Assembly (NCBI RefSeq): GCF_000169455.1
Contig: NZ_AAYC01000003.1
Coordinates: 186,001-250,000 of the forward strand
DNA: 64,000 nucleotides
Reading direction: 5' to 3'
From: Roseobacter sp. SK209-2-6
GTDB lineage: Bacteria; Pseudomonadota; Alphaproteobacteria; Rhodobacterales; Rhodobacteraceae
Part shown: piece by piece, positions 1 to 64,000 of the stretch
Layout: each line of letters opens with the position of its first letter
How positions within the stretch are numbered: the stretch's first letter is position 1
The notes under the pieces: model-generated
What the model saw: only the letters and a program-made list of their open reading frames with translations
The model's database searches: none
Told to the model about the DNA's origin: nothing
Made by a program: the position numbers and the translations under genes

Positions 1-1
1 G

Positions 2-964
2 GCAAACGGGAAAACCCTCAAAGCTCTTCCAACATCTTTTCCGCCGACGAAGCTGACAAGCACGAACCCCCGATACAGAACCATTGGCGGGAGGTCCATT
101 GGCTCTGAAGCTGAAACCATTTCAAATAAGGAAATTATCCTTTCCTACGAGATCAACCATTTAAAGTTTTTCCCTAGCAAAACGACCCTTACCAGCTCAA
201 AAGATGGAGGCCGCACGTTTCGAAATCTGCCCACCGATAATTGGCCATCTTTTGAGGCGGCAATATCTGTTGAATCTGATTTTCTTTTTTTTGGCCAGCA
301 GGGTATTATTGTACGTGTGGACTCCAGTAAAAAAGGAGCTCTTTCTGCCCTACATATTGAAAATGGGACGCGTGGTGATAGCACGCTAGCTGATTTTCTT
401 GATAGTGAACTACCTAAGCATGTTCAAGGATGGCCACCTGTCCAAGGCGCTCGCCTTTCTCTCTCATTGATTGAGTCGCGTAGAGAGGTACTGACAGCCT
501 TAGGACGTGAAACACAGAAAAAACTTAATGCCCATTGGAATGAACCAGAACTATTAAAGCGAGAAGAGGTCAAACAAGCTTTCGAGGATTTTCTTGAGAC
601 CTGTAGAGGCAAAAACACCGATCCAGAATTGACCCAATCATGCCTCGAGGGTTGGCGTGTCCAACGTGACAATGAGGTTGATAATTGGTGGCGCACGCTA
701 GCAGTGCAGGTCCCTCCAGGCGTGCTCCTGCTCTTCCTACTGTCAACACTCAGCGCTCTTTATCGATACTCTTTGCGTATGTCTGGTTTTTATCATTCCC
801 GTGCTGATGCTTTAGAGCTTTTGCAAGCGGGGTTAGATGAAAAGCAGAAAGTCGCACTGACGGCGCTTGCAACGGATTTGGCAGCGGACAAAGTTGAGTT
901 TGGCAAGGCCAACACGCCGACGGATCAGGCTGTAGAACTAGCCAAAGCAATTTCTGGGAAGTAA
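2..964 (+). CDS. Asp-box (BNR-like) protein with C-terminal membrane segment, 5'-partial
   Basis: The reading frame is open from base 2, so the gene starts outside the window; an internal GTG at 317 is not needed as a start. The visible 320 residues contain a SSKDGGRTF stretch, which matches the Asp-box pattern S-x-D-x-G-x-T-F of beta-propellers, followed by FFGQQGIIVRV of strand-like character. A charged helical part comes next, then one strong hydrophobic segment (about VPPGVLLLFLLSTLSALYRY), then a hydrophilic tail. I infer a membrane-anchored propeller-type protein whose propeller lies mostly beyond the left edge. The function is not recognised. It converges on the NusG-like gene and lies at the phage-element edge, so it may be a phage cargo gene. 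Confidence 0.65.
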   Translation, partial: ANGKTLKALPTSFPPTKLTSTNPRYRTIGGRSIGSEAETISNKEIILSYEINHLKFFPSKTTLTSSKDGGRTFRNLPTDNWPSFEAAISVESDFLFFGQQGIIVRVDSSKKGALSALHIENGTRGDSTLADFLDSELPKHVQGWPPVQGARLSLSLIESRREVLTALGRETQKKLNAHWNEPELLKREEVKQAFEDFLETCRGKNTDPELTQSCLEGWRVQRDNEVDNWWRTLAVQVPPGVLLLFLLSTLSALYRYSLRMSGFYHSRADALELLQAGLDEKQKVALTALATDLAADKVEFGKANTPTDQAVELAKAISGK

Positions 965-1052
965 TTGCTTCTCATCACTCTCGTTACAAAGCCCAAGCTC
1001 TGCTTAGCTCGAATTTCAGGAACGGAATGCCCCACCTCCAAGGGGCCCAGGG

Positions 1053-1661
1053 CTACAACCTTTCCAACTGCTCCATGGATATCTGCGCCTCCCGCTCTCC
1101 CAGCAAGGGCACAAGGATCTTGGCAATCCCACCGTTAACCTCGGTCACATCCACGACCCAATCACACATTGGGCCATCATCCAGAATGCGCGCTTTGTCA
1201 CCGGGCCTGACCAGTTTGGCCGATTGTGCATCGGCATAGATCTTTTGAACGATCTTCGGCAGCTTCTTCATGGCGCGCATCTGCTCTTTTGGAACAGGCA
1301 GTGGACGGCCATTGTGGCCAACCACGCCAAGCACCTTGCCGTTTGAGCGGCGCTTCAGCAGATCCCAGGCTACCCTACGCTCTACGCAGCCAAAGACATA
1401 GCCAGGCGCGATCTTCTGGCGGTACTGGATCTTGCGCCGATGCCCGCGGGCCTGGTTGCGCCATGCTTTGTTGGTTGGCAACCACGCCTCAAGCACGCCC
1501 TCCTGATGCGCAAGCCATGTCTCTACCTCAAACTCTTTCATGGGCTGCACCTTGAGAACGAACCAGCGGTTGATCTTGCGCCCTTCCCTGTCCCGAAACT
1601 CTTCACCCATCAGCGCGCGACGCTCCTGCGCATCGATCTGCTGCCCAATCTCGTAGGTCAT
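1053..1661 (-). CDS. NusG/RfaH-family antitermination protein (phage type)
   Basis: The 202-residue product has an NGN-like core (RWFVLKVQPMKEFEVETWL, then an AWLP segment and APGYVFG, as in NusG proteins) and a C-terminal KOW-like region (LVRPGDKARILDDGP, then a hydrophobic strand and EREAQISMEQLERL). NusG paralogues bind RNA polymerase and modify pausing or termination. Copies in Rhodobacterales prophages usually sit at the end of the early operon. It is the last gene of the leftward operon here, which fits a role in switching on downstream late genes. The chromosomal housekeeping nusG is expected elsewhere. The start ATG at 1661 follows the damaged methyltransferase gene by 63 bp. Confidence 0.75.
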   Translation of the reverse strand: MTYEIGQQIDAQERRALMGEEFRDREGRKINRWFVLKVQPMKEFEVETWLAHQEGVLEAWLPTNKAWRNQARGHRRKIQYRQKIAPGYVFGCVERRVAWDLLKRRSNGKVLGVVGHNGRPLPVPKEQMRAMKKLPKIVQKIYADAQSAKLVRPGDKARILDDGPMCDWVVDVTEVNGGIAKILVPLLGEREAQISMEQLERL

Positions 1662-1724
1662 TGCCTGCCTCTTCTACTTTTCAGATTTCTTTGATCCGCT
1701 CCCCGGCAAACCCGGCGACCAGCC

Positions 1725-2042
1725 CTATGCTGCCCAGCGCCCAACGAATTCAGGGTTGCGGTGATAGCCGCGGCAGCGCTGATCAAAGAGATACCAAGCG
1801 GCATTGTCCTTGCCAGTGTTGGCAGAACCCGCGATCCACTTCACTCGGCCGACTGCCACATAGCGGCGCCACAGAGGACGAAACTTGGCAGACTGCAGGG
1901 TAAAGGCCCAGTCCGCATCAAACAGCAACCAGGTGGGCGCCATAGCGGCAAAGTGGTTGATCAATGGATGCAGCGCCACCGGATCAAAGGGGGTCCGATA
2001 GAGGTCATTCTTTCGGCGCTTGAAGTTGGATCGTTTGCCCAT
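1725..2042 (-). CDS. Phage methyltransferase-like protein with SAM-binding core missing
   Basis: This 105-residue protein begins like phage class I methyltransferases (GKRSNFKRRKNDLYRTPFDPV) and ends like their C-terminal part (PTWLLFDADWAF, VGRVKWIAGS, GKDNAAWYLFD). The region between, which in relatives carries the SAM-binding loop and the NPPW-type catalytic motif, is absent: the YRTPFDP segment runs straight into ALHPLINHF. Frame is kept, so this looks like an in-frame internal deletion of roughly 80-100 residues rather than a frameshift. Catalysis is not expected. The family comparison is from memory of the family style, not from a search. It sits 3 bp downstream of the DUF1064 gene in the same operon. 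Confidence 0.55.
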   Translation of the reverse strand: MGKRSNFKRRKNDLYRTPFDPVALHPLINHFAAMAPTWLLFDADWAFTLQSAKFRPLWRRYVAVGRVKWIAGSANTGKDNAAWYLFDQRCRGYHRNPEFVGRWAA

Positions 2043-2045
2043 GGG

Positions 2046-2462
2046 CTACCCCCTGGCCTTGGTGACAAGGATCTCCATCCCCTGGGCCGCAAGGATCGCT
2101 TTCTTGAGCTTGAACACATCCGTTTCATGCCCTTTGCGGTCTTCAATCACCGTGATGCCCAGCGCGTTGTCGACATAGACGAAATCAGCCTTATAAATCC
2201 GCTGCCTTTCGCCGCTGTCTGTCATAATTGGGCCGTTCCGCCCTATCAGCCCGATATCTACCTGACGGCGCAAACCACAGATCTGGCCAGCCAGCTGCAA
2301 CAGCTTCAGCTCTTCCCAGCGTTCCGCTTCGGTCTTGCTGTCATGGGTGATGCCGTCTGCCGTGGTGGTGCGCTGGGCGCCACGGACCCTGCGTTTATCT
2401 CCCCCCTGCCCTTTGGCGAGATGTGCATCACGATACTGCTCTGCGGTCATGCGTTCTGTCAT
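2046..2462 (-). CDS. DUF1064 family phage protein (predicted PD-(D/E)XK-like fold)
   Basis: The 138-residue product shows the DUF1064 pattern: GITHDSKTEAERWEELKLLQLAGQI, then VDIGL, then YKADFVYVDNALGITVIEDRKGHETDVFKLKKAIL. The conserved E, D and ExxKG residues resemble the active-site strand and helix of PD-(D/E)XK nucleases, so a nuclease role in phage DNA processing is plausible but unproven for the family. It lies 3 bp after the GapR gene and 3 bp before the methyltransferase remnant, in the leftward early operon. Confidence 0.8.
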   Translation of the reverse strand: MTERMTAEQYRDAHLAKGQGGDKRRVRGAQRTTTADGITHDSKTEAERWEELKLLQLAGQICGLRRQVDIGLIGRNGPIMTDSGERQRIYKADFVYVDNALGITVIEDRKGHETDVFKLKKAILAAQGMEILVTKARG

Positions 2463-2465
2463 GGC

Positions 2466-2732
2466 TCACATGCCCAGCGCTTCTTTGTACATCTCCAGCA
2501 CCGCCTCTTCTTCGGCAATGTCGTCTTTGTCGCGCTTGCGCTGGGCAATCACCAAGCGAATGACTTTGGTGTCATAGCCACGCCCCTTGGCCTCAGCCAT
2601 GACCTCCTTCATCTGTTCAGCGATATCCTTCTTCTCCGCATCCAGGCGTTCAAAGCGCTCGATGAACTGGCGCAGCTCTCCTGCCGTGACGCGGTAGTTT
2701 TCGCTTTTCTCTTCTTCGGTCAGATCAGTCAT
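2466..2732 (-). CDS. GapR/DUF2312 family DNA-binding protein
   Basis: The chosen 88-residue start (MTDLTEEEKSENYRVTAGEL) gives the usual length of DUF2312 proteins; a longer open frame back to 2822 overlaps mazG heavily and is not needed. The LRQFIERFERLDAEKKDIAEQMKEV helix and the GYDTKVIRLVIAQRKRD segment are characteristic of GapR, which in Caulobacter clamps overtwisted DNA ahead of replication forks. The phage copy may assist replication or transcription of the element. The start overlaps the mazG stop by 8 bp, implying translational coupling. Confidence 0.8.
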   Translation of the reverse strand: MTDLTEEEKSENYRVTAGELRQFIERFERLDAEKKDIAEQMKEVMAEAKGRGYDTKVIRLVIAQRKRDKDDIAEEEAVLEMYKEALGM

Positions 2733-3324
2733 TTCGCAGCGCTCCCGATGGCGGACGTCGCGCAGTTTCAAACCGCGTAGCCATTCCATACCTTTCAGAG
2801 GTCTTGTTGAACTTGGCAGCAACCGCCTGCCCCAGATCTATGCCCAGGGTTTCGCTAATACCGGACAGGGACGCGAGAACTCTGCTCATGCATTGAATTA
2901 CATGTTCACGCGGCTTCAGTTCGTCGCCTTCGGCGGACATCGCTGCCAAGAGCAGAAAAGCCGCAAACGAAAGATCGCCAACCATGTTATCCAGGATCAA
3001 CGCTTGTTCCATTACAGGCTGAACGGATTGGGACGCCTGCAGCTCGACACTTGGAGCGAATTCATCGGGCCCACATTTGATCTCATTCGCCAATAGATCC
3101 AGCGCGATCATGGTATCACCCAGCTCCTCCGCAACGTCCTGTAGATCAAGCGTGCTGCCAGCAATGCCACGCCTTGCGCGCTCCAGCTTCTTGATGGCGC
3201 CCATCACCTCGCCTGCCTCGTCAGCCACTTCCAGCGCGCGAAAGGCTAGATCCGCCTCTTCATTGCCGGGCCATTCCATCTGGCGGACAACATTGGCGAT
3301 GCGGAGTTGTTCGAAATCAATCAT
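2725..3324 (-). CDS. MazG-like nucleotide pyrophosphohydrolase
   Basis: The 199-residue product carries the MazG-type metal-binding helices: ALEVADEAGEVMGAIKKLE and later DVAEELGDTMIALDLL, matching E-x2-E ... E-x2-D spacing. Such enzymes hydrolyse nucleoside triphosphates to monophosphates; phage copies are thought to adjust nucleotide or alarmone pools in the host. The C-terminal part (residues about 95-199) is unfamiliar but contains a second helical stretch. Its ATG shares an ATGA overlap with the preceding small gene and its 3' end overlaps the gapR start, so it is embedded in a tightly packed operon. Confidence 0.7.
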   Translation of the reverse strand: MIDFEQLRIANVVRQMEWPGNEEADLAFRALEVADEAGEVMGAIKKLERARRGIAGSTLDLQDVAEELGDTMIALDLLANEIKCGPDEFAPSVELQASQSVQPVMEQALILDNMVGDLSFAAFLLLAAMSAEGDELKPREHVIQCMSRVLASLSGISETLGIDLGQAVAAKFNKTSERYGMATRFETARRPPSGALRND

Positions 3325-3605
3325 CTGCGTTTCCCTTGCTTACTGGCTAACTGTTGCGCTGCGAATTTGAGGGCGCGGGCGATGTCACCAGCTACCGCGT
3401 CCCCTCCCGCCTCTAGGCGCAGCTGCTGTGTGCGCGCGCCTTCGATCTCATCCAGGCTGTTGAACCGGCGGCTAACAGGCGAAACGGTCATTCCGACCTT
3501 GCGGGGCGCCCTCACGATGCAATCGCCCAAGTCCTGATCCACGGTCACAACTGCCGCACCAAAGGCGATGCCATGGGCTTCTGGGTTCAGATGGGGTGAG
3601 GTCAT
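3321..3605 (-). CDS. Hypothetical phage protein, 94 aa
   Basis: The start at 3605 is chosen because its ATG forms an ATGA overlap with the stop of the upstream replication-type gene, and its own stop forms an ATGA overlap with mazG. The longer frame upstream would run into the neighbour. The sequence (MTSPHLNPEAHGIAFGAAVV) is soluble with no recognised domain; a central segment is rich in Arg and Ser and the C-terminus ends KQGKRR. Its place in the coupled operon is the only evidence of a role in early phage functions. Confidence 0.6.
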   Translation of the reverse strand: MTSPHLNPEAHGIAFGAAVVTVDQDLGDCIVRAPRKVGMTVSPVSRRFNSLDEIEGARTQQLRLEAGGDAVAGDIARALKFAAQQLASKQGKRR

Positions 3606-4843
3606 AGGTTTATCCCCGCTTCTCGGCATTGCTCAGCCGTCACCAGCCCGGCGGTGATGCACTCCCCCGCCGCATGGGCAGAGATGCTGCGAATGAGGAA
3701 AGTCTTGCCTGAGGTGATGTCAGCGGCCCGGCGGCGCAGGATCTCAGCGCGATCCACCTTTGCAGCGCGCTTTGGCACGAATTGCTCCCAGAACCCACCA
3801 GCAAAGAAATTCTGGCTGTACTTGATCCTGGATGGGTCGTGCCCCGCGGTGCGGCTGGCATAGGCCCGGATTGCGCCCAGCACTTCAGCTGGCACAGCGC
3901 CACCATCGATCACGGCTTTCACCGCCTCTTCGGTTTGCGACCAGCTGTCCTGCCGTGGGCACAGACGCCAAACCTCATCAAAGAAAGATCCAAAATCAAA
4001 ACCATCATGCGGGGCGTCAGCCGCGCAACTTGTTTGTTTTTCTTTTTGTTTGTTGTTCTTTCTTAAGGGGCCTGATTCACCGGCGGGCGGTTTTGACCGG
4101 CGGGCGGTTTTTTCAGGCTCCCGGTGAACGCCGTTCAGGGTCTCGGCACCGGGGGCCTGATTTTCAGGCTTACGGTTAGACGGCGCAGAAACTACATCTT
4201 GGGCCGCTTCGGGTCCGCCTCCCCCAACATCCTGTGCGCCGGGCTCATCGATGATTTCCCATTCCTGACCATCCAGGCGACCGCCTTCACCGCGCTTGGC
4301 GTGAATGACCAGATATCCGGACTCACGCAACTCGCGAATGATCTTCTGATACTTGTCGCGCCCACAGCCCAGGATCTCCATCGACTTCGCGCGATAGAAA
4401 ATCCAGTCCTCGCTGCATGACATGATGTAGCAAAGCATAAGCCTCGCCTCAGCAGAGAGGTTTGTGTTGCGAATGACGGAGTTCGGAATGGTCGAATACC
4501 CAGATCTTCGCCTAACCCTCACAGATTGGCTCATACCCTCACCTCCTGCCCGGCGACGGCTTGCGTGGTGCCCTACCAGCGCGCCACGCAGTGCTTCTCT
4601 ATTGATGCGGCCAGCCATGTAGGCAGCACGCACCTCTGCAGGATCAAACCCCGCCAGCCAGCAAATCCACCGGAAGTCCTTTCGCCCCTCCTGGAACCAC
4701 CTCTTTGCGCGGTCGCGTGTTTCGGCATAGCGCGCCACGGTGGAGGGAGAGGTTGCATCCAGCAACGCCAGAAACAGAACACTCTGAAACAGCAGTTTTT
4801 CCGGGGATGCTGATGAACAGGGGGATGGGGCCGCGGAATTCAT
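3602..4843 (-). CDS. Replication-type winged-helix phage protein, fused to an upstream small phage ORF
   Basis: The frame from the ATGA-type start at 4843 encodes 413 residues in two unrelated parts. Residues 1 to about 103 are a small helical phage protein (RAKRWFQEGRKDFRWICWLAGF region). Residues 104-413, starting MSQSVRVRRRSGYSTIPNSV, contain a winged-helix domain (LSAEARLMLCYIMSCSEDW, GCGRDKYQKIIRELRESGYL), a low-complexity linker and a C-terminal helical domain, resembling phage replication-initiation or DnaD-like proteins. An excellent Shine-Dalgarno (AGGAGGT, 4541-4547) lies 6 nt before the internal ATG at 4534, so the 310-residue C-terminal protein is probably made separately. Either the stop of the upstream gene was lost, giving an in-frame fusion, or both products are made. 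Confidence 0.65.
   Translation of the reverse strand: MNSAAPSPCSSASPEKLLFQSVLFLALLDATSPSTVARYAETRDRAKRWFQEGRKDFRWICWLAGFDPAEVRAAYMAGRINREALRGALVGHHASRRRAGGEGMSQSVRVRRRSGYSTIPNSVIRNTNLSAEARLMLCYIMSCSEDWIFYRAKSMEILGCGRDKYQKIIRELRESGYLVIHAKRGEGGRLDGQEWEIIDEPGAQDVGGGGPEAAQDVVSAPSNRKPENQAPGAETLNGVHREPEKTARRSKPPAGESGPLRKNNKQKEKQTSCAADAPHDGFDFGSFFDEVWRLCPRQDSWSQTEEAVKAVIDGGAVPAEVLGAIRAYASRTAGHDPSRIKYSQNFFAGGFWEQFVPKRAAKVDRAEILRRRAADITSGKTFLIRSISAHAAGECITAGLVTAEQCREAGINL
4541..4547 (-). promoter_or_regulatory. Strong internal Shine-Dalgarno before ATG 4534
   Basis: On the minus strand this reads AGGAGGT, 6 nt upstream of an in-frame ATG inside the longer frame. It suggests that the replication-type protein has its own start and that the upstream frame merges with it only because no stop separates them. 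Confidence 0.6.
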
Positions 4844-4884
4844 CGCCACCCCTCCCGCAGTTTGAGCAGGAAGAGTTTCAGGCG
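4840..4884. repeat. Imperfect 45-bp direct repeat, left copy
   Basis: The first 19 bp (TCATCGCCACCCCTCCCGC) are identical to 5395-5413, and the following 26 bp match at 18 positions. On the minus strand both copies encode LLKLREGWR followed by a stop that overlaps the next ATG. The two copies bracket a 0.5 kb piece containing an oppositely oriented zinc-ribbon gene. Confidence 0.85.
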
Positions 4885-4984
4885 CCCGTCAAAATCGAGA
4901 CCTTCGCAGGCAACCGGTGCTTGTATTAAGCACTGATTGCCTGCACCTTTCGCGGTAGTCCAACACGCAGCGAAAGGTATTTCT

Positions 4985-5293
4985 ATGTATGATGATTCAA
5001 CCATCGTAATCTCCGTTGAAGGAGAGCAGCACCCGGTTCTTTGCGGCCACTGTAAGCAGCGCATATCCACTCGGGGAAAAGGAAAACCGAAGAGCAAGAG
5101 CGATCCCATTGGATGCGCTCACTGTAACAACTGGGGCGGCCAGGATGAGGTGGCGAAGATAGCGATTGATTACGCGATGAGCCAGATTCAGTTGACTCTC
5201 AGCCGTGCCATGAAGGAAACCTTGGGAAACACAAAAGGCCTGAAGTTCGAGGGCCAAACTGTGCAAAACAAGCGATATAGGTTTGTCATCTAG
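4985..5293 (+). CDS. Small zinc-ribbon protein, inserted against the operon direction
   Basis: The 102-residue product has two CxxC pairs (VLCGHCKQR and IGCAHCNNW) separated by a Lys-rich loop, then a helical C-terminal half ending VQNKRYRFVI. The ATG at 4985 has AAAGG about 8 nt upstream; a longer frame to 4937 adds nothing recognisable. It points rightward inside a leftward operon and lies between the two copies of the 45-bp repeat, so it looks like a late-acquired cassette. I do not know its function; a zinc-ribbon nucleic-acid-binding protein is the simplest reading. Confidence 0.65.
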   Translation: MYDDSTIVISVEGEQHPVLCGHCKQRISTRGKGKPKSKSDPIGCAHCNNWGGQDEVAKIAIDYAMSQIQLTLSRAMKETLGNTKGLKFEGQTVQNKRYRFVI

Positions 5294-5398
5294 CTGCAGC
5301 CCAGAGACATCCAAATTGAGCTTGCCCCCTCTGGCTTCGAGCTCACGGCAAACGCTACAGGCCGCGAGAGCCTCATCAAGCTGCGGGTTCAAAATCAT
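4997..5398 (-). CDS. Probable truncated phage ORF (only N-terminus looks genuine)
   Basis: From the ATG at 5398 (ATGA overlap with the 30-residue ORF) about 40 residues look protein-like (MILNPQLDEALAACSVCREL, then a hydrophilic stretch). Beyond 5293 the frame is antisense to the zinc-ribbon gene and its composition becomes implausible. I read this as the 5' remnant of an operon gene cut by the cassette carrying the zinc-ribbon gene. The annotated length is simply the open frame. Confidence 0.3.
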   Translation of the reverse strand: MILNPQLDEALAACSVCRELEARGGKLNLDVSGLQLDDKPISLVLHSLALELQAFCVSQGFLHGTAESQLNLAHRVINRYLRHLILAAPVVTVSASNGIALALRFSFSPSGYALLTVAAKNRVLLSFNGDYDG

Positions 5399-5439
5399 CG
5401 CCACCCCTCCCGCAACTTAAGCAGGACGAGCTCAAAGCG
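5395..5439. repeat. Imperfect 45-bp direct repeat, right copy
   Basis: Partner of 4840-4884, with 37 of 45 positions identical by eye. It forms the 3' end of the 30-residue ORF at 5395-5487, including its ATGA junction with the next frame. Confidence 0.85.
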
Positions 5440-5487
5440 ATCCGCCCAGCGCGAATAGGCCCTTGAGATATTTCGAAGCCAAGTCAT
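5395..5487 (-). CDS. Tiny phage ORF, 30 aa
   Basis: It starts MTWLRNISRAY and ends LLKLREGWR. It is linked on both sides by ATGA overlaps (5484-5487 and 5395-5398), which is why I consider it translated. The basic, aromatic-rich helix has no recognised family. Its 3' end is the right copy of the 45-bp repeat, and a variant C-terminus (DGRLKLFLLKLREGWR) survives at 4840, so a related gene once stood there. Confidence 0.4.
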   Translation of the reverse strand: MTWLRNISRAYSRWADRFELVLLKLREGWR

Positions 5488-5618
5488 TTAGAACGGCTTC
5501 CGCTGGTGAATGCAGCCCATGCAGCTGCAGCTTTGGCCTGAAAGTAGTTGAGCCGAGCTTGGGCGCGACTGGCACGCATTTCATAAAACCTTGCAAGAAG
5601 GCGCAAACGCACACTCAT
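5484..5618 (-). CDS. Tiny phage ORF, 44 aa
   Basis: Starting MSVRLRLLARFYEMRASRAQ, it is a basic, Ala/Arg-rich predicted helix. The start overlaps the stop of the HTH gene at 5615 by ATGA, and its own stop overlaps the next start by ATGA. Small coupled genes of this kind are common in early phage operons. No function is known. Confidence 0.45.
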   Translation of the reverse strand: MSVRLRLLARFYEMRASRAQARLNYFQAKAAAAWAAFTSGSRSK

Positions 5619-5935
5619 TTTCCGCCCTCAAGTTTTTGGAACACTACTTCTGCGCCCGCCACGATCAGGACACTGACAACGACGCTAAGTGAGGCATCGT
5701 TTTCGCAGTTCAGCCAGTTTCCAACCTGACGCTCTGAGCAGCCCAGGGTTCTTGACGCCTCAGCACGCAGTTCTCTTTCGGATTGCGAGGGGAAGGCCAC
5801 CCAGAGCAGTTCAGCGAACCACTTTCGAGCTGATGCTCCAGTATCTTTCGTTTGGGCAAGATTTTTCCAACGCGCCACCATACAATTATGGCGAGCAGAG
5901 GGAATTTGCACTTGGTGGCAGGCTGTGTGACGCAT
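5615..5935 (-). CDS. Helix-turn-helix phage protein, 106 aa
   Basis: The central region reads AEASRTLGCSERQVGNWLNCENDAS, a clear HTH, followed by a hydrophobic C-terminal helix (VVVSVLIVAGAEVVFQKL). Similar phage proteins act as early-operon regulators or replication accessory factors. The ATG at 5935 overlaps the stop of the YdaS-like gene; a GTG three codons earlier (5938) is an alternative. It is the second gene of the leftward operon. Confidence 0.6.
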   Translation of the reverse strand: MRHTACHQVQIPSARHNCMVARWKNLAQTKDTGASARKWFAELLWVAFPSQSERELRAEASRTLGCSERQVGNWLNCENDASLSVVVSVLIVAGAEVVFQKLEGGK

Positions 5936-6183
5936 CACCTTCCCTCACTTATCGTTTGAATTACTTCTATTTTGAAGAAATGTTCTGGAAGGAGGTCTCG
6001 ACCTTGTTTGTGAGCGGCCAAGAGCAATACGCTTTGGAGGTCAGTAGGCACCAGCCCTCCGGTCCCCCCTCTATCTTTGGAATAGGCCCACCTGCGTACA
6101 CGACTTGGGTGCCTTCCAACCATCTTGGCCACGGCATTCACGCCGCCGCACCTTTCAATAACTGTAGCCGCTGGATTCAACAT
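5935..6183 (-). CDS. YdaS/Cro-like HTH regulator
   Basis: This 82-residue protein (MLNPAATVIERCGGVNAVAK, then MVGRHPSRVRRWAYSKDRGG and VPTDLQSVLLLAAHKQGRDL) has the layout of YdaS/Cro-type single-domain HTH proteins, where the G-GG-x-P segment ends in a helix lining the dimer. It is the first gene of the leftward operon and is divergent from the HTH gene at 6280. The 96-bp gap holds TTGCGA-N3-TCGCAA operators, so this is probably the Cro-like half of a two-repressor switch. Confidence 0.7.
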   Translation of the reverse strand: MLNPAATVIERCGGVNAVAKMVGRHPSRVRRWAYSKDRGGTGGLVPTDLQSVLLLAAHKQGRDLLPEHFFKIEVIQTISEGR

Positions 6184-6195
6184 GGCTCAATCTTA

Positions 6196-6269
6196 TTGCG
6201 ATTTTCGCAACTTTGGTCAAGAGAGATGTTGCGAAATACCCCATATACGCCAAGTTGCGATTATCGCAC
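6196..6269. promoter_or_regulatory. Divergent operator region of the element
   Basis: The gap between the YdaS-like and XRE-like genes contains a perfect palindrome TTGCGA-TTT-TCGCAA at 6196-6210, a half-site TTGCGA at 6229-6234, and a near-perfect palindrome TTGCGA-TTA-TCGCAC at 6255-6269. Three sites between divergent HTH genes recall the OR arrangement of lambdoid switches. Identical palindromes occur at 8403-8450. Confidence 0.8.
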
Positions 6270-6279
6270 TATGTAGATT

Positions 6280-6597
6280 ATGGAACTCATCGATAGAAAC
6301 TGGCTTCAGAGCCACCTGAAAGACAATCGTGGAGAGCAGGCGCGCCTAGCTCGCGAAACAGGTATTTCACCTGATAAGATCAGCAAGATTTTGAAGGGTG
6401 CCCGGCAAGTACAAGCTAACGAGGCACCTCTAATCTGGAAATTTTTCTATCCAGATCAGCCTCAGACGAGCCCCGAGGAAGTAAAAGAGTTGCTAGAATT
6501 ATGGAGTCGATTATCTCCGGAAGAGCGTGACTTCTTGCTAAAATCCGCAAAAGGTCTTCTCTCTCCACTGGATCCGAGCACCCATCGATCTTCCTGA
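6280..6597 (+). CDS. XRE-family phage repressor-like HTH protein
   Basis: The 105-residue product has an N-terminal HTH (EQARLARETGISPDKISKILKGARQ) followed by an acidic helical tail (SPEEVKELLELWSRLSPEERDFLLKSAKGL), which is frequent in small Rhodobacterales phage repressors and may mediate dimerisation. It has no LexA-like autoproteolysis domain. It is transcribed away from the leftward operon across a set of palindromic operators and is therefore the best candidate for the repressor that holds both operons silent. Confidence 0.7.
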   Translation: MELIDRNWLQSHLKDNRGEQARLARETGISPDKISKILKGARQVQANEAPLIWKFFYPDQPQTSPEEVKELLELWSRLSPEERDFLLKSAKGLLSPLDPSTHRSS

Positions 6598-6796
6598 GGG
6601 CTACAATAGCCTCCCGTACTTTCATGCTAAATCTTTCTGCCCATCATCGCATTTCTAAATTGAATTGCGCGTAAGCGTTTGCACGGAGCGAATACTCCTA
6701 AAACTACACAACGCTAGCCTGTGTCACTTTCTTGACAGCGTCCAATCCAGTCAACTAGAACGGTATCCATATTGAATATAAACATTGGTGAGCCGC

Positions 6797-7558
6797 ATGA
6801 TGACATCGCAGCTAGTCAAGCATTGGCGAGCGTTGATTGAAGCCTCAGGTGAAGGCCTCGGCCCGCTGTCGAAATCAATTGGCAAGGACTCATCCTACCT
6901 TTCCGGTGTGCTTGCTGGCCGAACCAAAGACCCTGGAGTTTTCACCTCCATGGCGCTCGCAACTAAGCTTGGAGTATCCTTCGAATTCCTCATGGGTCGA
7001 GGCGACGAATTGAGCCTCAAACCAGATCCCGCCTATCAGCAAGAAGTAAGCAAGCAAGCCTCCCGCGTACTAACAGATGTAATGCGTGTTGCTCGTGATC
7101 GCCTTCACGCCGCAAGCCAAGACCCTAATCTTCTTGAAAGCAAAGATATAGTTTCACTTCTATTGCGCTGGTGGCACCAGCAAGACGGTAAGCTCGTTGG
7201 CCACGAGCAAATACAAGACCACTTTGACCTAATCCACACCCCCTCAGCAGAGGACAGTATTGTCACTCCGTACGAAGTGGGGAGGCAGAGTTTGGCTGCA
7301 AAGAAACTGGGAACAACCGATCCAGACGCCTTAAGGAGGCTGGTCGAAACCTTCGACAAGCCTTCACAGCAAGAATTGGTCAGATGCTATTACGAAGTTG
7401 CAAACAAAGGCACCCCCACACTTTCGCCACCCATCTCAGTGAGAATCCCCTTCCCAGCAGAGAGTGCGGAGATTGAAGTTGAATATTTTCGACTGCAGCT
7501 ACCAGTTGAAAGCCCCAATGGAAACCGGTTCGTCCTTAGCTACTGCTTTCCGGCCTGA
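6797..7558 (+). CDS. XRE-family regulator with C-terminal sensor-like domain
   Basis: The start at 6797 follows GGTGAG; a TTG at 6785 is the alternative. Residues about 1-70 form an XRE HTH (GPLSKSIGKDSSYLSGVLAGR, then LATKLGVSFEFLMGRGDE). The middle is helical, and the C-terminal 60 residues (SVRIPFPAESAEIEVEYFRL, then PNGNRFVLSYCF) look like a small beta sheet of PAS-like type, so a ligand-responsive repressor is possible. A TTGACA-N18-TAGAAC promoter candidate lies at 6732-6761. The gene converges on, and overlaps by 23 bp, the GNAT-like gene. This stretch is visibly richer in A/T than the flanks, suggesting separate acquisition. Confidence 0.6.
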   Translation: MMTSQLVKHWRALIEASGEGLGPLSKSIGKDSSYLSGVLAGRTKDPGVFTSMALATKLGVSFEFLMGRGDELSLKPDPAYQQEVSKQASRVLTDVMRVARDRLHAASQDPNLLESKDIVSLLLRWWHQQDGKLVGHEQIQDHFDLIHTPSAEDSIVTPYEVGRQSLAAKKLGTTDPDALRRLVETFDKPSQQELVRCYYEVANKGTPTLSPPISVRIPFPAESAEIEVEYFRLQLPVESPNGNRFVLSYCFPA

Positions 7559-8255
7559 CAACTTCCTGCTTCAGGTTGAGTGCTGCTGGATTTCTTGCAT
7601 AAAATGCTGCGGCATCATGGAAGTCTCTTCGCGGAACGGCGACTAGGTATTCACTACTGCTTCGCCTCGGCTTGCTTGTTATCCACTCTTGCGGTCCAAC
7701 ATGCTGTCGTGTGAATCCGTATCTGCTAGCTTTACCATCTAAAACATCCTTTTGCCTTACAAACCCATAGATCCAATCAGGCCGCCAACGTAGAAAGCAA
7801 AGTGAGAAAAGGTAGTGGAAAACTGCGCGCCAATTCAAGCTTCTATCGCGAAACTCTTGCTTCAGGAAGAGCTCCCCCAAATATACTATTCTTCCAGATA
7901 TCTCATTCCTCGGTATGGAACTGAAGTTGTGAACCGGGGTCTCTAGCATACCTCCGTAGAGCCGCTTGTAACTTCGAGCCCAGTGATCGGCTAGGCTGCT
8001 TTCGCCTAGATCGATGAAGCGCGCTGCAACTCCCCCGATATCCTGGCCATCAACCCTAAAAACCAAAGCAAACACTTCTGTTGGCGAGAAATCATGCCAA
8101 GACGGGGAGATCATTGGGTGATTTGGCAGCTTTTCCGCGCAAGCGAGCCGTTCCTCAAAATCTTCAATTGATGTAGTCACCTCAATTTCAAAGCCCCCGA
8201 CTAACAGGCCTGAAAGGCATATGTGGGTTAGTTGAACTATGTTTGCTTCATGCAC
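7536..8255 (-). CDS. GNAT-fold acyltransferase-like protein
   Basis: The start is GTG 8255, preceded by GAGG at 7 nt spacing. In the 239-residue product, IVYLGELFLKQEFRDRSLNW followed by a long hydrophobic helix resembles GNAT motif A (strand 4, acyl-CoA loop and helix 3), and WIYGFVRQKDVLDGKASRYGF resembles motif B. The N-terminus (EIEVTTSIEDFEERLACAEK, then VFALVFRVDGQDIGGVAARF) would supply the first strands. The substrate is unknown. It shares features with acyl-homoserine-lactone synthases at fold level only; the LuxI signature residues are not evident. Its stop lies inside the 3' end of the convergent XRE regulator gene, indicating a co-inherited pair. Confidence 0.5.
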   Translation of the reverse strand: MHEANIVQLTHICLSGLLVGGFEIEVTTSIEDFEERLACAEKLPNHPMISPSWHDFSPTEVFALVFRVDGQDIGGVAARFIDLGESSLADHWARSYKRLYGGMLETPVHNFSSIPRNEISGRIVYLGELFLKQEFRDRSLNWRAVFHYLFSLCFLRWRPDWIYGFVRQKDVLDGKASRYGFTRQHVGPQEWITSKPRRSSSEYLVAVPRRDFHDAAAFYARNPAALNLKQEVVRPESSS

Positions 8256-8402
8256 TTCGTCACCTCGGAGTTGCGCGATTCAATATCCTCATCAATTGCA
8301 TACTCCTGTTCCCGACGAGCTAGCTACAACAGTTCCCCCCTTCAATCGCCCTTCGAAAATCGCAACCAACAGCCTTTACCCGACTCTGCCAAGTACAATA
8401 AT

Positions 8403-8450
8403 TTGCGATTTTCGCAACTTTCTACTTGATGTAAGTTGCGTTTTTCGCAA
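8403..8450. promoter_or_regulatory. Second operator cluster of the element
   Basis: A perfect palindrome TTGCGA-TTT-TCGCAA occupies 8403-8417 and a one-mismatch copy TTGCGT-TTT-TCGCAA occupies 8436-8450, with a further half-site TCGCAA at 8360-8365. They lie 38-86 bp before the start of the rightward operon at 8489 and match the sites at 6196-6269, so the same repressor should control both. Confidence 0.75.
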
Positions 8451-8488
8451 TATTCGATTTCGTCAGAACAAGCCAATGAGGTGTTCCC

Positions 8489-9061
8489 ATGAACGATCGG
8501 GAGTTATGTATCTCTTCAGTAGTCATCCCCGGAGCAACCCCCGCCTATCAGACAGAAGGGGTTCGAGCCGCTCAGTCCGCTGCAGCCCTCTTGGAATGGC
8601 TGACGCTGGTTTCACCTACGAAAGCCGCTGACCTGGCTGTCAGGCTCCTGGATGCAACAATCTGCGAGAATGACGAAGCCACCCACATCACGCTGCATGG
8701 GGTGGATGCGATAGACGCGGATCTGGGCAATTGCTTGCGCCTTTGGTGCGGTACGGTACTGCGCAGTCTTGAAAGGCTCTCTGGAATGGATCCGCTTCTG
8801 GCGTTTCTTGGCGCGTTTGCACAGAAGCCTGCAGAGAAGATCCATCTGGTGACCATCGCGGCCGCACAGATGGGCGCAGGATCGTGGATTGACCCAACCC
8901 TGCCCGCCCAGCGCGTCACCTCTCATTTCTATGAAATCGACATGTTCGGCATCATTGGTCGCGGGGCCACCGCACTGGAAGCCGCCGAGAACTGGCGCTG
9001 CGCCGCCATAGCCGATCTGCCAGCCCGGATCCGCATGCATGGTATGGGAGCGGCAGCATGA
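8489..9061 (+). CDS. Hypothetical phage protein, first gene of rightward operon
   Basis: This 190-residue protein (MNDRELCISSVVIPGATPAY) has no domain I recognise. It is mostly helical, with an acidic central part (LDATICENDEATHITLHGVD) and a C-terminal segment GRGATALEAAENWRCAAIAD that resembles an amphipathic helix. GAGGTG lies 5 nt before the ATG. The stop overlaps the next start by ATGA, and the upstream region carries two operator palindromes, so it belongs to a repressor-controlled early operon leading to the integrase. Confidence 0.65.
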   Translation: MNDRELCISSVVIPGATPAYQTEGVRAAQSAAALLEWLTLVSPTKAADLAVRLLDATICENDEATHITLHGVDAIDADLGNCLRLWCGTVLRSLERLSGMDPLLAFLGAFAQKPAEKIHLVTIAAAQMGAGSWIDPTLPAQRVTSHFYEIDMFGIIGRGATALEAAENWRCAAIADLPARIRMHGMGAAA

Positions 9062-9396
9062 GCGCTTCCAGTCACATGAAGGAAACTGCCGAAGATCTGG
9101 CGGTGAAGGAAAAGGCCTGGGTTTGGAACAAGCGCGAGCTGATGAGCTACGTCACGCAGTACGCCGAAGCAGCGATCCCAGGCAAGGTTTCCAAACCCAA
9201 CAAGAAACAGAAAGCTATTGCCCAGGATGCCGGTAAAGCCAAGTTCCCCGTCACCCTTGTACGCAAACTGGGCAATCTGCAGCGCCGCATCAACGGCGAA
9301 GAGGATGAGGTGCAACGCGGCTACCTCAGCACAGAGTTTCAGACCCATCTTCGCGCCTATGCGGATGGGTTGGGCCTGCTGCAGGTCTTCTCATGA
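9058..9396 (+). CDS. Hypothetical phage protein, 112 aa
   Basis: A Lys-rich soluble protein (KEKAWVWNKRELMSYVTQYA, then KPNKKQKAIAQDAGKAKFPV) without a recognised domain. It is coupled by ATGA overlaps to both neighbours. Its basic centre might bind nucleic acid, but that is only a guess from composition. Confidence 0.6.
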   Translation: MSASSHMKETAEDLAVKEKAWVWNKRELMSYVTQYAEAAIPGKVSKPNKKQKAIAQDAGKAKFPVTLVRKLGNLQRRINGEEDEVQRGYLSTEFQTHLRAYADGLGLLQVFS

Positions 9397-9641
9397 GTAA
9401 ACACGGTTCCCCCCTGCCCCGCATCGATGCGGGCACCTCACCCGGCGGCCTGCGCGCTGCCGGGGCTTTTCCCACCACTCACGTTGGGGGTGAAGGGGGT
9501 TCACCGGGGCGCGCGCCTCTCGGTCGCTTTGCGGGCCTTCAGAGCGGCGCCCTCATGCGCCCAGCGCGCGCCCAGCGAAATCAATTGAAACCCATCGCCT
9601 GCGCCGTCTTGGCGCTGGCAGTTGCCCACTACATTTTCTGA
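9393..9641 (+). CDS. Small hypothetical protein with C-terminal hydrophobic segment
   Basis: The 82-residue frame starts by ATGA overlap with its neighbour. It is rich in Gly, Pro, Arg and Ala and ends in a short hydrophobic stretch (IACAVLALAVAHYIF). The composition is poor for a folded protein, so the frame may be only partly real; the coupling to the upstream gene is the main support. Confidence 0.4.
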   Translation: MSKHGSPLPRIDAGTSPGGLRAAGAFPTTHVGGEGGSPGRAPLGRFAGLQSGALMRPARAQRNQLKPIACAVLALAVAHYIF

Positions 9642-9718
9642 GAGGAAGCCGTGGCACAACGCTCAATGAAAGAACCTGTAGCGGCACCGACGACAATAAG
9701 TGATGGAGGTTTTTGCCA

Positions 9719-10060
9719 ATGACACCAAGTCTTGCAACAATTGACCAGGCGGCAAGTGAGCTAGGAGTACCCAAGCAAAGCCTTCGCTTGGTCGCGGAGG
9801 ATCATGGTCTACTTGTTCGTATGGGGCGAGCCCTTCGCATTGATCGAAACGATTACACAAAACTGGTGAAACGATGCCAAGAACAGCCAAAGGGCCCCGT
9901 CTCCACAAGTTCAGCCATCGCCCCAATTGGTATATCCGAGACACAGGGGAGCCAGACCAGTCAACGGGCTGCTCTAGCCGCGCAGAGGCTGAAAAGGTCC
10001 TCGCAGCCTACATCGCAACCAAAGGACGCTCAAATTCTGCCAATGAACCGGCAAACATAA
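9719..10060 (+). CDS. Excisionase/AlpA-like HTH protein overlapping the integrase start
   Basis: The ATG at 9719 has GGAGG 9 nt upstream. The N-terminal 55 residues (MTPSLATIDQAASELGVPKQ, then MGRALRIDRNDYTKLVKRCQ) are a MerR/AlpA-type winged HTH, typical of excisionases that bend DNA at att sites. The C-terminal half overlaps the integrase frame by 187 bp and is low-complexity (Ser, Gln, Thr), so the functional part is probably the first 60 residues. The long overlap couples excisionase and integrase synthesis. Confidence 0.6.
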   Translation: MTPSLATIDQAASELGVPKQSLRLVAEDHGLLVRMGRALRIDRNDYTKLVKRCQEQPKGPVSTSSAIAPIGISETQGSQTSQRAALAAQRLKRSSQPTSQPKDAQILPMNRQT

Positions 10061-10953
10061 CCTGCGGAGAGATACTTGCGATCTATGCCGAAGAATATGC
10101 TCCGACTGTCGCTGATCCGGCGCGCATTGGTTATGCAATAGAGGCGCTGCTACCTTTTTGGTCAGATCTAAAAGCGAGCCATATCAAGGGCGAGACCTGC
10201 AGACGTTATGCTAAGTTTCGCAAGAAGGTCACAAAGCGCGACCCTATTACAAAAGAGGCCATAGCCTGGCAACCGATTGCCTCCAGCACCGCACGACGCG
10301 AACTAGGGACGCTTCAAACCGCCATCAATTATGCTCATAGAGAGGGTTATCTGACAAGCGCGCCAGTCGTGACCTTGCCAGAGAAACCGCAACCCAATGA
10401 GCGCTGGCTCACCCGTTCCGAGGCGGCAAAGCTGTTGTGGTCCGCCTATCGGGGCGAGAAGTCGAAGCACCTGGCAAAATTCATTCTCATCGCCATCTAT
10501 ACCGGCACGCGCAAAGACGCGATTCTTCGCATGGGCTACGAGCCCAACACCGTTGGCGGCTGGTTCGACCTTGAACGTGGCATTATGTTTCGCCGCGGGA
10601 GTGAAGAGCGTCAGACGAAAAAGCGCCGGGCTCCAGCTCGAATCCCACGGCAGCTTGCGGCTCACCTTCGCCGTTGGCGGGCATCCGGTGACACTTGGGC
10701 CATCGAATTCAAGGGCGCACGGGTGGGCAATGTGAAGCGATCATTCAACACTGCCGTTTCCAACTCTGGCCTCGAAGACGTGACCCCGCACACTCTCAAG
10801 CACACGGCCATTACCTGGGCTCTGCAAAACGGTGCCTCCGTTTGGGATGCGGCGGGGTTCTTTTCGACCTCTGCTGAGACGATTGAGAAGGTCTATGGAC
10901 ACCACTCACCGTCTCACCAGGAGTCGGCTTTGAAGGCTGTAGAGCGCCGATAA
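9874..10953 (+). CDS. int: Tyrosine-type site-specific integrase
   Basis: This 359-residue recombinase has an N-terminal arm-type segment, a core-binding helical region and a catalytic domain. Arg213 in IYTGTRKDAIL is the first catalytic Arg, HTLKHTAITW supplies His306, and Tyr341 in EKVYGHHSPSH is the expected nucleophile. At the position of the second catalytic Arg (HxxR) there is Lys309. I believe related Rhodobacterales integrases with LKHTA exist, so this may be a tolerated variant rather than inactivation. It lies next to the 3' end of tRNA-Pro and very probably integrates there. Confidence 0.88.
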   Translation: MPRTAKGPRLHKFSHRPNWYIRDTGEPDQSTGCSSRAEAEKVLAAYIATKGRSNSANEPANITCGEILAIYAEEYAPTVADPARIGYAIEALLPFWSDLKASHIKGETCRRYAKFRKKVTKRDPITKEAIAWQPIASSTARRELGTLQTAINYAHREGYLTSAPVVTLPEKPQPNERWLTRSEAAKLLWSAYRGEKSKHLAKFILIAIYTGTRKDAILRMGYEPNTVGGWFDLERGIMFRRGSEERQTKKRRAPARIPRQLAAHLRRWRASGDTWAIEFKGARVGNVKRSFNTAVSNSGLEDVTPHTLKHTAITWALQNGASVWDAAGFFSTSAETIEKVYGHHSPSHQESALKAVERR

Positions 10954-11019
10954 AGCCTGAAACCATTACGCGTAACAGAAATAAGCCTAAATCGAACAAG
11001 ATTAACTAGTTGATTTAAT

Positions 11020-11096
11020 TGGTCGGAGTGAGAGGATTCGAACCTCCGACCCCTGCCTCCCGAAGACAGTGCTCTACCAGGCTGAGCTACACTCCG
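11020..11096 (-). tRNA. tRNA-Pro (anticodon CGG)
   Basis: Read on the minus strand, the acceptor stem CGGAGTG/CACTCCG closes a cloverleaf with D-arm AGCTCAGCCTGGTAGAGC, anticodon loop TTCGGGA (CGG) and T-loop GGTTCGAATC. CCA is encoded at 11020-11022. The 3' end faces the phage integrase, and this gene is the probable attachment target; the regenerated 3' part forms one att junction. Confidence 0.93.
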
Positions 11097-11241
11097 ACCG
11101 TGGCGCGTGGATTAAAACCAGTTGCGGAGCTTTGCAAGCCCAAAACAGGTATAATATCAATGAATCCAATGGACTTAGCTCCCACCAACGCAGCTGAACC
11201 TATGGGCGACGAGGTCAAAATTCTCAAACAATGCCGGGGGC

Positions 11242-11268
11242 AAAGAAAAAGGGGCCAATGGCCCCTTC
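11242..11268 (-). terminator. Rho-independent terminator of leuB
   Basis: On the minus strand AAGGGGCC-ATT-GGCCCCTT is followed by TTTC, 32 bp after the leuB stop. The stem is strong and the short T-tract is on the correct side for leuB. Confidence 0.8.
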
Positions 11269-11299
11269 TCAATCTACTGACTAGGAAAACTGAGCGTTC

Positions 11300-12403
11300 T
11301 TACAGGCTAGCCTGCAGAGCCGCGACAACCGCGTCGCCCATTTCGCTGGTGGAAATCGGGTCAACACCGTCTTCTCCCAGCAGGTCGGCCGTACGGGCAC
11401 CATCGGCCAGAACTTTCTCAATCGCGGCTTCCAGGCGATCCGCCTCTGCGCCCATGTCAAAGCTGTAGCGCAGCGCCATTGCAAAGCTGAGGATACAGGC
11501 GATTGGGTTGGCTTTTCCCTGGCCTGCGATATCCGGGGCAGAACCATGTACGGGCTCATACATGGCTTTGGGGCGGCCGTTTGCCATTGGCGCGCCAAGG
11601 CTGGCGGAAGGCAGCATGCCCAAAGAGCCGGTCAGCATCGCCGCACAGTCGGAGAGGATGTCACCAAAGAGGTTATCGGTCAGGATGACGTCAAACTGCT
11701 TAGGCGCACGCACCAGCTGCATGGCACCGTTGTCGGCATACATGTGGCTCAGTTCCACCTCCGGGTAATCGGCTGAAACGCGTGTCACGACCTCGCGCCA
11801 CAGGATGCCCGATTCCATCACATTGGCCTTCTCCATGGAGCAGACTTTTTTGCCCCGGCGCATGGCCAGCTCAAAGGCGGAACGGGCAACGCGCTCGATC
11901 TCGCTTTCGGTGTAGCGCTGGGTGTTGATGCCGACGCGTTCGTTGCCTTCCTCAAAAATGCCGCGGGGCTCAGCGAAGTAAACGCCCGAGGTCAGCTCAC
12001 GCACGATCATGATATCGAGGCCAGCGACGATGTCTTTCTTCAATGAGGAGAAATCCGCCAGCGCATCAAAGCACTGGGCAGGACGCAGGTTGGAGAAGAG
12101 ATCCATTTCCTTGCGCAAGCGCAGCAATCCACGCTCTGGCTTCAGAGAGAAATCCAGATCATCATAGGCCGGGCCGCCAACCGCGCCCAGCAGGACTGCG
12201 TCGACCTCTTGCGCCTTGGCCATGGTCTCATCCGCCAGTGGTTTGCCATGTTTGTCGTAGGCTGCACCGCCAACCAGATCCTCGCTGACATCGAACTGAA
12301 TGTCGCGCGCTTCACCAAACCAGGAAATGACTTTACGCACCTCGGTCATGACCTCGGGGCCGATGCCGTCACCAGGCAGAATCAGGATCGATGGATTGGA
12401 CAT
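11300..12403 (-). CDS. leuB: 3-isopropylmalate dehydrogenase
   Basis: The enzyme oxidatively decarboxylates 3-isopropylmalate to 2-ketoisocaproate with NAD+ in cytosolic leucine synthesis. The 367-residue product starts [18 protein letters not shown], with the nucleotide/substrate-binding N-terminus, [27 protein letters not shown] and [10 protein letters not shown], all hallmarks of the decarboxylating dehydrogenase family. The start at 12403 has GAGGAGG at good spacing; an earlier in-frame codon at 12460 lacks support. It lies 37 bp downstream of a LysR gene on the same strand and ends in its own terminator. leuC and leuD are not in the window. Confidence 0.95.
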
Positions 12404-12440
12404 GCTTGCCTCCTCAAAATAAGCTGCAGAGGGCCTACCC

Positions 12441-13382
12441 TCACGGCGCGTCAGGGTCAATATCAGGCCATGATTTATGGGGCAAATGCGCCTTTCCGGC
12501 CTGTTTCAACCCCTCTGCCAGCAAATCCCAAACCCGGCGAATTCGTGGCGTCTGCCGCATTACCGCATGGGCAGTCAGCCAGACCGGCAGCGGTGGTATC
12601 GAGATCTCGGGCAAGAGTTCTTCTACCAGCGGGTCGGCCCGCGCAATCCCACTTTGGCAAAAGCCGATACCGCAGCCCAGACGAACCAATTGCCAATAGG
12701 TCGCCTGATTGTCACAGCGGGTCTTGAAATGACTACGTTTGGCAGGCCATCCCATGTCCTGCATCGTGTGCAGGATCAGATCGTTGCGGTCGTAGCCGAC
12801 AAGTTCATGGCTCCATAGCTCCTCTGGCAACTTGGGGCGGCCGCGCCTGTCGAGATAGGATTTGGCCGCAAAAATCCCAAGGCGCAGATCGGCCACATGC
12901 CGAGTCACCACATCCAATTGCGTGGGCCGATACATACGCAGGGCAATGTCAGCCTCTCGAAACAACAGGTTTTCACTGCTGTCGGTTGGAACCAGCTCCA
13001 CCTCAATCAAGGGCTCTCGCCGCCGGATTTCGGCAATGATCTCGGGCAGAAGGTGATGTGAGGCAAAAACACTGGCAGTAAGGCGCACTGTGCCTTCCAG
13101 CTGGTTGGAGAGCCCCGCCGCTTGCAGCGAGAAGGACTGCATCTGTTCTTTCATGGCCTCGGCCATGGGCAAAAGAGAGACGCCAGTTTCAGACAGAGAC
13201 AATCCGCGTGCATGGCGATCGAAAAGCCGTTGCCCCAGATCCTGCTCAAGTGCTCGGATGTGACGTCCAAGAGTGGGCTGGCTACGCCCCAACTGTTCAG
13301 CAGCACCCGTGAGAGATCCGCTTTGTGCAACAGCAAGAAAGCTTTGGATCAGCGACCAATCGGTGGTTTTAAGAATATCCAT
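12441..13382 (-). CDS. LysR-family transcriptional regulator
   Basis: The 313-residue protein has an N-terminal winged HTH ([21 protein letters not shown], then [20 protein letters not shown]) and a substrate-binding-like effector domain from about residue 95 ([20 protein letters not shown]). It is transcribed divergently from an SDR gene, 92 bp apart, so control of that gene and of itself is likely. The gene leads into leuB without an obvious terminator, yet a leucine role is not implied by sequence. Confidence 0.85.
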
Positions 13383-13396
13383 TCAATAATGAATGG
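13379..13396. promoter_or_regulatory. Palindrome over the LysR start codon
   Basis: CCATTCAATAATGAATGG is an inverted repeat of 7-bp arms with a 4-bp centre that covers the LysR ATG. LysR proteins often bind such dyads between divergent genes and repress themselves; the placement would suit autorepression. Confidence 0.4.
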
Positions 13397-13474
13397 CAGA
13401 TCTGAAAATTTTGGCAATAAACAAAATATTTTGAATGCGTAATCCTGATTTCAATTGAACAAGGAGATCACAAT

Positions 13475-14401
13475 ATGAGCGGAACTGCACTTATTCTTGG
13501 AGCCTCGGGCCGTTTTGGCCGGACTGTAGAAAAGGCACTGAAGCAAGCCGGTTGGAACACCCGGCGGTTTCAACGCGGAAAGGATGACCTAATGCGATCT
13601 GCCGTCGGGGTCGACCTGATCGTGAACGGCTGGAACCCACTCTATCCTGACTGGGCTGCCCAGGTTCCGGGCCTACACAGGCGCGTCATAGAAGCCGCGG
13701 AAAAACAGGGTGCGACAGTGATCCTACCGGGGAATGTCTATGTTTTTGGCGCGCAAACACCCGCCCCCTGGTCCGAGCACAGCCCGCATGAGGCGCAGAA
13801 CCCTCTGGGGCGGATCCGCATCGAAATGGAAGAGGCCTATCGTGCCTCCTCCGCCCAGGTCATCCTGGTTCGGGCCGGTGATTTCCTGGACACAGAGCCC
13901 TCGGGCAATTGGTTCGAAGAGATCCTGGTGAAATCTCTGGCAAAAGGAAAATTCACCTATCCCGGCAATCCGGAGATCCCGCATGCCTGGGCCTATCTGC
14001 CAGATCTTGCCCGTGCCATTGTCATGTTGGCAGAAATCCGAACTGAACTGCCGCGCTTTCTCGACCTCCCCTTCCCCGGCTATACACTCAGCGGGCAAGA
14101 GATGCTGCAGGCCCTAAATAAACGTCTGAAAAATCCCGCGCATTTGAAAGAAATGTCATGGCTGCCCCTGCACCTGACCCGCCCTTTCTGGCCGCTGGGT
14201 CGTTGTCTACTGGAGATGCGCTATCTCTGGGACACCCCCCATTGGCTGGATGGCTCTCACCTGCAAGAAATCTTGCCGGGCTTTCAATTAACATCGCCTG
14301 TAGAAGCTTTGGCGCGTTGCGTCCCATCGCATCTGTTGTCCGCTCCCGCCACAGGAGCGCAGACCAATCAAAGGGGCGGCTCGGCACAGCAAGTAGCCTA
14401 A
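13475..14401 (+). CDS. NAD(P)-dependent epimerase-like extended SDR
   Basis: The 308-residue product starts with a Rossmann motif GASGRFGRTVEKALKQAGW, followed by a VILPGNVYVFG segment and a central RIEMEEAYRASSAQVILVR. It resembles atypical extended SDRs (sugar epimerase or reductase-like), although the classic YxxxK pair is not clear. The C-terminal half has several Trp/Pro-rich helices (LHLTRPFWPLGRCLLEMRYL) that could bind substrate or membrane. AAGGAG lies 9 nt before the ATG. The divergent LysR is its likely regulator. Substrate unknown. Confidence 0.75.
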   Translation: MSGTALILGASGRFGRTVEKALKQAGWNTRRFQRGKDDLMRSAVGVDLIVNGWNPLYPDWAAQVPGLHRRVIEAAEKQGATVILPGNVYVFGAQTPAPWSEHSPHEAQNPLGRIRIEMEEAYRASSAQVILVRAGDFLDTEPSGNWFEEILVKSLAKGKFTYPGNPEIPHAWAYLPDLARAIVMLAEIRTELPRFLDLPFPGYTLSGQEMLQALNKRLKNPAHLKEMSWLPLHLTRPFWPLGRCLLEMRYLWDTPHWLDGSHLQEILPGFQLTSPVEALARCVPSHLLSAPATGAQTNQRGGSAQQVA

Positions 14402-14413
14402 TAAAGATCGACC

Positions 14414-15487
14414 TCAGTCAATCTGAATATCAGCCCAAATCAAACGGTGACGGCTGGCCCGATTAGCAGGGTGCTCTGGATCAAGCGGCCAGAGCACCCC
14501 AGCGTCCAAAACAGTCAAATCCCGCGATGGGAGAAGGTAGGAAACGCGCATCCTGCCTGCCTTTGCCCATTCGACGGTCTCTGAACCTCCGCCTTCCCCT
14601 TGTGGCGCTGGGTCTTGCAATCGCGAATCTTCCAACAGATCACGCATGGCGGATCGGTAGCCCTGACCTCGCCTAGGATCCAGATTTGCCCCCCCGAGGA
14701 GCACAAATTGACTGTCGGGTGGTGAAGGAAGACCCGGCAAAGCCCCATCCAGAAAGACCTGCCACAGCCGGATTTCATCTCTGTTGCGCAGCCCATTGCG
14801 ATCCTCGACCCCATCAAACAGGGGGGTGCCGGCCTGAAAACACAACAGTTGTAGAACCTGGCCATTTGTGAGGTTGATGGGAATGACCCAATGCGCCGTG
14901 GTCGCAAGGCGCAGAATATCCAAGGCTTCCTTTGAAAAGTACTCTGTCCCATCCTTGCCCTTTGGAAGACTGGCCCCTGGCAGGTCTTTCCAGAGTAGGG
15001 TGGACAGATCCGTGACCCCAGCATTCGCAATGGGCAAACGAGACAACAAGGCTATGCCTCCCTTGCCAGTAAACCTTGCATAGCCTTGGGCATCTCCCGG
15101 ACCATTCAACAGCCCGTCCCCATCCAGATCCAAACCGGTCCGCATCCCCCGATTGGGTTGAGCCATAAACAGATGAGGATAAGGATGGCCCGCCAATGAC
15201 AGTTTCCGCTCCAGCGCTTTCAACGCCCGAAGTTCAAAATCCCAATCTACCCCCTGCAGCAACAGGATGTCTGGCTGGATCTCCTGAATAACCTGCAACA
15301 CCGCTTTCACCTGAGGATCTGTTCCGCGTTCGATATCGCGCAGCAGCAAACCAGGCCCACGCCGGGAAAACTCTGTGTTATAGGTTGCGATACGCACCCC
15401 CTCCCCCGCTCCAGCCGGGGAAGGGGACTGGATCAGGCCTAAGAGGAACAGTAGCGGAGCAAAAGAGATACGCGCTACTCGCCGCAT
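14414..15487 (-). CDS. Secreted endonuclease/exonuclease/phosphatase-fold protein
   Basis: A signal peptide (RISFAPLLFLLGLIQSPSPAGAG) precedes an EEP-domain protein of 357 residues: RIATYNTEFSRR, PDILLLQGVDWDFE, GIALLSRLPI and FVLLGGANLDPRRGQG correspond to the family's conserved strands; the terminal ASRHRLIWADI resembles the SDHxPV motif. The usual catalytic Glu of LQEV is replaced in QGVDW and the ASRHR pair differs from SDH, so activity may be altered. It overlaps nothing and lies 2 bp downstream of a membrane-protein gene, probably one operon. Substrate (DNA, phosphoester or lipid) cannot be told. Confidence 0.75.
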   Translation of the reverse strand: MRRVARISFAPLLFLLGLIQSPSPAGAGEGVRIATYNTEFSRRGPGLLLRDIERGTDPQVKAVLQVIQEIQPDILLLQGVDWDFELRALKALERKLSLAGHPYPHLFMAQPNRGMRTGLDLDGDGLLNGPGDAQGYARFTGKGGIALLSRLPIANAGVTDLSTLLWKDLPGASLPKGKDGTEYFSKEALDILRLATTAHWVIPINLTNGQVLQLLCFQAGTPLFDGVEDRNGLRNRDEIRLWQVFLDGALPGLPSPPDSQFVLLGGANLDPRRGQGYRSAMRDLLEDSRLQDPAPQGEGGGSETVEWAKAGRMRVSYLLPSRDLTVLDAGVLWPLDPEHPANRASRHRLIWADIQID

Positions 15488-15489
15488 GT

Positions 15490-16323
15490 TCAGGCGGTTT
15501 GCAAAGCATCCGTGTCCGCATAGGCGGCACGGCGCTTTTGGGCGATCAGCTCTGCTATCCGCAGAAATGCAAGCCCGCGCATGATCAGAGATGCCGGCAC
15601 AAAGGCCCAGCCGGCGATCAGCCAGACCAGCATCTGCGGCTTGGTCAGCAAAGCAGAATCCAGCACGCCGGAAGAAAGCTTAAAGAGAACAGGAATAGCA
15701 AAGGGCAGGAGAATCCCTGCAATAATGTTGATACGGCCATCGCGCTGCAATCTGGTGACAACATCGCCGCCTGTCGTGGGATCAAACAATGGCAGGTTGA
15801 CCCAGACATTAAAGGCACCATTCCCTACTGGCCAATTGCCGATACGGATGATCAGAGCAAAACCAGCGATGGTCAGTGCCGCCAGCACATAAGACAGGCT
15901 CGCCGCGCTGCGCACCATCAGCAGGCTGGGTTCCGAGGTCGCCTCTGGCATCATCAGAACAATCAACTGAACAGGAGAGTATTCAAAAGCCAGAACGGGA
16001 CCCAGCTGCATACCCAAGCCATGGATCAAGGCAGTCAGCCCTGTAGGCTCCAGTGGGTGGCGTGCAAGCAGACTAAGCGTCACGATCATCGCAAAACAGG
16101 CCGCAAAGCGCATCCTGTTCAATGGCGGAGCGGCGCGAAACTCCACAAAGCTGGGAAAGCTGGAGAAATACTCAGCAAATGTCAGTGCACCCCCAAGAAG
16201 CGCCATAAAGACGATAATCTCAGGAGAATCCGTGGCTGACACCGGCAAAAGCAACGATGGCAAAGCAATCAGCAATGCAACCAATACTCCGCGGGCCGCC
16301 GCACCTATTATGCGAGCAAACAC
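15490..16323 (-). CDS. Multi-spanning inner-membrane protein
   Basis: The 277-residue frame opens with GTG at 16323 and shows about six to seven hydrophobic segments (GVLVALLIALPSLLLPV; IIVFMALLGGALTFAEYF; FAACFAMIVTLSLLA; LAALTIAGFALII; IIAGILLPFAIPVLFKL; MLVWLIAGWAFVPASLIM). No transporter motif is recognised. It precedes the secreted EEP gene with 2 bp between them, so the two are likely co-expressed and may act together at the envelope. Confidence 0.7.
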   Translation of the reverse strand: MFARIIGAAARGVLVALLIALPSLLLPVSATDSPEIIVFMALLGGALTFAEYFSSFPSFVEFRAAPPLNRMRFAACFAMIVTLSLLARHPLEPTGLTALIHGLGMQLGPVLAFEYSPVQLIVLMMPEATSEPSLLMVRSAASLSYVLAALTIAGFALIIRIGNWPVGNGAFNVWVNLPLFDPTTGGDVVTRLQRDGRINIIAGILLPFAIPVLFKLSSGVLDSALLTKPQMLVWLIAGWAFVPASLIMRGLAFLRIAELIAQKRRAAYADTDALQTA

Positions 16324-16848
16324 TGCGTCTGTTTCCCTTCAAACTGGACCGGACGGTACTTTGCCGTGGCCGTGTTCCAACTTGATGCACCCCTTTTCTC
16401 AAAGACGTGCGTGCCTCAATTTTGCCCCATTTGTGCACAAATTGTGGCAACAGCTCAAGCAAGCAGTTTGAAAACAAAGGCACCTCCCCCTTCAAATCGC
16501 AAAAACTGGTGCCGGTTTGCATCAGATCCAGCGCGCGGATGAGTATTATTCAAGCAGTGAAAAAGACCCCGCGCCGGGCAGCCCGTGACACTAACATACT
16601 GATAAAATGTGAAAGTATTTAAAGCCAGGCCCCAGAATTCTAACTGCAACGGTCCAATCAGACCATTGCAATCGATCCAAATTCGGCCAGAGGCAGGTTC
16701 GCAGTTGATCAAACAAACCCGCCTGAGGGGCAATGCAGCGTAGATTAAGGCGAAACAAGTCAACGAGCGAAATTGCGTCATCTAGCGGACTACATCCCGC
16801 CTCTGACCTTCAACTTGTGAAACAAGGTGCGTCCAACCACAGAGTGGC
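16324..16848. other. 525-bp intergenic region with a 14-bp palindrome
   Basis: No convincing coding frame is present. The clearest structure is the perfect palindrome ATTTGTGCACAAAT at 16429-16442, about 105 bp upstream of the leftward membrane-protein gene, which could be an operator. The region around 16560-16640 is A/T-rich and may hold promoters. Nothing else is recognised. Confidence 0.4.
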
Positions 16849-18465
16849 TCAGAGCCGCATACGGGGCACATCGTTCGGATCTAGCCGCAACTCAATTAAA
16901 AGCGGGCAGTCGCGGGATTCTATCGCTTGGATTGCTGTTTCCAGCTCTTCTGTAGAAGTGACCTGGACCCCTTTGCCGCCCAGCGCTGTTGCAACTTCGG
17001 CAAAAGAGGGCCAATCAAACATCGAGAGACCCGGGTCCATCTTGCGGTCCAGAAACTGGATATGTTCAGCGCCATAGGCACTGTCATTGGCAACAACAAC
17101 GATCAGATCCTGCTTCATGCGCACTGCAGTGTTGAACTCATTGATCCCACCCATCATGAAACCACCATCTCCGGTGAACAGCACAACGGGCCGATTGGGC
17201 ACCGCAAAGCCTGCCCCGATTGCAACTTGTAGTCCCAACCCGATGGAGCCGAAATTTGTTGTCGCGATAAAGCTCTCGGCGTCTGGCACGGAAAGGCGGC
17301 ACCAGACCTCGGTCATAAAGCGCCCCCCATCGGTGGTAAGGAAACGCTCCTTGGGCAGGGTCTCCTCCAATCGGTCGAGCGCATACTCAAAATTCACATA
17401 ACCAGGCTCTGCCTTCTCTGGCTTACCTTTGGGATGGGCGGTCAGCACCTCCATGTCCAATTCTGCGGTAAAGCCACTACCTGGGATCTCCGCTTCATCC
17501 AGCCACCAAACAATGTTCTTTGCCGTCAAACCGGCATCCGCAACAAGAGCCGCATCCGGATGGAAGTTCTTTGAGACCTCGGCAACCGTATCGTTGATCT
17601 GCACCACCCGCTTGCCCTTCATCAGCGCCCCTTTGTCGGTGGTGAATTGATGCAGGCTGGTCCCAAAGGCAACGATGCAATCCGCTTTGCCAATCGCCTC
17701 ATAGGCGGCCGGGGTGGACAGGGTGCCAAAGATATCGATGTTATAGGGATGGCTATTGAACATCCCCTTGGCCTTCAGTGTTGTGGCCAGCGGGGCCTGC
17801 AGCCGATCGGCCAGAGCGGTGATCTCTGCAATGGCGCCAATGGCACCGATGCCTGCCAGAATGATTGGGCGCTTCGCGCTTGCGATCATGCCCACGGCCT
17901 CATCCAGATCATCGCCTTCGGGAACATAGGCCGGCGCATTGAAAGCGGGGAAGACATGGCTCACATGCTCTTCAATCTCCTGCCACATGAAATCTGTAGG
18001 CATGTTCAGAACAATCGGGCGCTTTTCCACCTGAGCGCGGTAAATCGCATGGGCCACATCGTAAGAGGCCGTCTCAGGTGAGCGCATCTGCTCAAACCCC
18101 GCGCCGGTCACCTTGACCGTCTCACGCTGGTCGATGTTTTGCAGGTTATGCGGGTTCGAAACCGCGGTGTCCCCTGCCAAGAGCACCATAGGCACATGAC
18201 CACGGGCACCTTCGGTCAAGGCGGTAATGCAATTGGTCAGGGCCGGCCCGTGGGTAACCGTCGCCACCCCAACCTTTCCCGCCACGCGTCCATAAGCCAG
18301 CGCCATCAGGACCGCGCTCCCTTCATAGGCTACAGGGACAAAATTGCCGCCCCCTTCACGCACATAGTGATCCACCATAAAGAGGTTGGCATCACCCATC
18401 AGCCCGAACATCGTATCCTGCCCATGGTCGGTAAGGGATTGAGCGATGGATTGGTAAACATACAT
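16849..18465 (-). CDS. Thiamine-diphosphate-dependent enzyme, acetolactate-synthase-like
   Basis: The start at 18465 (MYVYQSIAQSLTDHGQDTMF) has AGGAG 7 nt upstream; a longer frame to 18603 lacks support. The 538-residue product has the three-domain ThDP fold: an N-terminal PYR domain with YEGSAVLMALAYGR carrying the catalytic Glu, a central domain (IILAGIGAIG), and a C-terminal PP domain with GDGGFMMGGINEFNTAVR, the ThDP/Mg motif GDG-x-N-like. Members decarboxylate 2-keto acids; without IlvH nearby it is probably a catabolic enzyme rather than the anabolic acetolactate synthase. Substrate unknown. Confidence 0.8.
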   Translation of the reverse strand: MYVYQSIAQSLTDHGQDTMFGLMGDANLFMVDHYVREGGGNFVPVAYEGSAVLMALAYGRVAGKVGVATVTHGPALTNCITALTEGARGHVPMVLLAGDTAVSNPHNLQNIDQRETVKVTGAGFEQMRSPETASYDVAHAIYRAQVEKRPIVLNMPTDFMWQEIEEHVSHVFPAFNAPAYVPEGDDLDEAVGMIASAKRPIILAGIGAIGAIAEITALADRLQAPLATTLKAKGMFNSHPYNIDIFGTLSTPAAYEAIGKADCIVAFGTSLHQFTTDKGALMKGKRVVQINDTVAEVSKNFHPDAALVADAGLTAKNIVWWLDEAEIPGSGFTAELDMEVLTAHPKGKPEKAEPGYVNFEYALDRLEETLPKERFLTTDGGRFMTEVWCRLSVPDAESFIATTNFGSIGLGLQVAIGAGFAVPNRPVVLFTGDGGFMMGGINEFNTAVRMKQDLIVVVANDSAYGAEHIQFLDRKMDPGLSMFDWPSFAEVATALGGKGVQVTSTEELETAIQAIESRDCPLLIELRLDPNDVPRMRL

Positions 18466-18703
18466 GTCGTGGCTCCTGTGATTTTCTGCACCTGCGTTTG
18501 TTGAAGTAATATCCATAGAGTCGCGCGGGTTTTGCGCAAAAACCAAAGTGAACATGAAAAAGTGCGGAGGATTTACGCACAAAATGACAAAGCGATGCGG
18601 CATTCCCGCAAGATTTTACCGGACATCGCGCGGGTAGCGACCTCCATAGAAGCTCCCGACATAATACCGTCCAGCGTAGCGGATCCTTTTAGCCGTCATC
18701 CAA

Positions 18704-18732
18704 CAAGAAAAGCCCGCCATCTCTGGCGGGCC
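18704..18732 (-). terminator. Terminator of clpB
   Basis: On the minus strand GCCCGCCA-GAGA-TGGCGGGC is followed by TTTTCTTG, 27 bp past the clpB stop. It is a canonical stem with a T-rich tail. Confidence 0.8.
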
Positions 18733-18758
18733 TATGTATTTTTGAGCCACACATGATC

Positions 18759-21377
18759 CTAGTGGACCACTGCGTCATCCGGCTTGGGGCGTTCCGAAGT
18801 GCCTAATCGGTCTCCGATCAACAGGCCTTCGGCGCCTGCACTCACTGGTACGATATCGCCGTCCTTCACGTCACCGCTCAGCAAGAGCTCCGCCAGCGGG
18901 TTCTGCAACGCGCGCTGAATGACACGCTTCAAGGGGCGCGCCCCAAAGACCGGGTCATAGCCCTCATCCGCCAACCAGGTCTTGGCGCCTTTGTCCAGCT
19001 CCAGAGTGATCTTGCGCGCAGCCAGCCGTTTGGCCAGGCGGGCAAGCTGGATCTCGACGATGCCGTCCATATCCTTGCGCGCCAAGCGGTCAAAGATGAT
19101 GGTCTCATCCAGACGGTTCAGGAACTCAGGCCGGAAATGCGCCTTCACCGCATCCATCACGTCCCGCCGCGCATCCGAGGCATCGGCCCCCTCCGGCAGC
19201 TGGCTCAGCGCCTGGGCGCCGAGGTTGGAGGTGAGGATGATCAACGTCTGCTTGAAGTCCACGGTGCGGCCCTGGCCATCGGTCAGCATACCGTCATCCA
19301 ACACCTGCAGCAGCACGTTGAACACGTCGGGGTGGGCTTTCTCCACCTCGTCAAACAAGACCACCTGATAGGGACGGCGGCGGACCGCTTCAGTCAGGAC
19401 CCCGCCCTCATCATAGCCGACATAGCCCGGAGGCGCGCCGATCAGCCGGGCCACCGCGTGTTTCTCCATGAACTCGGACATATCCACCCGGACCATGGCA
19501 GAGTCGTCATCAAAGAGGAACTCCGCCACCGCCTTGGTCAGCTCGGTCTTGCCGACGCCGGTCGGACCGAGAAACAGGAAAGAGCCGAGCGGACGGTTCT
19601 CATCATTGAGGCCCGCGCGCGCCCGACGCACCGCATTGGCCACCGCCGTCACCGGCGCGTTCTGGCCAATGACGCGGGAATGCAGCTCATCCTCCATCCG
19701 CAGGAGTTTTTCGCGCTCACCTTCCAGCATTCTGGTTGTCGGGATGCCAGTCCAGCGTTCGACCACCTCAGCAATCTGCGCCGGGCGCACGGCCTCTTCG
19801 ACCATCACGCCCTGCTCTTCGCGGGCCTCGGCCTCGCCCAGCTGCTTTTCCAGCCCAGGGATGACGCCATAGGAGAGCTCCCCGGCTTTGGCCAGATTAC
19901 CTTCGCGCTTGGCGATTTCCAGTTCCGCACGCGCCTTGTCGAGCTGTTCTTTCAGATCGCGGGCCCCGGCCAGCTTGTCGCGTTCGGACTGCCACTGTGC
20001 GGTCATCTCGGCACTTTCCTCCTGCAATTCGGAAAGCTCCTTTTGCAGGGTCTCCAGCCGATCCTTGGAGGCCGCATCATCTTCCAGCTTCAGCGCCTCT
20101 TCCTCGATCTGCATCTGCAGGATCTGACGGTCCAGCGCGTCCAGCGCCTCTGGCTTGCTGTCCACCTGCATGCGCAGGCGACTGGCCGCCTCATCCACCA
20201 GGTCGATGGCTTTGTCGGGCAGGAAGCGGTCGGTGATATAGCGGTTCGATAGCGTTGCCGCTGCGACCAAGGCCGCATCAGCAATGCGCACCCCGTGGTG
20301 GAGTTCGTATTTCTCTTTGATGCCGCGCAGGATCGAGACGGTGTCTTCCACCGTCGGCTCCAAGATCATCACCGGCTGGAAGCGCCGTGCCAGGGCCGCG
20401 TCTTTTTCCACGTATTTGCGGTACTCATCGAGGGTGGTGGCGCCGATGCAGTGCAGCTCCCCGCGCGCCAGCGCCGGTTTGATCAGGTTGGCCGCATCCA
20501 TGGCACCGTCGGATTTGCCGGCCCCCACAAGGGTGTGCATCTCATCAATGAAAAGGATGATCTCACCAGCCGCCTCGGTGACTTCGGTCAGCACCGCTTT
20601 CAGGCGCTCTTCGAATTCGCCGCGGTATTTTGCACCGGCAATCAGCGCGCCCATGTCCAGGGACAGGAGCTGCTTATCGCGCAGACTTTCAGGCACATCA
20701 CCGTTGACGATGCGCAGGGCCATGCCCTCGGCGATCGCGGTTTTACCAACACCTGGTTCACCGATCAGCACCGGATTGTTCTTCGTGCGGCGGCTCAGAA
20801 CCTGCATGGCGCGGCGGATTTCCTCATCCCGGCCAATGATCGGATCAATCTTGCCCTCGCGCGCCGCCTCCGTCAGATCGCGGGCATATTTCTTCAGCGC
20901 CTCATAGCCGTCCTCGGCGGTGGCACTGTCGGCAGTGCGGCCTTTGCGGATATCGTTGATGGCCTCATTTAGCTTTTGCGCCGAGACATCGCCGGCCGCC
21001 AGGGCCTCCTTGGCCTTGGACTTCACCATGCAGAGCGCCATCAGCACCCGTTCAACTGGGACAAAGCTGTCGCCCGCCTTTTCCGCCAGTTTCGCGGCCT
21101 CATCCAGCACCTTCGCGGTTTGGCTATCGAGATAGATCTGACCAGCATCGCCGCTCACTTTGGGCAGTTTGCCAACGGCGGCCTCAACCGCCTCAACCAC
21201 ACGGGCCGGAGTGCCGCCCGCACGGGAGATCAGGTTGCTTGCCAGCCCCTGGTCATCATCCATCAGTGCTTTCAGAAGGTGTTCGGGAACCATGCGCTGG
21301 TGCCCTTCGCGCAGTGCAATGGTCTGCGCCGCCTGCACGAATCCCCGTGCCCGCTCAGTGAACTTGTTCAAGTCCAT
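18759..21377 (-). CDS. clpB: Disaggregating chaperone ClpB
   Basis: ClpB is the Hsp100 disaggregase that, with DnaK, pulls proteins from aggregates in the cytosol. The 872-residue frame starts [20 protein letters not shown], with AAGGAGAG 5 nt before the ATG. It has the Clp N-domain (to about 145), NBD1 with Walker [10 protein letters not shown] near residue 205, a long coiled-coil middle domain (about 400-525), and NBD2 with GPTGVGKTE near 605 and the [17 protein letters not shown] box. Length matches the family. A candidate heat-shock promoter lies upstream and a terminator downstream, so it is monocistronic. Confidence 0.97.
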
Positions 21378-21457
21378 CTTACTCTCCTTTATCAAGCGCC
21401 CGGTTCAGTTGGCGGCGCCCGCTTAGCGGCACGCCCCGTTTCAGGCCTCACAGAATT

Positions 21458-21485
21458 ATTTGGGAGGTCTTGCCGCCTCTTCAAG
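21458..21485 (-). promoter_or_regulatory. Candidate sigma-32 (RpoH) promoter of clpB
   Basis: On the minus strand CTTG (21482-21485) is followed after 17 bp by CCCAAAT (21458-21464). This approximates the alphaproteobacterial RpoH pattern CTTG-N17-CYTATNT with two -10 mismatches, about 80 bp before the clpB start. clpB is a classic heat-shock gene. Confidence 0.45.
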
Positions 21486-21624
21486 ATGATAATGCGCCAA
21501 AATTGCTGCAAATTCCCTGATATGGCGCAAAACAGCGCCCCTGCTGCGGGGATTTTTTGCTTTCCCCTCCGCCATAGCCGCAGTAGGACAGCGCCAATCC
21601 CTGCAGCAAAAACCGGAGCGCCCC

Positions 21625-22356
21625 ATGACCCAGACCACAGCCGACGACCGCCTGATTGTTGCCATGGATGTGCCGGACGCCCTGTCGGGGCTGAAACTGG
21701 CGGAACAACTGGGCGATGCGGTCTCTTTCTACAAGATCGGGCTGGGCATGCTGACAGGCGGCGGCCTCGCCCTGGCCAATGAGCTGAAACAGGAGCAGGG
21801 CAAGCGCATCTTCCTGGATATGAAGCTCTTTGACATCGGCGCCACCGTCGAGAACGCAGTGCGCGGGCTGGCGCAGTTCGACCTGGATTTCCTGACCGTG
21901 CATGGCGACCCCTATGTGGTGAAAGCCGCCAAGGAAGGTGCGGCGGGCAAGGATCTGAAGATCCTGGCGGTGACCATCCTCACCTCGCTGGACCGCGCCG
22001 ACCTGGACGGCGCCCTGATCAAAGAAGGTGAGATCCGCGATCTGGTGCAGGAGCGTGCGGGCAATGCCTTTGCAGCTGGCGCCGATGGGGTAATTGCCAG
22101 CCCGCAGGAAGCCGCCCTGATCCGCGCCCTGCCGGAAGCCGCAGGAAAGCTGATCGTCACCCCCGGTGTGCGCCCGGCGGGTGCTGCCCTCGGTGATCAG
22201 AAACGTGTCGCCACCCCGGCAACAGCCATTGCAGATGGCGCCGATCACATCGTTGTGGGCCGACCGATCTGGCAGGCTGAAGATCCCCGCACAGCGGCAC
22301 AATCGATCCTGCAAGAGCTGCAAAACCAGCAAGCAAGCCATCCTAATCGAGGATAA
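21625..22356 (+). CDS. pyrF: Orotidine 5'-phosphate decarboxylase
   Basis: The enzyme converts OMP to UMP, the last step of de novo pyrimidine synthesis. The 243-residue TIM-barrel protein carries the catalytic D-x-K-x-x-D signature in FLDMKLFDIGATVENAVRG, with DRLIVAMDVPD at the N-terminus, VTPGVRPAG and GADHIVVGRPIWQAEDP at the phosphate-binding end. The ATG at 21625 follows a GC-rich leader without a strong Shine-Dalgarno, but family alignment supports it. It is divergent from clpB. Confidence 0.96.
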   Translation: MTQTTADDRLIVAMDVPDALSGLKLAEQLGDAVSFYKIGLGMLTGGGLALANELKQEQGKRIFLDMKLFDIGATVENAVRGLAQFDLDFLTVHGDPYVVKAAKEGAAGKDLKILAVTILTSLDRADLDGALIKEGEIRDLVQERAGNAFAAGADGVIASPQEAALIRALPEAAGKLIVTPGVRPAGAALGDQKRVATPATAIADGADHIVVGRPIWQAEDPRTAAQSILQELQNQQASHPNRG

Positions 22357-22666
22357 ACCGATCTAGCCCATTTGGTGCTCGTGCGGGTATTCGGCCCGCT
22401 TCTGCCTCTATTTTGGTATACCCAAACCAAAATGCACAAAATTTAGGCGGAATAAAAACATGGTGCCTAATGTATCTTTTAGGGCAGCCAAAAGCGTTTT
22501 TGCTGAATTTACGTAAGGTCAACTTATTCAAGTGGAACGAAAAACCACGTTTTACATGGATTTCTGTGCCAAATTGTCACGTCACAGGAATGTCACATAT
22601 CTATGGAAACCGCGCCATTGCTGCAGCCGCGAAATTTGCGAAACCGCGCCAAATCAAGGATTCTAG

Positions 22667-22745
22667 GGGCAAGACACTCCCCAGACGAAAACCTCTTCCT
22701 GAGTTTCGTCTCCTGCCCCCGCCTAACCCGCGGGGGATTTTCTTT
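22667..22745 (+). ncRNA. Candidate trans-acting small RNA with pyrimidine-rich loop and terminator
   Basis: In the pyrF-NUDIX gap there is a perfect 8-bp stem AGACGAAA/TTTCGTCT (22683-22690, 22704-22711) closing a 13-nt loop ACCTCTTCCTGAG, followed at once by a rho-independent terminator CCCCCGC-N7-GCGGGGG (22716-22736) and ATTTTCTTT. A plausible promoter TTGCGA-N17-GATTCT lies at 22636-22664, predicting a transcript of about 75-80 nt. CCTCTTCC in the loop is complementary to Shine-Dalgarno sequences, as in several alphaproteobacterial sRNAs. The terminator is too far from pyrF to be its obvious end. The prediction rests on structure only. Confidence 0.5.
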
Positions 22746-22770
22746 GGAGCCTTCAATCAGATTTCAACCG

Positions 22771-23181
22771 CTACGCAGTTCCTGCTTCATCCAGGTAATC
22801 CTGCAACCGCTGCGCCAGATGTGGAACCGCCAACTCGTGGCCGCAATAATCCTCTGGTGCCATCAAAGACCAACACTGACCCTCATCCCCCAGCTTTATC
22901 TGCTTAACCAGTTCTGGCGGTTGACGGGTGACAAAGAACCAAACAAGTCCCCGCGGTCTAGAATAGGATCTGGACCAACAAATATCCCCTTCGGGAATTT
23001 TTAGCCCCACTTCCTCCCAGGCCTCTCTCAGCGCGCAGTCCTCAGGCTTTTCCTCTCCTTCGCGCCCACCTCCCATAAGGTCCCAATGCCCCGGGTAGGG
23101 GATCTCTGCCTTGTCGTCCCGCTGAACAACAAGCAAGTCATCCCCAATGAACAGGGCAAGTTTGGCACCGGAGAACTCCAT
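22771..23181 (-). CDS. NUDIX hydrolase
   Basis: A 136-residue single-domain protein with the full Nudix box: GGREGEEKPEDCALREAWEEVG fits G-x5-E-x7-REUXEE-x-GU. Nudix enzymes hydrolyse nucleoside diphosphates linked to another moiety; substrate cannot be inferred. It is divergent from dinB across about 100 bp. A role in sanitising damaged nucleotides would suit the neighbourhood, but is unproven. Confidence 0.85.
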   Translation of the reverse strand: MEFSGAKLALFIGDDLLVVQRDDKAEIPYPGHWDLMGGGREGEEKPEDCALREAWEEVGLKIPEGDICWSRSYSRPRGLVWFFVTRQPPELVKQIKLGDEGQCWSLMAPEDYCGHELAVPHLAQRLQDYLDEAGTA

Positions 23182-23278
23182 GCTTCCTCATATGCAGGGG
23201 GAAAGCGGTAAAGACAATATTGTGGATGCCGGGTAAAATGGGCATAGCCTCCGCAACTGATACGGTTTGGTCGGATCC

Positions 23279-24532
23279 ATGCAAGCCCTGTGCCGCGACT
23301 GCCTTACACAAATTGCTCCGCAACGGCGTTGCCCCCAGTGTGGCAGCCCGCGGATCAAAAGCCATGCGGAGCTCTTCTCTCTCAGCATAGCTCATATGGA
23401 CTGCGATGCTTTCTATGCCAGCGTGGAAAAGCGCGACAATCCTGACCTAGCCAGCAGGCCGGTGATCATTGGTGGCGGCAAGCGCGGCGTGGTCTCTACG
23501 GCTTGCTACGTTGCCCGCATCCGTGGGGTGCGCTCGGCAATGCCGATGTTTCAAGCGCTGAAACTCTGCCCCGATGCAGAGGTGATCAAGCCCCGCATGT
23601 CTGTCTATGTCGAAGTCAGCCGCGCAGTGCGGGCAATGATGGATGAGCTGACGCCGGATGTAGAGCCCCTGTCCCTGGATGAGGCCTTTATGGATCTGAG
23701 CGGCACGGAAAAACTGCATGGCAAACCGCCCGCCGTGATGCTGGCCCGCCTGGTCAAGCGCATGAAGGATGAGTTGGGCATCACCGGCTCAATTGGCCTC
23801 AGCCACAACAAATTTCTGGCCAAAGTTGCCTCTGATCTGGATAAGCCACGCGGCTTTTCGGTGATTGGTAAGGCTGAAACATCGGAATTCTTGCACGATA
23901 AGCCTGTGCGTCTGATTTGGGGCATCGGTCCTGCCGCTCAGGCCAGCCTGGACAAGGCGGGCATCCGCTATTTCTCCGACCTTCTGCGCTGGGAGAAACT
24001 GGACCTGCAGCAACGCTTTGGTGGCATGGGTGAACGCCTCTGGCATCTGGCACGTGGTGAGGACCGGCGACGGGTCTCGGCCCATGCGCCGGTAAAGTCG
24101 ATCTCCAAGGAGACTACATTTTTTGAAGACACCGCCCATATGGAGGTACTGGATGGGCATCTCTGGCGCCTGGCGGAACAGGTCGCAGATAGAGCGAAAG
24201 CCAGAGCCCTGGCCGGGCGCGTGGTGACCCTGAAACTGAAACGCGCCAATCATTCCTCTCTCACCCGGCGCATCTCGCTGCACAGCCCGACGCAATTGGC
24301 GGACACGATCTACCGTCGTTCGCGCGAGTTACTGGATCAGGTCGGGGATGAGGGGCCCTACCGCCTGCTGGGTTGCGGGATTTCCGAACTTGTCCCAGAG
24401 GCGCGGGCCGACACCAGCGGCGACCTGTTGGATCCCATGGCAGGCAAACGCGCTGAGGCAGAACGTGCCACCGACGCCATCCGCAAACGCTTCGGCAATG
24501 ACGCAATCCTAAAAGGCCGCGCCCTGCGCTGA
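23279..24532 (+). CDS. dinB: DNA polymerase IV (Y family) with N-terminal zinc ribbon
   Basis: Error-prone translesion polymerase. The catalytic palm is clear: AHMDCDAFYASVEKRDNP with the first metal-binding Asp and SLDEAFMDLSGT with the D-E pair; STACYVARIRGVRSAMP (finger), HNKFLAKVASDLDKPRG and the little-finger domain follow. Before the palm are about 35 extra residues with CRDC and CPQC pairs forming a zinc ribbon, an addition I associate with Rhodobacterales DinB proteins. The start at 23279 (MQALCRDCLTQI) is chosen to begin at this ribbon. A canonical beta-clamp motif at the C-terminus is not obvious. Confidence 0.93.
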   Translation: MQALCRDCLTQIAPQRRCPQCGSPRIKSHAELFSLSIAHMDCDAFYASVEKRDNPDLASRPVIIGGGKRGVVSTACYVARIRGVRSAMPMFQALKLCPDAEVIKPRMSVYVEVSRAVRAMMDELTPDVEPLSLDEAFMDLSGTEKLHGKPPAVMLARLVKRMKDELGITGSIGLSHNKFLAKVASDLDKPRGFSVIGKAETSEFLHDKPVRLIWGIGPAAQASLDKAGIRYFSDLLRWEKLDLQQRFGGMGERLWHLARGEDRRRVSAHAPVKSISKETTFFEDTAHMEVLDGHLWRLAEQVADRAKARALAGRVVTLKLKRANHSSLTRRISLHSPTQLADTIYRRSRELLDQVGDEGPYRLLGCGISELVPEARADTSGDLLDPMAGKRAEAERATDAIRKRFGNDAILKGRALR

Positions 24533-24700
24533 AGCGCCTGTCTGCAGTCCCCCGCGACCGGTTTGCCGGACGGAGTTACCTTTTGTCTCGATAGGATCAA
24601 TGACCGCTCTTGAAAAATGAGAGTCCGACCAACAGCGTTCTGCGCGTTGCAAAAGATCATAAGCATGGCCCGCGGTTCGGGCAGAGTTCATGTCCCTTCG

Positions 24701-25063
24701 TCAGTCCGGCAGATCGGCATCTTGCACCTGGCAGTTCTCAATGTTTCCTGCTTGCATTGCGTTTTCCAAAGTCGCCATATCGCCCTTTGTCCACCACACA
24801 TGCGAACCCGAGACATACTTTGCACCTGATGCGGAAACTACGTTCACAAAAATCCGAACCTCATCATCGATCGGGACAATAGCGAGCGCATTTGCGCCCG
24901 AATTGACATATTGAACGGAGAATGGCTCTCCCTGTTCGCAAACATATGTCTCCGAATTGAAACTGCCCGCTGCGTCGATCCTTATAGAGATAGACTGACC
25001 AACCTCTGCCGTTGCTGCTCCAGCACCAGAAAACATGGCAAGTGCCAGAATACTGATACGCAT
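24701..25063 (-). CDS. MliC-family C-type lysozyme inhibitor-like protein
   Basis: A signal peptide (MRISILALAMFSGAGAATA) leads a small secreted beta-barrel. YVCEQGEPFSVQYVNSGANA and the SASGAKYVSGSHVWWTKGDMATL ending match the MliC domain, including the SGxxY and WWTKG-like residues that line the lysozyme-binding face. Two cysteines could form a disulphide. AGGAGG precedes tandem ATG codons at 25066 and 25063; the second has better spacing. It would protect against host or predator lysozyme in the periplasm. Confidence 0.75.
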   Translation of the reverse strand: MRISILALAMFSGAGAATAEVGQSISIRIDAAGSFNSETYVCEQGEPFSVQYVNSGANALAIVPIDDEVRIFVNVVSASGAKYVSGSHVWWTKGDMATLENAMQAGNIENCQVQDADLPD

Positions 25064-25229
25064 CATATGACCTCCTAGATTGAAACGCCCTGGTACCGGC
25101 AATGATGTATTTTGTCAGCAGATGTCTTGTTCCTGCTATTATCCTCGACAACAGACATTCGCCGCATTGCGGAAGATCGTCAAGACGGGCTCGAAGCAGA
25201 CCTAGGCGAACTCGAATACGCTTATATCG

Positions 25230-26090
25230 CTACTCCGCCGCTAGGGGCAATTCTTCTCTACCCAGAAAGGTGATCTGCTGCGTGACTTCGGTAATCAGGG
25301 ACTGAAAGGCGGTAAAATCAGCACTTGGTCTGATGCGGCTTTCATCCATGTAAAGCGCCCGGTCGATCTCCACCTGCACCGCATGCTGGTTGCGCGAAGG
25401 ACGCCCGTAGGTTCGGGTGATATAGGCACCGGCAAAGGGCGCGTTGCGTACCACCCTCAGCCCGGCTTTAACAAAGGCCTCCTCGATGTGGTCAATGATC
25501 CGCGCCCCGGCCGATGACCCGAAACGATCCCCAAGCACCACCTCGGGCAGGCCTCCTTTTTGGGTCGGCAGGGTTGTCACCGCCTCGTGCGGCATGGAGT
25601 GGCAATCCACCAGAACCGCCTGGCCAAATCTTTGCCGGGCTTCTTGCAGCAATTTCGCCAAGGCCTGATGGTAGGGGTGCCAGACCTGATCAATTCGGTG
25701 GGCCGCCTCATCTCGTGGTAATTTACCCCGATAAATCGCCCGCCCATTGGCCACCACCCGCGGGATCACCCCCAGACCTGATGCAATGCGAGGGTTCTGA
25801 TTGCGCCGAGGGGCCCCATCGATCAGGGCGGGATCCAGTTCATCGGCGGCGCGATTGAGATCCAGATAGGCCCGGGGTTTCAGGGCCCGCAGCAGAGGCG
25901 CGCCGAATCGCGGTGCCTCCGCAAAAAGCTGATCCACAAAGGCATCCTCGGAACTGCGGATTTGATGCGCATCCAATATAGAGGACTTCAGAAAAGCAGA
26001 ATCATAGTCATCGCCGCTATGAGGAGATGCAAAAATCACCGCAGAGGTCCATTTTGCTGGCGAAATCACCTGAAATGCGGTCTCTGTCAT
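25230..26090 (-). CDS. N-formylglutamate amidohydrolase family protein
   Basis: The 286-residue product has family markers: IFASPHSGDDY (metal-binding His), LDLNRAADELDP, VLVDCHSMPHEA and NQHAVQVEIDRALYMDE. These zinc enzymes hydrolyse N-formylglutamate in histidine degradation, and relatives act on other N-acyl or carboxy-amide substrates. No hut genes are nearby, so the physiological substrate is open. It is divergent from tRNA-Val. Confidence 0.88.
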   Translation of the reverse strand: MTETAFQVISPAKWTSAVIFASPHSGDDYDSAFLKSSILDAHQIRSSEDAFVDQLFAEAPRFGAPLLRALKPRAYLDLNRAADELDPALIDGAPRRNQNPRIASGLGVIPRVVANGRAIYRGKLPRDEAAHRIDQVWHPYHQALAKLLQEARQRFGQAVLVDCHSMPHEAVTTLPTQKGGLPEVVLGDRFGSSAGARIIDHIEEAFVKAGLRVVRNAPFAGAYITRTYGRPSRNQHAVQVEIDRALYMDESRIRPSADFTAFQSLITEVTQQITFLGREELPLAAE

Positions 26091-26251
26091 ACCTGTTTTT
26101 GCCTCTGTGATCCTGAAAACAACATAGAGCGGAAATTTCTCGCGTCAAAAGCTCTTGCACCCCTTCGCGACTCTTATTATAGACCCCCTCACCGGCGCGG
26201 CATCCCGCGCCCCTTTAGCTTCTAAGGGGCAGGAAACGTAAAGGCTAAAGT

Positions 26252-26326
26252 GGGCGGTTAGCTCAGCGGTAGAGCACTTCGTTGACATCGAAGGGGTCAC
26301 AAGTTCGATCCTTGTACCGCCCACCA
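26252..26326 (+). tRNA. tRNA-Val (anticodon GAC)
   Basis: Acceptor stem GGGCGGT/ACCGCCC, D-arm TAGCTCAGCGGTAGAGCA, anticodon stem CTTCG/CGAAG with loop TTGACAT, T-arm CAAGTTCGATCCTTG, discriminator A and an encoded CCA. It stands just before rpmJ and shows no sign of an integrated element. Confidence 0.95.
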
Positions 26327-26407
26327 TCGAATTCACTGTTTTGGCCTAGGGGTCGAAACGCCCGCAAACCCAGGCGCTGGTTCGCGCCGCAGAACAGGAG
26401 AATGGCT

Positions 26408-26533
26408 ATGAAAGTCAAGAACTCGCTCCGCTCGCTCAAGAACCGGCACCGTGATTGCCGCATTGTGCGTCGCAAGGGCCGCGTCTACGTCATCAACAAG
26501 ACACAGCCGCGCTTTAAAGCACGCCAGGGCTGA
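26408..26533 (+). CDS. rpmJ: 50S ribosomal protein L36 (bL36)
   Basis: The 41-residue protein ([20 protein letters not shown]...) is the longer, single-Cys bL36 type found in alphaproteobacteria, which lacks the complete zinc-binding set of the C+ form. AGGAG ends 7 nt before ATG 26408; the ATG two codons earlier is too close to it. A strong terminator follows. Confidence 0.93.
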
Positions 26534-26557
26534 GACTAAGATCTCGCCACTCGAAGG

Positions 26558-26584
26558 AACCGCATCCTCGGATGCGGTTTTTTT
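26558..26584 (+). terminator. Terminator of rpmJ
   Basis: AACCGCATCC/GGATGCGGTT hairpin with a run of seven T, 25 bp after the rpmJ stop. Confidence 0.92.
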
Positions 26585-26726
26585 GTGCTTATTGCCCCGT
26601 TTCCCCTCATCATCCCTGTTTCATCTCTGTGAAACCCGACCTGCTGCAATCACCAAATGAATACTGCGGCAATCTTTCCGATGCTTTTTGTCAGTTTTTG
26701 CTTTCCTTTTCCGTCCATTTCTATAA

Positions 26727-26743
26727 TTGACTAATTCAGTCGG
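26727..26743. promoter_or_regulatory. Iron-responsive box upstream of fbpA
   Basis: TTGACTAATTCAGTCGG is a near-palindrome that matches 15 of 17 positions of the iron-Rhodo-box consensus I recall for Rhodobacteraceae (CTGACTRAWTYAGTCAG). It lies 47 bp before the fbpA start, where a repressor could block the promoter under iron-replete conditions. Confidence 0.55.
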
Positions 26744-26789
26744 AAACTCGCGCCCGTCCAGACTGGACATCAAGCAATACGGATTCGCA

Positions 26790-27806
26790 ATGTTGAAAAC
26801 CTCCACCATCCTCGCCAGCGCCCTCGTCGGTGCCCTCGCAACCAGTGCCGCAGCAGAAGGTGAGCTGAACCTCTACTCTTCGCGCCACTATGACACTGAC
26901 GAACGCCTCTACTCCGATTTTGAAGAAGCCACCGGCATCACCATCAACCGGATCGAAGGCAAGGCGGATGAGCTGATTGCCCGGATGCAGGCAGAGGGTG
27001 CAAATTCCCCAGCTGATGTATTGCTGACCGTAGACACCTCGCGCCTGGCGCGCGCCAAGAATGCAGGCATCCTGCAATCCATCGAGAGCGACACTCTGGA
27101 AGCTCGCGTCCCCGCCTATCTGCAGGACAGCGACAACCAGTGGTTTGGCCTCTCGCAGCGAGCGCGGATCATCTTCTATGACAAAAACGACCTGAAAAAC
27201 CCGCCACGCACTTATCTGGATCTGGCAGATCCGGCCTATGCTGGCAAAGTCTGCATCCGCTCCTCCTCCAACACCTATAACCAGACCTTGCTGGCCTCGA
27301 TCGTGACACACCACGGCGAAGAAAAAGCCGCCGAATGGGCTGATGGCGTTGTTGCCAATATGGCGCGCGCGCCTCAGGGGGGTGACACCGACCAGCTTCG
27401 TGGCCTTGTCTCTGGCGAATGTGAGATCGCTGTTGGCAACAGCTATTACTTCGCACGCTCCATTCGCAAACATGTCAAAGGTGTCTCTGACAGCCGCGAC
27501 ATGATCGGCTGGATCTTCCCCGCGCAGGATGCCGAGGGCGCGCATATGAACCTCTCCGGAGCAGGTGTTGCAGCGCATGCGCCAAACCGGGAGAACGCGA
27601 TCAAATTCCTGGAGTACCTCGCCTCTGACCAGGCACAGGAATACTTCTCTGCTGGCAATGACGAATACCCCGGCGTTCCTGGCGTGGGTCTTGCCCCCAG
27701 CATCGCGGCCCTGGGTCACTTCAAACCCGACGATGTAAGCCTGGCTGAAGTTGCCAAGAACATTCCCACCGCGCAGAAGATCTTTAACGAAGCGGGCTGG
27801 GAATAA
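26790..27806 (+). CDS. fbpA: Periplasmic ferric-iron-binding protein of an FbpABC/FutABC-type transporter
   Basis: A signal peptide (MLKTSTILASALVGALATSAAAEG) is followed by LNLYSSRHYDTDERLYSDFE and ADVLLTVDTSRLARAKNAG. The twin tyrosines in GNSYYFARSIRKH are the usual Fe(III) ligands, together with the N-terminal Tyr of SRHYDTD. Length (338 residues) is typical. The iron-type box upstream supports iron control. The cognate permease gene is 1.9 kb away and inverted, and the ATPase gene is not seen in the window. A hairpin terminator follows. Confidence 0.88.
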   Translation: MLKTSTILASALVGALATSAAAEGELNLYSSRHYDTDERLYSDFEEATGITINRIEGKADELIARMQAEGANSPADVLLTVDTSRLARAKNAGILQSIESDTLEARVPAYLQDSDNQWFGLSQRARIIFYDKNDLKNPPRTYLDLADPAYAGKVCIRSSSNTYNQTLLASIVTHHGEEKAAEWADGVVANMARAPQGGDTDQLRGLVSGECEIAVGNSYYFARSIRKHVKGVSDSRDMIGWIFPAQDAEGAHMNLSGAGVAAHAPNRENAIKFLEYLASDQAQEYFSAGNDEYPGVPGVGLAPSIAALGHFKPDDVSLAEVAKNIPTAQKIFNEAGWE

Positions 27807-27839
27807 GCAAACTCAGGCTTGTTAGCTGAAAATTCAGGC

Positions 27840-27871
27840 AAGGCGCGGCTCACGCTGCGCCTTTTCTTTTT
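27840..27871 (+). terminator. Terminator of fbpA
   Basis: AAGGCGC/GCGCCTT stem with T-rich tail TTTCTTTTT, 34 bp after the fbpA stop. Confidence 0.75.
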
Positions 27872-27903
27872 GGGCTACTGCCACCTGCTTCTCTGCGCCG
27901 AAT

Positions 27904-28482
27904 ATGACGATTACGGATACAGTAAACTCTTTTGCAGCAACCCACGGTGTTTTCATGTCCCAGGTCATCCGCCAGATCCAACCCGATGAATGGGGCAAGC
28001 ACAAGCAGGACCTAAGTGGTATCCTGCATAGCACGGTTCTGGGCGGCGCCAGCGTGGGATTCATACGGCCCTTTGCGCCCAAGGATGCGACCCAATTCTG
28101 GCAGGATAAGATCTTCCCAGCTGTCGCAGCTGGCCAAGCTATCCTCTTTGGGGCCTTTGTCGACCAGCAGCTGCGTGGCACTGTCCTCTTGGATCTGGAC
28201 CTCCCTCCGAACCAACCCCATCGTGCAAATGTCGCCAAGCTGCTGGTGCATCCCGCAGCGCGACGCCTCGGGCTAGGTCGGGCTCTCATGCAAGCGGCGG
28301 AGGCGGAGGCCCGGATCCGCAGCAAGACCTTGCTGCTGCTTGATACCCGAACCGGCGATCCCTCCCAGCAGCTTTATGAGAGCATGGGATATCAGGTGGC
28401 GGGGGTCGTTCCCGGCTTTTGCCGCCACCCAGAGGAAGAGATCTTTGAGAGCACCACCTATCTTTTCAAACCTCTTGGCTGA
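27904..28482 (+). CDS. GNAT family N-acetyltransferase
   Basis: The 192-residue frame shows GNAT motif A: ANVAKLLVHPAARRLGLGRALMQAAEAEAR with the R/Q-x2-G-x-G/A acyl-CoA loop (RRLGLGRA), and motif B LLLLDTRTGDPSQQLYESMGYQ. Acceptor unknown. A second candidate start at 27955 (MSQVIRQIQPDEW) would remove 17 residues that look non-homologous; neither has a strong ribosome-binding site. It heads a short rightward group with the GDCCVxC and CobW genes. Confidence 0.82.
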   Translation: MTITDTVNSFAATHGVFMSQVIRQIQPDEWGKHKQDLSGILHSTVLGGASVGFIRPFAPKDATQFWQDKIFPAVAAGQAILFGAFVDQQLRGTVLLDLDLPPNQPHRANVAKLLVHPAARRLGLGRALMQAAEAEARIRSKTLLLLDTRTGDPSQQLYESMGYQVAGVVPGFCRHPEEEIFESTTYLFKPLG

Positions 28483-28509
28483 GCGGGCTCAACACGGCAT
28501 GCTGAGCAT

Positions 28510-28719
28510 ATGCAAATCGAAACGCGCTCCCTCCTGAGCTGTCCCGAATATGGCCATTGCGAAGATTGCAAAATGCCGCAGGACGCCTGCCAGTGGTTCT
28601 ATGACTGCACTTCCTGCGGGACCCTGCCAAAGCCGCGCCCTGGGGATTGCTGCGTGTTCTGCTCTTACGGCACAACGCCTTGTCCACCGGTTCAGGCCGG
28701 GGACTGCTGCTGTGGCTAG
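28510..28719 (+). CDS. GDCCVxC-type Cys-rich mini-protein
   Basis: A 69-residue protein with 14 cysteines arranged as CPEYGHCEDC, ACQWFYDCTSC, GDCCVFC, PCPP and GDCCC. The GDCCVFCSYGTTPCPP block is the signature of the family named GDCCVxC-domain (seleno)proteins; here all positions are Cys and there is no in-frame TGA before the stop. The cysteines suggest zinc or other soft-metal binding. It lies 80 bp before a CobW-type GTPase, hinting at a client or partner in metal handling. The biochemical role of the family is unknown to me. Confidence 0.75.
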   Translation: MQIETRSLLSCPEYGHCEDCKMPQDACQWFYDCTSCGTLPKPRPGDCCVFCSYGTTPCPPVQAGDCCCG

Positions 28720-28799
28720 ACCTTGGCAATGTCTCTCCCTATAGCTCAGCCGGATGAGGGCCGCTGACCGACCTGGCGGGTGAAAGAAGGACCACCGAT

Positions 28800-29660
28800 A
28801 TGTTGAGACTGCCTGTAACCGTGCTCAGCGGCTATCTTGGAGCTGGCAAGACCACATTGATCAACCGCCTTCTGGCAGAGGATCACGGGTTGAACTTGAT
28901 GGTCATCGCCAATGATTTTGGCGCCGTGAACATCGATGACGCCCTGATCCAAAGCGAGGAAGGCGGCACCATTGCACTGACCAATGGCTGCGTCTGCTGC
29001 AGCATGGATCAGGACCTGCAGATGGCGCTGCGTAAACTTGTTATCCAGAAAGACCGCCCCGATCATGTGCTGATCGAAGCCAGTGGGGTCTCCGACCCGG
29101 CCTCAATCGCCGACACAATCCAGAGCGTTCCAGAACTCAGCTATGGCGGCATTGTCTCTATCGCCGATGGGCAGAACATTCAGGACTTGCTGGCGGATGA
29201 GGCCGTGGCCCCTTTGGTGCGCCAGCAGCTCAAGGCCGCAGATTTGGTACTGGTGAGCAAACTCGCTGATTTGGACAGCAATCTGCGCACAGAGCTGGAA
29301 GAGATCCCGGCAAGGGGGCTACGCCTGTTGGACCATGCACCGCTGGCAGAGCTGCTCTTTGATGTCATTCCCTTGCCTCAGGGTCGTCCCGTCGCGGCCC
29401 ATCCTGCCTTTGCGACTTGGCAGCATGAAAGCCGCGATCCGGTGGACAGGCGCGCCTTGGGGGATAAGCTTGCATCACGCCCCAAGGGGCTTTACCGGAT
29501 GAAGGGCTTTGTCCTGACCAGCGGCGGCGCCTATGCGTTGCATATCGTCGGCCAGAATGTCGAAGCCAAGCGATGCGAGGCCGAGGCCACCCAGCTGGTG
29601 GCCCTCGGCCCTGCCGATCAGATCAGCCGCGAAGAGATCGAAGCCTGGTGGCAGAGTTAG
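28800..29660 (+). CDS. COG0523/CobW-family GTP-dependent metallochaperone
   Basis: The G-domain has Walker A GYLGAGKTT (residues 11-19), the metal-binding CxCC motif GCVCCSM (Cys64, 66, 67), Walker B-like VLIEASGVSDP and a NKxD-equivalent SKLADLD. A compact CobW C-terminal domain follows (LYRMKGFVLTSGGAYALHIV). These proteins bind zinc, cobalt or other metals and deliver them to client enzymes. At 286 residues it is on the short side, and the His-rich loop of some zinc-specific members is missing. The upstream GDCCVxC protein is a possible partner. Confidence 0.88.
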   Translation: MLRLPVTVLSGYLGAGKTTLINRLLAEDHGLNLMVIANDFGAVNIDDALIQSEEGGTIALTNGCVCCSMDQDLQMALRKLVIQKDRPDHVLIEASGVSDPASIADTIQSVPELSYGGIVSIADGQNIQDLLADEAVAPLVRQQLKAADLVLVSKLADLDSNLRTELEEIPARGLRLLDHAPLAELLFDVIPLPQGRPVAAHPAFATWQHESRDPVDRRALGDKLASRPKGLYRMKGFVLTSGGAYALHIVGQNVEAKRCEAEATQLVALGPADQISREEIEAWWQS

Positions 29661-29679
29661 ACCCGGGCCGGACAGTCCG

Positions 29680-31356
29680 TTAGCGGCGCCCCACCTGGCG
29701 GCAGATCAGGATCACCGGCAAGAGACCCACGGCCAGGATCACCAGCGAGGGCACGGCCGCGCCCTCCAGCCGCTCATCCGATGCCAGCCGATAGGCCTGC
29801 ACCGCCAGGGTGTCATAGTTGAAGGGGCGCATGATCAGCGTGGCCGGCAGTTCTTTCATGACGTCAACAAAGACAATCAGCAACGCCGTCAGCAGGCTGG
29901 GGGTCAGCATCGGCAGATGCACCCGGCGCAGCATGCCCATGGGCCCCTGCCCCAGCGAACGCGCCGCCGCATCCATATTGGCATGCACCGTGGATTGACC
30001 ACTCTCATAAGCGCCAAGTGCCGCCGCCAGAAAGCGCACCATATAGGCCCCAACCAAGAGCCAGATAGACCCGGTGATCAACAGCCCGGTGCGGATCTCA
30101 AAATTGGCCCGCATCCAGGCGTCCAGAACGTTGTCAAAGGCGGCAAAGGGCACCATCAGCCCCACTGCAATCACCCCGCCAGGCACCGCATAGCCCAAGC
30201 GCGACATATAGGCCGCGGTGGAAGACACCCGGCCCGGCCGCAGACGCTGGTAAAAGCCAAGGCAAATCGCCGCGATCACCGTCAGTATCGCCGCAACCGT
30301 CGCCAGCAACAGCGAATTCTGCAAGAAACCGATATAGCGGCGGCTGAACAGGTCCTGCTCTGACTGCAGACCCATATTGAACAGAATAAAGACCGGCAGC
30401 GCAAAGCCCAGCACCACTGGAACGGCACAGAGCACCCAGGCCCCAAGCGCTCCAATTCCTTTTAGCTCGGCAGGCGGCATTGTCGTATGTCGCTTTCCCG
30501 CCTGGTGATAACGGGCCTTGCCACGGGTGGAGCGTTCCAGAACCGCGAGCATCAGGGCAAAGCTCAAGAGACACAGCGCCAGTTGAGCCGCACCGCTGCG
30601 GTCCGCCAGCGAGAACCAACTGGTATAGATCCCCGTCGCAAAGGTCTGAACACCGAAATATGACACGGTTCCAAAATCAGCGATCGTCTCCATCACCGCC
30701 AGCAGAACCCCTGAGGCAATCGCTGGACGCGCCATCGGCAAGCTGACGCTCCAGAAGGCAGAAAACGCACTTTTCCCAAGCGCGCGGGCGGCCAGAAAAG
30801 CCCCGCCTGTTTGTTGCAAAAAAGCGGCCCGCGCCAGAAGATAAACATAGGGGTAAAGAACCAGAACCAGCATCAGGGCAGCTCCCCCCAGCGACCGGAT
30901 CTCCGGGAACCAGTAATCCCGTGGGCCCCAGCCTGTCACATCTCTTAATGTGGTCTGCACAATACCTGGGTGGTCGAGGATAAAGGTATAGGCATAGGCC
31001 AGAACATAGGCCGGGAATGCCAGGGGCAAGACCAGCACCACTTCAAAAAACCGCACCCCCGGAAAGCGTGTCATCGTCACCAGCCAGGCGGCCCCGACCC
31101 CCAAGAGGAGCGTTCCAACAGACACCATCGCAACAAGGGCAACGGTTGTCAGCGCATAGCGTGCCAAAACCGTCTCTACCAAATGCTGTATGGTATCGGT
31201 CCCACCCGTGAGTGCTGCTAGCGCCACTGCCAACATTGGCAACACACAAGACAAAGCCACGAACCAGGCAAGAAAGGCAAAAGCACTGCCGCCAGCCTTA
31301 TGTCCCCGCTTACTTCCCTTTGGGGAATAGTCTTGGCTCTCGCTTATCGATGTCAT
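29680..31356 (-). CDS. fbpB: Ferric-iron ABC transporter permease (fused two-domain)
   Basis: The 558-residue integral membrane protein has two homologous halves with about 12 transmembrane segments. Each half carries an EAA-type loop (AARALGKSAFSAFWSVSLPMARPAIA and AARSLGQGPMGMLRRVHLPMLTPSL) for contact with the ATPase. PFNYDTLAVQAYRLASDERLEGAAVPSL is characteristic of FbpB/SfuB. The start at 31356 (MTSISESQDY) is preferred over a GTG at 31380. It is transcribed away from a 2OG dioxygenase across a gap containing a degenerate iron-type box, but fbpA and an ATPase gene are not in the same operon. Confidence 0.88.
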   Translation of the reverse strand: MTSISESQDYSPKGSKRGHKAGGSAFAFLAWFVALSCVLPMLAVALAALTGGTDTIQHLVETVLARYALTTVALVAMVSVGTLLLGVGAAWLVTMTRFPGVRFFEVVLVLPLAFPAYVLAYAYTFILDHPGIVQTTLRDVTGWGPRDYWFPEIRSLGGAALMLVLVLYPYVYLLARAAFLQQTGGAFLAARALGKSAFSAFWSVSLPMARPAIASGVLLAVMETIADFGTVSYFGVQTFATGIYTSWFSLADRSGAAQLALCLLSFALMLAVLERSTRGKARYHQAGKRHTTMPPAELKGIGALGAWVLCAVPVVLGFALPVFILFNMGLQSEQDLFSRRYIGFLQNSLLLATVAAILTVIAAICLGFYQRLRPGRVSSTAAYMSRLGYAVPGGVIAVGLMVPFAAFDNVLDAWMRANFEIRTGLLITGSIWLLVGAYMVRFLAAALGAYESGQSTVHANMDAAARSLGQGPMGMLRRVHLPMLTPSLLTALLIVFVDVMKELPATLIMRPFNYDTLAVQAYRLASDERLEGAAVPSLVILAVGLLPVILICRQVGRR

Positions 31357-31386
31357 TGGCAGGGCTCTTGGCTGTTTCACCCTATT

Positions 31387-31403
31387 TCGATCATTTCAGT
31401 CGG
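31387..31403. promoter_or_regulatory. Possible degenerate iron box between fbpB and the dioxygenase
   Basis: TCGATCATTTCAGTCGG shares TTCAGTCGGAAA with the box upstream of fbpA, but only its right half fits the palindromic consensus. It lies 31 bp from the fbpB start. Shared wording in two iron-gene promoters is the only support. Confidence 0.3.
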
Positions 31404-31611
31404 AAATTCCAGCGAAATCCCGCGGGGAACTTTCTGCCAAGTTTTCGGTGGCCTGATCCTTGATTGCCCCCCACAACTCTGGCATTTAACAAAAATGGTA
31501 GTTCAATACACAAACAAAACTGCGGTTCACGCCGCAGGTCTACGTGGGTGGAACCGTTGATCGCTTGGGCATCAGCGTCTTTTTTCCCGTCCATTTTGCA
31601 AGAGCTTGAAC

Positions 31612-32202
31612 ATGACTATTCCCGAAAACCTCGGACACCTTGTGTCCGAGATACCTAATTTCCTTTCCACTGATCTTTGTGCTGAACAGATCAAACAAGC
31701 AGAGGCGCTTGGCTTTGCTTCTGCTCCGATCACCAGCGAAACAGGAACCCAAGTTGTTTCGGAAATCCGAAACAACACACGGGTGATCCGCGATCTTCCA
31801 ACACTTTCTGCCCAGCTGTGGCAGGATGCACGAAATCTGGTGCCCAGAAATTTCAAAGGGCGAGACGCAGCGGGACTGAACGATAGATTCCGCCTTTACC
31901 GATACCAGCCAGGGCAGTTCTTTGATTGGCACCAGGACGGCTCATACCGGGCCGCAGACGGTCAAGAGAGTCAGTTCACGTTGTTGATTTACCTCAACCA
32001 GGGATTTGAGGGCGGCGGAACTCGCTTTGCCGATGTCTTTTCTAGCCATGTGTTCTCGGATTTCACGATTGCGCCAGAACCCGGCAAAGCACTCTTGTTC
32101 CATCACCCGATATCTCATCGTGGTGACCCCGTTTTGTCGGGTACAAAATATGTTCTAAGAACAGATGTGATGTATCATCCAGCCACCAGCGGTTGCCGCT
32201 AA
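31612..32202 (+). CDS. 2-oxoglutarate/Fe(II)-dependent dioxygenase (prolyl-4-hydroxylase-like)
   Basis: The 196-residue protein has the double-stranded beta-helix signature: WHQD gives His107 and Asp109 of the iron triad, SHRGDPVLSGTKYVLRTDVMY gives the distal His169 and the Arg/Lys that binds 2-oxoglutarate. The fold is closest to P4H-type 2OG-FeII_Oxy proteins. Substrate unknown. Facing fbpB across a shared promoter region, it could be linked to iron status. ATG 31612 is preferred over an upstream TTG. Confidence 0.85.
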   Translation: MTIPENLGHLVSEIPNFLSTDLCAEQIKQAEALGFASAPITSETGTQVVSEIRNNTRVIRDLPTLSAQLWQDARNLVPRNFKGRDAAGLNDRFRLYRYQPGQFFDWHQDGSYRAADGQESQFTLLIYLNQGFEGGGTRFADVFSSHVFSDFTIAPEPGKALLFHHPISHRGDPVLSGTKYVLRTDVMYHPATSGCR

Positions 32203-32310
32203 AAAAGGAACCCCCAGGCGCCAGAGGCATCCTGAGGGCGAGACGACACCAAAAAGGTGCAGGGGATTCACTTCTCTGGCTCGGTCCAGTCACAGAGCCA
32301 GAGTTTCTTA

Positions 32311-33528
32311 TCAATCGTAGCTACGCTGGTCCTCGATCACCAAGCCATCCTTGGGCAAGGCGCCGGGGGTCACCACCTCGATCCGCGCCTTGAGTTTGAG
32401 CACTTCAATCACGGATTTCCCAAAGGTGACCTCATCACCGGCCTGAGCTTCGATTTGCACCGTCATGGTGTCCATTTCGCCATCGCGGGCTGCGATGACG
32501 CGGGCCTTGACGATCTCGTCATGCTTTTCGACCAGGGCGGCAACCTGCTCGGGGCGGACAAACATGCCTTTGATCTTGGTGGTCTGATCAGCCCGACCCA
32601 TCCAGCCCTTGATCCGCATATTGGTGCGACCGCAAGGCGACAGCCCTGGCATTACGGCTGAAAGGTCACCGGTTGCAAAGCGGATCAGCGGATAATCGGG
32701 GTTGAGGGTTGTCACCACAACTTCTCCAACTTCACCGGGTGCCACCGGAACGCCTGTACCAGGAGTGACGATTTCCACGATGACCTTCTCATCGACAATC
32801 ATCCCTTCCATCGCCGCGCTCTCATAGGCGATATTGCCCAGATCAGCCGTCGCATAGCTCTGCAGGCAGGTGATACCGCGATCCGCATATTCCTGGCGCA
32901 AGGAGGGGAACAGGGCCCCGCCGCCGACAGCGGCCTTGGTAAAGCCGAGCTTCACACCCATGGCTTCCGCCTTGTCCAGGATCACCTTGAGGTAATCGGG
33001 GGTGCCGGCATAGGCGGTGGCACCAACATCCCTGGCTGCTGTGACCTGCAGCTCGGTTTGGCCGGTCCCAGCAGGCAGAACCGCGGCACCAACGGCGCGG
33101 GCGCCGCTCTCGAAGATCATGCCGGCAGGTGTCAGATGATAGCCAAAGCAATTCTGTACCACATCACCCTGGCCGATCCCTACTGCATGCAGGAAACGCC
33201 CCATGCGCCACCAATCATGATCCGCGCCACCCGGCTCATAGATTGGGCCAGGAGACTGAAAGATGTGGGCAAAGCCGCTGGCAGGCTTGACCGTAAAGCC
33301 GCCAAAGGGTGCATTGGCCCCCTGGGCCTTGCTCAGGTCTGACTTCCGCAGGACGGGCAGGTTTCGCAGATCGGCCACCGAAGTGATCGCAGCTGCGTCA
33401 ATCCCCGCCAGGGTCTCTGCGTAGCCCGGTGCCGATTGTGCACGCACAATTTGGGCAGGCAAAGCCTCTACCAATCCAGCGGCGCGTTCATCTTCGGAAC
33501 GAGTTTCGAGTGTATCAAAAAAGGTCAT
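32311..33528 (-). CDS. Phenylacetate-CoA-ligase-like (PaaK family) AMP-forming enzyme
   Basis: The 405-residue product has the PaaK layout: LPVLRKSDLSKAQGANAPFGGF, the QSPGPIYEPGG region in place of the Ser/Thr-Gly loop, GALFPSLRQEYADRGITCLQSYATADLG and the C-terminal GMFVRPEQVAALVEKHDEIVKAR. These enzymes activate aromatic or related acids to CoA thioesters with ATP. ATG 33528 has GGTGAG 7 nt upstream; a GTG at 33540 is possible. As last gene of the liv-type operon it probably activates the imported acid. Confidence 0.82.
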   Translation of the reverse strand: MTFFDTLETRSEDERAAGLVEALPAQIVRAQSAPGYAETLAGIDAAAITSVADLRNLPVLRKSDLSKAQGANAPFGGFTVKPASGFAHIFQSPGPIYEPGGADHDWWRMGRFLHAVGIGQGDVVQNCFGYHLTPAGMIFESGARAVGAAVLPAGTGQTELQVTAARDVGATAYAGTPDYLKVILDKAEAMGVKLGFTKAAVGGGALFPSLRQEYADRGITCLQSYATADLGNIAYESAAMEGMIVDEKVIVEIVTPGTGVPVAPGEVGEVVVTTLNPDYPLIRFATGDLSAVMPGLSPCGRTNMRIKGWMGRADQTTKIKGMFVRPEQVAALVEKHDEIVKARVIAARDGEMDTMTVQIEAQAGDEVTFGKSVIEVLKLKARIEVVTPGALPKDGLVIEDQRSYD

Positions 33529-33544
33529 ATGCTCGCTCACCCCC

Positions 33545-34384
33545 TTAGCTCAACCACCGCTTACGGCGGCGATAAGAGCGCACATCACGGAAGCTCTTGC
33601 GACCGTCGTCGGACATGCCAAGGTAGAATTCTTTTACATCCGGGTTTTCGCGCAGCTCGGCGGCGGGGCCATCCATCACCACGCGGCCGGATTCCAGGAT
33701 ATAGCCGTAATGGGCATAGCGCAGCGCCACATTGGTGTTCTGCTCAGCCAAGAGGAAGGTCACACCTTCGTTCTCATTGATCGATTTCACGATCTGAAAA
33801 ATCTGTTCCACCAGCTGCGGCGCCAACCCCATAGAAGGTTCGTCCAGGAGGATCGTTTCAGGCCGGCTCATCAAGGCGCGGCCCATGGCAACCATCTGCT
33901 GCTCGCCGCCCGAGGTATAGCCCGCCTGGCTGCGGCGGCGCTCCTTCAGACGTGGGAAATAATGATAGACCATCTCCAGATCTTTCTGGATATTGGCGCC
34001 CCCGTCGGTGCGAGTATAGGCACCGGTCAAGAGGTTCTCTTCGACGGTGAGGTGTTCAAAACAATGGCGGCCTTCCATCACCTGGATGACGCCCTGCTTC
34101 ACCAGATCCGCCGGATCCGCCGCATGGACGCTTTGACCGCGGTATTTGATCGAGCCTTTGGTAACTTCGCCGCGCTCGGAGTGCAGCAGGTTCGAGATCG
34201 CCTTGAGCGTGGTGGTCTTGCCCGCCCCGTTGCCGCCCAGAAGCGCGGTGATGCCGCCCTTGGGCACATTGAGGCTCACGCCTTTCAGCACAAGGATCAC
34301 GTGATTGTAGATCACCTCGATATTGTTGACCTCCAGCAGGGTCTCAGCCTGCACATCGGCGGTTTTGGCAGCATCCAGCATCAA
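33545..34384 (-). CDS. livF: LivF-type ABC transporter ATPase
   Basis: Cytoplasmic ATPase of a branched-chain-amino-acid-type (HAAT) importer: Walker A GGNGAGKTTTLK, signature YTSGGEQQMVAMGRAL, Walker B ETILLDEPSMGLAP and the switch LLAEQNT. The 279-residue length includes a basic C-terminal tail (RKSFRDVRSYRRRKRW) longer than usual for LivF. It is separated from livJ by 119 bp containing a strong stem-loop. Confidence 0.9.
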   Translation of the reverse strand: MMLDAAKTADVQAETLLEVNNIEVIYNHVILVLKGVSLNVPKGGITALLGGNGAGKTTTLKAISNLLHSERGEVTKGSIKYRGQSVHAADPADLVKQGVIQVMEGRHCFEHLTVEENLLTGAYTRTDGGANIQKDLEMVYHYFPRLKERRRSQAGYTSGGEQQMVAMGRALMSRPETILLDEPSMGLAPQLVEQIFQIVKSINENEGVTFLLAEQNTNVALRYAHYGYILESGRVVMDGPAAELRENPDVKEFYLGMSDDGRKSFRDVRSYRRRKRWLS

Positions 34385-34432
34385 AGCTTGTCCTCATGCG
34401 GGTCCCGGGTTCACCCCAGGTCTGTTCTGGTT

Positions 34433-34456
34433 GGCGCGGCAGATCCCCGCCGCGCC
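34433..34456 (-). other. Intra-operon stem-loop between livJ and livF
   Basis: GGCGCGGC-N8-GCCGCGCC is an 8-bp, all G/C stem 48 bp downstream of the livJ stop, without a T-tract. Such hairpins after binding-protein genes often protect the upstream mRNA and lower expression of the genes that follow. Confidence 0.5.
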
Positions 34457-34503
34457 GGTTCCGTATTGAGGCCCATGATTTCTCATAGCCCCCATGGCTT
34501 TGC

Positions 34504-35787
34504 TTACTTGCAGCGCGGCGTGATGTTGTTCTCGGAGGCGTAGGCACCCGAGTCCTCATCAATCAGCGCACCGATCACTTCAGCGTCTGTCGCCTTAAAG
34601 TCGGAGATCAGAGACCAGGTTTTGCTCTCGGCATTCCACTGGGTCACACCAACCAGACCAGGGCCACCGTGGTTTTCACAGGAAACGTTGAAGGCTGGGC
34701 CAAAGTTCGGCATGCCGAGCGCGGTCATCTTGGCTTCGTCGATAGACAGAGCCTCCATACCGTCACGCATCATCGCCGGGGTGATCTCCGCAGTGCCGTG
34801 AATTTCCTGCGCGGTTTTGGCTGCCTCAGCGGCCAGCATCGCTGCATACATACCACGGTTGTAGAGAACATTGCCGATCTGATCGCCAGCACCTGCTGCC
34901 AGGCCTTTGTCCACAACATGTGTCTGGATGTCGTCAAAGACCGGGAAGTCACGACCCACATTGTGGAAGGTCACGGCCTTGTAACCATTGGCTTTGGCGC
35001 CTGCAGAAAGCACATCGTGCTCAGCACCGGACCACCAGACACCGATGAAGTTTTCCATCGGGAAGCGGATATTGGCAGCTTCCTGGATCGCAACCTGGTT
35101 CATCACGCCCCAGCCCCACATCACAACGAAGTCGGGACGGTCACGACGGACCTGCAGCCACTGGGATTTCTGCTCCTGACCGGGGTGGTCAACGGGCAGC
35201 AGCACCAGTTCGAAACCATGCTTCTTGGAAAGCTCTTCCAGGGTGCGGATCGGCTCCTTGCCATAAGCAGAGTTGTGATAAACCAGCGAGATCTTCTTGC
35301 CTTTGAGGTCACCACCGGTCTCTTCCAGGAGATAGTTCACAACACCCGAAGCACCGTTCCAGTAGTTGCCTGGATAGTTGAAGACATGGCTGAAAACTTC
35401 GCCATTGGCAGCAGAGGTCCGGCCATAGCCCATGGTGTGCAGCGGGATGTTATCCGCGGTCACTTTGGGGATCAGCTGATAGGTGATGCCGGTGGAAAGC
35501 GGTTGATAAACCAGGGCGCCTTGGCCCTTGGTGGACTCGTAGCATTCGACACCTTTCTCGGTGTTATAGCCGGTTTCGCATTCGATCAGCTTGGTCTTGA
35601 CGCCGCCGATACCACCGTCACGCTCATTGAGCAGGGTGAAATAGTCGGCATAGCCATCCGCGAAGGGGATACCGCCCGCGGCATAGGGGCCTGTGCGGTA
35701 GCTCAGCGATGGGAATACCAGGTCCGCCATTACGGGGCCCGCGGCCATCACGGCGCCCAGCGCCAGAGTGGTCAGTTTCATTTTCAT
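34504..35787 (-). CDS. livJ: HAAT-family periplasmic substrate-binding protein
   Basis: Signal peptide MKMKLTTLALGAVMAAGPVMA, then a periplasmic type-I binding fold of 427 residues (PSLSYRTGPYAAGGIPFADGYADYFTLLNE; VKTKLIECETGYNTEKGVECYE; VVMWGWGVMNQVAIQEA). The sequence belongs to the ABC-type branched-chain-amino-acid binding group, but the pocket residues do not identify a ligand. Because two CoA-ligase genes share the operon, I infer a carboxylic acid, possibly aromatic or long-chain. The gene name denotes family, not proven leucine transport. Confidence 0.85.
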   Translation of the reverse strand: MKMKLTTLALGAVMAAGPVMADLVFPSLSYRTGPYAAGGIPFADGYADYFTLLNERDGGIGGVKTKLIECETGYNTEKGVECYESTKGQGALVYQPLSTGITYQLIPKVTADNIPLHTMGYGRTSAANGEVFSHVFNYPGNYWNGASGVVNYLLEETGGDLKGKKISLVYHNSAYGKEPIRTLEELSKKHGFELVLLPVDHPGQEQKSQWLQVRRDRPDFVVMWGWGVMNQVAIQEAANIRFPMENFIGVWWSGAEHDVLSAGAKANGYKAVTFHNVGRDFPVFDDIQTHVVDKGLAAGAGDQIGNVLYNRGMYAAMLAAEAAKTAQEIHGTAEITPAMMRDGMEALSIDEAKMTALGMPNFGPAFNVSCENHGGPGLVGVTQWNAESKTWSLISDFKATDAEVIGALIDEDSGAYASENNITPRCK

Positions 35788-35881
35788 CGGCTTTCATCCT
35801 CCCTTGGTCTCGTCCGATAGTTAGTATTGGCAGAGTTTGGTCTTGGTCTTCTCCCTGCCATCATTCTGGCTGCCGCCCCAC

Positions 35882-36958
35882 TTAGTGCGGGAAGGGCCAC
35901 AATCTCAGTTTTTCCTTGGCCACACGCCAGAGCTGCGCCAGGCCATGGGGTTCAACGATCAGGAAGAACATGATCAGAGCCCCTACAATCACCAGCTGGA
36001 AATGAGCCACGATATCCGTGGGCCAACCCAGTACATCAACGCCAACCACCTTAAGCAGGACAGGCAACAGCACCAGGAAGGCCGCGCCCGCAAAAGAGCC
36101 AAAGATAGAACCAAGCCCGCCGATGATCACCATGAAAAGGACCAGGAAGGACTTGGTGATGCCAAAGGCCTCACCCACCTCTACCGCGCCCAGATAGATG
36201 GCAAAGAACAGCGCACCCGACACTCCGATGAAGAAACCGGAGACAGCAAAAGCGGTCAGCTTGGACTTGAGCGGATTCACACCAATGATCTCGGCGGCGA
36301 TATCCATGTCGCGGATCGCCATCCAGCTGCGCCCCACGGTGCCACGTGTCAGGTTGCGCGCAACCAATGCACAGAAGGTCAGGAAAATCAGGCAGAACAG
36401 ATAGGTTGCCCAGGCAGATGCATTGGGGCCAGTGATAATGATGCCAAAGGTATCGCGCTCTGGCGCGTTGATCTGACCGGAAGCGGAGTAGTTATAGAAC
36501 CATGGCACCCGGTTGAAGAGCCATACCAGGAAGAACTGCGCCGCAAGTGTCGCCACCGCCAGGTAGAAGCCCTTGATCCGCAAGGAGGGCAGGCCAAAGA
36601 GCACACAGACCAACCCGGTGATGCCGCCGGCCAGGATCACATGAATGAACATGCTCACCTCTGGGAAAGCGGTCATCAGCTTGTAGCAGGCATAGGCACC
36701 CACCGCCATGAACCCACCGGTCCCGAGGCTCACCTGGCCGGCATAGCCAACCAGAATGTTCAGGCCGATCGCCGCGATCGAATAGATCAAAAAGGGTAGC
36801 AGAATTGCATTGGCCCAGTAGTCATTGATCAGAAACGGGATCAGACCAAAGGCCACGGCCATGACAACATAGTACCGAAAGCGATCAAACTTGATCGGGA
36901 AGGTCTGGCTGTCCTCTTGGTAGGAGACTTTGAAGTCTCCGGCTTCGCGATAGAACAT
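35882..36958 (-). CDS. livM: LivM-type ABC permease
   Basis: The 358-residue membrane protein shows about 8-10 hydrophobic segments and the LivM hallmark GYAGQVSLGTGGFMAVGAYACY, followed by LFGLPSLRIKGFYLAVATLA, and the cytoplasmic AIRDMDIAAEIIGVNPLKSKL loop that contacts the ATPase. It lies 3 bp downstream of a two-TM mini-gene and 94 bp upstream of livJ in transcription order. Confidence 0.9.
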   Translation of the reverse strand: MFYREAGDFKVSYQEDSQTFPIKFDRFRYYVVMAVAFGLIPFLINDYWANAILLPFLIYSIAAIGLNILVGYAGQVSLGTGGFMAVGAYACYKLMTAFPEVSMFIHVILAGGITGLVCVLFGLPSLRIKGFYLAVATLAAQFFLVWLFNRVPWFYNYSASGQINAPERDTFGIIITGPNASAWATYLFCLIFLTFCALVARNLTRGTVGRSWMAIRDMDIAAEIIGVNPLKSKLTAFAVSGFFIGVSGALFFAIYLGAVEVGEAFGITKSFLVLFMVIIGGLGSIFGSFAGAAFLVLLPVLLKVVGVDVLGWPTDIVAHFQLVIVGALIMFFLIVEPHGLAQLWRVAKEKLRLWPFPH

Positions 36959-36961
36959 GCG

Positions 36962-37216
36962 TTAGATGCTCCCCTGTTGCTGCGCGCGGTTCCGCTCCGC
37001 GGCGCTCAATTGATTGGATTTCTGCGCATAGCCGCTAAGTTCAGCCGCCTGGGCCAGGCGCAGATATGCGATGATACCGGTGAAAAGTCCCGCAGCAGCC
37101 AGGAGGGCGGCGGTCACCATTTGGGGTTCGGAGAAACCATCGGCGCTCAGCGCCAGATATCCAAAGGCCCCAAAGCCTGACCAGGCGATCACATTGATGA
37201 TGGCGATGAGCTTCAT
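36962..37216 (-). CDS. Two-TM mini-protein in the liv-type operon
   Basis: An 84-residue protein with two hydrophobic helices (MKLIAIINVIAWSGFGAFGYLAL and MVTAALLAAAGLFTGIIAYL) and a charged, Gln-rich C-terminal tail (AAERNRAQQQGSI). Start at 37216, the second of two adjacent ATGs. Located between livH and livM genes, 3 bp before livM, it is most likely an accessory subunit or small-protein regulator of the permease. I know no family for it. Confidence 0.65.
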   Translation of the reverse strand: MKLIAIINVIAWSGFGAFGYLALSADGFSEPQMVTAALLAAAGLFTGIIAYLRLAQAAELSGYAQKSNQLSAAERNRAQQQGSI

Positions 37217-37328
37217 CATGGTGATATTCCTTCCTGTCTTTCAAGCAACCGTCGCGCGGGCTGCGGGTTTCCAGTTACACCCCCACCGTCCTGTGCTCTC
37301 AGGCGGGGATGCGGTGTCAGTTGTCTTG

Positions 37329-38324
37329 TCAGACCCTCTCGATGATCTTCTCGCCAAAGAGGCCTTGGGGTCTGAACACCAGGAAGAGAAGCGCCAGCAC
37401 ATAGGCAAACCAGTTCTCGGTGGCGCCGCCCACCATGGGGCCGATAGCGAATTCAAAGAGTTTCTCTCCCACTCCGATGATCAACCCACCAACGATGGCG
37501 CCAGGTATCGAGGTAAAGCCACCCAGCATCAGCACCGGCAGGGCCTTCAATGCGATAAGCGAGAGCGAGAACTGCACGCCGGACTTGGTGCCCCACATGA
37601 TGCCCGCAACCAGTGCCACAAACCCTGCAACCGACCAGACTAGAACCCAGATGAAGTTCAGCGAGATCCCGACGGAGAGTGCCGCCTGGTGGTCATCCGC
37701 CACAGCCCGCATTGCGCGCCCCTGCTTGGTGTACTGGGAAAACAGAACCAGCCCGGTCACCAGCAGTATGGCCACAAAGGTCGCCACAATATCGAGCTGA
37801 TCGATAAAGAAGCCATAGAAGTTGTCGCTGCCTAGGAAGGAGGTCATGTCTTCGATCCAGAAGGAACCGCCTTGTGGCAGACCGACGTCCAGCGTCTTGA
37901 TCTCAGAGCCCCACATCAGGTCGGAGACACCCTCAAGGAAATAGGCCAGGCCAATGGTGGCCATGAACAGAATGATCGGCTCCTGCCCTACCAGGTGACG
38001 CATCACAACGCGCTGCACCAACCAGGCAAAACCCACCATCACGCCCACGGTCAGCAAAATCGCCAGCAAGGCAGGCACATGCCATCCAAAGTGATGCACC
38101 TCGGTGCCGAAAATGGCGTTGATGATGTGGCTAAAGGGCACCTGCCCTTCCATGATGCCCACCAGTGTCATAGCCGCAAACAGCGCCATAACCCCCTGAG
38201 CGTAGTTGAAAATTCCAGAAGCTTTGTAGATCAGAACGAAACCCAGCGCGACCAGTGCATAAAGCACCCCGGCCATGAGCCCGTTGATGAAGACTTCGGT
38301 TGCAAAAAGAAACTGATCAGACAT
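37329..38324 (-). CDS. livH: LivH-type ABC permease
   Basis: The 331-residue protein (QFLFATEVFINGLMAGVLYA, LVALGFVLIYKASGIFNYAQGVMAL) has the LivH N-terminal signature, about eight membrane segments and the ATPase-coupling region QYTKQGRAMRAVADDHQAALSVGI. It forms the heterodimeric channel with LivM. Confidence 0.9.
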   Translation of the reverse strand: MSDQFLFATEVFINGLMAGVLYALVALGFVLIYKASGIFNYAQGVMALFAAMTLVGIMEGQVPFSHIINAIFGTEVHHFGWHVPALLAILLTVGVMVGFAWLVQRVVMRHLVGQEPIILFMATIGLAYFLEGVSDLMWGSEIKTLDVGLPQGGSFWIEDMTSFLGSDNFYGFFIDQLDIVATFVAILLVTGLVLFSQYTKQGRAMRAVADDHQAALSVGISLNFIWVLVWSVAGFVALVAGIMWGTKSGVQFSLSLIALKALPVLMLGGFTSIPGAIVGGLIIGVGEKLFEFAIGPMVGGATENWFAYVLALLFLVFRPQGLFGEKIIERV

Positions 38325-38353
38325 CAGTGCCTCCCCTCATATCTGTCAGAACT

Positions 38354-39187
38354 TTAGTCATGGGACACACCCAGATAGGCGTCGATCACGTCTTGGTTGT
38401 TGCGCACCTCATCCGGGGTGCCGTCGCCGATCTTCTTGCCGTAGTCCATGACGACAACCCGGTCCGAGAGATCCATAACCACGCCCATATCATGCTCGAT
38501 CAGGGCAATGGTGGTGCCGAATTCGTCATTCACGTCGAGAATAAAGCGGGACATGTCCTCTTTCTCTTCGACGTTCATGCCCGCCATCGGCTCGTCCAGC
38601 AGCAATAGTTTTGGCTCTGCCGCCAGGGCGCGTGCCAACTCGACCCGTTTTTTCAGGCCATAGGGAAGGCGCGACACCGGAGTTTTGCGGATCGCCTGGA
38701 TCTCCAGGAAGTCGATGATCTTTTCGACCACTTCGCGGTTTTCAGTCTCTTCCTTTTCAGCTTTGCCCTTCCAGATCGCCTGCTGAAACATGTTTGTTTT
38801 CATGTAGTTCAGCCGTCCGGTCATGACATTGTCGAGAACCGACATCCCTTCGAACAAAGCGATATTCTGGAAGGTTCGCGCAATCCCCTGTTGCGCCACC
38901 TCATAGGGGCGCATCGGTGGACGTTCTTTCCCGCGGAACAGCACCTTACCCTCTTGTGGGATGTAAAAGCCCGAAATCACATTGAGCATCGATGATTTAC
39001 CGGCGCCGTTGGGGCCGATGATGGCGCGGATCTCGCCCTCACGGATGTCGAAAGAGATGTCCTGGATCGCCACTACGCCACCAAAGCGCAGGGTGATGTT
39101 CTGCATCTCCATCACCACACCACCAATGGTGCGGCCATCCTCGGTGACGTAGCTATCGGATTGGTCAAGCACGGCAACGGCCTCCAT
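38354..39187 (-). CDS. livG: LivG-type ABC transporter ATPase
   Basis: The 277-residue ATPase has Walker A GPNGAGKSSMLNV, the LivG-type signature LPYGLKKRVELARALAAEP, Walker B LLLLDEPMAGMN and the H-loop IALIEHDMGVVMDLSDRV. An insertion with alternating charges (IWKGKAEKEETENREVVEKI) follows the Q-loop. The 23-residue N-terminal extension (MEAVAVLDQSDSYVTEDGRT) is unusual. Confidence 0.9.
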   Translation of the reverse strand: MEAVAVLDQSDSYVTEDGRTIGGVVMEMQNITLRFGGVVAIQDISFDIREGEIRAIIGPNGAGKSSMLNVISGFYIPQEGKVLFRGKERPPMRPYEVAQQGIARTFQNIALFEGMSVLDNVMTGRLNYMKTNMFQQAIWKGKAEKEETENREVVEKIIDFLEIQAIRKTPVSRLPYGLKKRVELARALAAEPKLLLLDEPMAGMNVEEKEDMSRFILDVNDEFGTTIALIEHDMGVVMDLSDRVVVMDYGKKIGDGTPDEVRNNQDVIDAYLGVSHD

Positions 39188-39260
39188 TATTCTGCCACAT
39201 CAATTTGTTAAGGTTTTCCTGTGACACTGAAAAAAAACGAGCAGTAAGGAGCACAACACC

Positions 39261-39446
39261 ATGTTTAGTGAGCTCGAACACAGCTGCCTTTTGAAGCTGG
39301 CCCTCGAGTGCAAGCATAAGGGTCTCTCTCAATCGGAAAGCCTGGACAGCATCAATACGCGCATGCACGGGATCTGTAGTCCGTTCCGCATCAGCCAAGC
39401 CGTTGACACCGCATTCCATCCGGAACGTTGTCCCGATTTGATCTAA
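39261..39446 (+). CDS. Small hypothetical protein in the ligase-livG gap, opposite strand
   Basis: Sixty-one residues (MFSELEHSCLLKLALECKHKG...) preceded by AAGGAG at 9 nt spacing. About two thirds of third codon positions are G or C, which suits a coding frame here. It lies against the operon in a 318-bp gap. The opposite-strand frame 39165-39509 begins with an ATGA overlap with the ligase stop and could instead be the real gene, but its codon pattern and composition are weaker. No family recognised. Confidence 0.4.
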   Translation: MFSELEHSCLLKLALECKHKGLSQSESLDSINTRMHGICSPFRISQAVDTAFHPERCPDLI

Positions 39447-39505
39447 GGGTAGGTCACCCCTTGCCCTGCGTCGCAGCAACGGCAGATCACCTGTGGTGAA
39501 ATAAC

Positions 39506-41497
39506 TCATTCTGCGGCCACCCTTTGCACCACACCGGCTGTAACGATCGGATCCATGATGGACAGGGTCGCGCTGATCGAGCCTTTGCGACCGTCTTCAT
39601 AGGTCACTTCCGTCGTGGTCGAGATTTCGGCGCTGCCGTCATACATGGCCTCGATGATTTCCTTGAACTTGTCCTCAACGATCACCCGGCGCACTTTTCG
39701 GGTACGTGTCATTTCCCCATCGTCGGCATCCAGTTCCTTGTGCAGGATTACAAAACGGTGGATCTGACAGCCCGAGAGCATCGGATCTTCGGCCACGGAT
39801 TGGTTCACGGTCGCGACATGCTCGCTGATCGTCTCCAGAACACGCGGGTGCCCAGCCAACTCCTGATAAGAGGCATAGGCGACATTGTTGCGCTCAGCCC
39901 AATTGCCCACCGCTGTGAGGTCAATGTTGATGAAGGCGACGCACCGATCCTTGCCATTGCCAAAGAGCACCGCTTCCAGAATATCCGGGTAGAACTTCAG
40001 TTTATTCTCTACATATTTCGGCGCAAACATGGAGCCATCGGCCATTTTGCCAACGTCCTTGGCGCGGTCGATGATCCGCAGATGGCCAGAACCTTCCTCA
40101 AAGAAGCCCGCATCACCGGTATCAACCCAGCCTTCGGCATCCTTGGTATCCGCTGTACTGTCCGGGTTGTTGTAATACTCAACAAAGACACCAGGGCTGC
40201 GATAGAAGATCTTGCCATTGTCATCGATTTTGATTTCGACATCCGGAGCAGGCACGCCCACTGTATCGGCACGCACCTCACCATCAGGCTGCACAGTGAT
40301 GAAAACACTGGCCTCAGTCTGCCCATAGAGCTGTTTGAGGTTGATGCCGAGCGAACGGTAGAATTCAAAGATCTCTGGCCCGATGGCCTCACCCGCGGTG
40401 TAGCCGACGCGCACATTGCCAAAGCCAAGCGTATCCTTCAGCGGCCCATAGACCAGCACGTTGCCCAGCGCATATTTCAGCTTGTCCATCAGGCCAACCG
40501 GCTTGCCGTCCAGGATGGCGGGGCCGACCTTTTTGGCGTGGGCCATGAAATGATGGAACATATTGCGCTTCAGCTTGCCCGCATCTTCCATGCGGATCAT
40601 CACATTGGTGAGCTGGTTCTCAAAGACGCGTGGCGGCGCAAAGTAATAGCTGGGACCGATCTCTCGCAGGTCGGTCATCATGGTCTCTGCGCTTTCTGGA
40701 CAGTTCACGCAGAACCCCGCCCAATAGGCCTGACCGATGGAGAAGATGAAATCGCCAACCCAGGCCATCGGCAGATAGGCCAGGATCTCATCGTCACGCT
40801 TGAGGCCGTCAAACTCACAGGCGTTCTTGGCGCTTTCAATAATATTGCGGTTCGACAGGACCACGCCCTTGGGTTTGCCCGTGGTGCCAGAGGTATAGAG
40901 CATCACGCAGGTGCTGTCGTAGGTCAGCTTGGCCCGGCGCTCTTTTAGATCGGTGATCCATTCATCATAGGCAGCACGACCTTGGTTTTGCACATGGGAG
41001 TATTCATGCAGCGTGTGATGGTCATATTTGCGCAGCCCCCGAGGATCCAGATAGATCAGGTGTTCAAACTGCTGCAACTGGTCCTGCACCTCGATCACCT
41101 TGTCGACCTGCTCCTGATCGCCAGCGATGACAAATCGCGCGCCGCAATGCTGCAGCACATAGGCCATCTCTTCGGCGTTGGCGTCCTGATACAGTGGAAC
41201 CGGTACTGCACCCACAGATTGTGCAGCGACCATGGACCAATAAAGGTAAGGGCGGTTGCGACCGATGATGGCGACGAAATCACCCTCGTTCACACCAAGA
41301 TTAATCAGGCCTAGCGCAAGAGCTTCGATCTCTTTTTCCGCTTCTGCCCAAGTCCAGCATTGCCAAATGCCGAATTCTTTTTCCCGGTAGGCGGGCTTGC
41401 CGCCAAATTCCCTGGCGTTGCGTTCAAGCAGCGCTGGCATGGATTGCAAACCTGCCGCGCCCGACTGCGTCTGAGCCAATGTTCTCTCTCCTCCCAT
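39506..41497 (-). CDS. Long-chain acyl-CoA synthetase-like AMP-forming ligase
   Basis: First gene of the leftward operon. The 663-residue enzyme has the P-loop-like MLYTSGTTGKPKGVVLSNRN, the YGQTEAS adenylate motif, the DTGDAGFFEEGSGHLRIIDRAKDV hinge and a C-terminal TRTRKVRR region with a catalytic Lys-containing tail. It resembles bacterial FadD15-like long-chain ligases. Start 41497 (MGGERTLAQTQSG) has GGGGAAG upstream; a longer frame to 41557 is less likely. With the HAAT importer and the PaaK-like ligase it suggests acid uptake coupled to CoA activation. Confidence 0.87.
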   Translation of the reverse strand: MGGERTLAQTQSGAAGLQSMPALLERNAREFGGKPAYREKEFGIWQCWTWAEAEKEIEALALGLINLGVNEGDFVAIIGRNRPYLYWSMVAAQSVGAVPVPLYQDANAEEMAYVLQHCGARFVIAGDQEQVDKVIEVQDQLQQFEHLIYLDPRGLRKYDHHTLHEYSHVQNQGRAAYDEWITDLKERRAKLTYDSTCVMLYTSGTTGKPKGVVLSNRNIIESAKNACEFDGLKRDDEILAYLPMAWVGDFIFSIGQAYWAGFCVNCPESAETMMTDLREIGPSYYFAPPRVFENQLTNVMIRMEDAGKLKRNMFHHFMAHAKKVGPAILDGKPVGLMDKLKYALGNVLVYGPLKDTLGFGNVRVGYTAGEAIGPEIFEFYRSLGINLKQLYGQTEASVFITVQPDGEVRADTVGVPAPDVEIKIDDNGKIFYRSPGVFVEYYNNPDSTADTKDAEGWVDTGDAGFFEEGSGHLRIIDRAKDVGKMADGSMFAPKYVENKLKFYPDILEAVLFGNGKDRCVAFINIDLTAVGNWAERNNVAYASYQELAGHPRVLETISEHVATVNQSVAEDPMLSGCQIHRFVILHKELDADDGEMTRTRKVRRVIVEDKFKEIIEAMYDGSAEISTTTEVTYEDGRKGSISATLSIMDPIVTAGVVQRVAAE

Positions 41498-41752
41498 TCC
41501 GGCTTCCCCTGCCGGAGGACCGCTACACGCGATTCTGGTCCCGATTAGGGACGTCACATGCTAGCCGGTCAACTTTTTCGTGAAGTTTTCCCAAATCTTA
41601 CGAATTGTAACAAGCGTTCGCAGATCGCACCCGCTGCGTCACATCTTCCCTGCCGGGCCTTGCTACCAGAGAATTTGCCCACGCCCCTTGCCAAGTGACA
41701 AGGCAAGCTGCCAACATTTGCAAAAGACGTTCTGACCCCAGGGAGAGGCCTC

Positions 41753-44101
<2,349 letters not shown>

Positions 44102-44170
44102 GCTCCCCGCGCCGCTGCGCCGCACTTGCTCTTTTGACGCAAGCTGATACCCCAAAGCCGGGGAGAGGCC

Positions 44171-46072
44171 ATGAACAGACCAGACAAAACCCGCACAACC
44201 ATGACAACTGCCGGGCTGAACCTGATTGCCCAGGCCTTGTCAATCTATGATAACGATCTCAAACTTGCGGTCTGCAACAACCGCTTTCAAGAGATGTTTG
44301 ACCTTCCAGATCAACTGGTTACCCCGGGTGCGCGCTTTGATGACACAATTCGGCATATCGCTGCCAGTGGCGAATATGGGCCGGTTGATGACATCGAGGG
44401 CTTTGTCAAAGCCCGTGTCGAACAGGCGCTTGCTTTTGAACCTCACTACCTAGAGCGCACGCGCGCAAACGGTCAGGTGATCTCGATTGAGGGCGCGCCC
44501 CTGCCGCAGGGAGGCTGGGTCGCCGTCTATACGGATATCTCCCGCACAAAAAATGTGGAGCAACTGCTGCGCGCCCGATCAGAGGAGCTCTCGGATCGGC
44601 TTATCGCCCATACGGAGGAGCTCTCTGCCACGAACCGGAAGCTGGCGGCGACCATTACGGCCCTGGAAGAGGCAAAACGCCAGCTGACCGAGATCGAGGG
44701 GCGCACCCGGCTGACAACGGAAATGATGCCGGCCCATATCGCCCACGTCGATGAGGACGGCTATTACACCTATACCAATCGCCGCCTCAGCTCTGTCTTT
44801 CCCAGCCGCCCTTCCGAGATTCTGGGCGTGCATATCAGTGATGCGCTCGGGCCTGCGGCCTATGCCCGGATCGAACCCCACCTGATGGATGCCTACAAGG
44901 GCGGCAATCCGGTTTTTGAATTCACCGAAGAGCATGACAGCCGCCGTATCCGTGTGGCCTTTACCCCCGATGAAACCGGTGGCGTCTTTATTCTCTCCAT
45001 GGATGTGACCGAAGAGACCCAGGCGCGTGTTGCTCTGCAACAGGCACGACGACGCGAGATGGCAGCACAGATGACCTCTGGGCTGGCGCATGATTTCTCT
45101 AATCTCCTGACCATCATCCTTGGCATGCAGGGCAAGCTTGGCAAAATGGCCCTGCCCGAAGGAGCGCCGGAACTGGTGCAGGGCACGCTTTCGGCGGCTC
45201 AACGAGGGGGGCGGTTGCTGAACCGGATTGCAGAGATGACGGGCCAGCGCACCCTGCGCCCCCGGGCCACAAATATGCATGCGCTGCTGTCCGAATTGAA
45301 GATCCTGGCCTCACCCTCGCTGCCACAGGGTGTGGGGCTGAGCATCTTGGATCATACCCCGGACATCCTATTGCTATTGGATGCTGGCAAGCTACAGGAC
45401 GCGTTGTTGAACCTGATCCTCAATGCCCGCGATGCCTGCGGGGTCAGTGGCCAGATCACCGTGACGGCCCATGTAGTCGGGCGGGTCTGGTTGGAGATCA
45501 GCGTGGGTGACACTGGTCCCGGTTTCTCCCCCGAAGCCCTAAAAAACGCGCTCAACCCGTTTTTCACCACCAAGGGCAGCGAAGGGTCGGGCCTGGGGTT
45601 GCCCATGGTCTATGACATGGCCAAATCCGCCGGCGGTGACATGCGGGTCAGCAATACGGTCTCCGGTGCCAATGTCACCCTGCGCCTACCCTACCGCCAG
45701 GCCCCTGATGCACGCGGCGGCTTGGCCCTCTTGGTTGAAGACAACGAAGATCTGCGCGCGACCTTTCGCGATATGCTGATCGACATTGGCTACACGGTCA
45801 TCGAAGCCACCAGCGTGGATGAGGCATCCGCCCTGACAGCGGATCTGGAGGATATCACCCTGGTGCTGACGGACATCAAACTGGAAGGCGAGGCCACCGG
45901 GATTGATCTGGCGCTCCGGCTACAGGGCTCCGGTCTTCCCGTCATTCTGATGACATCATTTCCACCGAATGACCCTCTGTTCCGCCAAGCCTTGAAGGTT
46001 GGTCCCGTGCTGCGTAAACCTTTCACAACCCATCAGCTTTCAGCTCTGATCAAACCGGAGACCTCTCAATGA
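44171..46072 (+). CDS. Hybrid PAS-domain histidine kinase with C-terminal receiver
   Basis: The 633-residue soluble kinase has two PAS-like domains (about 12-130 and 190-290) joined by a coiled coil (RARSEELSDRLIAHTEELSA). A His-containing box MTSGLAHDFSNLLTIILGM is followed by N-box LNLILNARDAC, G boxes GDTGPGF and GSGLGLPM, and a receiver domain from about 510 (LLVEDNEDLRATFRD, phospho-Asp in VLTDIKL, Lys in LRKPF). The lack of membrane segments indicates a cytosolic signal. ATGA overlap with the response-regulator gene makes them a cognate pair. Confidence 0.9.
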   Translation: MNRPDKTRTTMTTAGLNLIAQALSIYDNDLKLAVCNNRFQEMFDLPDQLVTPGARFDDTIRHIAASGEYGPVDDIEGFVKARVEQALAFEPHYLERTRANGQVISIEGAPLPQGGWVAVYTDISRTKNVEQLLRARSEELSDRLIAHTEELSATNRKLAATITALEEAKRQLTEIEGRTRLTTEMMPAHIAHVDEDGYYTYTNRRLSSVFPSRPSEILGVHISDALGPAAYARIEPHLMDAYKGGNPVFEFTEEHDSRRIRVAFTPDETGGVFILSMDVTEETQARVALQQARRREMAAQMTSGLAHDFSNLLTIILGMQGKLGKMALPEGAPELVQGTLSAAQRGGRLLNRIAEMTGQRTLRPRATNMHALLSELKILASPSLPQGVGLSILDHTPDILLLLDAGKLQDALLNLILNARDACGVSGQITVTAHVVGRVWLEISVGDTGPGFSPEALKNALNPFFTTKGSEGSGLGLPMVYDMAKSAGGDMRVSNTVSGANVTLRLPYRQAPDARGGLALLVEDNEDLRATFRDMLIDIGYTVIEATSVDEASALTADLEDITLVLTDIKLEGEATGIDLALRLQGSGLPVILMTSFPPNDPLFRQALKVGPVLRKPFTTHQLSALIKPETSQ

Positions 46073-46776
46073 GCGCGCCCCTTGTCACCATTGTGGATGA
46101 TGAGCCGGAGATCCGGCAGATTTTGACCGAGACCCTGGAAGAAGCCGGGTTTCGCACCCAGAGTTTTGCTCGAGCCCGAGAGTTCGAAGCCTCGCTGAAA
46201 CGGGTGACGCCAGATGTCTGCCTGGTTGATCTCTCACTACCGGACGTGGATGGGCTGGCTCTGGTGCATCGCCTGGCGCTGGAGCAAGGCGCCGCCGTGA
46301 TCATCATTTCTGGGCGGGCCCAGGTGCAGGACCGCGTAACCGGGCTGGAATTGGGCGCGGATGATTACATCACCAAGCCCTTTGACCCGGCAGAAGTTGT
46401 TGCCCGCATTCGCGCCCGCCTGAGATCCGGCAATAGCCGCAGCCAGACAAGCGGGGGTGAGACCGCCACATTCTCCGGCTGGACGGCCCATTTCAACCGC
46501 TACGTCCTGGTTGATGAAGACGGGGTGGAAACCCCCTTTTCCCACGCAGAGGGGGAGGTTCTGCGCCTCTTCCTCGACAATTCGAAACGGCTGATTTCCC
46601 GTGCTCAGATGCAGGAAACACTGGGGGGTGGCGCCGGCGACAGCTTTGACCGTGCCATGGATGTACGTATCTCACGCCTGCGTACCAAGTTGCGCGAAGA
46701 CCCCAAAAACCCCCGTCTGATCAAAACGATCTATGGGGCAGGTTACATTTTTCTGGGTGATGTGACCTGGAGCTGA
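46069..46776 (+). CDS. OmpR-family response regulator
   Basis: Receiver domain (VTIVDDEPEIRQILTETLEEAGF; phospho-Asp in VCLVDLSLPDVDG; ELGADDYITKPFDP) followed by a winged-helix domain (FSHAEGEVLRLFLDNSKRLISRAQM; RAMDVRISRLRTKLREDPKNPRLIKTIYGAGYIF). 235 residues, standard for the family. Its start overlaps the kinase stop by ATGA. Target genes are unknown; the caspase-like gene upstream is a candidate. Confidence 0.93.
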   Translation: MSAPLVTIVDDEPEIRQILTETLEEAGFRTQSFARAREFEASLKRVTPDVCLVDLSLPDVDGLALVHRLALEQGAAVIIISGRAQVQDRVTGLELGADDYITKPFDPAEVVARIRARLRSGNSRSQTSGGETATFSGWTAHFNRYVLVDEDGVETPFSHAEGEVLRLFLDNSKRLISRAQMQETLGGGAGDSFDRAMDVRISRLRTKLREDPKNPRLIKTIYGAGYIFLGDVTWS

Positions 46777-46860
46777 CCCTCCCCAAAGCCCCCAGCGTGG
46801 ATTTTTTGCCTGTTTTAGGCTAGTCTCCTTCTCAAGTATTTTGGAGACGGGAGAGTTTTC

Positions 46861-47259
46861 ATGACCCAACTTCAGTATTTCACCACCCTGTCCGGGCTTT
46901 GGCTGGCGGTGGCCTGGCTGCCCTATATTCTAGACCGGATCCTCGTGCGCGGGCTGATGGGCGCTCTTGCCAACTATGATGCGACTGCGGTGCCGCAATC
47001 CGATTGGGCCCAGCGCGCGCAGCGTGCCCATATAGTTGGCATCGAGCTCTTTGCGGCCTTTGCGCCGCTCGCAATCCTCGCCATGCTTACCCTACCTGCA
47101 GAAGAGCAACCCGGCCTATTTGGCCTCACTTTCTTTTTCGGAATGATCACACACTATGTGATCTACGCTCTTGGCATTCCGGTATTGCGCACCTTGGCCT
47201 TCGCAGTGGCTTCGATTTCCAGCCTGCTCTTGGGCCTGACCGTGTTAGGCTTGATCTGA
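46861..47259 (+). CDS. MAPEG-family membrane protein
   Basis: The 132-residue protein has four hydrophobic helices and the MAPEG pattern RAQRAHIVGIELFAAFAPLAILAML, containing the conserved RA/H-N-like segment, with a late ITHYVIYALGIPVLRTLAF. The family includes glutathione-dependent membrane enzymes; bacterial members are mostly uncharacterised. GGAGACGGGAG precedes the ATG. Confidence 0.82.
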   Translation: MTQLQYFTTLSGLWLAVAWLPYILDRILVRGLMGALANYDATAVPQSDWAQRAQRAHIVGIELFAAFAPLAILAMLTLPAEEQPGLFGLTFFFGMITHYVIYALGIPVLRTLAFAVASISSLLLGLTVLGLI

Positions 47260-47324
47260 GGCTTAGGTTCCCGCTGCAAAATCAACCTCTTGCCCGTCGG
47301 ATTCGGCGGCGGTAGAATCAGGTC

Positions 47325-47552
47325 ATGGCCACCTGTCTACTCTACCGCCAAACTGAACGCCGTCCCCCCCGGTTTTACCGGATTGAGCTGGCGATGAACC
47401 TGTTTTCTGAGGTTTCGGTCCTCAGAGAATGGGGCGTGTCCGGCGGCCGTGGGCAGAGCGTGATCAATATCTACGGCAATCTTCGCGACGCTTCTGTCGC
47501 GGCAGATCAGCACCGCAACCGTATGCTCAAGCGCGGCTACGCACGGAGTTAA
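47325..47552 (+). CDS. WGR-domain mini-protein
   Basis: A 75-residue stand-alone WGR domain: RFYRIELAMNLFSEVSVLREWGVSGGRGQS with the WG-x-GR motif in the form WGVSGGRGQ. WGR domains bind nucleic acids, being known from PARP proteins and from small bacterial proteins. No neighbouring partner is evident. Confidence 0.75.
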   Translation: MATCLLYRQTERRPPRFYRIELAMNLFSEVSVLREWGVSGGRGQSVINIYGNLRDASVAADQHRNRMLKRGYARS

Positions 47553-47624
47553 CTCCCTAGCCAAACCTATGTGCTGATCCTGCAATCCCTGCCGCTTTGG
47601 CAGGGACCTACACGGACCACCTGC

Positions 47625-48818
47625 CTAAATCGAGCGCGCAGCCCGGTCCAGGACCTCAAGCCCCAAAACCAGATCCACCTCATCCGTATCCTCGTCAAAA
47701 GCATGGCTGATCCCGCCAATCGAGGGAACAAACAGCATGGCTGCCGGCATAACTCGCGCCACATTGGCAGCGTCGTGCAGCGCCCCTGATGGCAGTTCGA
47801 GCCATTTTCCAGGGGCAACTTCATCGGCTGCGGTACAAAGTGCCTTGCGAAGCTGTGGATCCATTGCAGCCGGCTCTATTCCGCCAATGTCTCCCAGGTT
47901 CACCTCGACATTCCGATCCTGAGCAACACGCGCGGCCACATCGCGCAGAACCTCCCCCATTCGCTCCAGTCGCTCCGTCTCCCCGTCGCGCCATTGCAGT
48001 GCAAAACGCGCCACCCCCGGTACAACCGAAGAGGCATTGGGGCTGATTTCCAAATGACCCAGTGTCCACACAGTCGTCGGAGTGGCCAGTTCCGCAAAGC
48101 GTTGGTTGATGCGTTGATTGAAATCCGCCATCGCCTGAAATGCGTCCTGACGCAGGTGCATCGGGGTTGTTCCTGCGTGATTTTGACGTCCCAGTATTTC
48201 GACGCGTATCTCACGGATACCCACGATATCGGTGACAACGCCAATCTTGTCGCCCGAGGCATCCATCCCTGGCCCCTGTTCGATATGCATCTCAATAAAG
48301 CCCGAGAACATATCATGCGGCAGGAACTCCTTTGAGCGTCCCATCATTTTTGCCCGTGCCGCAGAGAGCGTGATCCCGTCGGTGCTGGTCAAAAGGTCCG
48401 CCTCGGCCAGCGAGATCTTCTTGGTCCAGACGTCGGATCCGGTCAGAATACCAAATCGCCCTTCTTCATCCTGAAAATTGGCAACTGAAATCGCGGGGCC
48501 GCCATCCTCTTTTGCAGCACGAGCGATTTCCAAACCCGCAACAACACCCAAGGCGCCGTCCAGCCATCCCCCCTCTGGCTGGCTATCGCTGTGCGATCCG
48601 ATGAGTAGCGACTTTTCTCCTGCCAGACCAAAAAGATTTCCCACTGGGTCTAGATGGGTTTTGAGGCCTGCCTCTTCCATGCGTGAAGCCAGCCAGCGAC
48701 GGGCTGCAATCTCTACCGCAGTATAGGCAGGCCGGACTACTCCCTTCCCTATTCCAGAGGCACCAAAGGACCGCAACTGATGCAGGTCCTCCAGGAAGCG
48801 GTCCGGGTTTAATGGCAT
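47625..48818 (-). CDS. M20-family amidohydrolase (N-carbamoyl-amino-acid hydrolase / allantoate amidohydrolase type)
   Basis: The 397-residue protein shows the hydantoinase/carbamoylase subgroup signature: [20 protein letters not shown] (metal His and Asp), [11 protein letters not shown] (Glu ligand), [22 protein letters not shown] and a terminal [10 protein letters not shown]. Such enzymes remove a carbamoyl or ureido group from amino acids. Without neighbouring hydantoinase or purine genes, the substrate cannot be assigned. It is divergent from a histidine-phosphatase gene. Confidence 0.85.
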
Positions 48819-49104
48819 GATTCACCTCATTTTTTCGGCAGCTACAGGGAAGCAATCCGCTCCATGTGCTGACTTGTTTTAGCGAACTGTTTCACGGCAA
48901 ATCTGATCGCGCAACAATCTTGCACAATTCGGTGGCAATTTCTTCTCGCTGGTAGAAACAACGGGGGTGAATACGACAAAATAGACGTATTTGGACGCAA
49001 TACGTACAACCTCTCAGCTCGAAGAGGAGAGGAATGAAAAGCATCTCTTCCCTCCAAGGCTCCTCTCACCTAAGACTCGCCTGCACGGAACCGGAAAAAC
49101 GCTG

Positions 49105-49755
49105 ATGACACATATCACCCTCATCCGACACGGACAGGCCAATACCGAAGCGCGCGACGAAGCAAGCTATGACCGGCTGAGTCCACTGGGGCATCAGCAA
49201 GCGGCATGGTTGGGGGAGCATCTACGACAGAGTGCGGCTCATCATCCCCGTGTCTACTGTGGAACCCTCACACGGCACCTAGAGACCGCAACCGCCATGG
49301 GGCATCAGGAAGTGATCCAGGATGCCCGCCTGAATGAGATGGAGTATTTCACCATGGCCCAGGCCATGGAGGAACAGCATGGGCTGCCCGTCCCCGAAGA
49401 GCGTGAGGGCTTTATCGAACATCTGCCGCGCGTGTTTCAGGCCTGGCATGGGAATGAGATTGCAAACCCGCCCGAAAGCTGGCGCGACTTCGAACAGCGC
49501 ACCCAAGGCGTTTTGGCAGAGATTGCCAAAGGGGACGGCCCGGCGCTGGTTGTGACCTCCGGTGGTTTCATATCAATGGCGATGCGACTCTCCATGGATC
49601 TGAGCACTGATGCCATGGCACGTGTTGCCCTCTCGATCATGAATACCTCGATGCATCGGCTGTTCCCCATCGGCGGACACCTCAGCCCGGTGCTGTTCAA
49701 CGCCGTGCCGCACCTGGAAGCCCAGGAACGGCAGTATGCTCAGACCCATCTCTGA
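49105..49755 (+). CDS. Histidine phosphatase superfamily protein
   Basis: Start at 49105 gives MTHITLIRHGQANTEARDEA with the catalytic LIRHGQ motif directly at the N-terminus; the open frame upstream to 48991 is unlike the family. The 216-residue protein has MSYF-like acid region LNEMEYFTMAQAM and the second His-region VVTSGGFISMAMRL, where the usual SHGG/H is SGG, so the second catalytic His seems absent. Substrate unknown. It starts a run of metabolic genes (GST, lysine-catabolic operon). Confidence 0.82.
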   Translation: MTHITLIRHGQANTEARDEASYDRLSPLGHQQAAWLGEHLRQSAAHHPRVYCGTLTRHLETATAMGHQEVIQDARLNEMEYFTMAQAMEEQHGLPVPEEREGFIEHLPRVFQAWHGNEIANPPESWRDFEQRTQGVLAEIAKGDGPALVVTSGGFISMAMRLSMDLSTDAMARVALSIMNTSMHRLFPIGGHLSPVLFNAVPHLEAQERQYAQTHL

Positions 49756-49777
49756 TATCTCAATGGGAGGAAAAGAC

Positions 49778-50392
49778 ATGCAGCTTTACTATGCCCCCAG
49801 GACCATCTCCGTGGCCGTCGCAATCGCGCTGGATGAAGCCGGGATCGAGTATGAGGCGATAAAGATCGATTTCGCCGCCAAAGAACAGACTGGCACGGCC
49901 TATGCCCAGATCAATCCCAAGGGGCGGGTGCCTGCGCTGGTTGTCGAAGGCGGTATCCTGACCGAAACCGGGGCCTTGCTGGAGTATATCGCCGATATGG
50001 CGCCAGACACCGGGCTACGTCCCCAGGATCCGGTTCTTTGCGCCCGCATGCGTGAAGTTATGTTCTACCTCGCCAGCACAATGCATGTGGCTCATGCCCA
50101 TAAGCTGCGCGGTGCGCGTTGGGCCAAGGAGCGCTCCAGCTGGAAAGACATGCAAAAAATGGTTCCCCAGACCATGGCCGACTGTTGTGACTACATCAGT
50201 CGCGCAGGCCTGCGCGGCCCTTTTGTACTGGGTGAGAGCCTCAGCCTTGCTGATTGCTATCTCTATGTGATCTGCACTTGGCTAGAAGGCGATGGCGTTA
50301 CCCTTGCGGATTTCCCCAAAATCCAGTCTTTCATGACAGCAATGGAACAACGTGACTCTGTGCGCGAAATCTATGCCAAGGGCATGCTCTGA
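49778..50392 (+). CDS. Glutathione S-transferase family protein
   Basis: GGAGG precedes ATG 49778 by 7 nt. The 204-residue product has a thioredoxin-like N-domain (MQLYYAPRTISVAVAIALDE, INPKGRVPALVVEGGILTETGALLEYIAD with the cis-Pro and Glu/Thr that bind GSH) and a helical C-domain (FVLGESLSLADCYLYVICTW). The Cys found in beta-class enzymes is replaced by Thr/Ile-Ser. It lies 11 bp before the lysine-catabolic genes and may be co-transcribed with them. Confidence 0.87.
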   Translation: MQLYYAPRTISVAVAIALDEAGIEYEAIKIDFAAKEQTGTAYAQINPKGRVPALVVEGGILTETGALLEYIADMAPDTGLRPQDPVLCARMREVMFYLASTMHVAHAHKLRGARWAKERSSWKDMQKMVPQTMADCCDYISRAGLRGPFVLGESLSLADCYLYVICTWLEGDGVTLADFPKIQSFMTAMEQRDSVREIYAKGML

Positions 50393-50403
50393 AGGAAATG
50401 ACA

Positions 50404-51456
50404 ATGACACATCTCTGGGTCCGGGCCGAACAGCGCCCCAACGAAGACCGTGTTGGCCTGACGCCTGAAGGCGCAAAGGCGCTCTTGGATGCGGGGCTGC
50501 GCGTCACCGTCGAGAAAAGCTCGGTCCGTGCGATCCCGATGCAGGGCTATATCGATGCTGGATGCGAAGTCGCGGCAGAGAATTCCTGGCCCAAAGCTCC
50601 TGCCGACGCCATCATCTTTGGCCTCAAAGAGCTGCCCGAAGATGGCACCCCGCTGCCGCACCGCCACATCATGTTCGGCCATGCTTTCAAAGGCCAGCAC
50701 TCAGGCAAGGCGCTGCTGGACCGTTTCCAGGCCGGGGGCGGCACGCTTTATGATCTGGAATATCTGGTCGAGGAAAACGGCCGCCGGGTTGCCGCCTTTG
50801 GCTATTGGGCCGGCTATGCCGGTGCTGCGGTAACGCTGAAGACCTGGATGGCGCAGCAGCGTGGCGAACTCTGCGGGCCAGTTGGAGTTTACAGCGGCAA
50901 GGATGCGCTACTGGCGGATCTCGGTGCAGAACTGGACGCCTTGGATGCGGAAAAGCCCAAAGCCATCGTCATCGGCGCCCTTGGCCGCGTCGGCACCGGT
51001 GCTGCAGACCTATGCGAAGCCATGGGCGTAGCGGTCACCAAATGGGATATGGCAGAGACCTCCAGCGGTGGCCCTTTCCCTGAGATCCTGGAACATGATC
51101 TGTTCCTCAACTGCATCTTTGCCCGCCCCGGCACCCCGGTCTTTGTACCGCAAGACGCGCTGGGGACCGCCCGCAATCTCTCTGCCATCGGTGATGTCGC
51201 CTGCGATCCGGACAGCGACTACAACCCGGTGCCCGTTTATGACCGGGCCACCACCTGGGATGCCCCGGCGCTGCGGGTGGCAGAGGATCCGGTACTGGAT
51301 GTGATGGCCATCGACAACCTGCCCTCGATGCTGCCGGTGGAAAGCTCCATCGACTATGCAGAGCAGCTCTTGCCGTCGCTTTTGACCCTGACCGATCTGA
51401 AATCCGGTGTTTGGGGCCGCGCCGAAGCCACTTTCCGCGAATTCGTGCCCGCCTGA
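50404..51456 (+). CDS. Saccharopine dehydrogenase, Lys1-type (NAD+, L-lysine-forming family)
   Basis: The 350-residue protein opens LWVRAEQRPNEDRVGLTPEGAKALLDAGLRVTVE, the AlaDH/Lys1 N-domain, and has the Rossmann region AIVIGALGRVGTGAADLCEAMG with DMAETSSGGPFPEI. Such enzymes interconvert saccharopine and lysine plus 2-oxoglutarate. ATG 50404 has AAGGA 7 nt upstream. Adjacent SemiSWEET and Lys9-like genes make a catabolic lysine operon likely, since the saccharopine route in Rhodobacterales serves degradation, with lysine made by the DAP route. Confidence 0.88.
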   Translation: MTHLWVRAEQRPNEDRVGLTPEGAKALLDAGLRVTVEKSSVRAIPMQGYIDAGCEVAAENSWPKAPADAIIFGLKELPEDGTPLPHRHIMFGHAFKGQHSGKALLDRFQAGGGTLYDLEYLVEENGRRVAAFGYWAGYAGAAVTLKTWMAQQRGELCGPVGVYSGKDALLADLGAELDALDAEKPKAIVIGALGRVGTGAADLCEAMGVAVTKWDMAETSSGGPFPEILEHDLFLNCIFARPGTPVFVPQDALGTARNLSAIGDVACDPDSDYNPVPVYDRATTWDAPALRVAEDPVLDVMAIDNLPSMLPVESSIDYAEQLLPSLLTLTDLKSGVWGRAEATFREFVPA

Positions 51457-51704
51457 TGGAACTCTATGTCGGATACCTCGCAGCAGTGCTGGGCACTGTC
51501 TGCTGGATACCCCAGGCCTGGAAGGCCTGGGCCAGCCGAGACACCTCTGGCCTCTCGCTATCTGCGAACCTGATGTTCCTCCTCACTGTCTCCCTATGGT
51601 TCTGCTACGGGCTGATGGTTGGGGACTGGCCACTCATTCTTGCCAATTTCTGCGCGATCCTCATTGTGCTCAGCATCGTGGCAGCCAAATTGCGCTACAA
51701 ATAA
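51456..51704 (+). CDS. SemiSWEET-type PQ-loop transporter
   Basis: The ATG at 51456 shares its A with the preceding TGA. The 82-residue protein has three TM helices with the PQ motif in GTVCWIPQAWKAWASRDTSG and Leu-Ser-rich helix GLSLSANLMFLLTVSLWFCYG. This is the half-size SWEET fold, which dimerises to move sugars in characterised members. Sitting between the two saccharopine dehydrogenase genes with translational coupling, it may instead carry an amino or keto acid; that would be new for the family. Confidence 0.85.
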   Translation: MELYVGYLAAVLGTVCWIPQAWKAWASRDTSGLSLSANLMFLLTVSLWFCYGLMVGDWPLILANFCAILIVLSIVAAKLRYK

Positions 51705-51716
51705 GGGAGACCTCTC

Positions 51717-52859
51717 ATGACTATTCACTGGTGCGGCACCGGCCTCTCCGCCATTCCCGGCCTGCGCCGCCTGCTGAAGGCGGGCCACGATGTGGCTGTC
51801 TGGAACCGGACAACCGACAAAGCCCGCGAAGCGGTTGGCGATCTGACCTCGAACATCCATGCCTTTGACATCAATAATCTGGCCGAGCTCCTCAGCCCCG
51901 CGGATGTCATCGTCTCGATGCTGCCGGGCGACTGGCATGTGCCGCTGGCGGAACTGGCGATCTCCAAAGGCGCGCATTTTGTGTCGTCCTCCTATATCGC
52001 GCCCGAGATGCGCGCGCTGGATACCAAGGCCAAAGAGGCGGGCGTTGCCCTGGTCAATGAGGTCGGCCTGGATCCGGGCATCGACCACCTGATGGCCCAT
52101 GCGCTGGTAGACGAGTACAAGGCCTCCGAGGCCTTTGATACCGCCAATGAGGTGAGCTTCCTCTCCTATTGCGGCGGCATCCCCAAGACACCGAACCCCT
52201 TCCGCTACAAATTCAGCTGGTCGCCCCTGGGCGTGCTGAAGGCGCTGCGCTCGCCGTCGAAATCCATCCGCGATTTCAAGGAATTTGACGTCGCCCGCCC
52301 CTGGGACGCGATCTCCTCATACGAAGCCCCTTTGTCGGCACCAGAGAGCTTTGAGGTCTACCCGAACCGCGACTCCCTGCCCTTCATGGACCAGTATGAA
52401 TTCGGTTCCGACTGGAATGTGAAAGAATTCGTCCGCGGCACCCTGCGCCTCAACGGCTGGGCCGAGGCCTGGGATGGTGTGTTCAAAGAGGTCGAAACCC
52501 TGGAAGGCGCGGCCGGTGACGCCCGCCTCAAGGAAATGTCCGACCAGTTCTGGGATGAAAACGCCTATGACGAGGGCGAACCCGACCGGGTGGTGCTCTG
52601 TGTCGATCTGAAGGCCGAGAAAGACGGCGCGGCTGTCTGGCACAAGACCTATGTGATGGATGCCTGGGGAGATGAGCGTGGCACAGCCATGGCGCGTCTA
52701 GTCTCCTACCCGGTTTCCTTTGCCATCGAGGCGGTGATGAACAGCCAAATCGCCCCAGGCGTCAGCGCCGCCCCCAGCAACGCCGCTTTGGTGGAAAAAT
52801 GGATGGGCGAGATCGACAAGCTGGCGCAACACCTGGAAGTCAGTAACCGGCTGGGCTGA
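51717..52859 (+). CDS. Saccharopine dehydrogenase, Lys9-type (L-glutamate-forming family)
   Basis: The 380-residue protein has a C-terminal-type saccharopine dehydrogenase fold: WCGTGLSAIPGLRRLLKAGH, VIVSMLPGDWHVPLAELAISK, FVSSSYIAPEMRALD, NEVGLDPGIDHLMAH and FLSYCGGIPKTPNPFRYKFSWSP, all typical of the enzyme that cleaves saccharopine to glutamate and aminoadipate semialdehyde. The N-terminus is a truncated Rossmann loop (GTG-x-x-x in place of GxGxxG). Only 12 bp separate it from the SemiSWEET gene, and a terminator follows. Confidence 0.88.
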   Translation: MTIHWCGTGLSAIPGLRRLLKAGHDVAVWNRTTDKAREAVGDLTSNIHAFDINNLAELLSPADVIVSMLPGDWHVPLAELAISKGAHFVSSSYIAPEMRALDTKAKEAGVALVNEVGLDPGIDHLMAHALVDEYKASEAFDTANEVSFLSYCGGIPKTPNPFRYKFSWSPLGVLKALRSPSKSIRDFKEFDVARPWDAISSYEAPLSAPESFEVYPNRDSLPFMDQYEFGSDWNVKEFVRGTLRLNGWAEAWDGVFKEVETLEGAAGDARLKEMSDQFWDENAYDEGEPDRVVLCVDLKAEKDGAAVWHKTYVMDAWGDERGTAMARLVSYPVSFAIEAVMNSQIAPGVSAAPSNAALVEKWMGEIDKLAQHLEVSNRLG

Positions 52860-52884
52860 GCATTTTCTACAAGAAAGAAACGAC

Positions 52885-52909
52885 AAAGGGCGGCCAGACC
52901 GCCCTTTTC
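52885..52909 (+). terminator. Terminator of the saccharopine operon
   Basis: AAAGGGCGG-N5-CCGCCCTTTT hairpin with T-run, 26 bp after the stop. Between it and the IS110 remnant (52910-53195) nothing is recognised. Confidence 0.85.
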
Positions 52910-53195
52910 TATTCACGGAACCTGCAAAGCCAACGACTGGCTTGCGGACTGTCCCGACATTCGTTTTTGGACCCTTGCTGACGCAGCAGATGCTCGCAGT
53001 TGCGGCACCGGACCTACGGCTTCGCAGCGGATTTCCGGTTTCCTGTCATGCACCTGCCCAAAATTCTACGAAATCCAAACCGCACTTTCGCTGCAACCAG
53101 GATCTGCTTACGAGGAGTGGATGGCGTCTGCACCTAGCTGTCGCGCAATACGGCATAGTGCAGATGCTGCCATCTGTTAGAAAAGGAGCCCCATC

Positions 53196-54067
53196 ATGCT
53201 AGTTACAACAGTCGGTCTGGATCTTGGAAAGATGGTTTTCAGGTTCATGGAATTACCTCGGACGGGACGGTTACCTTCAATCGTTCAATCAGGCGTAGGC
53301 AGCTGCTGAAGCTCTTTCAGAATTTCCCAAACTGGCTAGTCGACATTGAGGCGTGCGGTTCGGCCCATCAATGGGCGCGTGAGTTGACTTCGATTGGTCA
53401 CGATATGCGCCTAGTGGCTGCGGTATATGTTAAGCCACAGGTGAAGCGTGAAAAGACAGATGCTGAATGTGATCCGAGGCCTTCTCCGCGAGTTTGGTCT
53501 TGTGATCGGGAACGGGCCGGTGGTCGCGATGCACTTCGTCAAGGCGTTCCAGACCGATGACTGTCCGGACATCCCCGACGTGGCGAAGAGCATGCTCAAG
53601 ACGCTCTGTGACCAGGTTATTGGTCTCGATGACCGGGTGACCTTCTACGACAAACTGATCGAGTATCATTCCCGCATCGATGAGCGCGCCAAACGCATTC
53701 AGACAATTTCCAGCGCTGGTCCCATCACCGCCTCGGCCATTGTCGCCACCATCGGTGACAGCAAGCAGTTCAAGAACGGACGCGAGTTTGCCGCCTGGTT
53801 GGGGCTTACACCGTTGAACAGGTCAAGTGGTGGCAAGGAGCGTCTGGGCAAGATCAGTAATAAAGGATACGAAGGTTACTGGTGATCGGCATGATCTCTC
53901 AAGTTCAGCGCGCCCGTGGCTACCCAGAGCGGGTGCATCCCTGGATCATGCAATTGCTTGAACGCAAACCAATGCGCCTCGCAACCATCGCAATTGCAAA
54001 CAAGACAGCCAGGGTCATCTGGGCGATCCTCACCAAGGAAACAGTTTACCGGCAATCAGCGGCATAA
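53196..54067 (+). pseudogene. IS110-family transposase remnant
   Basis: Assembled across frames, the protein reads as an IS110 DEDD transposase: TVGLDLGKMVF, then after a one-base loss in the T-run at 53236-53239 VHGITSDGTVTFNRS, DIEACGSAHQWARELTSIGH and AYVKPQVKRE-like residues. A deletion after KTDAE joins it to MLNVIRGLLREFGLV; the C-terminal domain (SSAGPITASAIVATIGDS, FAAWLGLTPLNRSSGGKERLG) is intact until a second deletion at about 53865, and RRLLVIGM and RKPMRLATIAIANKTARVIW continue in another frame. At least three lesions make it non-functional. AAAAGGAG lies before the original ATG. It marks the left part of an accessory zone. Confidence 0.9.
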
Positions 54068-54396
54068 ACAGAGGAACCGAACAAACACAAATTTCAAGAC
54101 GAATGCCCCCTCTCGGCAGATTTGCAATGCAAATCGCCTGCCGGGCAACGGCTGGCACGTGCGGTCATCCGAGAAACTGGAACCCCCGTGGTTTGTCCTG
54201 AGCTAAAAAGCTCGCGATGCCGATTGGGATGTTGCGCCAAAGTGGTCATTAAAAGCCAACCTGAAAGGCAAAATTCAAAAAACCCTTTCGTCGCAACCTG
54301 GACCGATCATCGAGGAACGGGCGCTTTCTTTGCGGCGAGCAATGACTGGAAACAGATAAAGCCAATATTCAGTTTTAACGCATTTTGGTTTTCAGG
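54068..54396. other. 329-bp non-coding stretch after the IS110 remnant
   Basis: No convincing gene is present. The palindrome GATTTGCA-A-TGCAAATC at 54119-54135 stands 52 bp past the transposase end. It may be part of the IS end or a chromosomal target dyad, as some IS110/IS1111-group elements insert into such structures. The rest is featureless by eye. Confidence 0.4.
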
Positions 54397-54963
54397 CTAT
54401 CCCGTTTCCGACCGCACGACTTTAAGCCTTGAGATCGTGGACCTGCTGACGCCCAGCATGCGGCCGATCTCCGCAGCTGTCTTACCCATCGACAGCAAAG
54501 AAATCGCCTCTTCTCGTTCGGTGTCGCTCAGCTTTTTGGGACGCCCTCTGCTCAGGCCAAAAGATCGGGGCCGGTCTTCGGCGGACCGGCTTTCCAAATC
54601 CGCCATCCCCAGTTCGAAATCAATAACACCGCCCAAAATCTCTATAACCATAGCAGCCCGGCCATCTTCCGTATTGATCCAGGGTTCGGACATCGAACGG
54701 AAGGATGCGCCTTTCTCGTTCAGGCGTTCCAGCAGGGAAAAAAGTTCAGCAATCGTATCTGCAATCGCAGAAAGACGCGAGACCACGATTACATCACCGG
54801 GCGAGACATCGGCCAAGAAGGCTTTCAGCGTTTCGCTGCGGCTCGCTCCGTCCTCTGCCGTGTCGCTCCAGATCCGGTCACAGCCCTGCTGTTTCAGTTC
54901 ACTAAGCTGAACTTCGCTGCGGTACCATTTCGACGACACCCGCGCATATCCAATTTTTACCAT
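54397..54963 (-). CDS. Serine recombinase (resolvase/invertase family) with degenerate active site
   Basis: The 188-residue protein has the resolvase fold: KIGYARVSSKWYRSEVQLSEL with nucleophile Ser10, VSPGDVIVVSRL, a helix-E-like segment GGVIDFELGMADLESRS and a C-terminal HTH (KTAAEIGRMLGVSRSTISRL). However the canonical LDRLGR motif reads LSAIAD, replacing both catalytic arginines (at 66 and 69) with Ala and Asp, and FER becomes FEL. A strand-exchange role is therefore doubtful; DNA binding may persist. It is divergent from an NCS1 permease and adjoins tandem repeats. Confidence 0.8.
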   Translation of the reverse strand: MVKIGYARVSSKWYRSEVQLSELKQQGCDRIWSDTAEDGASRSETLKAFLADVSPGDVIVVSRLSAIADTIAELFSLLERLNEKGASFRSMSEPWINTEDGRAAMVIEILGGVIDFELGMADLESRSAEDRPRSFGLSRGRPKKLSDTEREEAISLLSMGKTAAEIGRMLGVSRSTISRLKVVRSETG

Positions 54964-55007
54964 GCTAAATCAGTCTCGTAGAGAAGTTCTATTTGTTTCA
55001 CTTGACT

Positions 55008-55055
55008 TTTGCACGCACTTATGACCGTCTATTTGCACGCCCTTATGCACGACCA
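55008..55055. repeat. Two 24-bp tandem repeats upstream of the serine recombinase
   Basis: TTTGCACGCACTTATG (55008-55023) and TTTGCACGCCCTTATG (55032-55047) differ at one of 16 bases and are spaced 24 bp apart. They lie in the 110-bp gap between the recombinase start (54963) and the permease start, so are candidate binding sites for either promoter or for the HTH of the recombinase. Confidence 0.75.
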
Positions 55056-55073
55056 TAGCGCCGCTGCTGAGCA

Positions 55074-56531
55074 ATGACAATCGCCTGGACAGGTTTTCTG
55101 AACGCAATGCCCTATGTCCCTTCAGACCGACAGATGGATCCCAGCCTCTACAATGAGGATCTGGCTCCGGTTCCCGCGGACAAGCGGGACTGGGGCTGGT
55201 TCGAACTGTTTAATGTCTGGGCCAATGATGTGCAGTCGCTGTTTGGCTATACATTAGCGGCATCTCTGTTTCTGGCCTACGGTTTGAATGGCTGGGCTGT
55301 ATTTGCTGGCATCGTATTGGCGGGTTTCATCGTCATGGGGCTGGTTAATTTGATCGGCAAGCCGAGCGTGCAGTATGGAATACCCTTTCCAGTCATGGCG
55401 CGTGCCAGCATGGGGGTGCGGGGCGCAAATTTCCCGGCGGTGATCCGGGCCGTGGTGGCTATCTTCTGGTATGGGGTGCAGACCTATTTTGCCTCAACCG
55501 CGCTGGCTTTGGCGATAGTGGCTTTGACCGGGGCCAGTACCGATCCCGTTTTTCTGGGTCTGGCCCTGGTTGACTGGGTCGCCTTCCTGTTTGTCTGGGG
55601 GTTTCAGATTGCGCTGTTCTGGAACGGGATCGACCTGATTGTCGGCTTTCTCAATTTTGCCGGGCCGTTTGTTTACGCCGTCATGCTGACCCTGGCTGTT
55701 GTCATCTGGATCGAAGCCGGAAATGACCTGTGGTCTGAGGTCGGCACAATTTTCCGCGGGACGGGCGGCTATGAGGGCAGCCAGCTCGGGGCCTTTGCCG
55801 CCGTGGTGGGAACAATGATCGCCTATTTCTCGGCTGTGGTTATCAACTTTGGCGATTTTTCCCGGTTTGTGCGTTCCGAAGATGAAATGCGCAAAGGCAA
55901 TTTGCTGGGGCTTCCGATCAACATTGCCTTCTTTTCGCTGATTGCGCTGATCGTCACGGCAGGCACCGTCGCAATCTGGGGCGAGGCCCTGACCAACCCT
56001 ACCGAAATTATCGCTCGTGTGGACTCGCTGCCGCTGACCATTCTGGCGTCGGTGATGTTCTTGATGGCCACCGTCGGGATCAACCTTGTGGCCAACTTTA
56101 TTCCGCCCGCTTATGACCTAGCAAACCTGCTTCCCAGCAAGATCAACTTCCGCGTGGCCGGTATTATTACTTCGGCCTATGCCCTGGTGATCGGAGGCCT
56201 TTGGGTGTCAACGATCAGCCATATCGGGATCCTGGGTTTTGTGAACACGCTGGGAGCCGTCCTCGCGCCAGTCTACGGGATCATGATCGCCGACTACTAT
56301 CTGGTGAAATCCGGCAAGCTGGAAGTCGGGCAGCTGTTTTCGGCGTCGCGCGATGGGCCCTACTATTACAGCAAGGGCTGGAACCCTGCAGCGATCGTCT
56401 CGTTCATCCTTCCGGCCGGTTTTTCAATCCTTACCGTCTGGGTCCCCATGCTGAGCGCACTTGCAGGCTTTGCCTGGGTGATCGGCGCAGGATTTGGAGG
56501 AGTGTTCTACTGGGCAATAGCAAAACGCTGA
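55074..56531 (+). CDS. NCS1-family nucleobase/hydantoin-type permease (copy 1)
   Basis: The 485-residue membrane protein with about 12 helices shows the NCS1 pattern: FNVWANDVQSLFGYTLAASL, PVMARASMGVRGANFPAVIRAVVAIFWYGVQTYFAST, and MIADYYLVKSGKLEV near the end. It belongs to the Na+/H+ symporters for purines, cytosine, allantoin or hydantoins; ligand is not predictable from these residues. ATG 55074 is chosen, with 55107 as the alternative. No metabolic gene for such compounds is beside it. Confidence 0.88.
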   Translation: MTIAWTGFLNAMPYVPSDRQMDPSLYNEDLAPVPADKRDWGWFELFNVWANDVQSLFGYTLAASLFLAYGLNGWAVFAGIVLAGFIVMGLVNLIGKPSVQYGIPFPVMARASMGVRGANFPAVIRAVVAIFWYGVQTYFASTALALAIVALTGASTDPVFLGLALVDWVAFLFVWGFQIALFWNGIDLIVGFLNFAGPFVYAVMLTLAVVIWIEAGNDLWSEVGTIFRGTGGYEGSQLGAFAAVVGTMIAYFSAVVINFGDFSRFVRSEDEMRKGNLLGLPINIAFFSLIALIVTAGTVAIWGEALTNPTEIIARVDSLPLTILASVMFLMATVGINLVANFIPPAYDLANLLPSKINFRVAGIITSAYALVIGGLWVSTISHIGILGFVNTLGAVLAPVYGIMIADYYLVKSGKLEVGQLFSASRDGPYYYSKGWNPAAIVSFILPAGFSILTVWVPMLSALAGFAWVIGAGFGGVFYWAIAKR

Positions 56532-56574
56532 GCAACTGATCCGCAAACTGGTTTGAGGGCGTCCCGAAGTGGAG

Positions 56575-56598
56575 CCGTTTGCAGAGTGATGCAAACGG
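56575..56598. promoter_or_regulatory. Inverted repeat between the two NCS1 genes
   Basis: CCGTTTGCA-GAGTGA-TGCAAACGG is a perfect 9-bp inverted repeat 156 bp before the second permease start. It could be a regulator binding site or a hairpin ending the first transcript; there is no T-tract. Confidence 0.45.
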
Positions 56599-56753
56599 AA
56601 CGGCTGAGCTTGTCCCGGACATCAAGCTGACATGAAACTACCCCGCCGCAGGTTGTGGCGGTGCCGCTCCAGGGTGTTGCCCTGAAGCGTAGGGCGGCTT
56701 TTGCCGCAATCCTGAGGGGCGTGGCCCCTTCCATCAAAAACGGGAGGAAAATG

Positions 56754-58187
56754 ATGGAAACGACAATAACAACCCTGGAAAGCAAAAGCTCCACAGATCC
56801 TGGCGGTGACACGCTGAACCCGGTGACACCAGAGGAGAAAACCTGGGGTGCTTTTGCAATCTTCAATATCTGGGCCAATGATGTGCAGTCGTTGTTTGGC
56901 TATTCACTGGTAGCCTCGCTATTTATCTCATATGGGGTTGGCGGTTGGACCGCCTTTGCAGCGCTTATCGCTGCAGGGCTGTTTGTTATGTGGATGGTGA
57001 ACTTGTCAGGGGCGCCGGGTGAAAAATACGGCATCCCCTATCCGGTCCTTGCCCGTGCCAGTATGGGAACTGCAGGCTCGAAGCTCCCCGCGATATTGCG
57101 GGCAGCGGTTGCTGTCTTCTGGTACGGCGTACAGGTTTATTTTGCCTCAACCGCATTGTCCCTGCTGATCCGCTCCATCACCGGAATAAGCGGCGGAGCT
57201 GAGGTCCTGGGGTTAACCGGCATCGACTGGTCCGCTTTTGTCCTAGTCTGGGTATTTCATATTGCCATCTTCTGGCGCGGAATGGACTGGGTTGAGAAGT
57301 TCCTCAATATTGCTGGCCCCTTCGTCTATCTGGTGATGATCGGACTGGTCATCGTCCTTTGGCAGCGCTCGGATGGGCAGCTTCTCAGCGCGACGGCGAC
57401 GATCTTTGCAAACCCCGAAGGAACATTCAGCAGCGAAGTGAAAGGCTTCATTGCCATTTTCGGGACGATGGTTGCCTATTTCTCAGCTGTGATGATCAAC
57501 TTTTCGGATTTCTCGCGCTATTCAAAAAGCAAAGCATCAATGAAGACCGGCAACCTTGCGGGCCTGCCACTCAACATGATCCTGTTCTCAGCGCTGGCGC
57601 TGCTGACAACCGGCGGCGCGGCGGTTGTCTTTGGCGAGGAGATCATCAACCCCACCGAAATCGTTGAGAAGACCGACAGCGTGCTGCTGGGCATCATCGC
57701 GGCGATCACTTTCTTTGCCGCTACAGTGGGCATCAACCTGGTTGCGAACTTCATCCCTGCAGTAAATGGCATCGCCAATCTGGCGCCCGGCAAGATCAGC
57801 TTCCGCCAGGCAGGCCTTGCGACCTCTGTGTTTGCACTGGTGATTGGCGGGCTGTGGACTGCGGTCATTTCGAACATCGGTATCGCCGGTTTTGTGAATA
57901 CGCTCGGAGCAACACTGGCTCCGGTTTTCGGAATTATGATCGTGGACTACTACTTAATTCGTAAGCAACAGCTGAACTGCGACGATCTCTACAACATGAA
58001 CCAGGGCGAGTACCATTATGGCAACGGCTGGAATGATGCTGCCCTGCTCGCCTTCGGGGCCGCTTCAGTATTCTCTGTTGCTACTGTTTGGGTTCCTGCC
58101 CTCGGCATCCTGTCAGGCTATGCTTGGATAATAGGCGCCGTACTTGGCGGAATAATCTACAGCGCCATGGCAAAGAAAGGCGTTTAG
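56754..58187 (+). CDS. NCS1-family permease (copy 2)
   Basis: Paralogue of the preceding gene: FNIWANDVQSLFGYSLVASL, YPVLARASMGTAGSKLPAIL, FADFSRY-like NFSDFSRYSKSKASM, GINLVANFIPAVNGIANLAPGKI and MIVDYYLIRKQQLNCDDL align along the whole length. 477 residues from the second of two ATGs with GGAGG 6 nt before it. The two are clearly related yet well diverged, so they arose by an old duplication or joint acquisition rather than a recent copy. Confidence 0.88.
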   Translation: METTITTLESKSSTDPGGDTLNPVTPEEKTWGAFAIFNIWANDVQSLFGYSLVASLFISYGVGGWTAFAALIAAGLFVMWMVNLSGAPGEKYGIPYPVLARASMGTAGSKLPAILRAAVAVFWYGVQVYFASTALSLLIRSITGISGGAEVLGLTGIDWSAFVLVWVFHIAIFWRGMDWVEKFLNIAGPFVYLVMIGLVIVLWQRSDGQLLSATATIFANPEGTFSSEVKGFIAIFGTMVAYFSAVMINFSDFSRYSKSKASMKTGNLAGLPLNMILFSALALLTTGGAAVVFGEEIINPTEIVEKTDSVLLGIIAAITFFAATVGINLVANFIPAVNGIANLAPGKISFRQAGLATSVFALVIGGLWTAVISNIGIAGFVNTLGATLAPVFGIMIVDYYLIRKQQLNCDDLYNMNQGEYHYGNGWNDAALLAFGAASVFSVATVWVPALGILSGYAWIIGAVLGGIIYSAMAKKGV

Positions 58188-58421
58188 CCTGCAGAGCAAG
58201 AGAATGCACCACTGCCTTTCCGAGAGTCCGCTTTCGGAAAGGCAACCTTGGAATTCATACTTACCGCGACATCAGTATTGAGTATTTACTTTGCACTGGA
58301 GAGCCGCCATTCGCTTACAGCGCATTATCGGCCGGAATGGGCTTGTTGCAAACCACCGCTGCGACGCAAACCCAGGTCCGGTCCAAATTGGCGAACGGCC
58401 AGAACCGCCCGCCAAGGTGGT

Positions 58422-58601
58422 TCAAATGTCGATTTGCTCGGCGATACTCAGCGCATCTTCAAGTTCGACGCCAAGATATCTGACCGTGCTGGCAACCTTG
58501 GTATGTCCGAGCAGAAGTTGATTCGCTCTGAGATTTCCGGTTTTCCGGTAAATCTCTGCTGCTTTGGTCCGGCGCAGCGAAGGCGTGCGCCCCTGCCCAT
58601 T
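58422..58601 (-). pseudogene. C-terminal fragment of a tyrosine integrase
   Basis: A minus-strand frame reads LRRTKAAEIYRKTGNLRANQ, LLLGHTKVASTVRYLGVELE and DALSIAEQIDI before the stop. It contains the LGH-x-K...YLG region with the catalytic His and Tyr, matching integrases associated with IS91-like elements. The N-terminal catalytic half is missing; its start is joined to the IS91-type fragment at about 58600. Confidence 0.75.
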
Positions 58602-59107
58602 CTCTGAGATCGCCGCCCGAGACGATCATGTGGATGTGGGGATGATGTGTCAGAGCGGAACCCCAGATGGGGAGCACGCTGGTCATGCTGATCCGGGCAC
58701 CAAGACGCTTAGGATCAGCAGCGATGGTCGCCACTGCCTGAGCCGTTGCTTTGAACGGCAAGCCGTAAACAGCGCGCTTGTTCCAAAGAGCGATCCGGGC
58801 GACCTCCGCTGGTAGACTTAAGACCACGTGGAAGTACTCGTCCGGCAACATGTCCTCCGCGCGCGCCTCGGTCCATTCGCGCGCCGCAGGTGCCTGGCAC
58901 TTCGGGCAATGCCGGTTTTTTGCATGAGTTGTAGGCGAGATGCTGGTGGTTGCACCTGGTGCAGGCGGCGACATGCCCGCCGCACGCCTCGGTCCGGCAG
59001 ACCTCAACAGCAGAAATGTGCACAAACATATCTTTGCCAACGCCGTCGGGTGCGATGAAACCGAAGCCTTTGGTAGGTTCGAACCATTTTACGGTGCCGG
59101 TGGCCAT
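58600..59107 (-). pseudogene. Cold-shock gene 5' end fused to IS91-type transposase remnant
   Basis: From ATG 59107 the frame begins as a cold-shock protein ([20 protein letters not shown], then [10 protein letters not shown]) for 35 residues. It then runs into an IS91-type zinc-finger ([20 protein letters not shown]). A six-A run (58916-58921 on the plus strand as T) shifts frame; the transposase continues in another frame as [40 protein letters not shown] and ALTHHPHIHMIVSGGD, ending at about 58600. The C-terminal half of both genes is lost. A promoter of the cold-shock gene may still drive the chimera. Confidence 0.85.
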
Positions 59108-59748
59108 ATCCGTAGTCTCCTATTGCTTGCTGCCCGCATTGGTGCAGCAGCCTGACATTGTCGGTCTGGATCGAAAGACTGAACGCCGAAAAACGGGAGA
59201 CAGTTGGTCGAAAACGAAAAACATTGGCGAGCCTGATATGCGTGGCGGCGGTTCGGCTTGCAAAGTCCTTATATAAAATCATTGAGATGAAGCGTCTGCG
59301 GAACATCGATGGCAGGTTGGGACGCTTGTTGGGCTGAGGAGATAAGAAAGCCAGATGAGCCCACAGCCACCGCTTCTTATCGGTTCGAATGCTGCGGGAG
59401 CAGTGGGCCGGTCACAGCCCCAAGCAGTCCCAATAAAGGGGCGTCGAACCAAAAAATGCTACCGGTGCGAACAGAGCGTTTCTGCATTTCCTCACAGCGA
59501 ACGTTCGAGCTGTCAAAATCAGGTTGTGGAGGCCCGTGTGCAAACCCAGTGCAAGATCGCCAAGAAACGCTGACAGAGATCCCGGCGCAAAGATCCACTG
59601 TCCGACCGAATGTCACTTACCGCAAAACAAAAAGAAAGACTGCCATTTAGATCATGTATTTTGTGGTCACATTGGACAATGCCAGGGTCATGGGATCAAG
59701 CTGCAGTAGATCGTAACACGATTTAGGTCAGCCAAGCGCGGCGCTCGG
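59108..59748. other. 641-bp intergenic region upstream of the truncated cold-shock gene
   Basis: No coding frame is convincing: several short frames on both strands have poor composition. The 150 bp next to 59107 would hold the cold-shock 5' leader and promoter. Nothing else is recognised. Confidence 0.4.
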
Positions 59749-60363
59749 TCAGCAGTTGTTCACCGGGTGCGTCAAAGCGCCCCCAAGCGCGAGCTCTGCC
59801 ACGCTGTGCAAATCGCCAGCTGTTGCGCCGTCGCGAGCTTGCGCTGCAAGCCCCTGTATCAGTACCGCAACGTATTTCGCCAACAGATCCGGCTCGGTGG
59901 AAGCAGGCATGTCCCCTTCCTCGACACCCTGCCGGATCCGGTCTGCAATCATTGCCTCGCTGGCTAGCCTGTATCCGGCAAGCAGATCCTGCGCGCCCAG
60001 GCTGCCTTTTCCGCAATTGGTTGCGCCGCTGACGAGCAGACAGCCCTTGGGCCTCTCTTTCGCGGAAAATGCCTCGATGGCCTCAAGCACGTAACGGTGC
60101 AGGGCCTGAGCGGCGGTTGCCTCCTCATCCAGGGCGCGAGGAGCATAGGCTGCAACGCTTTGCGCATAATGGGCGGCGCACCGTTCAAACAATGCCTGCT
60201 TGTTGCCGAAGGCGGCATAGATACTGGGGGGATTTAGCCCCATGGCAGCACTGAGGTCAGCCATCGAAGCAGCCTCATACCCCCGCTCCCAAAACAGTAG
60301 CATTGCCTGTTCAATAGCCTGTTCCGTGTCAAAGGATCGCTGCCGCCCCAAGGTCGCCTCCAT
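59749..60363 (-). CDS. TetR-family repressor
   Basis: The 204-residue protein has an N-terminal TetR HTH (AMLLFWERGYEAASMADLSA, MGLNPPSIYAAFGNKQALFE) and a helical ligand-binding part with two cysteines (ERPKGCLLVSGATNCGKGSL). It diverges from an oxidoreductase gene; between them are two direct copies of CGATCACTACAAA, a typical arrangement for repression of the neighbour and self. Confidence 0.87.
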   Translation of the reverse strand: MEATLGRQRSFDTEQAIEQAMLLFWERGYEAASMADLSAAMGLNPPSIYAAFGNKQALFERCAAHYAQSVAAYAPRALDEEATAAQALHRYVLEAIEAFSAKERPKGCLLVSGATNCGKGSLGAQDLLAGYRLASEAMIADRIRQGVEEGDMPASTEPDLLAKYVAVLIQGLAAQARDGATAGDLHSVAELALGGALTHPVNNC

Positions 60364-60373
60364 TATTGCTTAT

Positions 60374-60434
60374 CGATCACTACAAAATTTTCCTTGACCT
60401 AGCAAGCCGTATATAACTTAACGATCACTACAAA
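60374..60434. promoter_or_regulatory. Direct-repeat operator between TetR and oxidoreductase genes
   Basis: CGATCACTACAAA occurs at 60374-60386 and 60422-60434, identical and in the same orientation, 48 bp apart. The first lies 11 bp from the TetR start, the second 15 bp from the oxidoreductase start, so one bound repressor could control each promoter. Confidence 0.75.
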
Positions 60435-60448
60435 GTATGGAGGCAAGG

Positions 60449-61312
60449 ATGAAAGCTGCAATTATTGAGAGCTTTGGTGGTGCGGGTGTTTTCCGGAGTG
60501 CAGAATTGCCTCGCCCTAAGCCAAAGCCAGGGGAACTGCTGATCCGCATCCGCGCATCCAGTGTGAACCCGGTTGATGCCGGTGTCCGGGCGGGAAAGAT
60601 CTTGCCTGACGATCCAGGTAATTTCCCGATGATCCTGGGCTGGGATGCAGCTGGCACCGTCGAAGCGCTTGGACCGGAAACGGACGGGTTTGCCTGCGGT
60701 GATCGGGTGATGGCGATTTCACCGCAGCCAGGATCCCTAGTGGGCACACACGCAGAATTTGCCGCATTGCCAGTGAGCCAGGTTGTAAAATTAGCGGATG
60801 CAGTTTCCTTCACCTGTGCCGCCGCGATGCCTCTAATCGGAAGCACAGCACTGTCGTCTCTTCAAGCCTTGGACCTACCGCCGGGCGCGTCTGTCCTGAT
60901 CAACAACCCAAAGGGGGCGGTTGGAGCAATGGCCGCAACGCTCGCGCCCCTGCTGGGATTCGAACTCGCTGCGCCAGATGCGCGCGACGTGGATGGCGCC
61001 ATTGATGTGCGTGGCCGTGAGCATGCTCAAAAGGCTTTTTCTGCGGTGAAGGACGGCGGGGCCTATGCAACCATTGTACCAGAATGGTGGAAACCAGGCG
61101 GGGTGTTCGCCCCTGCACGGGGCATCACCCCCGTAACGGTTCAAAATCCTGCAAACCAGCAGGTTCTACAGCCATTGGCAGACTGGCTGGCCCAAGGGGT
61201 CCTGACGCCAAAGATCGAGGCTATCCTGCCACTGGAGAAGATCGCAGAGGCACATCGCAGACTGGATACGCCGGGGCACACAGGCAAGTTTGTTCTGGAT
61301 CACGCGGCTTGA
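60449..61312 (+). CDS. Zinc-independent MDR-family oxidoreductase (quinone-reductase-like)
   Basis: The 287-residue protein belongs to the medium-chain dehydrogenase superfamily: RIRASSVNPVDAGVRAGKIL, WDAAGTVEALGPETDGFACGDRV and AAMPLIGSTALSSLQALDLP. The NAD(P)-binding GxGxxG segment is altered (INNPKGAVGAMAA), and zinc ligands are absent, as in quinone oxidoreductase/enoyl reductase types. It is shorter than typical (about 320). ATG 60449 (MKAAIIESFGG) is preferred. Probably induced by an electrophile sensed by the TetR protein. Confidence 0.82.
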   Translation: MKAAIIESFGGAGVFRSAELPRPKPKPGELLIRIRASSVNPVDAGVRAGKILPDDPGNFPMILGWDAAGTVEALGPETDGFACGDRVMAISPQPGSLVGTHAEFAALPVSQVVKLADAVSFTCAAAMPLIGSTALSSLQALDLPPGASVLINNPKGAVGAMAATLAPLLGFELAAPDARDVDGAIDVRGREHAQKAFSAVKDGGAYATIVPEWWKPGGVFAPARGITPVTVQNPANQQVLQPLADWLAQGVLTPKIEAILPLEKIAEAHRRLDTPGHTGKFVLDHAA

Positions 61313-61437
61313 TGAGCAATGGGATAAATCCGGCGGAGGCGTCTCAGCCCCCGCCGGTTCCGGCATTGTTGTTTTCAGCCCGGCCTGTTTAGCTGGTCTC
61401 AATCCGGGCGGAGCGCACGGGTACCCAACAGCGCGCA

Positions 61438-62409
61438 TCACCGCTCCGAGTGAGAAACTGCTCTGGCAAGGCACTCTTGTGCCTCTCCTGCGAGGTTGGC
61501 CAGGATATCACTTGCTGACTGCACTGCGTTGATCAAACCGATGCCTTCACCAACAAAGGCCGTCGCGACATCCGGGTCTCCGGCATTCTGAGCTGCCGCC
61601 CATTTTGCGGCTTCAGACTTCGCATCCCGCTGTAGGGCTGCTTCGGATTGATGCCACTTCTGAATGAAGGGATTGCTCAGGACACGGCCATTGTAGCGGC
61701 TGGGCCAGTCATAGCCGCGCACCACGTCCACGACCCGAGTGCGGAGGGTGTCATCCCCCGTCGCCGCGAGCGCGCGGTCCAAAATGCGCGGGTGCACCAA
61801 TGCTTCGTGGGAGGCCAGAAACCGCGTGCCGATCACAGCCCCATCTGCCCCAAGCATCAAGGCCGCCGCCAGACCACGCCCATCGGTGATACCACCGGCT
61901 GCACAGAGCAGCACCTTGCTGTTCTGGCGCGCGATCTCGTCCGCGATCTCGGGAACCAGAGCAAAGGTGCCGCGCGCTTCGCCATGGCCGCCAGCGTCCG
62001 CGCCTTGCGCAACAATGATATCCGCGCCGCAATCCAGCGCCCTCCATGCGTCACGCAGGGTTTGAACCTGGCAGATCAGCGGCACTCCAGCGTCCCGGAT
62101 CGCAGGCGCAAAGGGAGCCGGGTCGCCGAAGGACAGGAAAACCGCGGCTGGATCATGCACCAGTACCTGATCAAGCACATGCGGCTGTTCGGCCAACTTC
62201 CAGGTGATCAGACCGCAGCCGACGCGGGCACCAGCAGCGATGCCGAACTGCTGATCGATCCAGTCCGCATCGCCATATCCACCTCCGATCATGCCCATCC
62301 CGCCTGCGCTGGAGACGGCGCTGGCCAGTGTGCCGCCTGCAGCAAAGGCCATCGGCGCCTGGATCACCGGACGGGTGATCCCCAACGCCTCTGTCATTCG
62401 CGTCTTCAT
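61438..62409 (-). CDS. Nitronate monooxygenase / 2-nitropropane-dioxygenase-like FMN enzyme
   Basis: The 323-residue TIM-barrel has the family pattern: VIQAPMAFAAGGTLASAVSSAGGMGMIGGG, DIIVAQGADAGGHGEARGTFALVPEI, AAGGITDGRGLAAALMLGADGAVIGTRFLAS. The GADAGGHG segment carries the catalytic His region. Such enzymes oxidise alkyl nitronates or related compounds. It is the last gene of a leftward four-gene operon and overlaps the tautomerase gene by ATGA. Confidence 0.85.
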   Translation of the reverse strand: MKTRMTEALGITRPVIQAPMAFAAGGTLASAVSSAGGMGMIGGGYGDADWIDQQFGIAAGARVGCGLITWKLAEQPHVLDQVLVHDPAAVFLSFGDPAPFAPAIRDAGVPLICQVQTLRDAWRALDCGADIIVAQGADAGGHGEARGTFALVPEIADEIARQNSKVLLCAAGGITDGRGLAAALMLGADGAVIGTRFLASHEALVHPRILDRALAATGDDTLRTRVVDVVRGYDWPSRYNGRVLSNPFIQKWHQSEAALQRDAKSEAAKWAAAQNAGDPDVATAFVGEGIGLINAVQSASDILANLAGEAQECLARAVSHSER

Positions 62410-62627
62410 TGTGCCTGTTTCCGGTACTCCTGCACCGGCAGGCCGCCAACACCCCAGTCCTCCAGCGGGACCTCATTGATCACTACAAAAGTGGTTGCTG
62501 GGTTCTTACCCAGAACGTCCTGCAAAAGATCGGTAACCCCGGTGATCAGCTGCGCCTTTTGCGCGGCACTTGGACCGGTGCCCCCCGGGCCGCCTTCGCG
62601 GGTCACTTTGATATTCACATAGGGCAT
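62406..62627 (-). CDS. 4-oxalocrotonate tautomerase family protein
   Basis: The 73-residue protein starts MPYVNIKVTREGG, so the mature N-terminus is Pro1, the catalytic base. KAQLITGVTDLLQDVLGKNP and TTFVVINEVPLEDWGVGGLPV follow the 4-OT fold. It likely isomerises an enol or processes an unsaturated acid. Its stop overlaps the next start by ATGA. Confidence 0.85.
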   Translation of the reverse strand: MPYVNIKVTREGGPGGTGPSAAQKAQLITGVTDLLQDVLGKNPATTFVVINEVPLEDWGVGGLPVQEYRKQAQ

Positions 62628-62630
62628 CGG

Positions 62631-63011
62631 TCAGTCCTTTCGCGGAACATATGAGAACACTTTTGCAACGATACGCCATTCGGCGCCGTTGCGTACAAGG
62701 GTAAGCAGGTCATAGAAATCCCGCCCCATCATCGTCATCCGGGCGCTGACACGGGCCAGCCTGTCGCTGACAAAAGCAATCTCCAGAATTTCCTCCTCGC
62801 GCGGATCGCCGCGCTTGGCTGGCGGCTCGCGCCCGTCCACGCGGCTCATGTAGGTCTCGAGATCCAGATACAACTCATCTCCATCAGTGGCGCAGACATA
62901 GGCGAGCTGCGGATGGAAGACCTCGCGCAGCACGGTGCTGTCAGCCTGGTGGAGACCTTCGAAATAGGTTTCCACCAGATTTCCGACCTGTTTGTGATCG
63001 TTGGGTGTCAT
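62631..63011 (-). CDS. NTF2-like (SnoaL-type) small protein
   Basis: The 126-residue frame from ATG 63011 is an NTF2-like alpha+beta fold: VGNLVETYFEGLHQADSTVL, REVFHPQLAYVC, ARVSARMTMMGRDFYDLLTL and EWRIVAKVFSYVPR are typical. It overlaps the GST stop by ATGA; a longer frame to 63185 is antisense-like. NTF2-like proteins bind or isomerise small organic acids; the specific role is unknown. Confidence 0.75.
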   Translation of the reverse strand: MTPNDHKQVGNLVETYFEGLHQADSTVLREVFHPQLAYVCATDGDELYLDLETYMSRVDGREPPAKRGDPREEEILEIAFVSDRLARVSARMTMMGRDFYDLLTLVRNGAEWRIVAKVFSYVPRKD

Positions 63012-63619
63012 TGGATCAGCCCCTCTGCGCGCATTGCAGCCTGAGCGGACGGACGAGAGGCTGTGCGGGTAACAAAGGCGACCAGATTGGGCCAGCGGGC
63101 CAGGTCGATGCCGGTGAAATTCGCCCAGTTCGAAACCACGAACAGATAGGCATCCGCCACCGAGAACTGGCCCGCAACCAGCCATTCGCGGCCATCCGCC
63201 AACTGCGCCTCGATCAGATCAAACTTGCCCGCAACAGCGGTGCGCGCTTCGTCTTTGCCAGCCTCGGACGTGCCGTCGCGGAATAGCGGGCCAAAAGCCT
63301 TGTGCAACTCGGTCCCGATCCAGTTTAGCTGTTCCTGCATCCGCGCACGGGCCAAAGTGCCAACCTTTGGCGCCAATCCGGCCTCGGGGTGGCTGTCTGC
63401 GATGTACTGCAGAATGGCCGGCCCTTCGGTCAAGATGCTGCCGTCGTCCAATCCCAGAGCCGGAACATAGCCCTTGGGGTTGATCGCGTGGTAGTCCGCG
63501 CCGGTTTCGGTCCGGCCTACCGCGGTATCGACAGCTTCGATTTCAAAGGCGCGGCCGGTTTCATGCAGGGCAATATGGCTGGCCATTGGGCAGGCACCAG
63601 GTTTGTAGTAGAGTTTCAT
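63008..63619 (-). CDS. Glutathione S-transferase, beta-class-like
   Basis: The 203-residue protein begins MKLYYKPGACPMASHIALHE with Cys10, the catalytic residue of beta-class GSTs, then INPKGYVPALGLDDGSILTEGPAILQYIAD and a C-domain VAGQFSVADAYLFVVSNWAN. First gene of the leftward operon and divergent from a LysR gene, so it probably responds to the LysR effector. Confidence 0.88.
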   Translation of the reverse strand: MKLYYKPGACPMASHIALHETGRAFEIEAVDTAVGRTETGADYHAINPKGYVPALGLDDGSILTEGPAILQYIADSHPEAGLAPKVGTLARARMQEQLNWIGTELHKAFGPLFRDGTSEAGKDEARTAVAGKFDLIEAQLADGREWLVAGQFSVADAYLFVVSNWANFTGIDLARWPNLVAFVTRTASRPSAQAAMRAEGLIQ

Positions 63620-63727
63620 GACAGTCTCCTGTGTTTGTAGCGCCCCCTGAATACCGTCTAAAATGATCTATTGATAATATCATGTTTTCATCATTATGAT
63701 TAAGAAAACAGATTATGTTGAAAACCA

Positions 63728-64000
63728 ATGAAACACGACCAACTCCTTGCCATGGAGGCAATTGTCTCAACTGGCACCTTCCGCGGCGCGGCGGAGCGGC
63801 TGCACAAATCGCAGTCCGCTGTCAGCCACACAATCCGCCAGTTGGAAGAAGAACTGGAGCTGGAATTGTTCAGCCGCGAGGCCTACCGCCCCGCGCTCAC
63901 CCCGGCAGGTGAAATTTTCTATCGCGAGGCATCGCGGGTGCTGCGGCAGATGCAGGGGCTGAGATCCATCGCGGCCCGGCTGCGCGCCCGCGAAGAACCG
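63728..64000 (+). CDS. LysR-family regulator, cut by window end
   Basis: Starts MKHDQLLAMEAIVSTGTFRG and carries a complete winged HTH (AAERLHKSQSAVSHTIRQLE, EELELELFSREAYRPALTPAG). The frame stays open to base 64000, so the effector domain is outside the window. It is divergent from the GST operon, 108 bp apart, and is the expected regulator of it. Confidence 0.88.
   Translation, partial: MKHDQLLAMEAIVSTGTFRGAAERLHKSQSAVSHTIRQLEEELELELFSREAYRPALTPAGEIFYREASRVLRQMQGLRSIAARLRAREEP

Follow-up and report, generated by a model that had tools for sequence, protein, structure and literature searches.

Among the stress sRNAs of Rhodobacter sphaeroides, CcsR1-4 carry a C-rich motif. They are described as four homologous copies processed from one transcript together with ccaF1 (PMC10253847). 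The alphaproteobacterial sRNA NfeR1 silences ntrBC through anti-Shine-Dalgarno seeds, and alpha-r14 RNAs are portrayed with three hairpins, each leaving an identical CCUCCUCCC motif unpaired, in which the stems vary and the seeds stay (PMC10746234). StsR (RSs0827) of R. sphaeroides, a 72-nt RNA controlled by RpoHI/RpoHII, binds UpsM, an sRNA derived from the dcw leader (PMC8307010), and the UpsM leader itself has been described in the same species (PMC5089854). For Ruegeria pomeroyi, one study gives 30 trans-sRNAs with sizes and predicted targets (PMC4809877). In the open-access literature searched, we found no paper on a pyrF-adjacent sRNA in Rhodobacteraceae.

Analyzing a stretch of 64,000 nucleotides from Roseobacter sp. 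SK209-2-6 (the window), we find that the DNA after pyrF very probably carries the gene for a small RNA with a regulatory role, so far unnamed and kept by many related bacteria. The feature is real, beyond chance. The RNA segment forms the last part of the intergenic region between pyrF and a NUDIX gene (22672-22745, + strand), and the locus is laid out as follows.

21625..22356, + strand: pyrF, orotidine 5'-phosphate decarboxylase (PF00215, E 1.3e-49), the constant upstream neighbour in 52 of 52 genomes
22636..22664, + strand: promoter-like element, TTGCGA (22636-22641), 17-nt spacer, GATTCT (22659-22664); conserved columns, putative function
22672..22745, + strand: sRNA of about 74 nt (fold z -4.12; covariance model E 2.8e-17 in its own genome; onset of conservation)
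22676..22682, + strand: 5' unpaired C-rich segment ACUCCCC, candidate seed 1 (CUCCC in 52/52 members, CUCCCC in 50/52)
22683..22711, + strand: hairpin with arms 22683-22690 and 22704-22711, supported by covariation
22691-22703, + strand: hairpin loop, with CUUCCUG at 22695-22701 as candidate seed 2 (48/52 members)
22712..22745, + strand: linker CCTG and rho-independent terminator 22716-22736 with tail ATTTTCTTT (terminator scan, fold, alignment)
22771..23181, - strand: convergent NUDIX gene (PF00293, E 2.5e-14), an inconstant neighbour (67 of 92 testable named loci)

Read in order, the RNA of the window consists of AGACACTCCCC, AGACGAAA-loop-TTTCGTCT, a GC-rich stem and a U-rich tail. The initial annotation, made from the sequence alone, had proposed a candidate sRNA at 22636-22745; these coordinates are correct, and the RNA itself would span about 74 nt from a start near 22671-22672, where most blastn matches begin. 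The perfect hairpin that it claimed is there, with arms AGACGAAA (22683-22690) and TTTCGTCT (22704-22711) pairing throughout around the loop ACCTCTTCCTGAG (22691-22703; in summary form CUCUUCCUG), as is the terminator directly after it, for which both the terminator scan and the fold find the stem 22716-22736 followed by a U-rich tail. The locus has the general anatomy of a trans-acting sRNA gene, namely an intergenic position, a terminator, a conserved structure and unpaired seeds, with a promoter of its own indicated by conservation.

Neither the families of Rfam 15 nor the descriptions of alpha-r14/NfeR1 and CcsR1-4 accommodate this RNA. A scan of the whole window against Rfam 15 returned only two tRNAs at threshold, and a permissive scan of 22360-22770 gave sX13 (RF02232) as the best sRNA match, scoring 17.9 bits (E 0.36) where the gathering score is 50. 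Membership in any Rfam 15 family was therefore rejected, and as far as Rfam 15 goes the earlier statement that no named family fits is right. The sX13 RNA of Xanthomonadaceae has its hairpins in a comparable order, with a terminator last, but the RNA studied here falls below its gathering score and is not a member. Like alpha-r14 and NfeR1 of rhizobia, it is a short alphaproteobacterial sRNA whose C-rich unpaired seeds could match ribosome-binding sites; unlike them, it has a single hairpin plus terminator, with CUCCCC and CUUCCUG as seeds, and the window's copy contains no CCTCCTCCC. With CcsR1-4, which are stress sRNAs, it shares the bacterial family, whereas it is a single-copy RNA that has its own promoter-like element and follows pyrF; its neighbours are pyrF and NUDIX genes rather than the DUF1127 gene ccaF1, and the genome holds one match rather than four copies. 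StsR, compared through its published description, is similar in length and comes from the same bacterial family. We conclude that the sRNA family is real, that Rfam 15 has no model for it, and that it belongs to a kind already known, the C-rich "anti-Shine-Dalgarno" sRNA.

Folded alone, 22672-22745 forms a free 5' end, one hairpin and the terminator (z -4.12), and none of 200 shuffles was as stable. The full interval 22636-22745 gave z -2.53, with 2 of 200 shuffles as stable, and its reverse strand z -0.66. The loop had been described as exposed, which is true of UUCCU, but in the minimum-energy fold CUC and GAG within the loop can pair, so that CCTCTTCC is not fully exposed in the window's single sequence. 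The loop GAG is absent from many relatives. GGGG at 22666-22669 lies just before the inferred start and could pair with the 5' CUCCCC if transcription began earlier, which would mask that seed (window 22666-22682); based on the conserved promoter columns, we place the start after GGGG.

Mapping the RNA across genomes, we found that it is confined to part of the family. In blastn, the query 22560-22760 found matches in 9 of 120 family genomes, among them the window's own genome; one match (L008) is short and without pyrF. Two covariance models, the first built from seven members and the second from 52, both gave strong matches in 52 of 394 sampled Rhodobacteraceae genomes (E <= 3.8e-10 and E <= 4.2e-14, respectively), followed by a gap to the next match at E 2.9e-8; at looser cutoffs, 70 of 394 genomes matched the first model (E <= 0.01) and 71 the second (E <= 0.001). 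The own genome has one covariance match. A 53rd, diverged member stands at pyrF in G215 (E 8.2e-7); it differs in linker and terminator but retains the stem together with ACACTCCCC and CTCTTCCTG. Searches beyond the strong members set the limits of this distribution. In a class-wide sample of 289 genomes, just two scored better than 6e-5, the window's genome and one further genome of its family, and eight weaker matches from other families (E 6.4e-5 to 9.4e-4) are taken as chance. Downstream of pyrF in 38 match-free genera (of 40 with pyrF located), the first model, run unfiltered with an E limit of 1, gave three matches; the best of them (E 0.0097) lies on the opposite strand.

The genomic position is nearly fixed. 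The RNA adjoins pyrF in all 52 strong-match genomes, and an exact pattern search of GTDB genomes returned 111 loci in named records, with pyrF directly upstream on the same strand in 103, too little DNA to tell in 7, and pyrF about 1.3 kb away in one (L186). On the other side, dinB follows the RNA in 90 of 92 testable named loci and a NUDIX gene in 67. Names among the matches include Ruegeria (R. pomeroyi, L146), Phaeobacter, Pseudophaeobacter, Roseobacter, Tateyamaria, Sedimentitalea and Sulfitobacter sabulilitoris; many are roseobacters, and many others are metagenome-assembled genomes named only to family. On reading, the weaker matches away from pyrF (L061-L075) mostly look like unrelated GC-rich terminators. 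The one most resembling the family, L062:1501-1578 (G066, E 2.9e-8), lies just past the dps stop codon and has CUCCC, a stem GGCGAACC/GGUUCGCC, a loop with CUUCCU and a terminator; it may be a distant relative, a moved copy or a convergence.

The initial annotation had named a lack of stem conservation in relatives as one finding that would refute it, and the stems are conserved. When the 52 members are aligned by fitting them to the model, 96.5% of cells pair against a shuffled mean of 93.5, 7 pairs are changed on both sides against 2.4 in shuffles, and 32 cells against 7.0, with the qualification that such an alignment favours the model and that related sequences can beat shuffles. When the partner strand is slid, pairing falls to 42-59%. 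In the best-pairing register, 399 of 408 cells pair, compared to at most 378 in 1000 shuffles, for 51 of the 52 members (L060 left out); this choice also favours pairing and is wrong for L057, whose row is counted. Compensation is clear in single sequences, as L034 has GACGGGC/GCCCGTC and L046 has GATG/CATC where the usual arms are GACGAAC/GTTCGTC. There is little variation in the terminator stem, which contributes little here. By parsimony on a quick tree of PyrF, a short and poorly resolved protein, pair 1 switches Watson-Crick type at least 11 times, a count that includes L057 with its wrongly set stem register; because of that register and the poor resolution, we do not lean on the parsimony counts.

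The unpaired segments are almost constant. Among the 52 members, CUCCC is present in all, CUCCCC in 50 and CUUCCUG in 48, so that the loop named in the initial annotation is well kept but is neither the sole nor the most constant element. The linker before the terminator reads ACCU in 44 of 52 members, where the window has CCTG instead. Where the motif is present, the mean probability of being unpaired is 0.94 for CUCCC, 0.86 for CUUCCUG and 0.92 for the ACCU linker. Members are 73 to 80 nt long. A coding origin of the conservation was rejected on this single-base length variation (73 to 80 nt) and on the compensatory stem changes. Read from the window's sequence by itself, a chance hairpin beside a terminator might be suspected, since a single-sequence promoter scan is empty there and the four terminator-like sites of the region lie near the shuffle mean of 2.9. 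We regard this as extremely improbable and reject it, as it is contradicted by the covariation, the synteny and the constant sequence seen in 52 genomes. Thus, the sRNA reading is strongly supported by compensatory stem changes, near-invariant unpaired segments, fixed synteny and conserved promoter columns.

Whether the RNA has its own promoter separates the preferred reading from another. The promoter-like sequence noticed earlier, TTGCGA-17 nt-GATTCT, stands on conserved columns, although a simple sigma-70 scan of the region does not list it. In the 40 members that do not begin with TGATAC, T occurs at -36 in 33 and at -8 in 32, with G or A at -13 and A at -12; in the 12 TGATAC members the T/G columns are shifted by about two bases. 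If instead the RNA were the 3' end of the pyrF mRNA, with no promoter of its own, the hairpin and terminator would end or protect that transcript, or an RNase would free a 3'-UTR-derived sRNA. This would suit its constant place beside pyrF, at a median of 124 nt from the stop codon, a terminator able to end pyrF read-through, and the pyrF reading frame of L043, which as traced by script extends into the sRNA. However, the promoter-like columns are conserved immediately before the RNA start, the near-invariant single-stranded loop and 5' end are unneeded by a terminator, and the distance from the pyrF stop codon varies up to 383 nt among the 52 members and reaches about 1.3 kb in L186. An origin as the pyrF 3' end is therefore unlikely in our judgement.

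The reading that we consider reasonably probable is an independent sRNA gene, with a promoter and a terminator of its own, for an RNA of about 74 nt that acts in trans and blocks ribosome-binding sites through its C-rich segments. Transcription would run from the promoter-like element to the terminator, presenting unpaired C-rich stretches in the 5' ACUCCCC, in the loop UCUUCCUG and, in most relatives, in the linker before the terminator. These stretches would most likely pair with G-rich ribosome-binding sites of the GGGGAG, CAGGAAG and GGAGG types on what would be several mRNAs made elsewhere, blocking ribosome binding and favouring mRNA decay, perhaps with the involvement of Hfq. The anti-Shine-Dalgarno function is what we infer from the conserved unpaired C-rich segments, and silencing by NfeR1 offers an analogy. 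Counting against it, the seeds CUCCCC and CUUCCUG differ from the consensus anti-Shine-Dalgarno sequence.

Target searches by exact complement in 22 genomes found no broadly conserved target. The sequence GGGGAGTGT occurs shortly before an ATG at 21 places in 12 of the 22 genomes; a single pair among them is orthologous, formed by the adenosylmethionine decarboxylase genes of the window's genome (G000) and of G200. At the start of adenosylmethionine decarboxylase (L249, L254), GGGGAGTGTCATG is complementary to ACACUCCCC in the 5' part of the sRNA. A two-part complement search of the same number of genomes gave 25 places, 21 of which are the sRNA gene itself, the only place where it recurs.

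Alternatively, the main partner of the RNA might be a different RNA or a protein, for which it would serve as sponge or decoy, rather than ribosome-binding sites; in a special case it could be the roseobacter counterpart of StsR and bind UpsM. The length of StsR, given as 72 nt (PMC8307010), is close to the approximately 74 nt found here, and by our reading an UpsM-like leader precedes mraZ in the window's genome. Duplex scans of the sRNA against the mraZ leader, using 100 shuffles in each of 10 genomes, gave ranks of 2, 19, 2, 51, 1, 69, 23, 3, 20 and 2, that is, 1 to 3 in five genomes but 19 to 69 in the other five, and simple letter shuffling controls poorly for RNAs that are structured and GC-rich. 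Moreover, no Rhodobacter or Cereibacter appears among the named exact-pattern matches, a pattern that could miss them. Overall, action on another RNA or a protein seems to us fairly unlikely. The leader before mraZ (L335:900-1330; L333-L342) is structured and has a terminator-like hairpin, and it is this that we read as UpsM-like.

Upstream of the sRNA in half of the relatives, the operator-like palindrome GTCNGGNATNCCNGAC touches the -35 box. It reaches at least 9 of 12 informative letters in 26 of 52 members (0.6 expected from letter shuffles) and at least 10 of 12 in 20 of 52 (0.06 expected), a test that is partly circular because the consensus was drawn from the same sequences. The 26 copies hold a near-fixed place, starting at -58 to -51 (for example, L028, L029 and L047), and the palindrome is absent in both genomes of the window's genus (L026, L052). 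An exact search of 15 genomes found it at 15 places in 7 genomes, compared to 3 for a reversed control; 6 of the 15 lie at the sRNA and 2 upstream of hemA (5-aminolevulinate synthase). Within about 320 nt upstream of hemA, at least 10 of 12 palindrome letters occur in 9 of 30 genomes (0.6 expected), and in 7 of 28 when the two genomes that prompted the test are removed. As a lead only, the palindrome upstream of hemA is a putative shared operator. At 16 bp, it might be the Iron-Rhodo-box of IscR, although that box is described as a 19-bp palindrome (PMC4618611). A second inverted repeat, GTGCC-N6-GGCAC, lies at about -90 in 10 of 52 relatives (for example, L012, L013, L023 and L050; an 11th listed match lies elsewhere and is excluded), shortly past the pyrF stop codon, and may be another site or a short hairpin within the pyrF mRNA. 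In the most far-reaching reading, which we think quite improbable, a clade-wide roseobacter RNA would stand under a dedicated regulator with the 16-bp operator GTCNGGNATNCCNGAC at its -35 box and sometimes at hemA, acting as the RNA component of a regulon tied to haem or iron and shutting down several mRNAs simultaneously through its C-rich seeds, with a rewired promoter in the window's genus.

Since Rfam 15 misses this RNA, the family merits a covariance model. It has a fixed position, clear covariation and near-invariant seeds, and it is present in Ruegeria pomeroyi and Phaeobacter. If the haem or iron regulon proved true, the RNA would be a functional counterpart of RyhB reached by a different route. 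Importantly, the RNA family is a ready experimental entry to RNA regulation of marine roseobacters.
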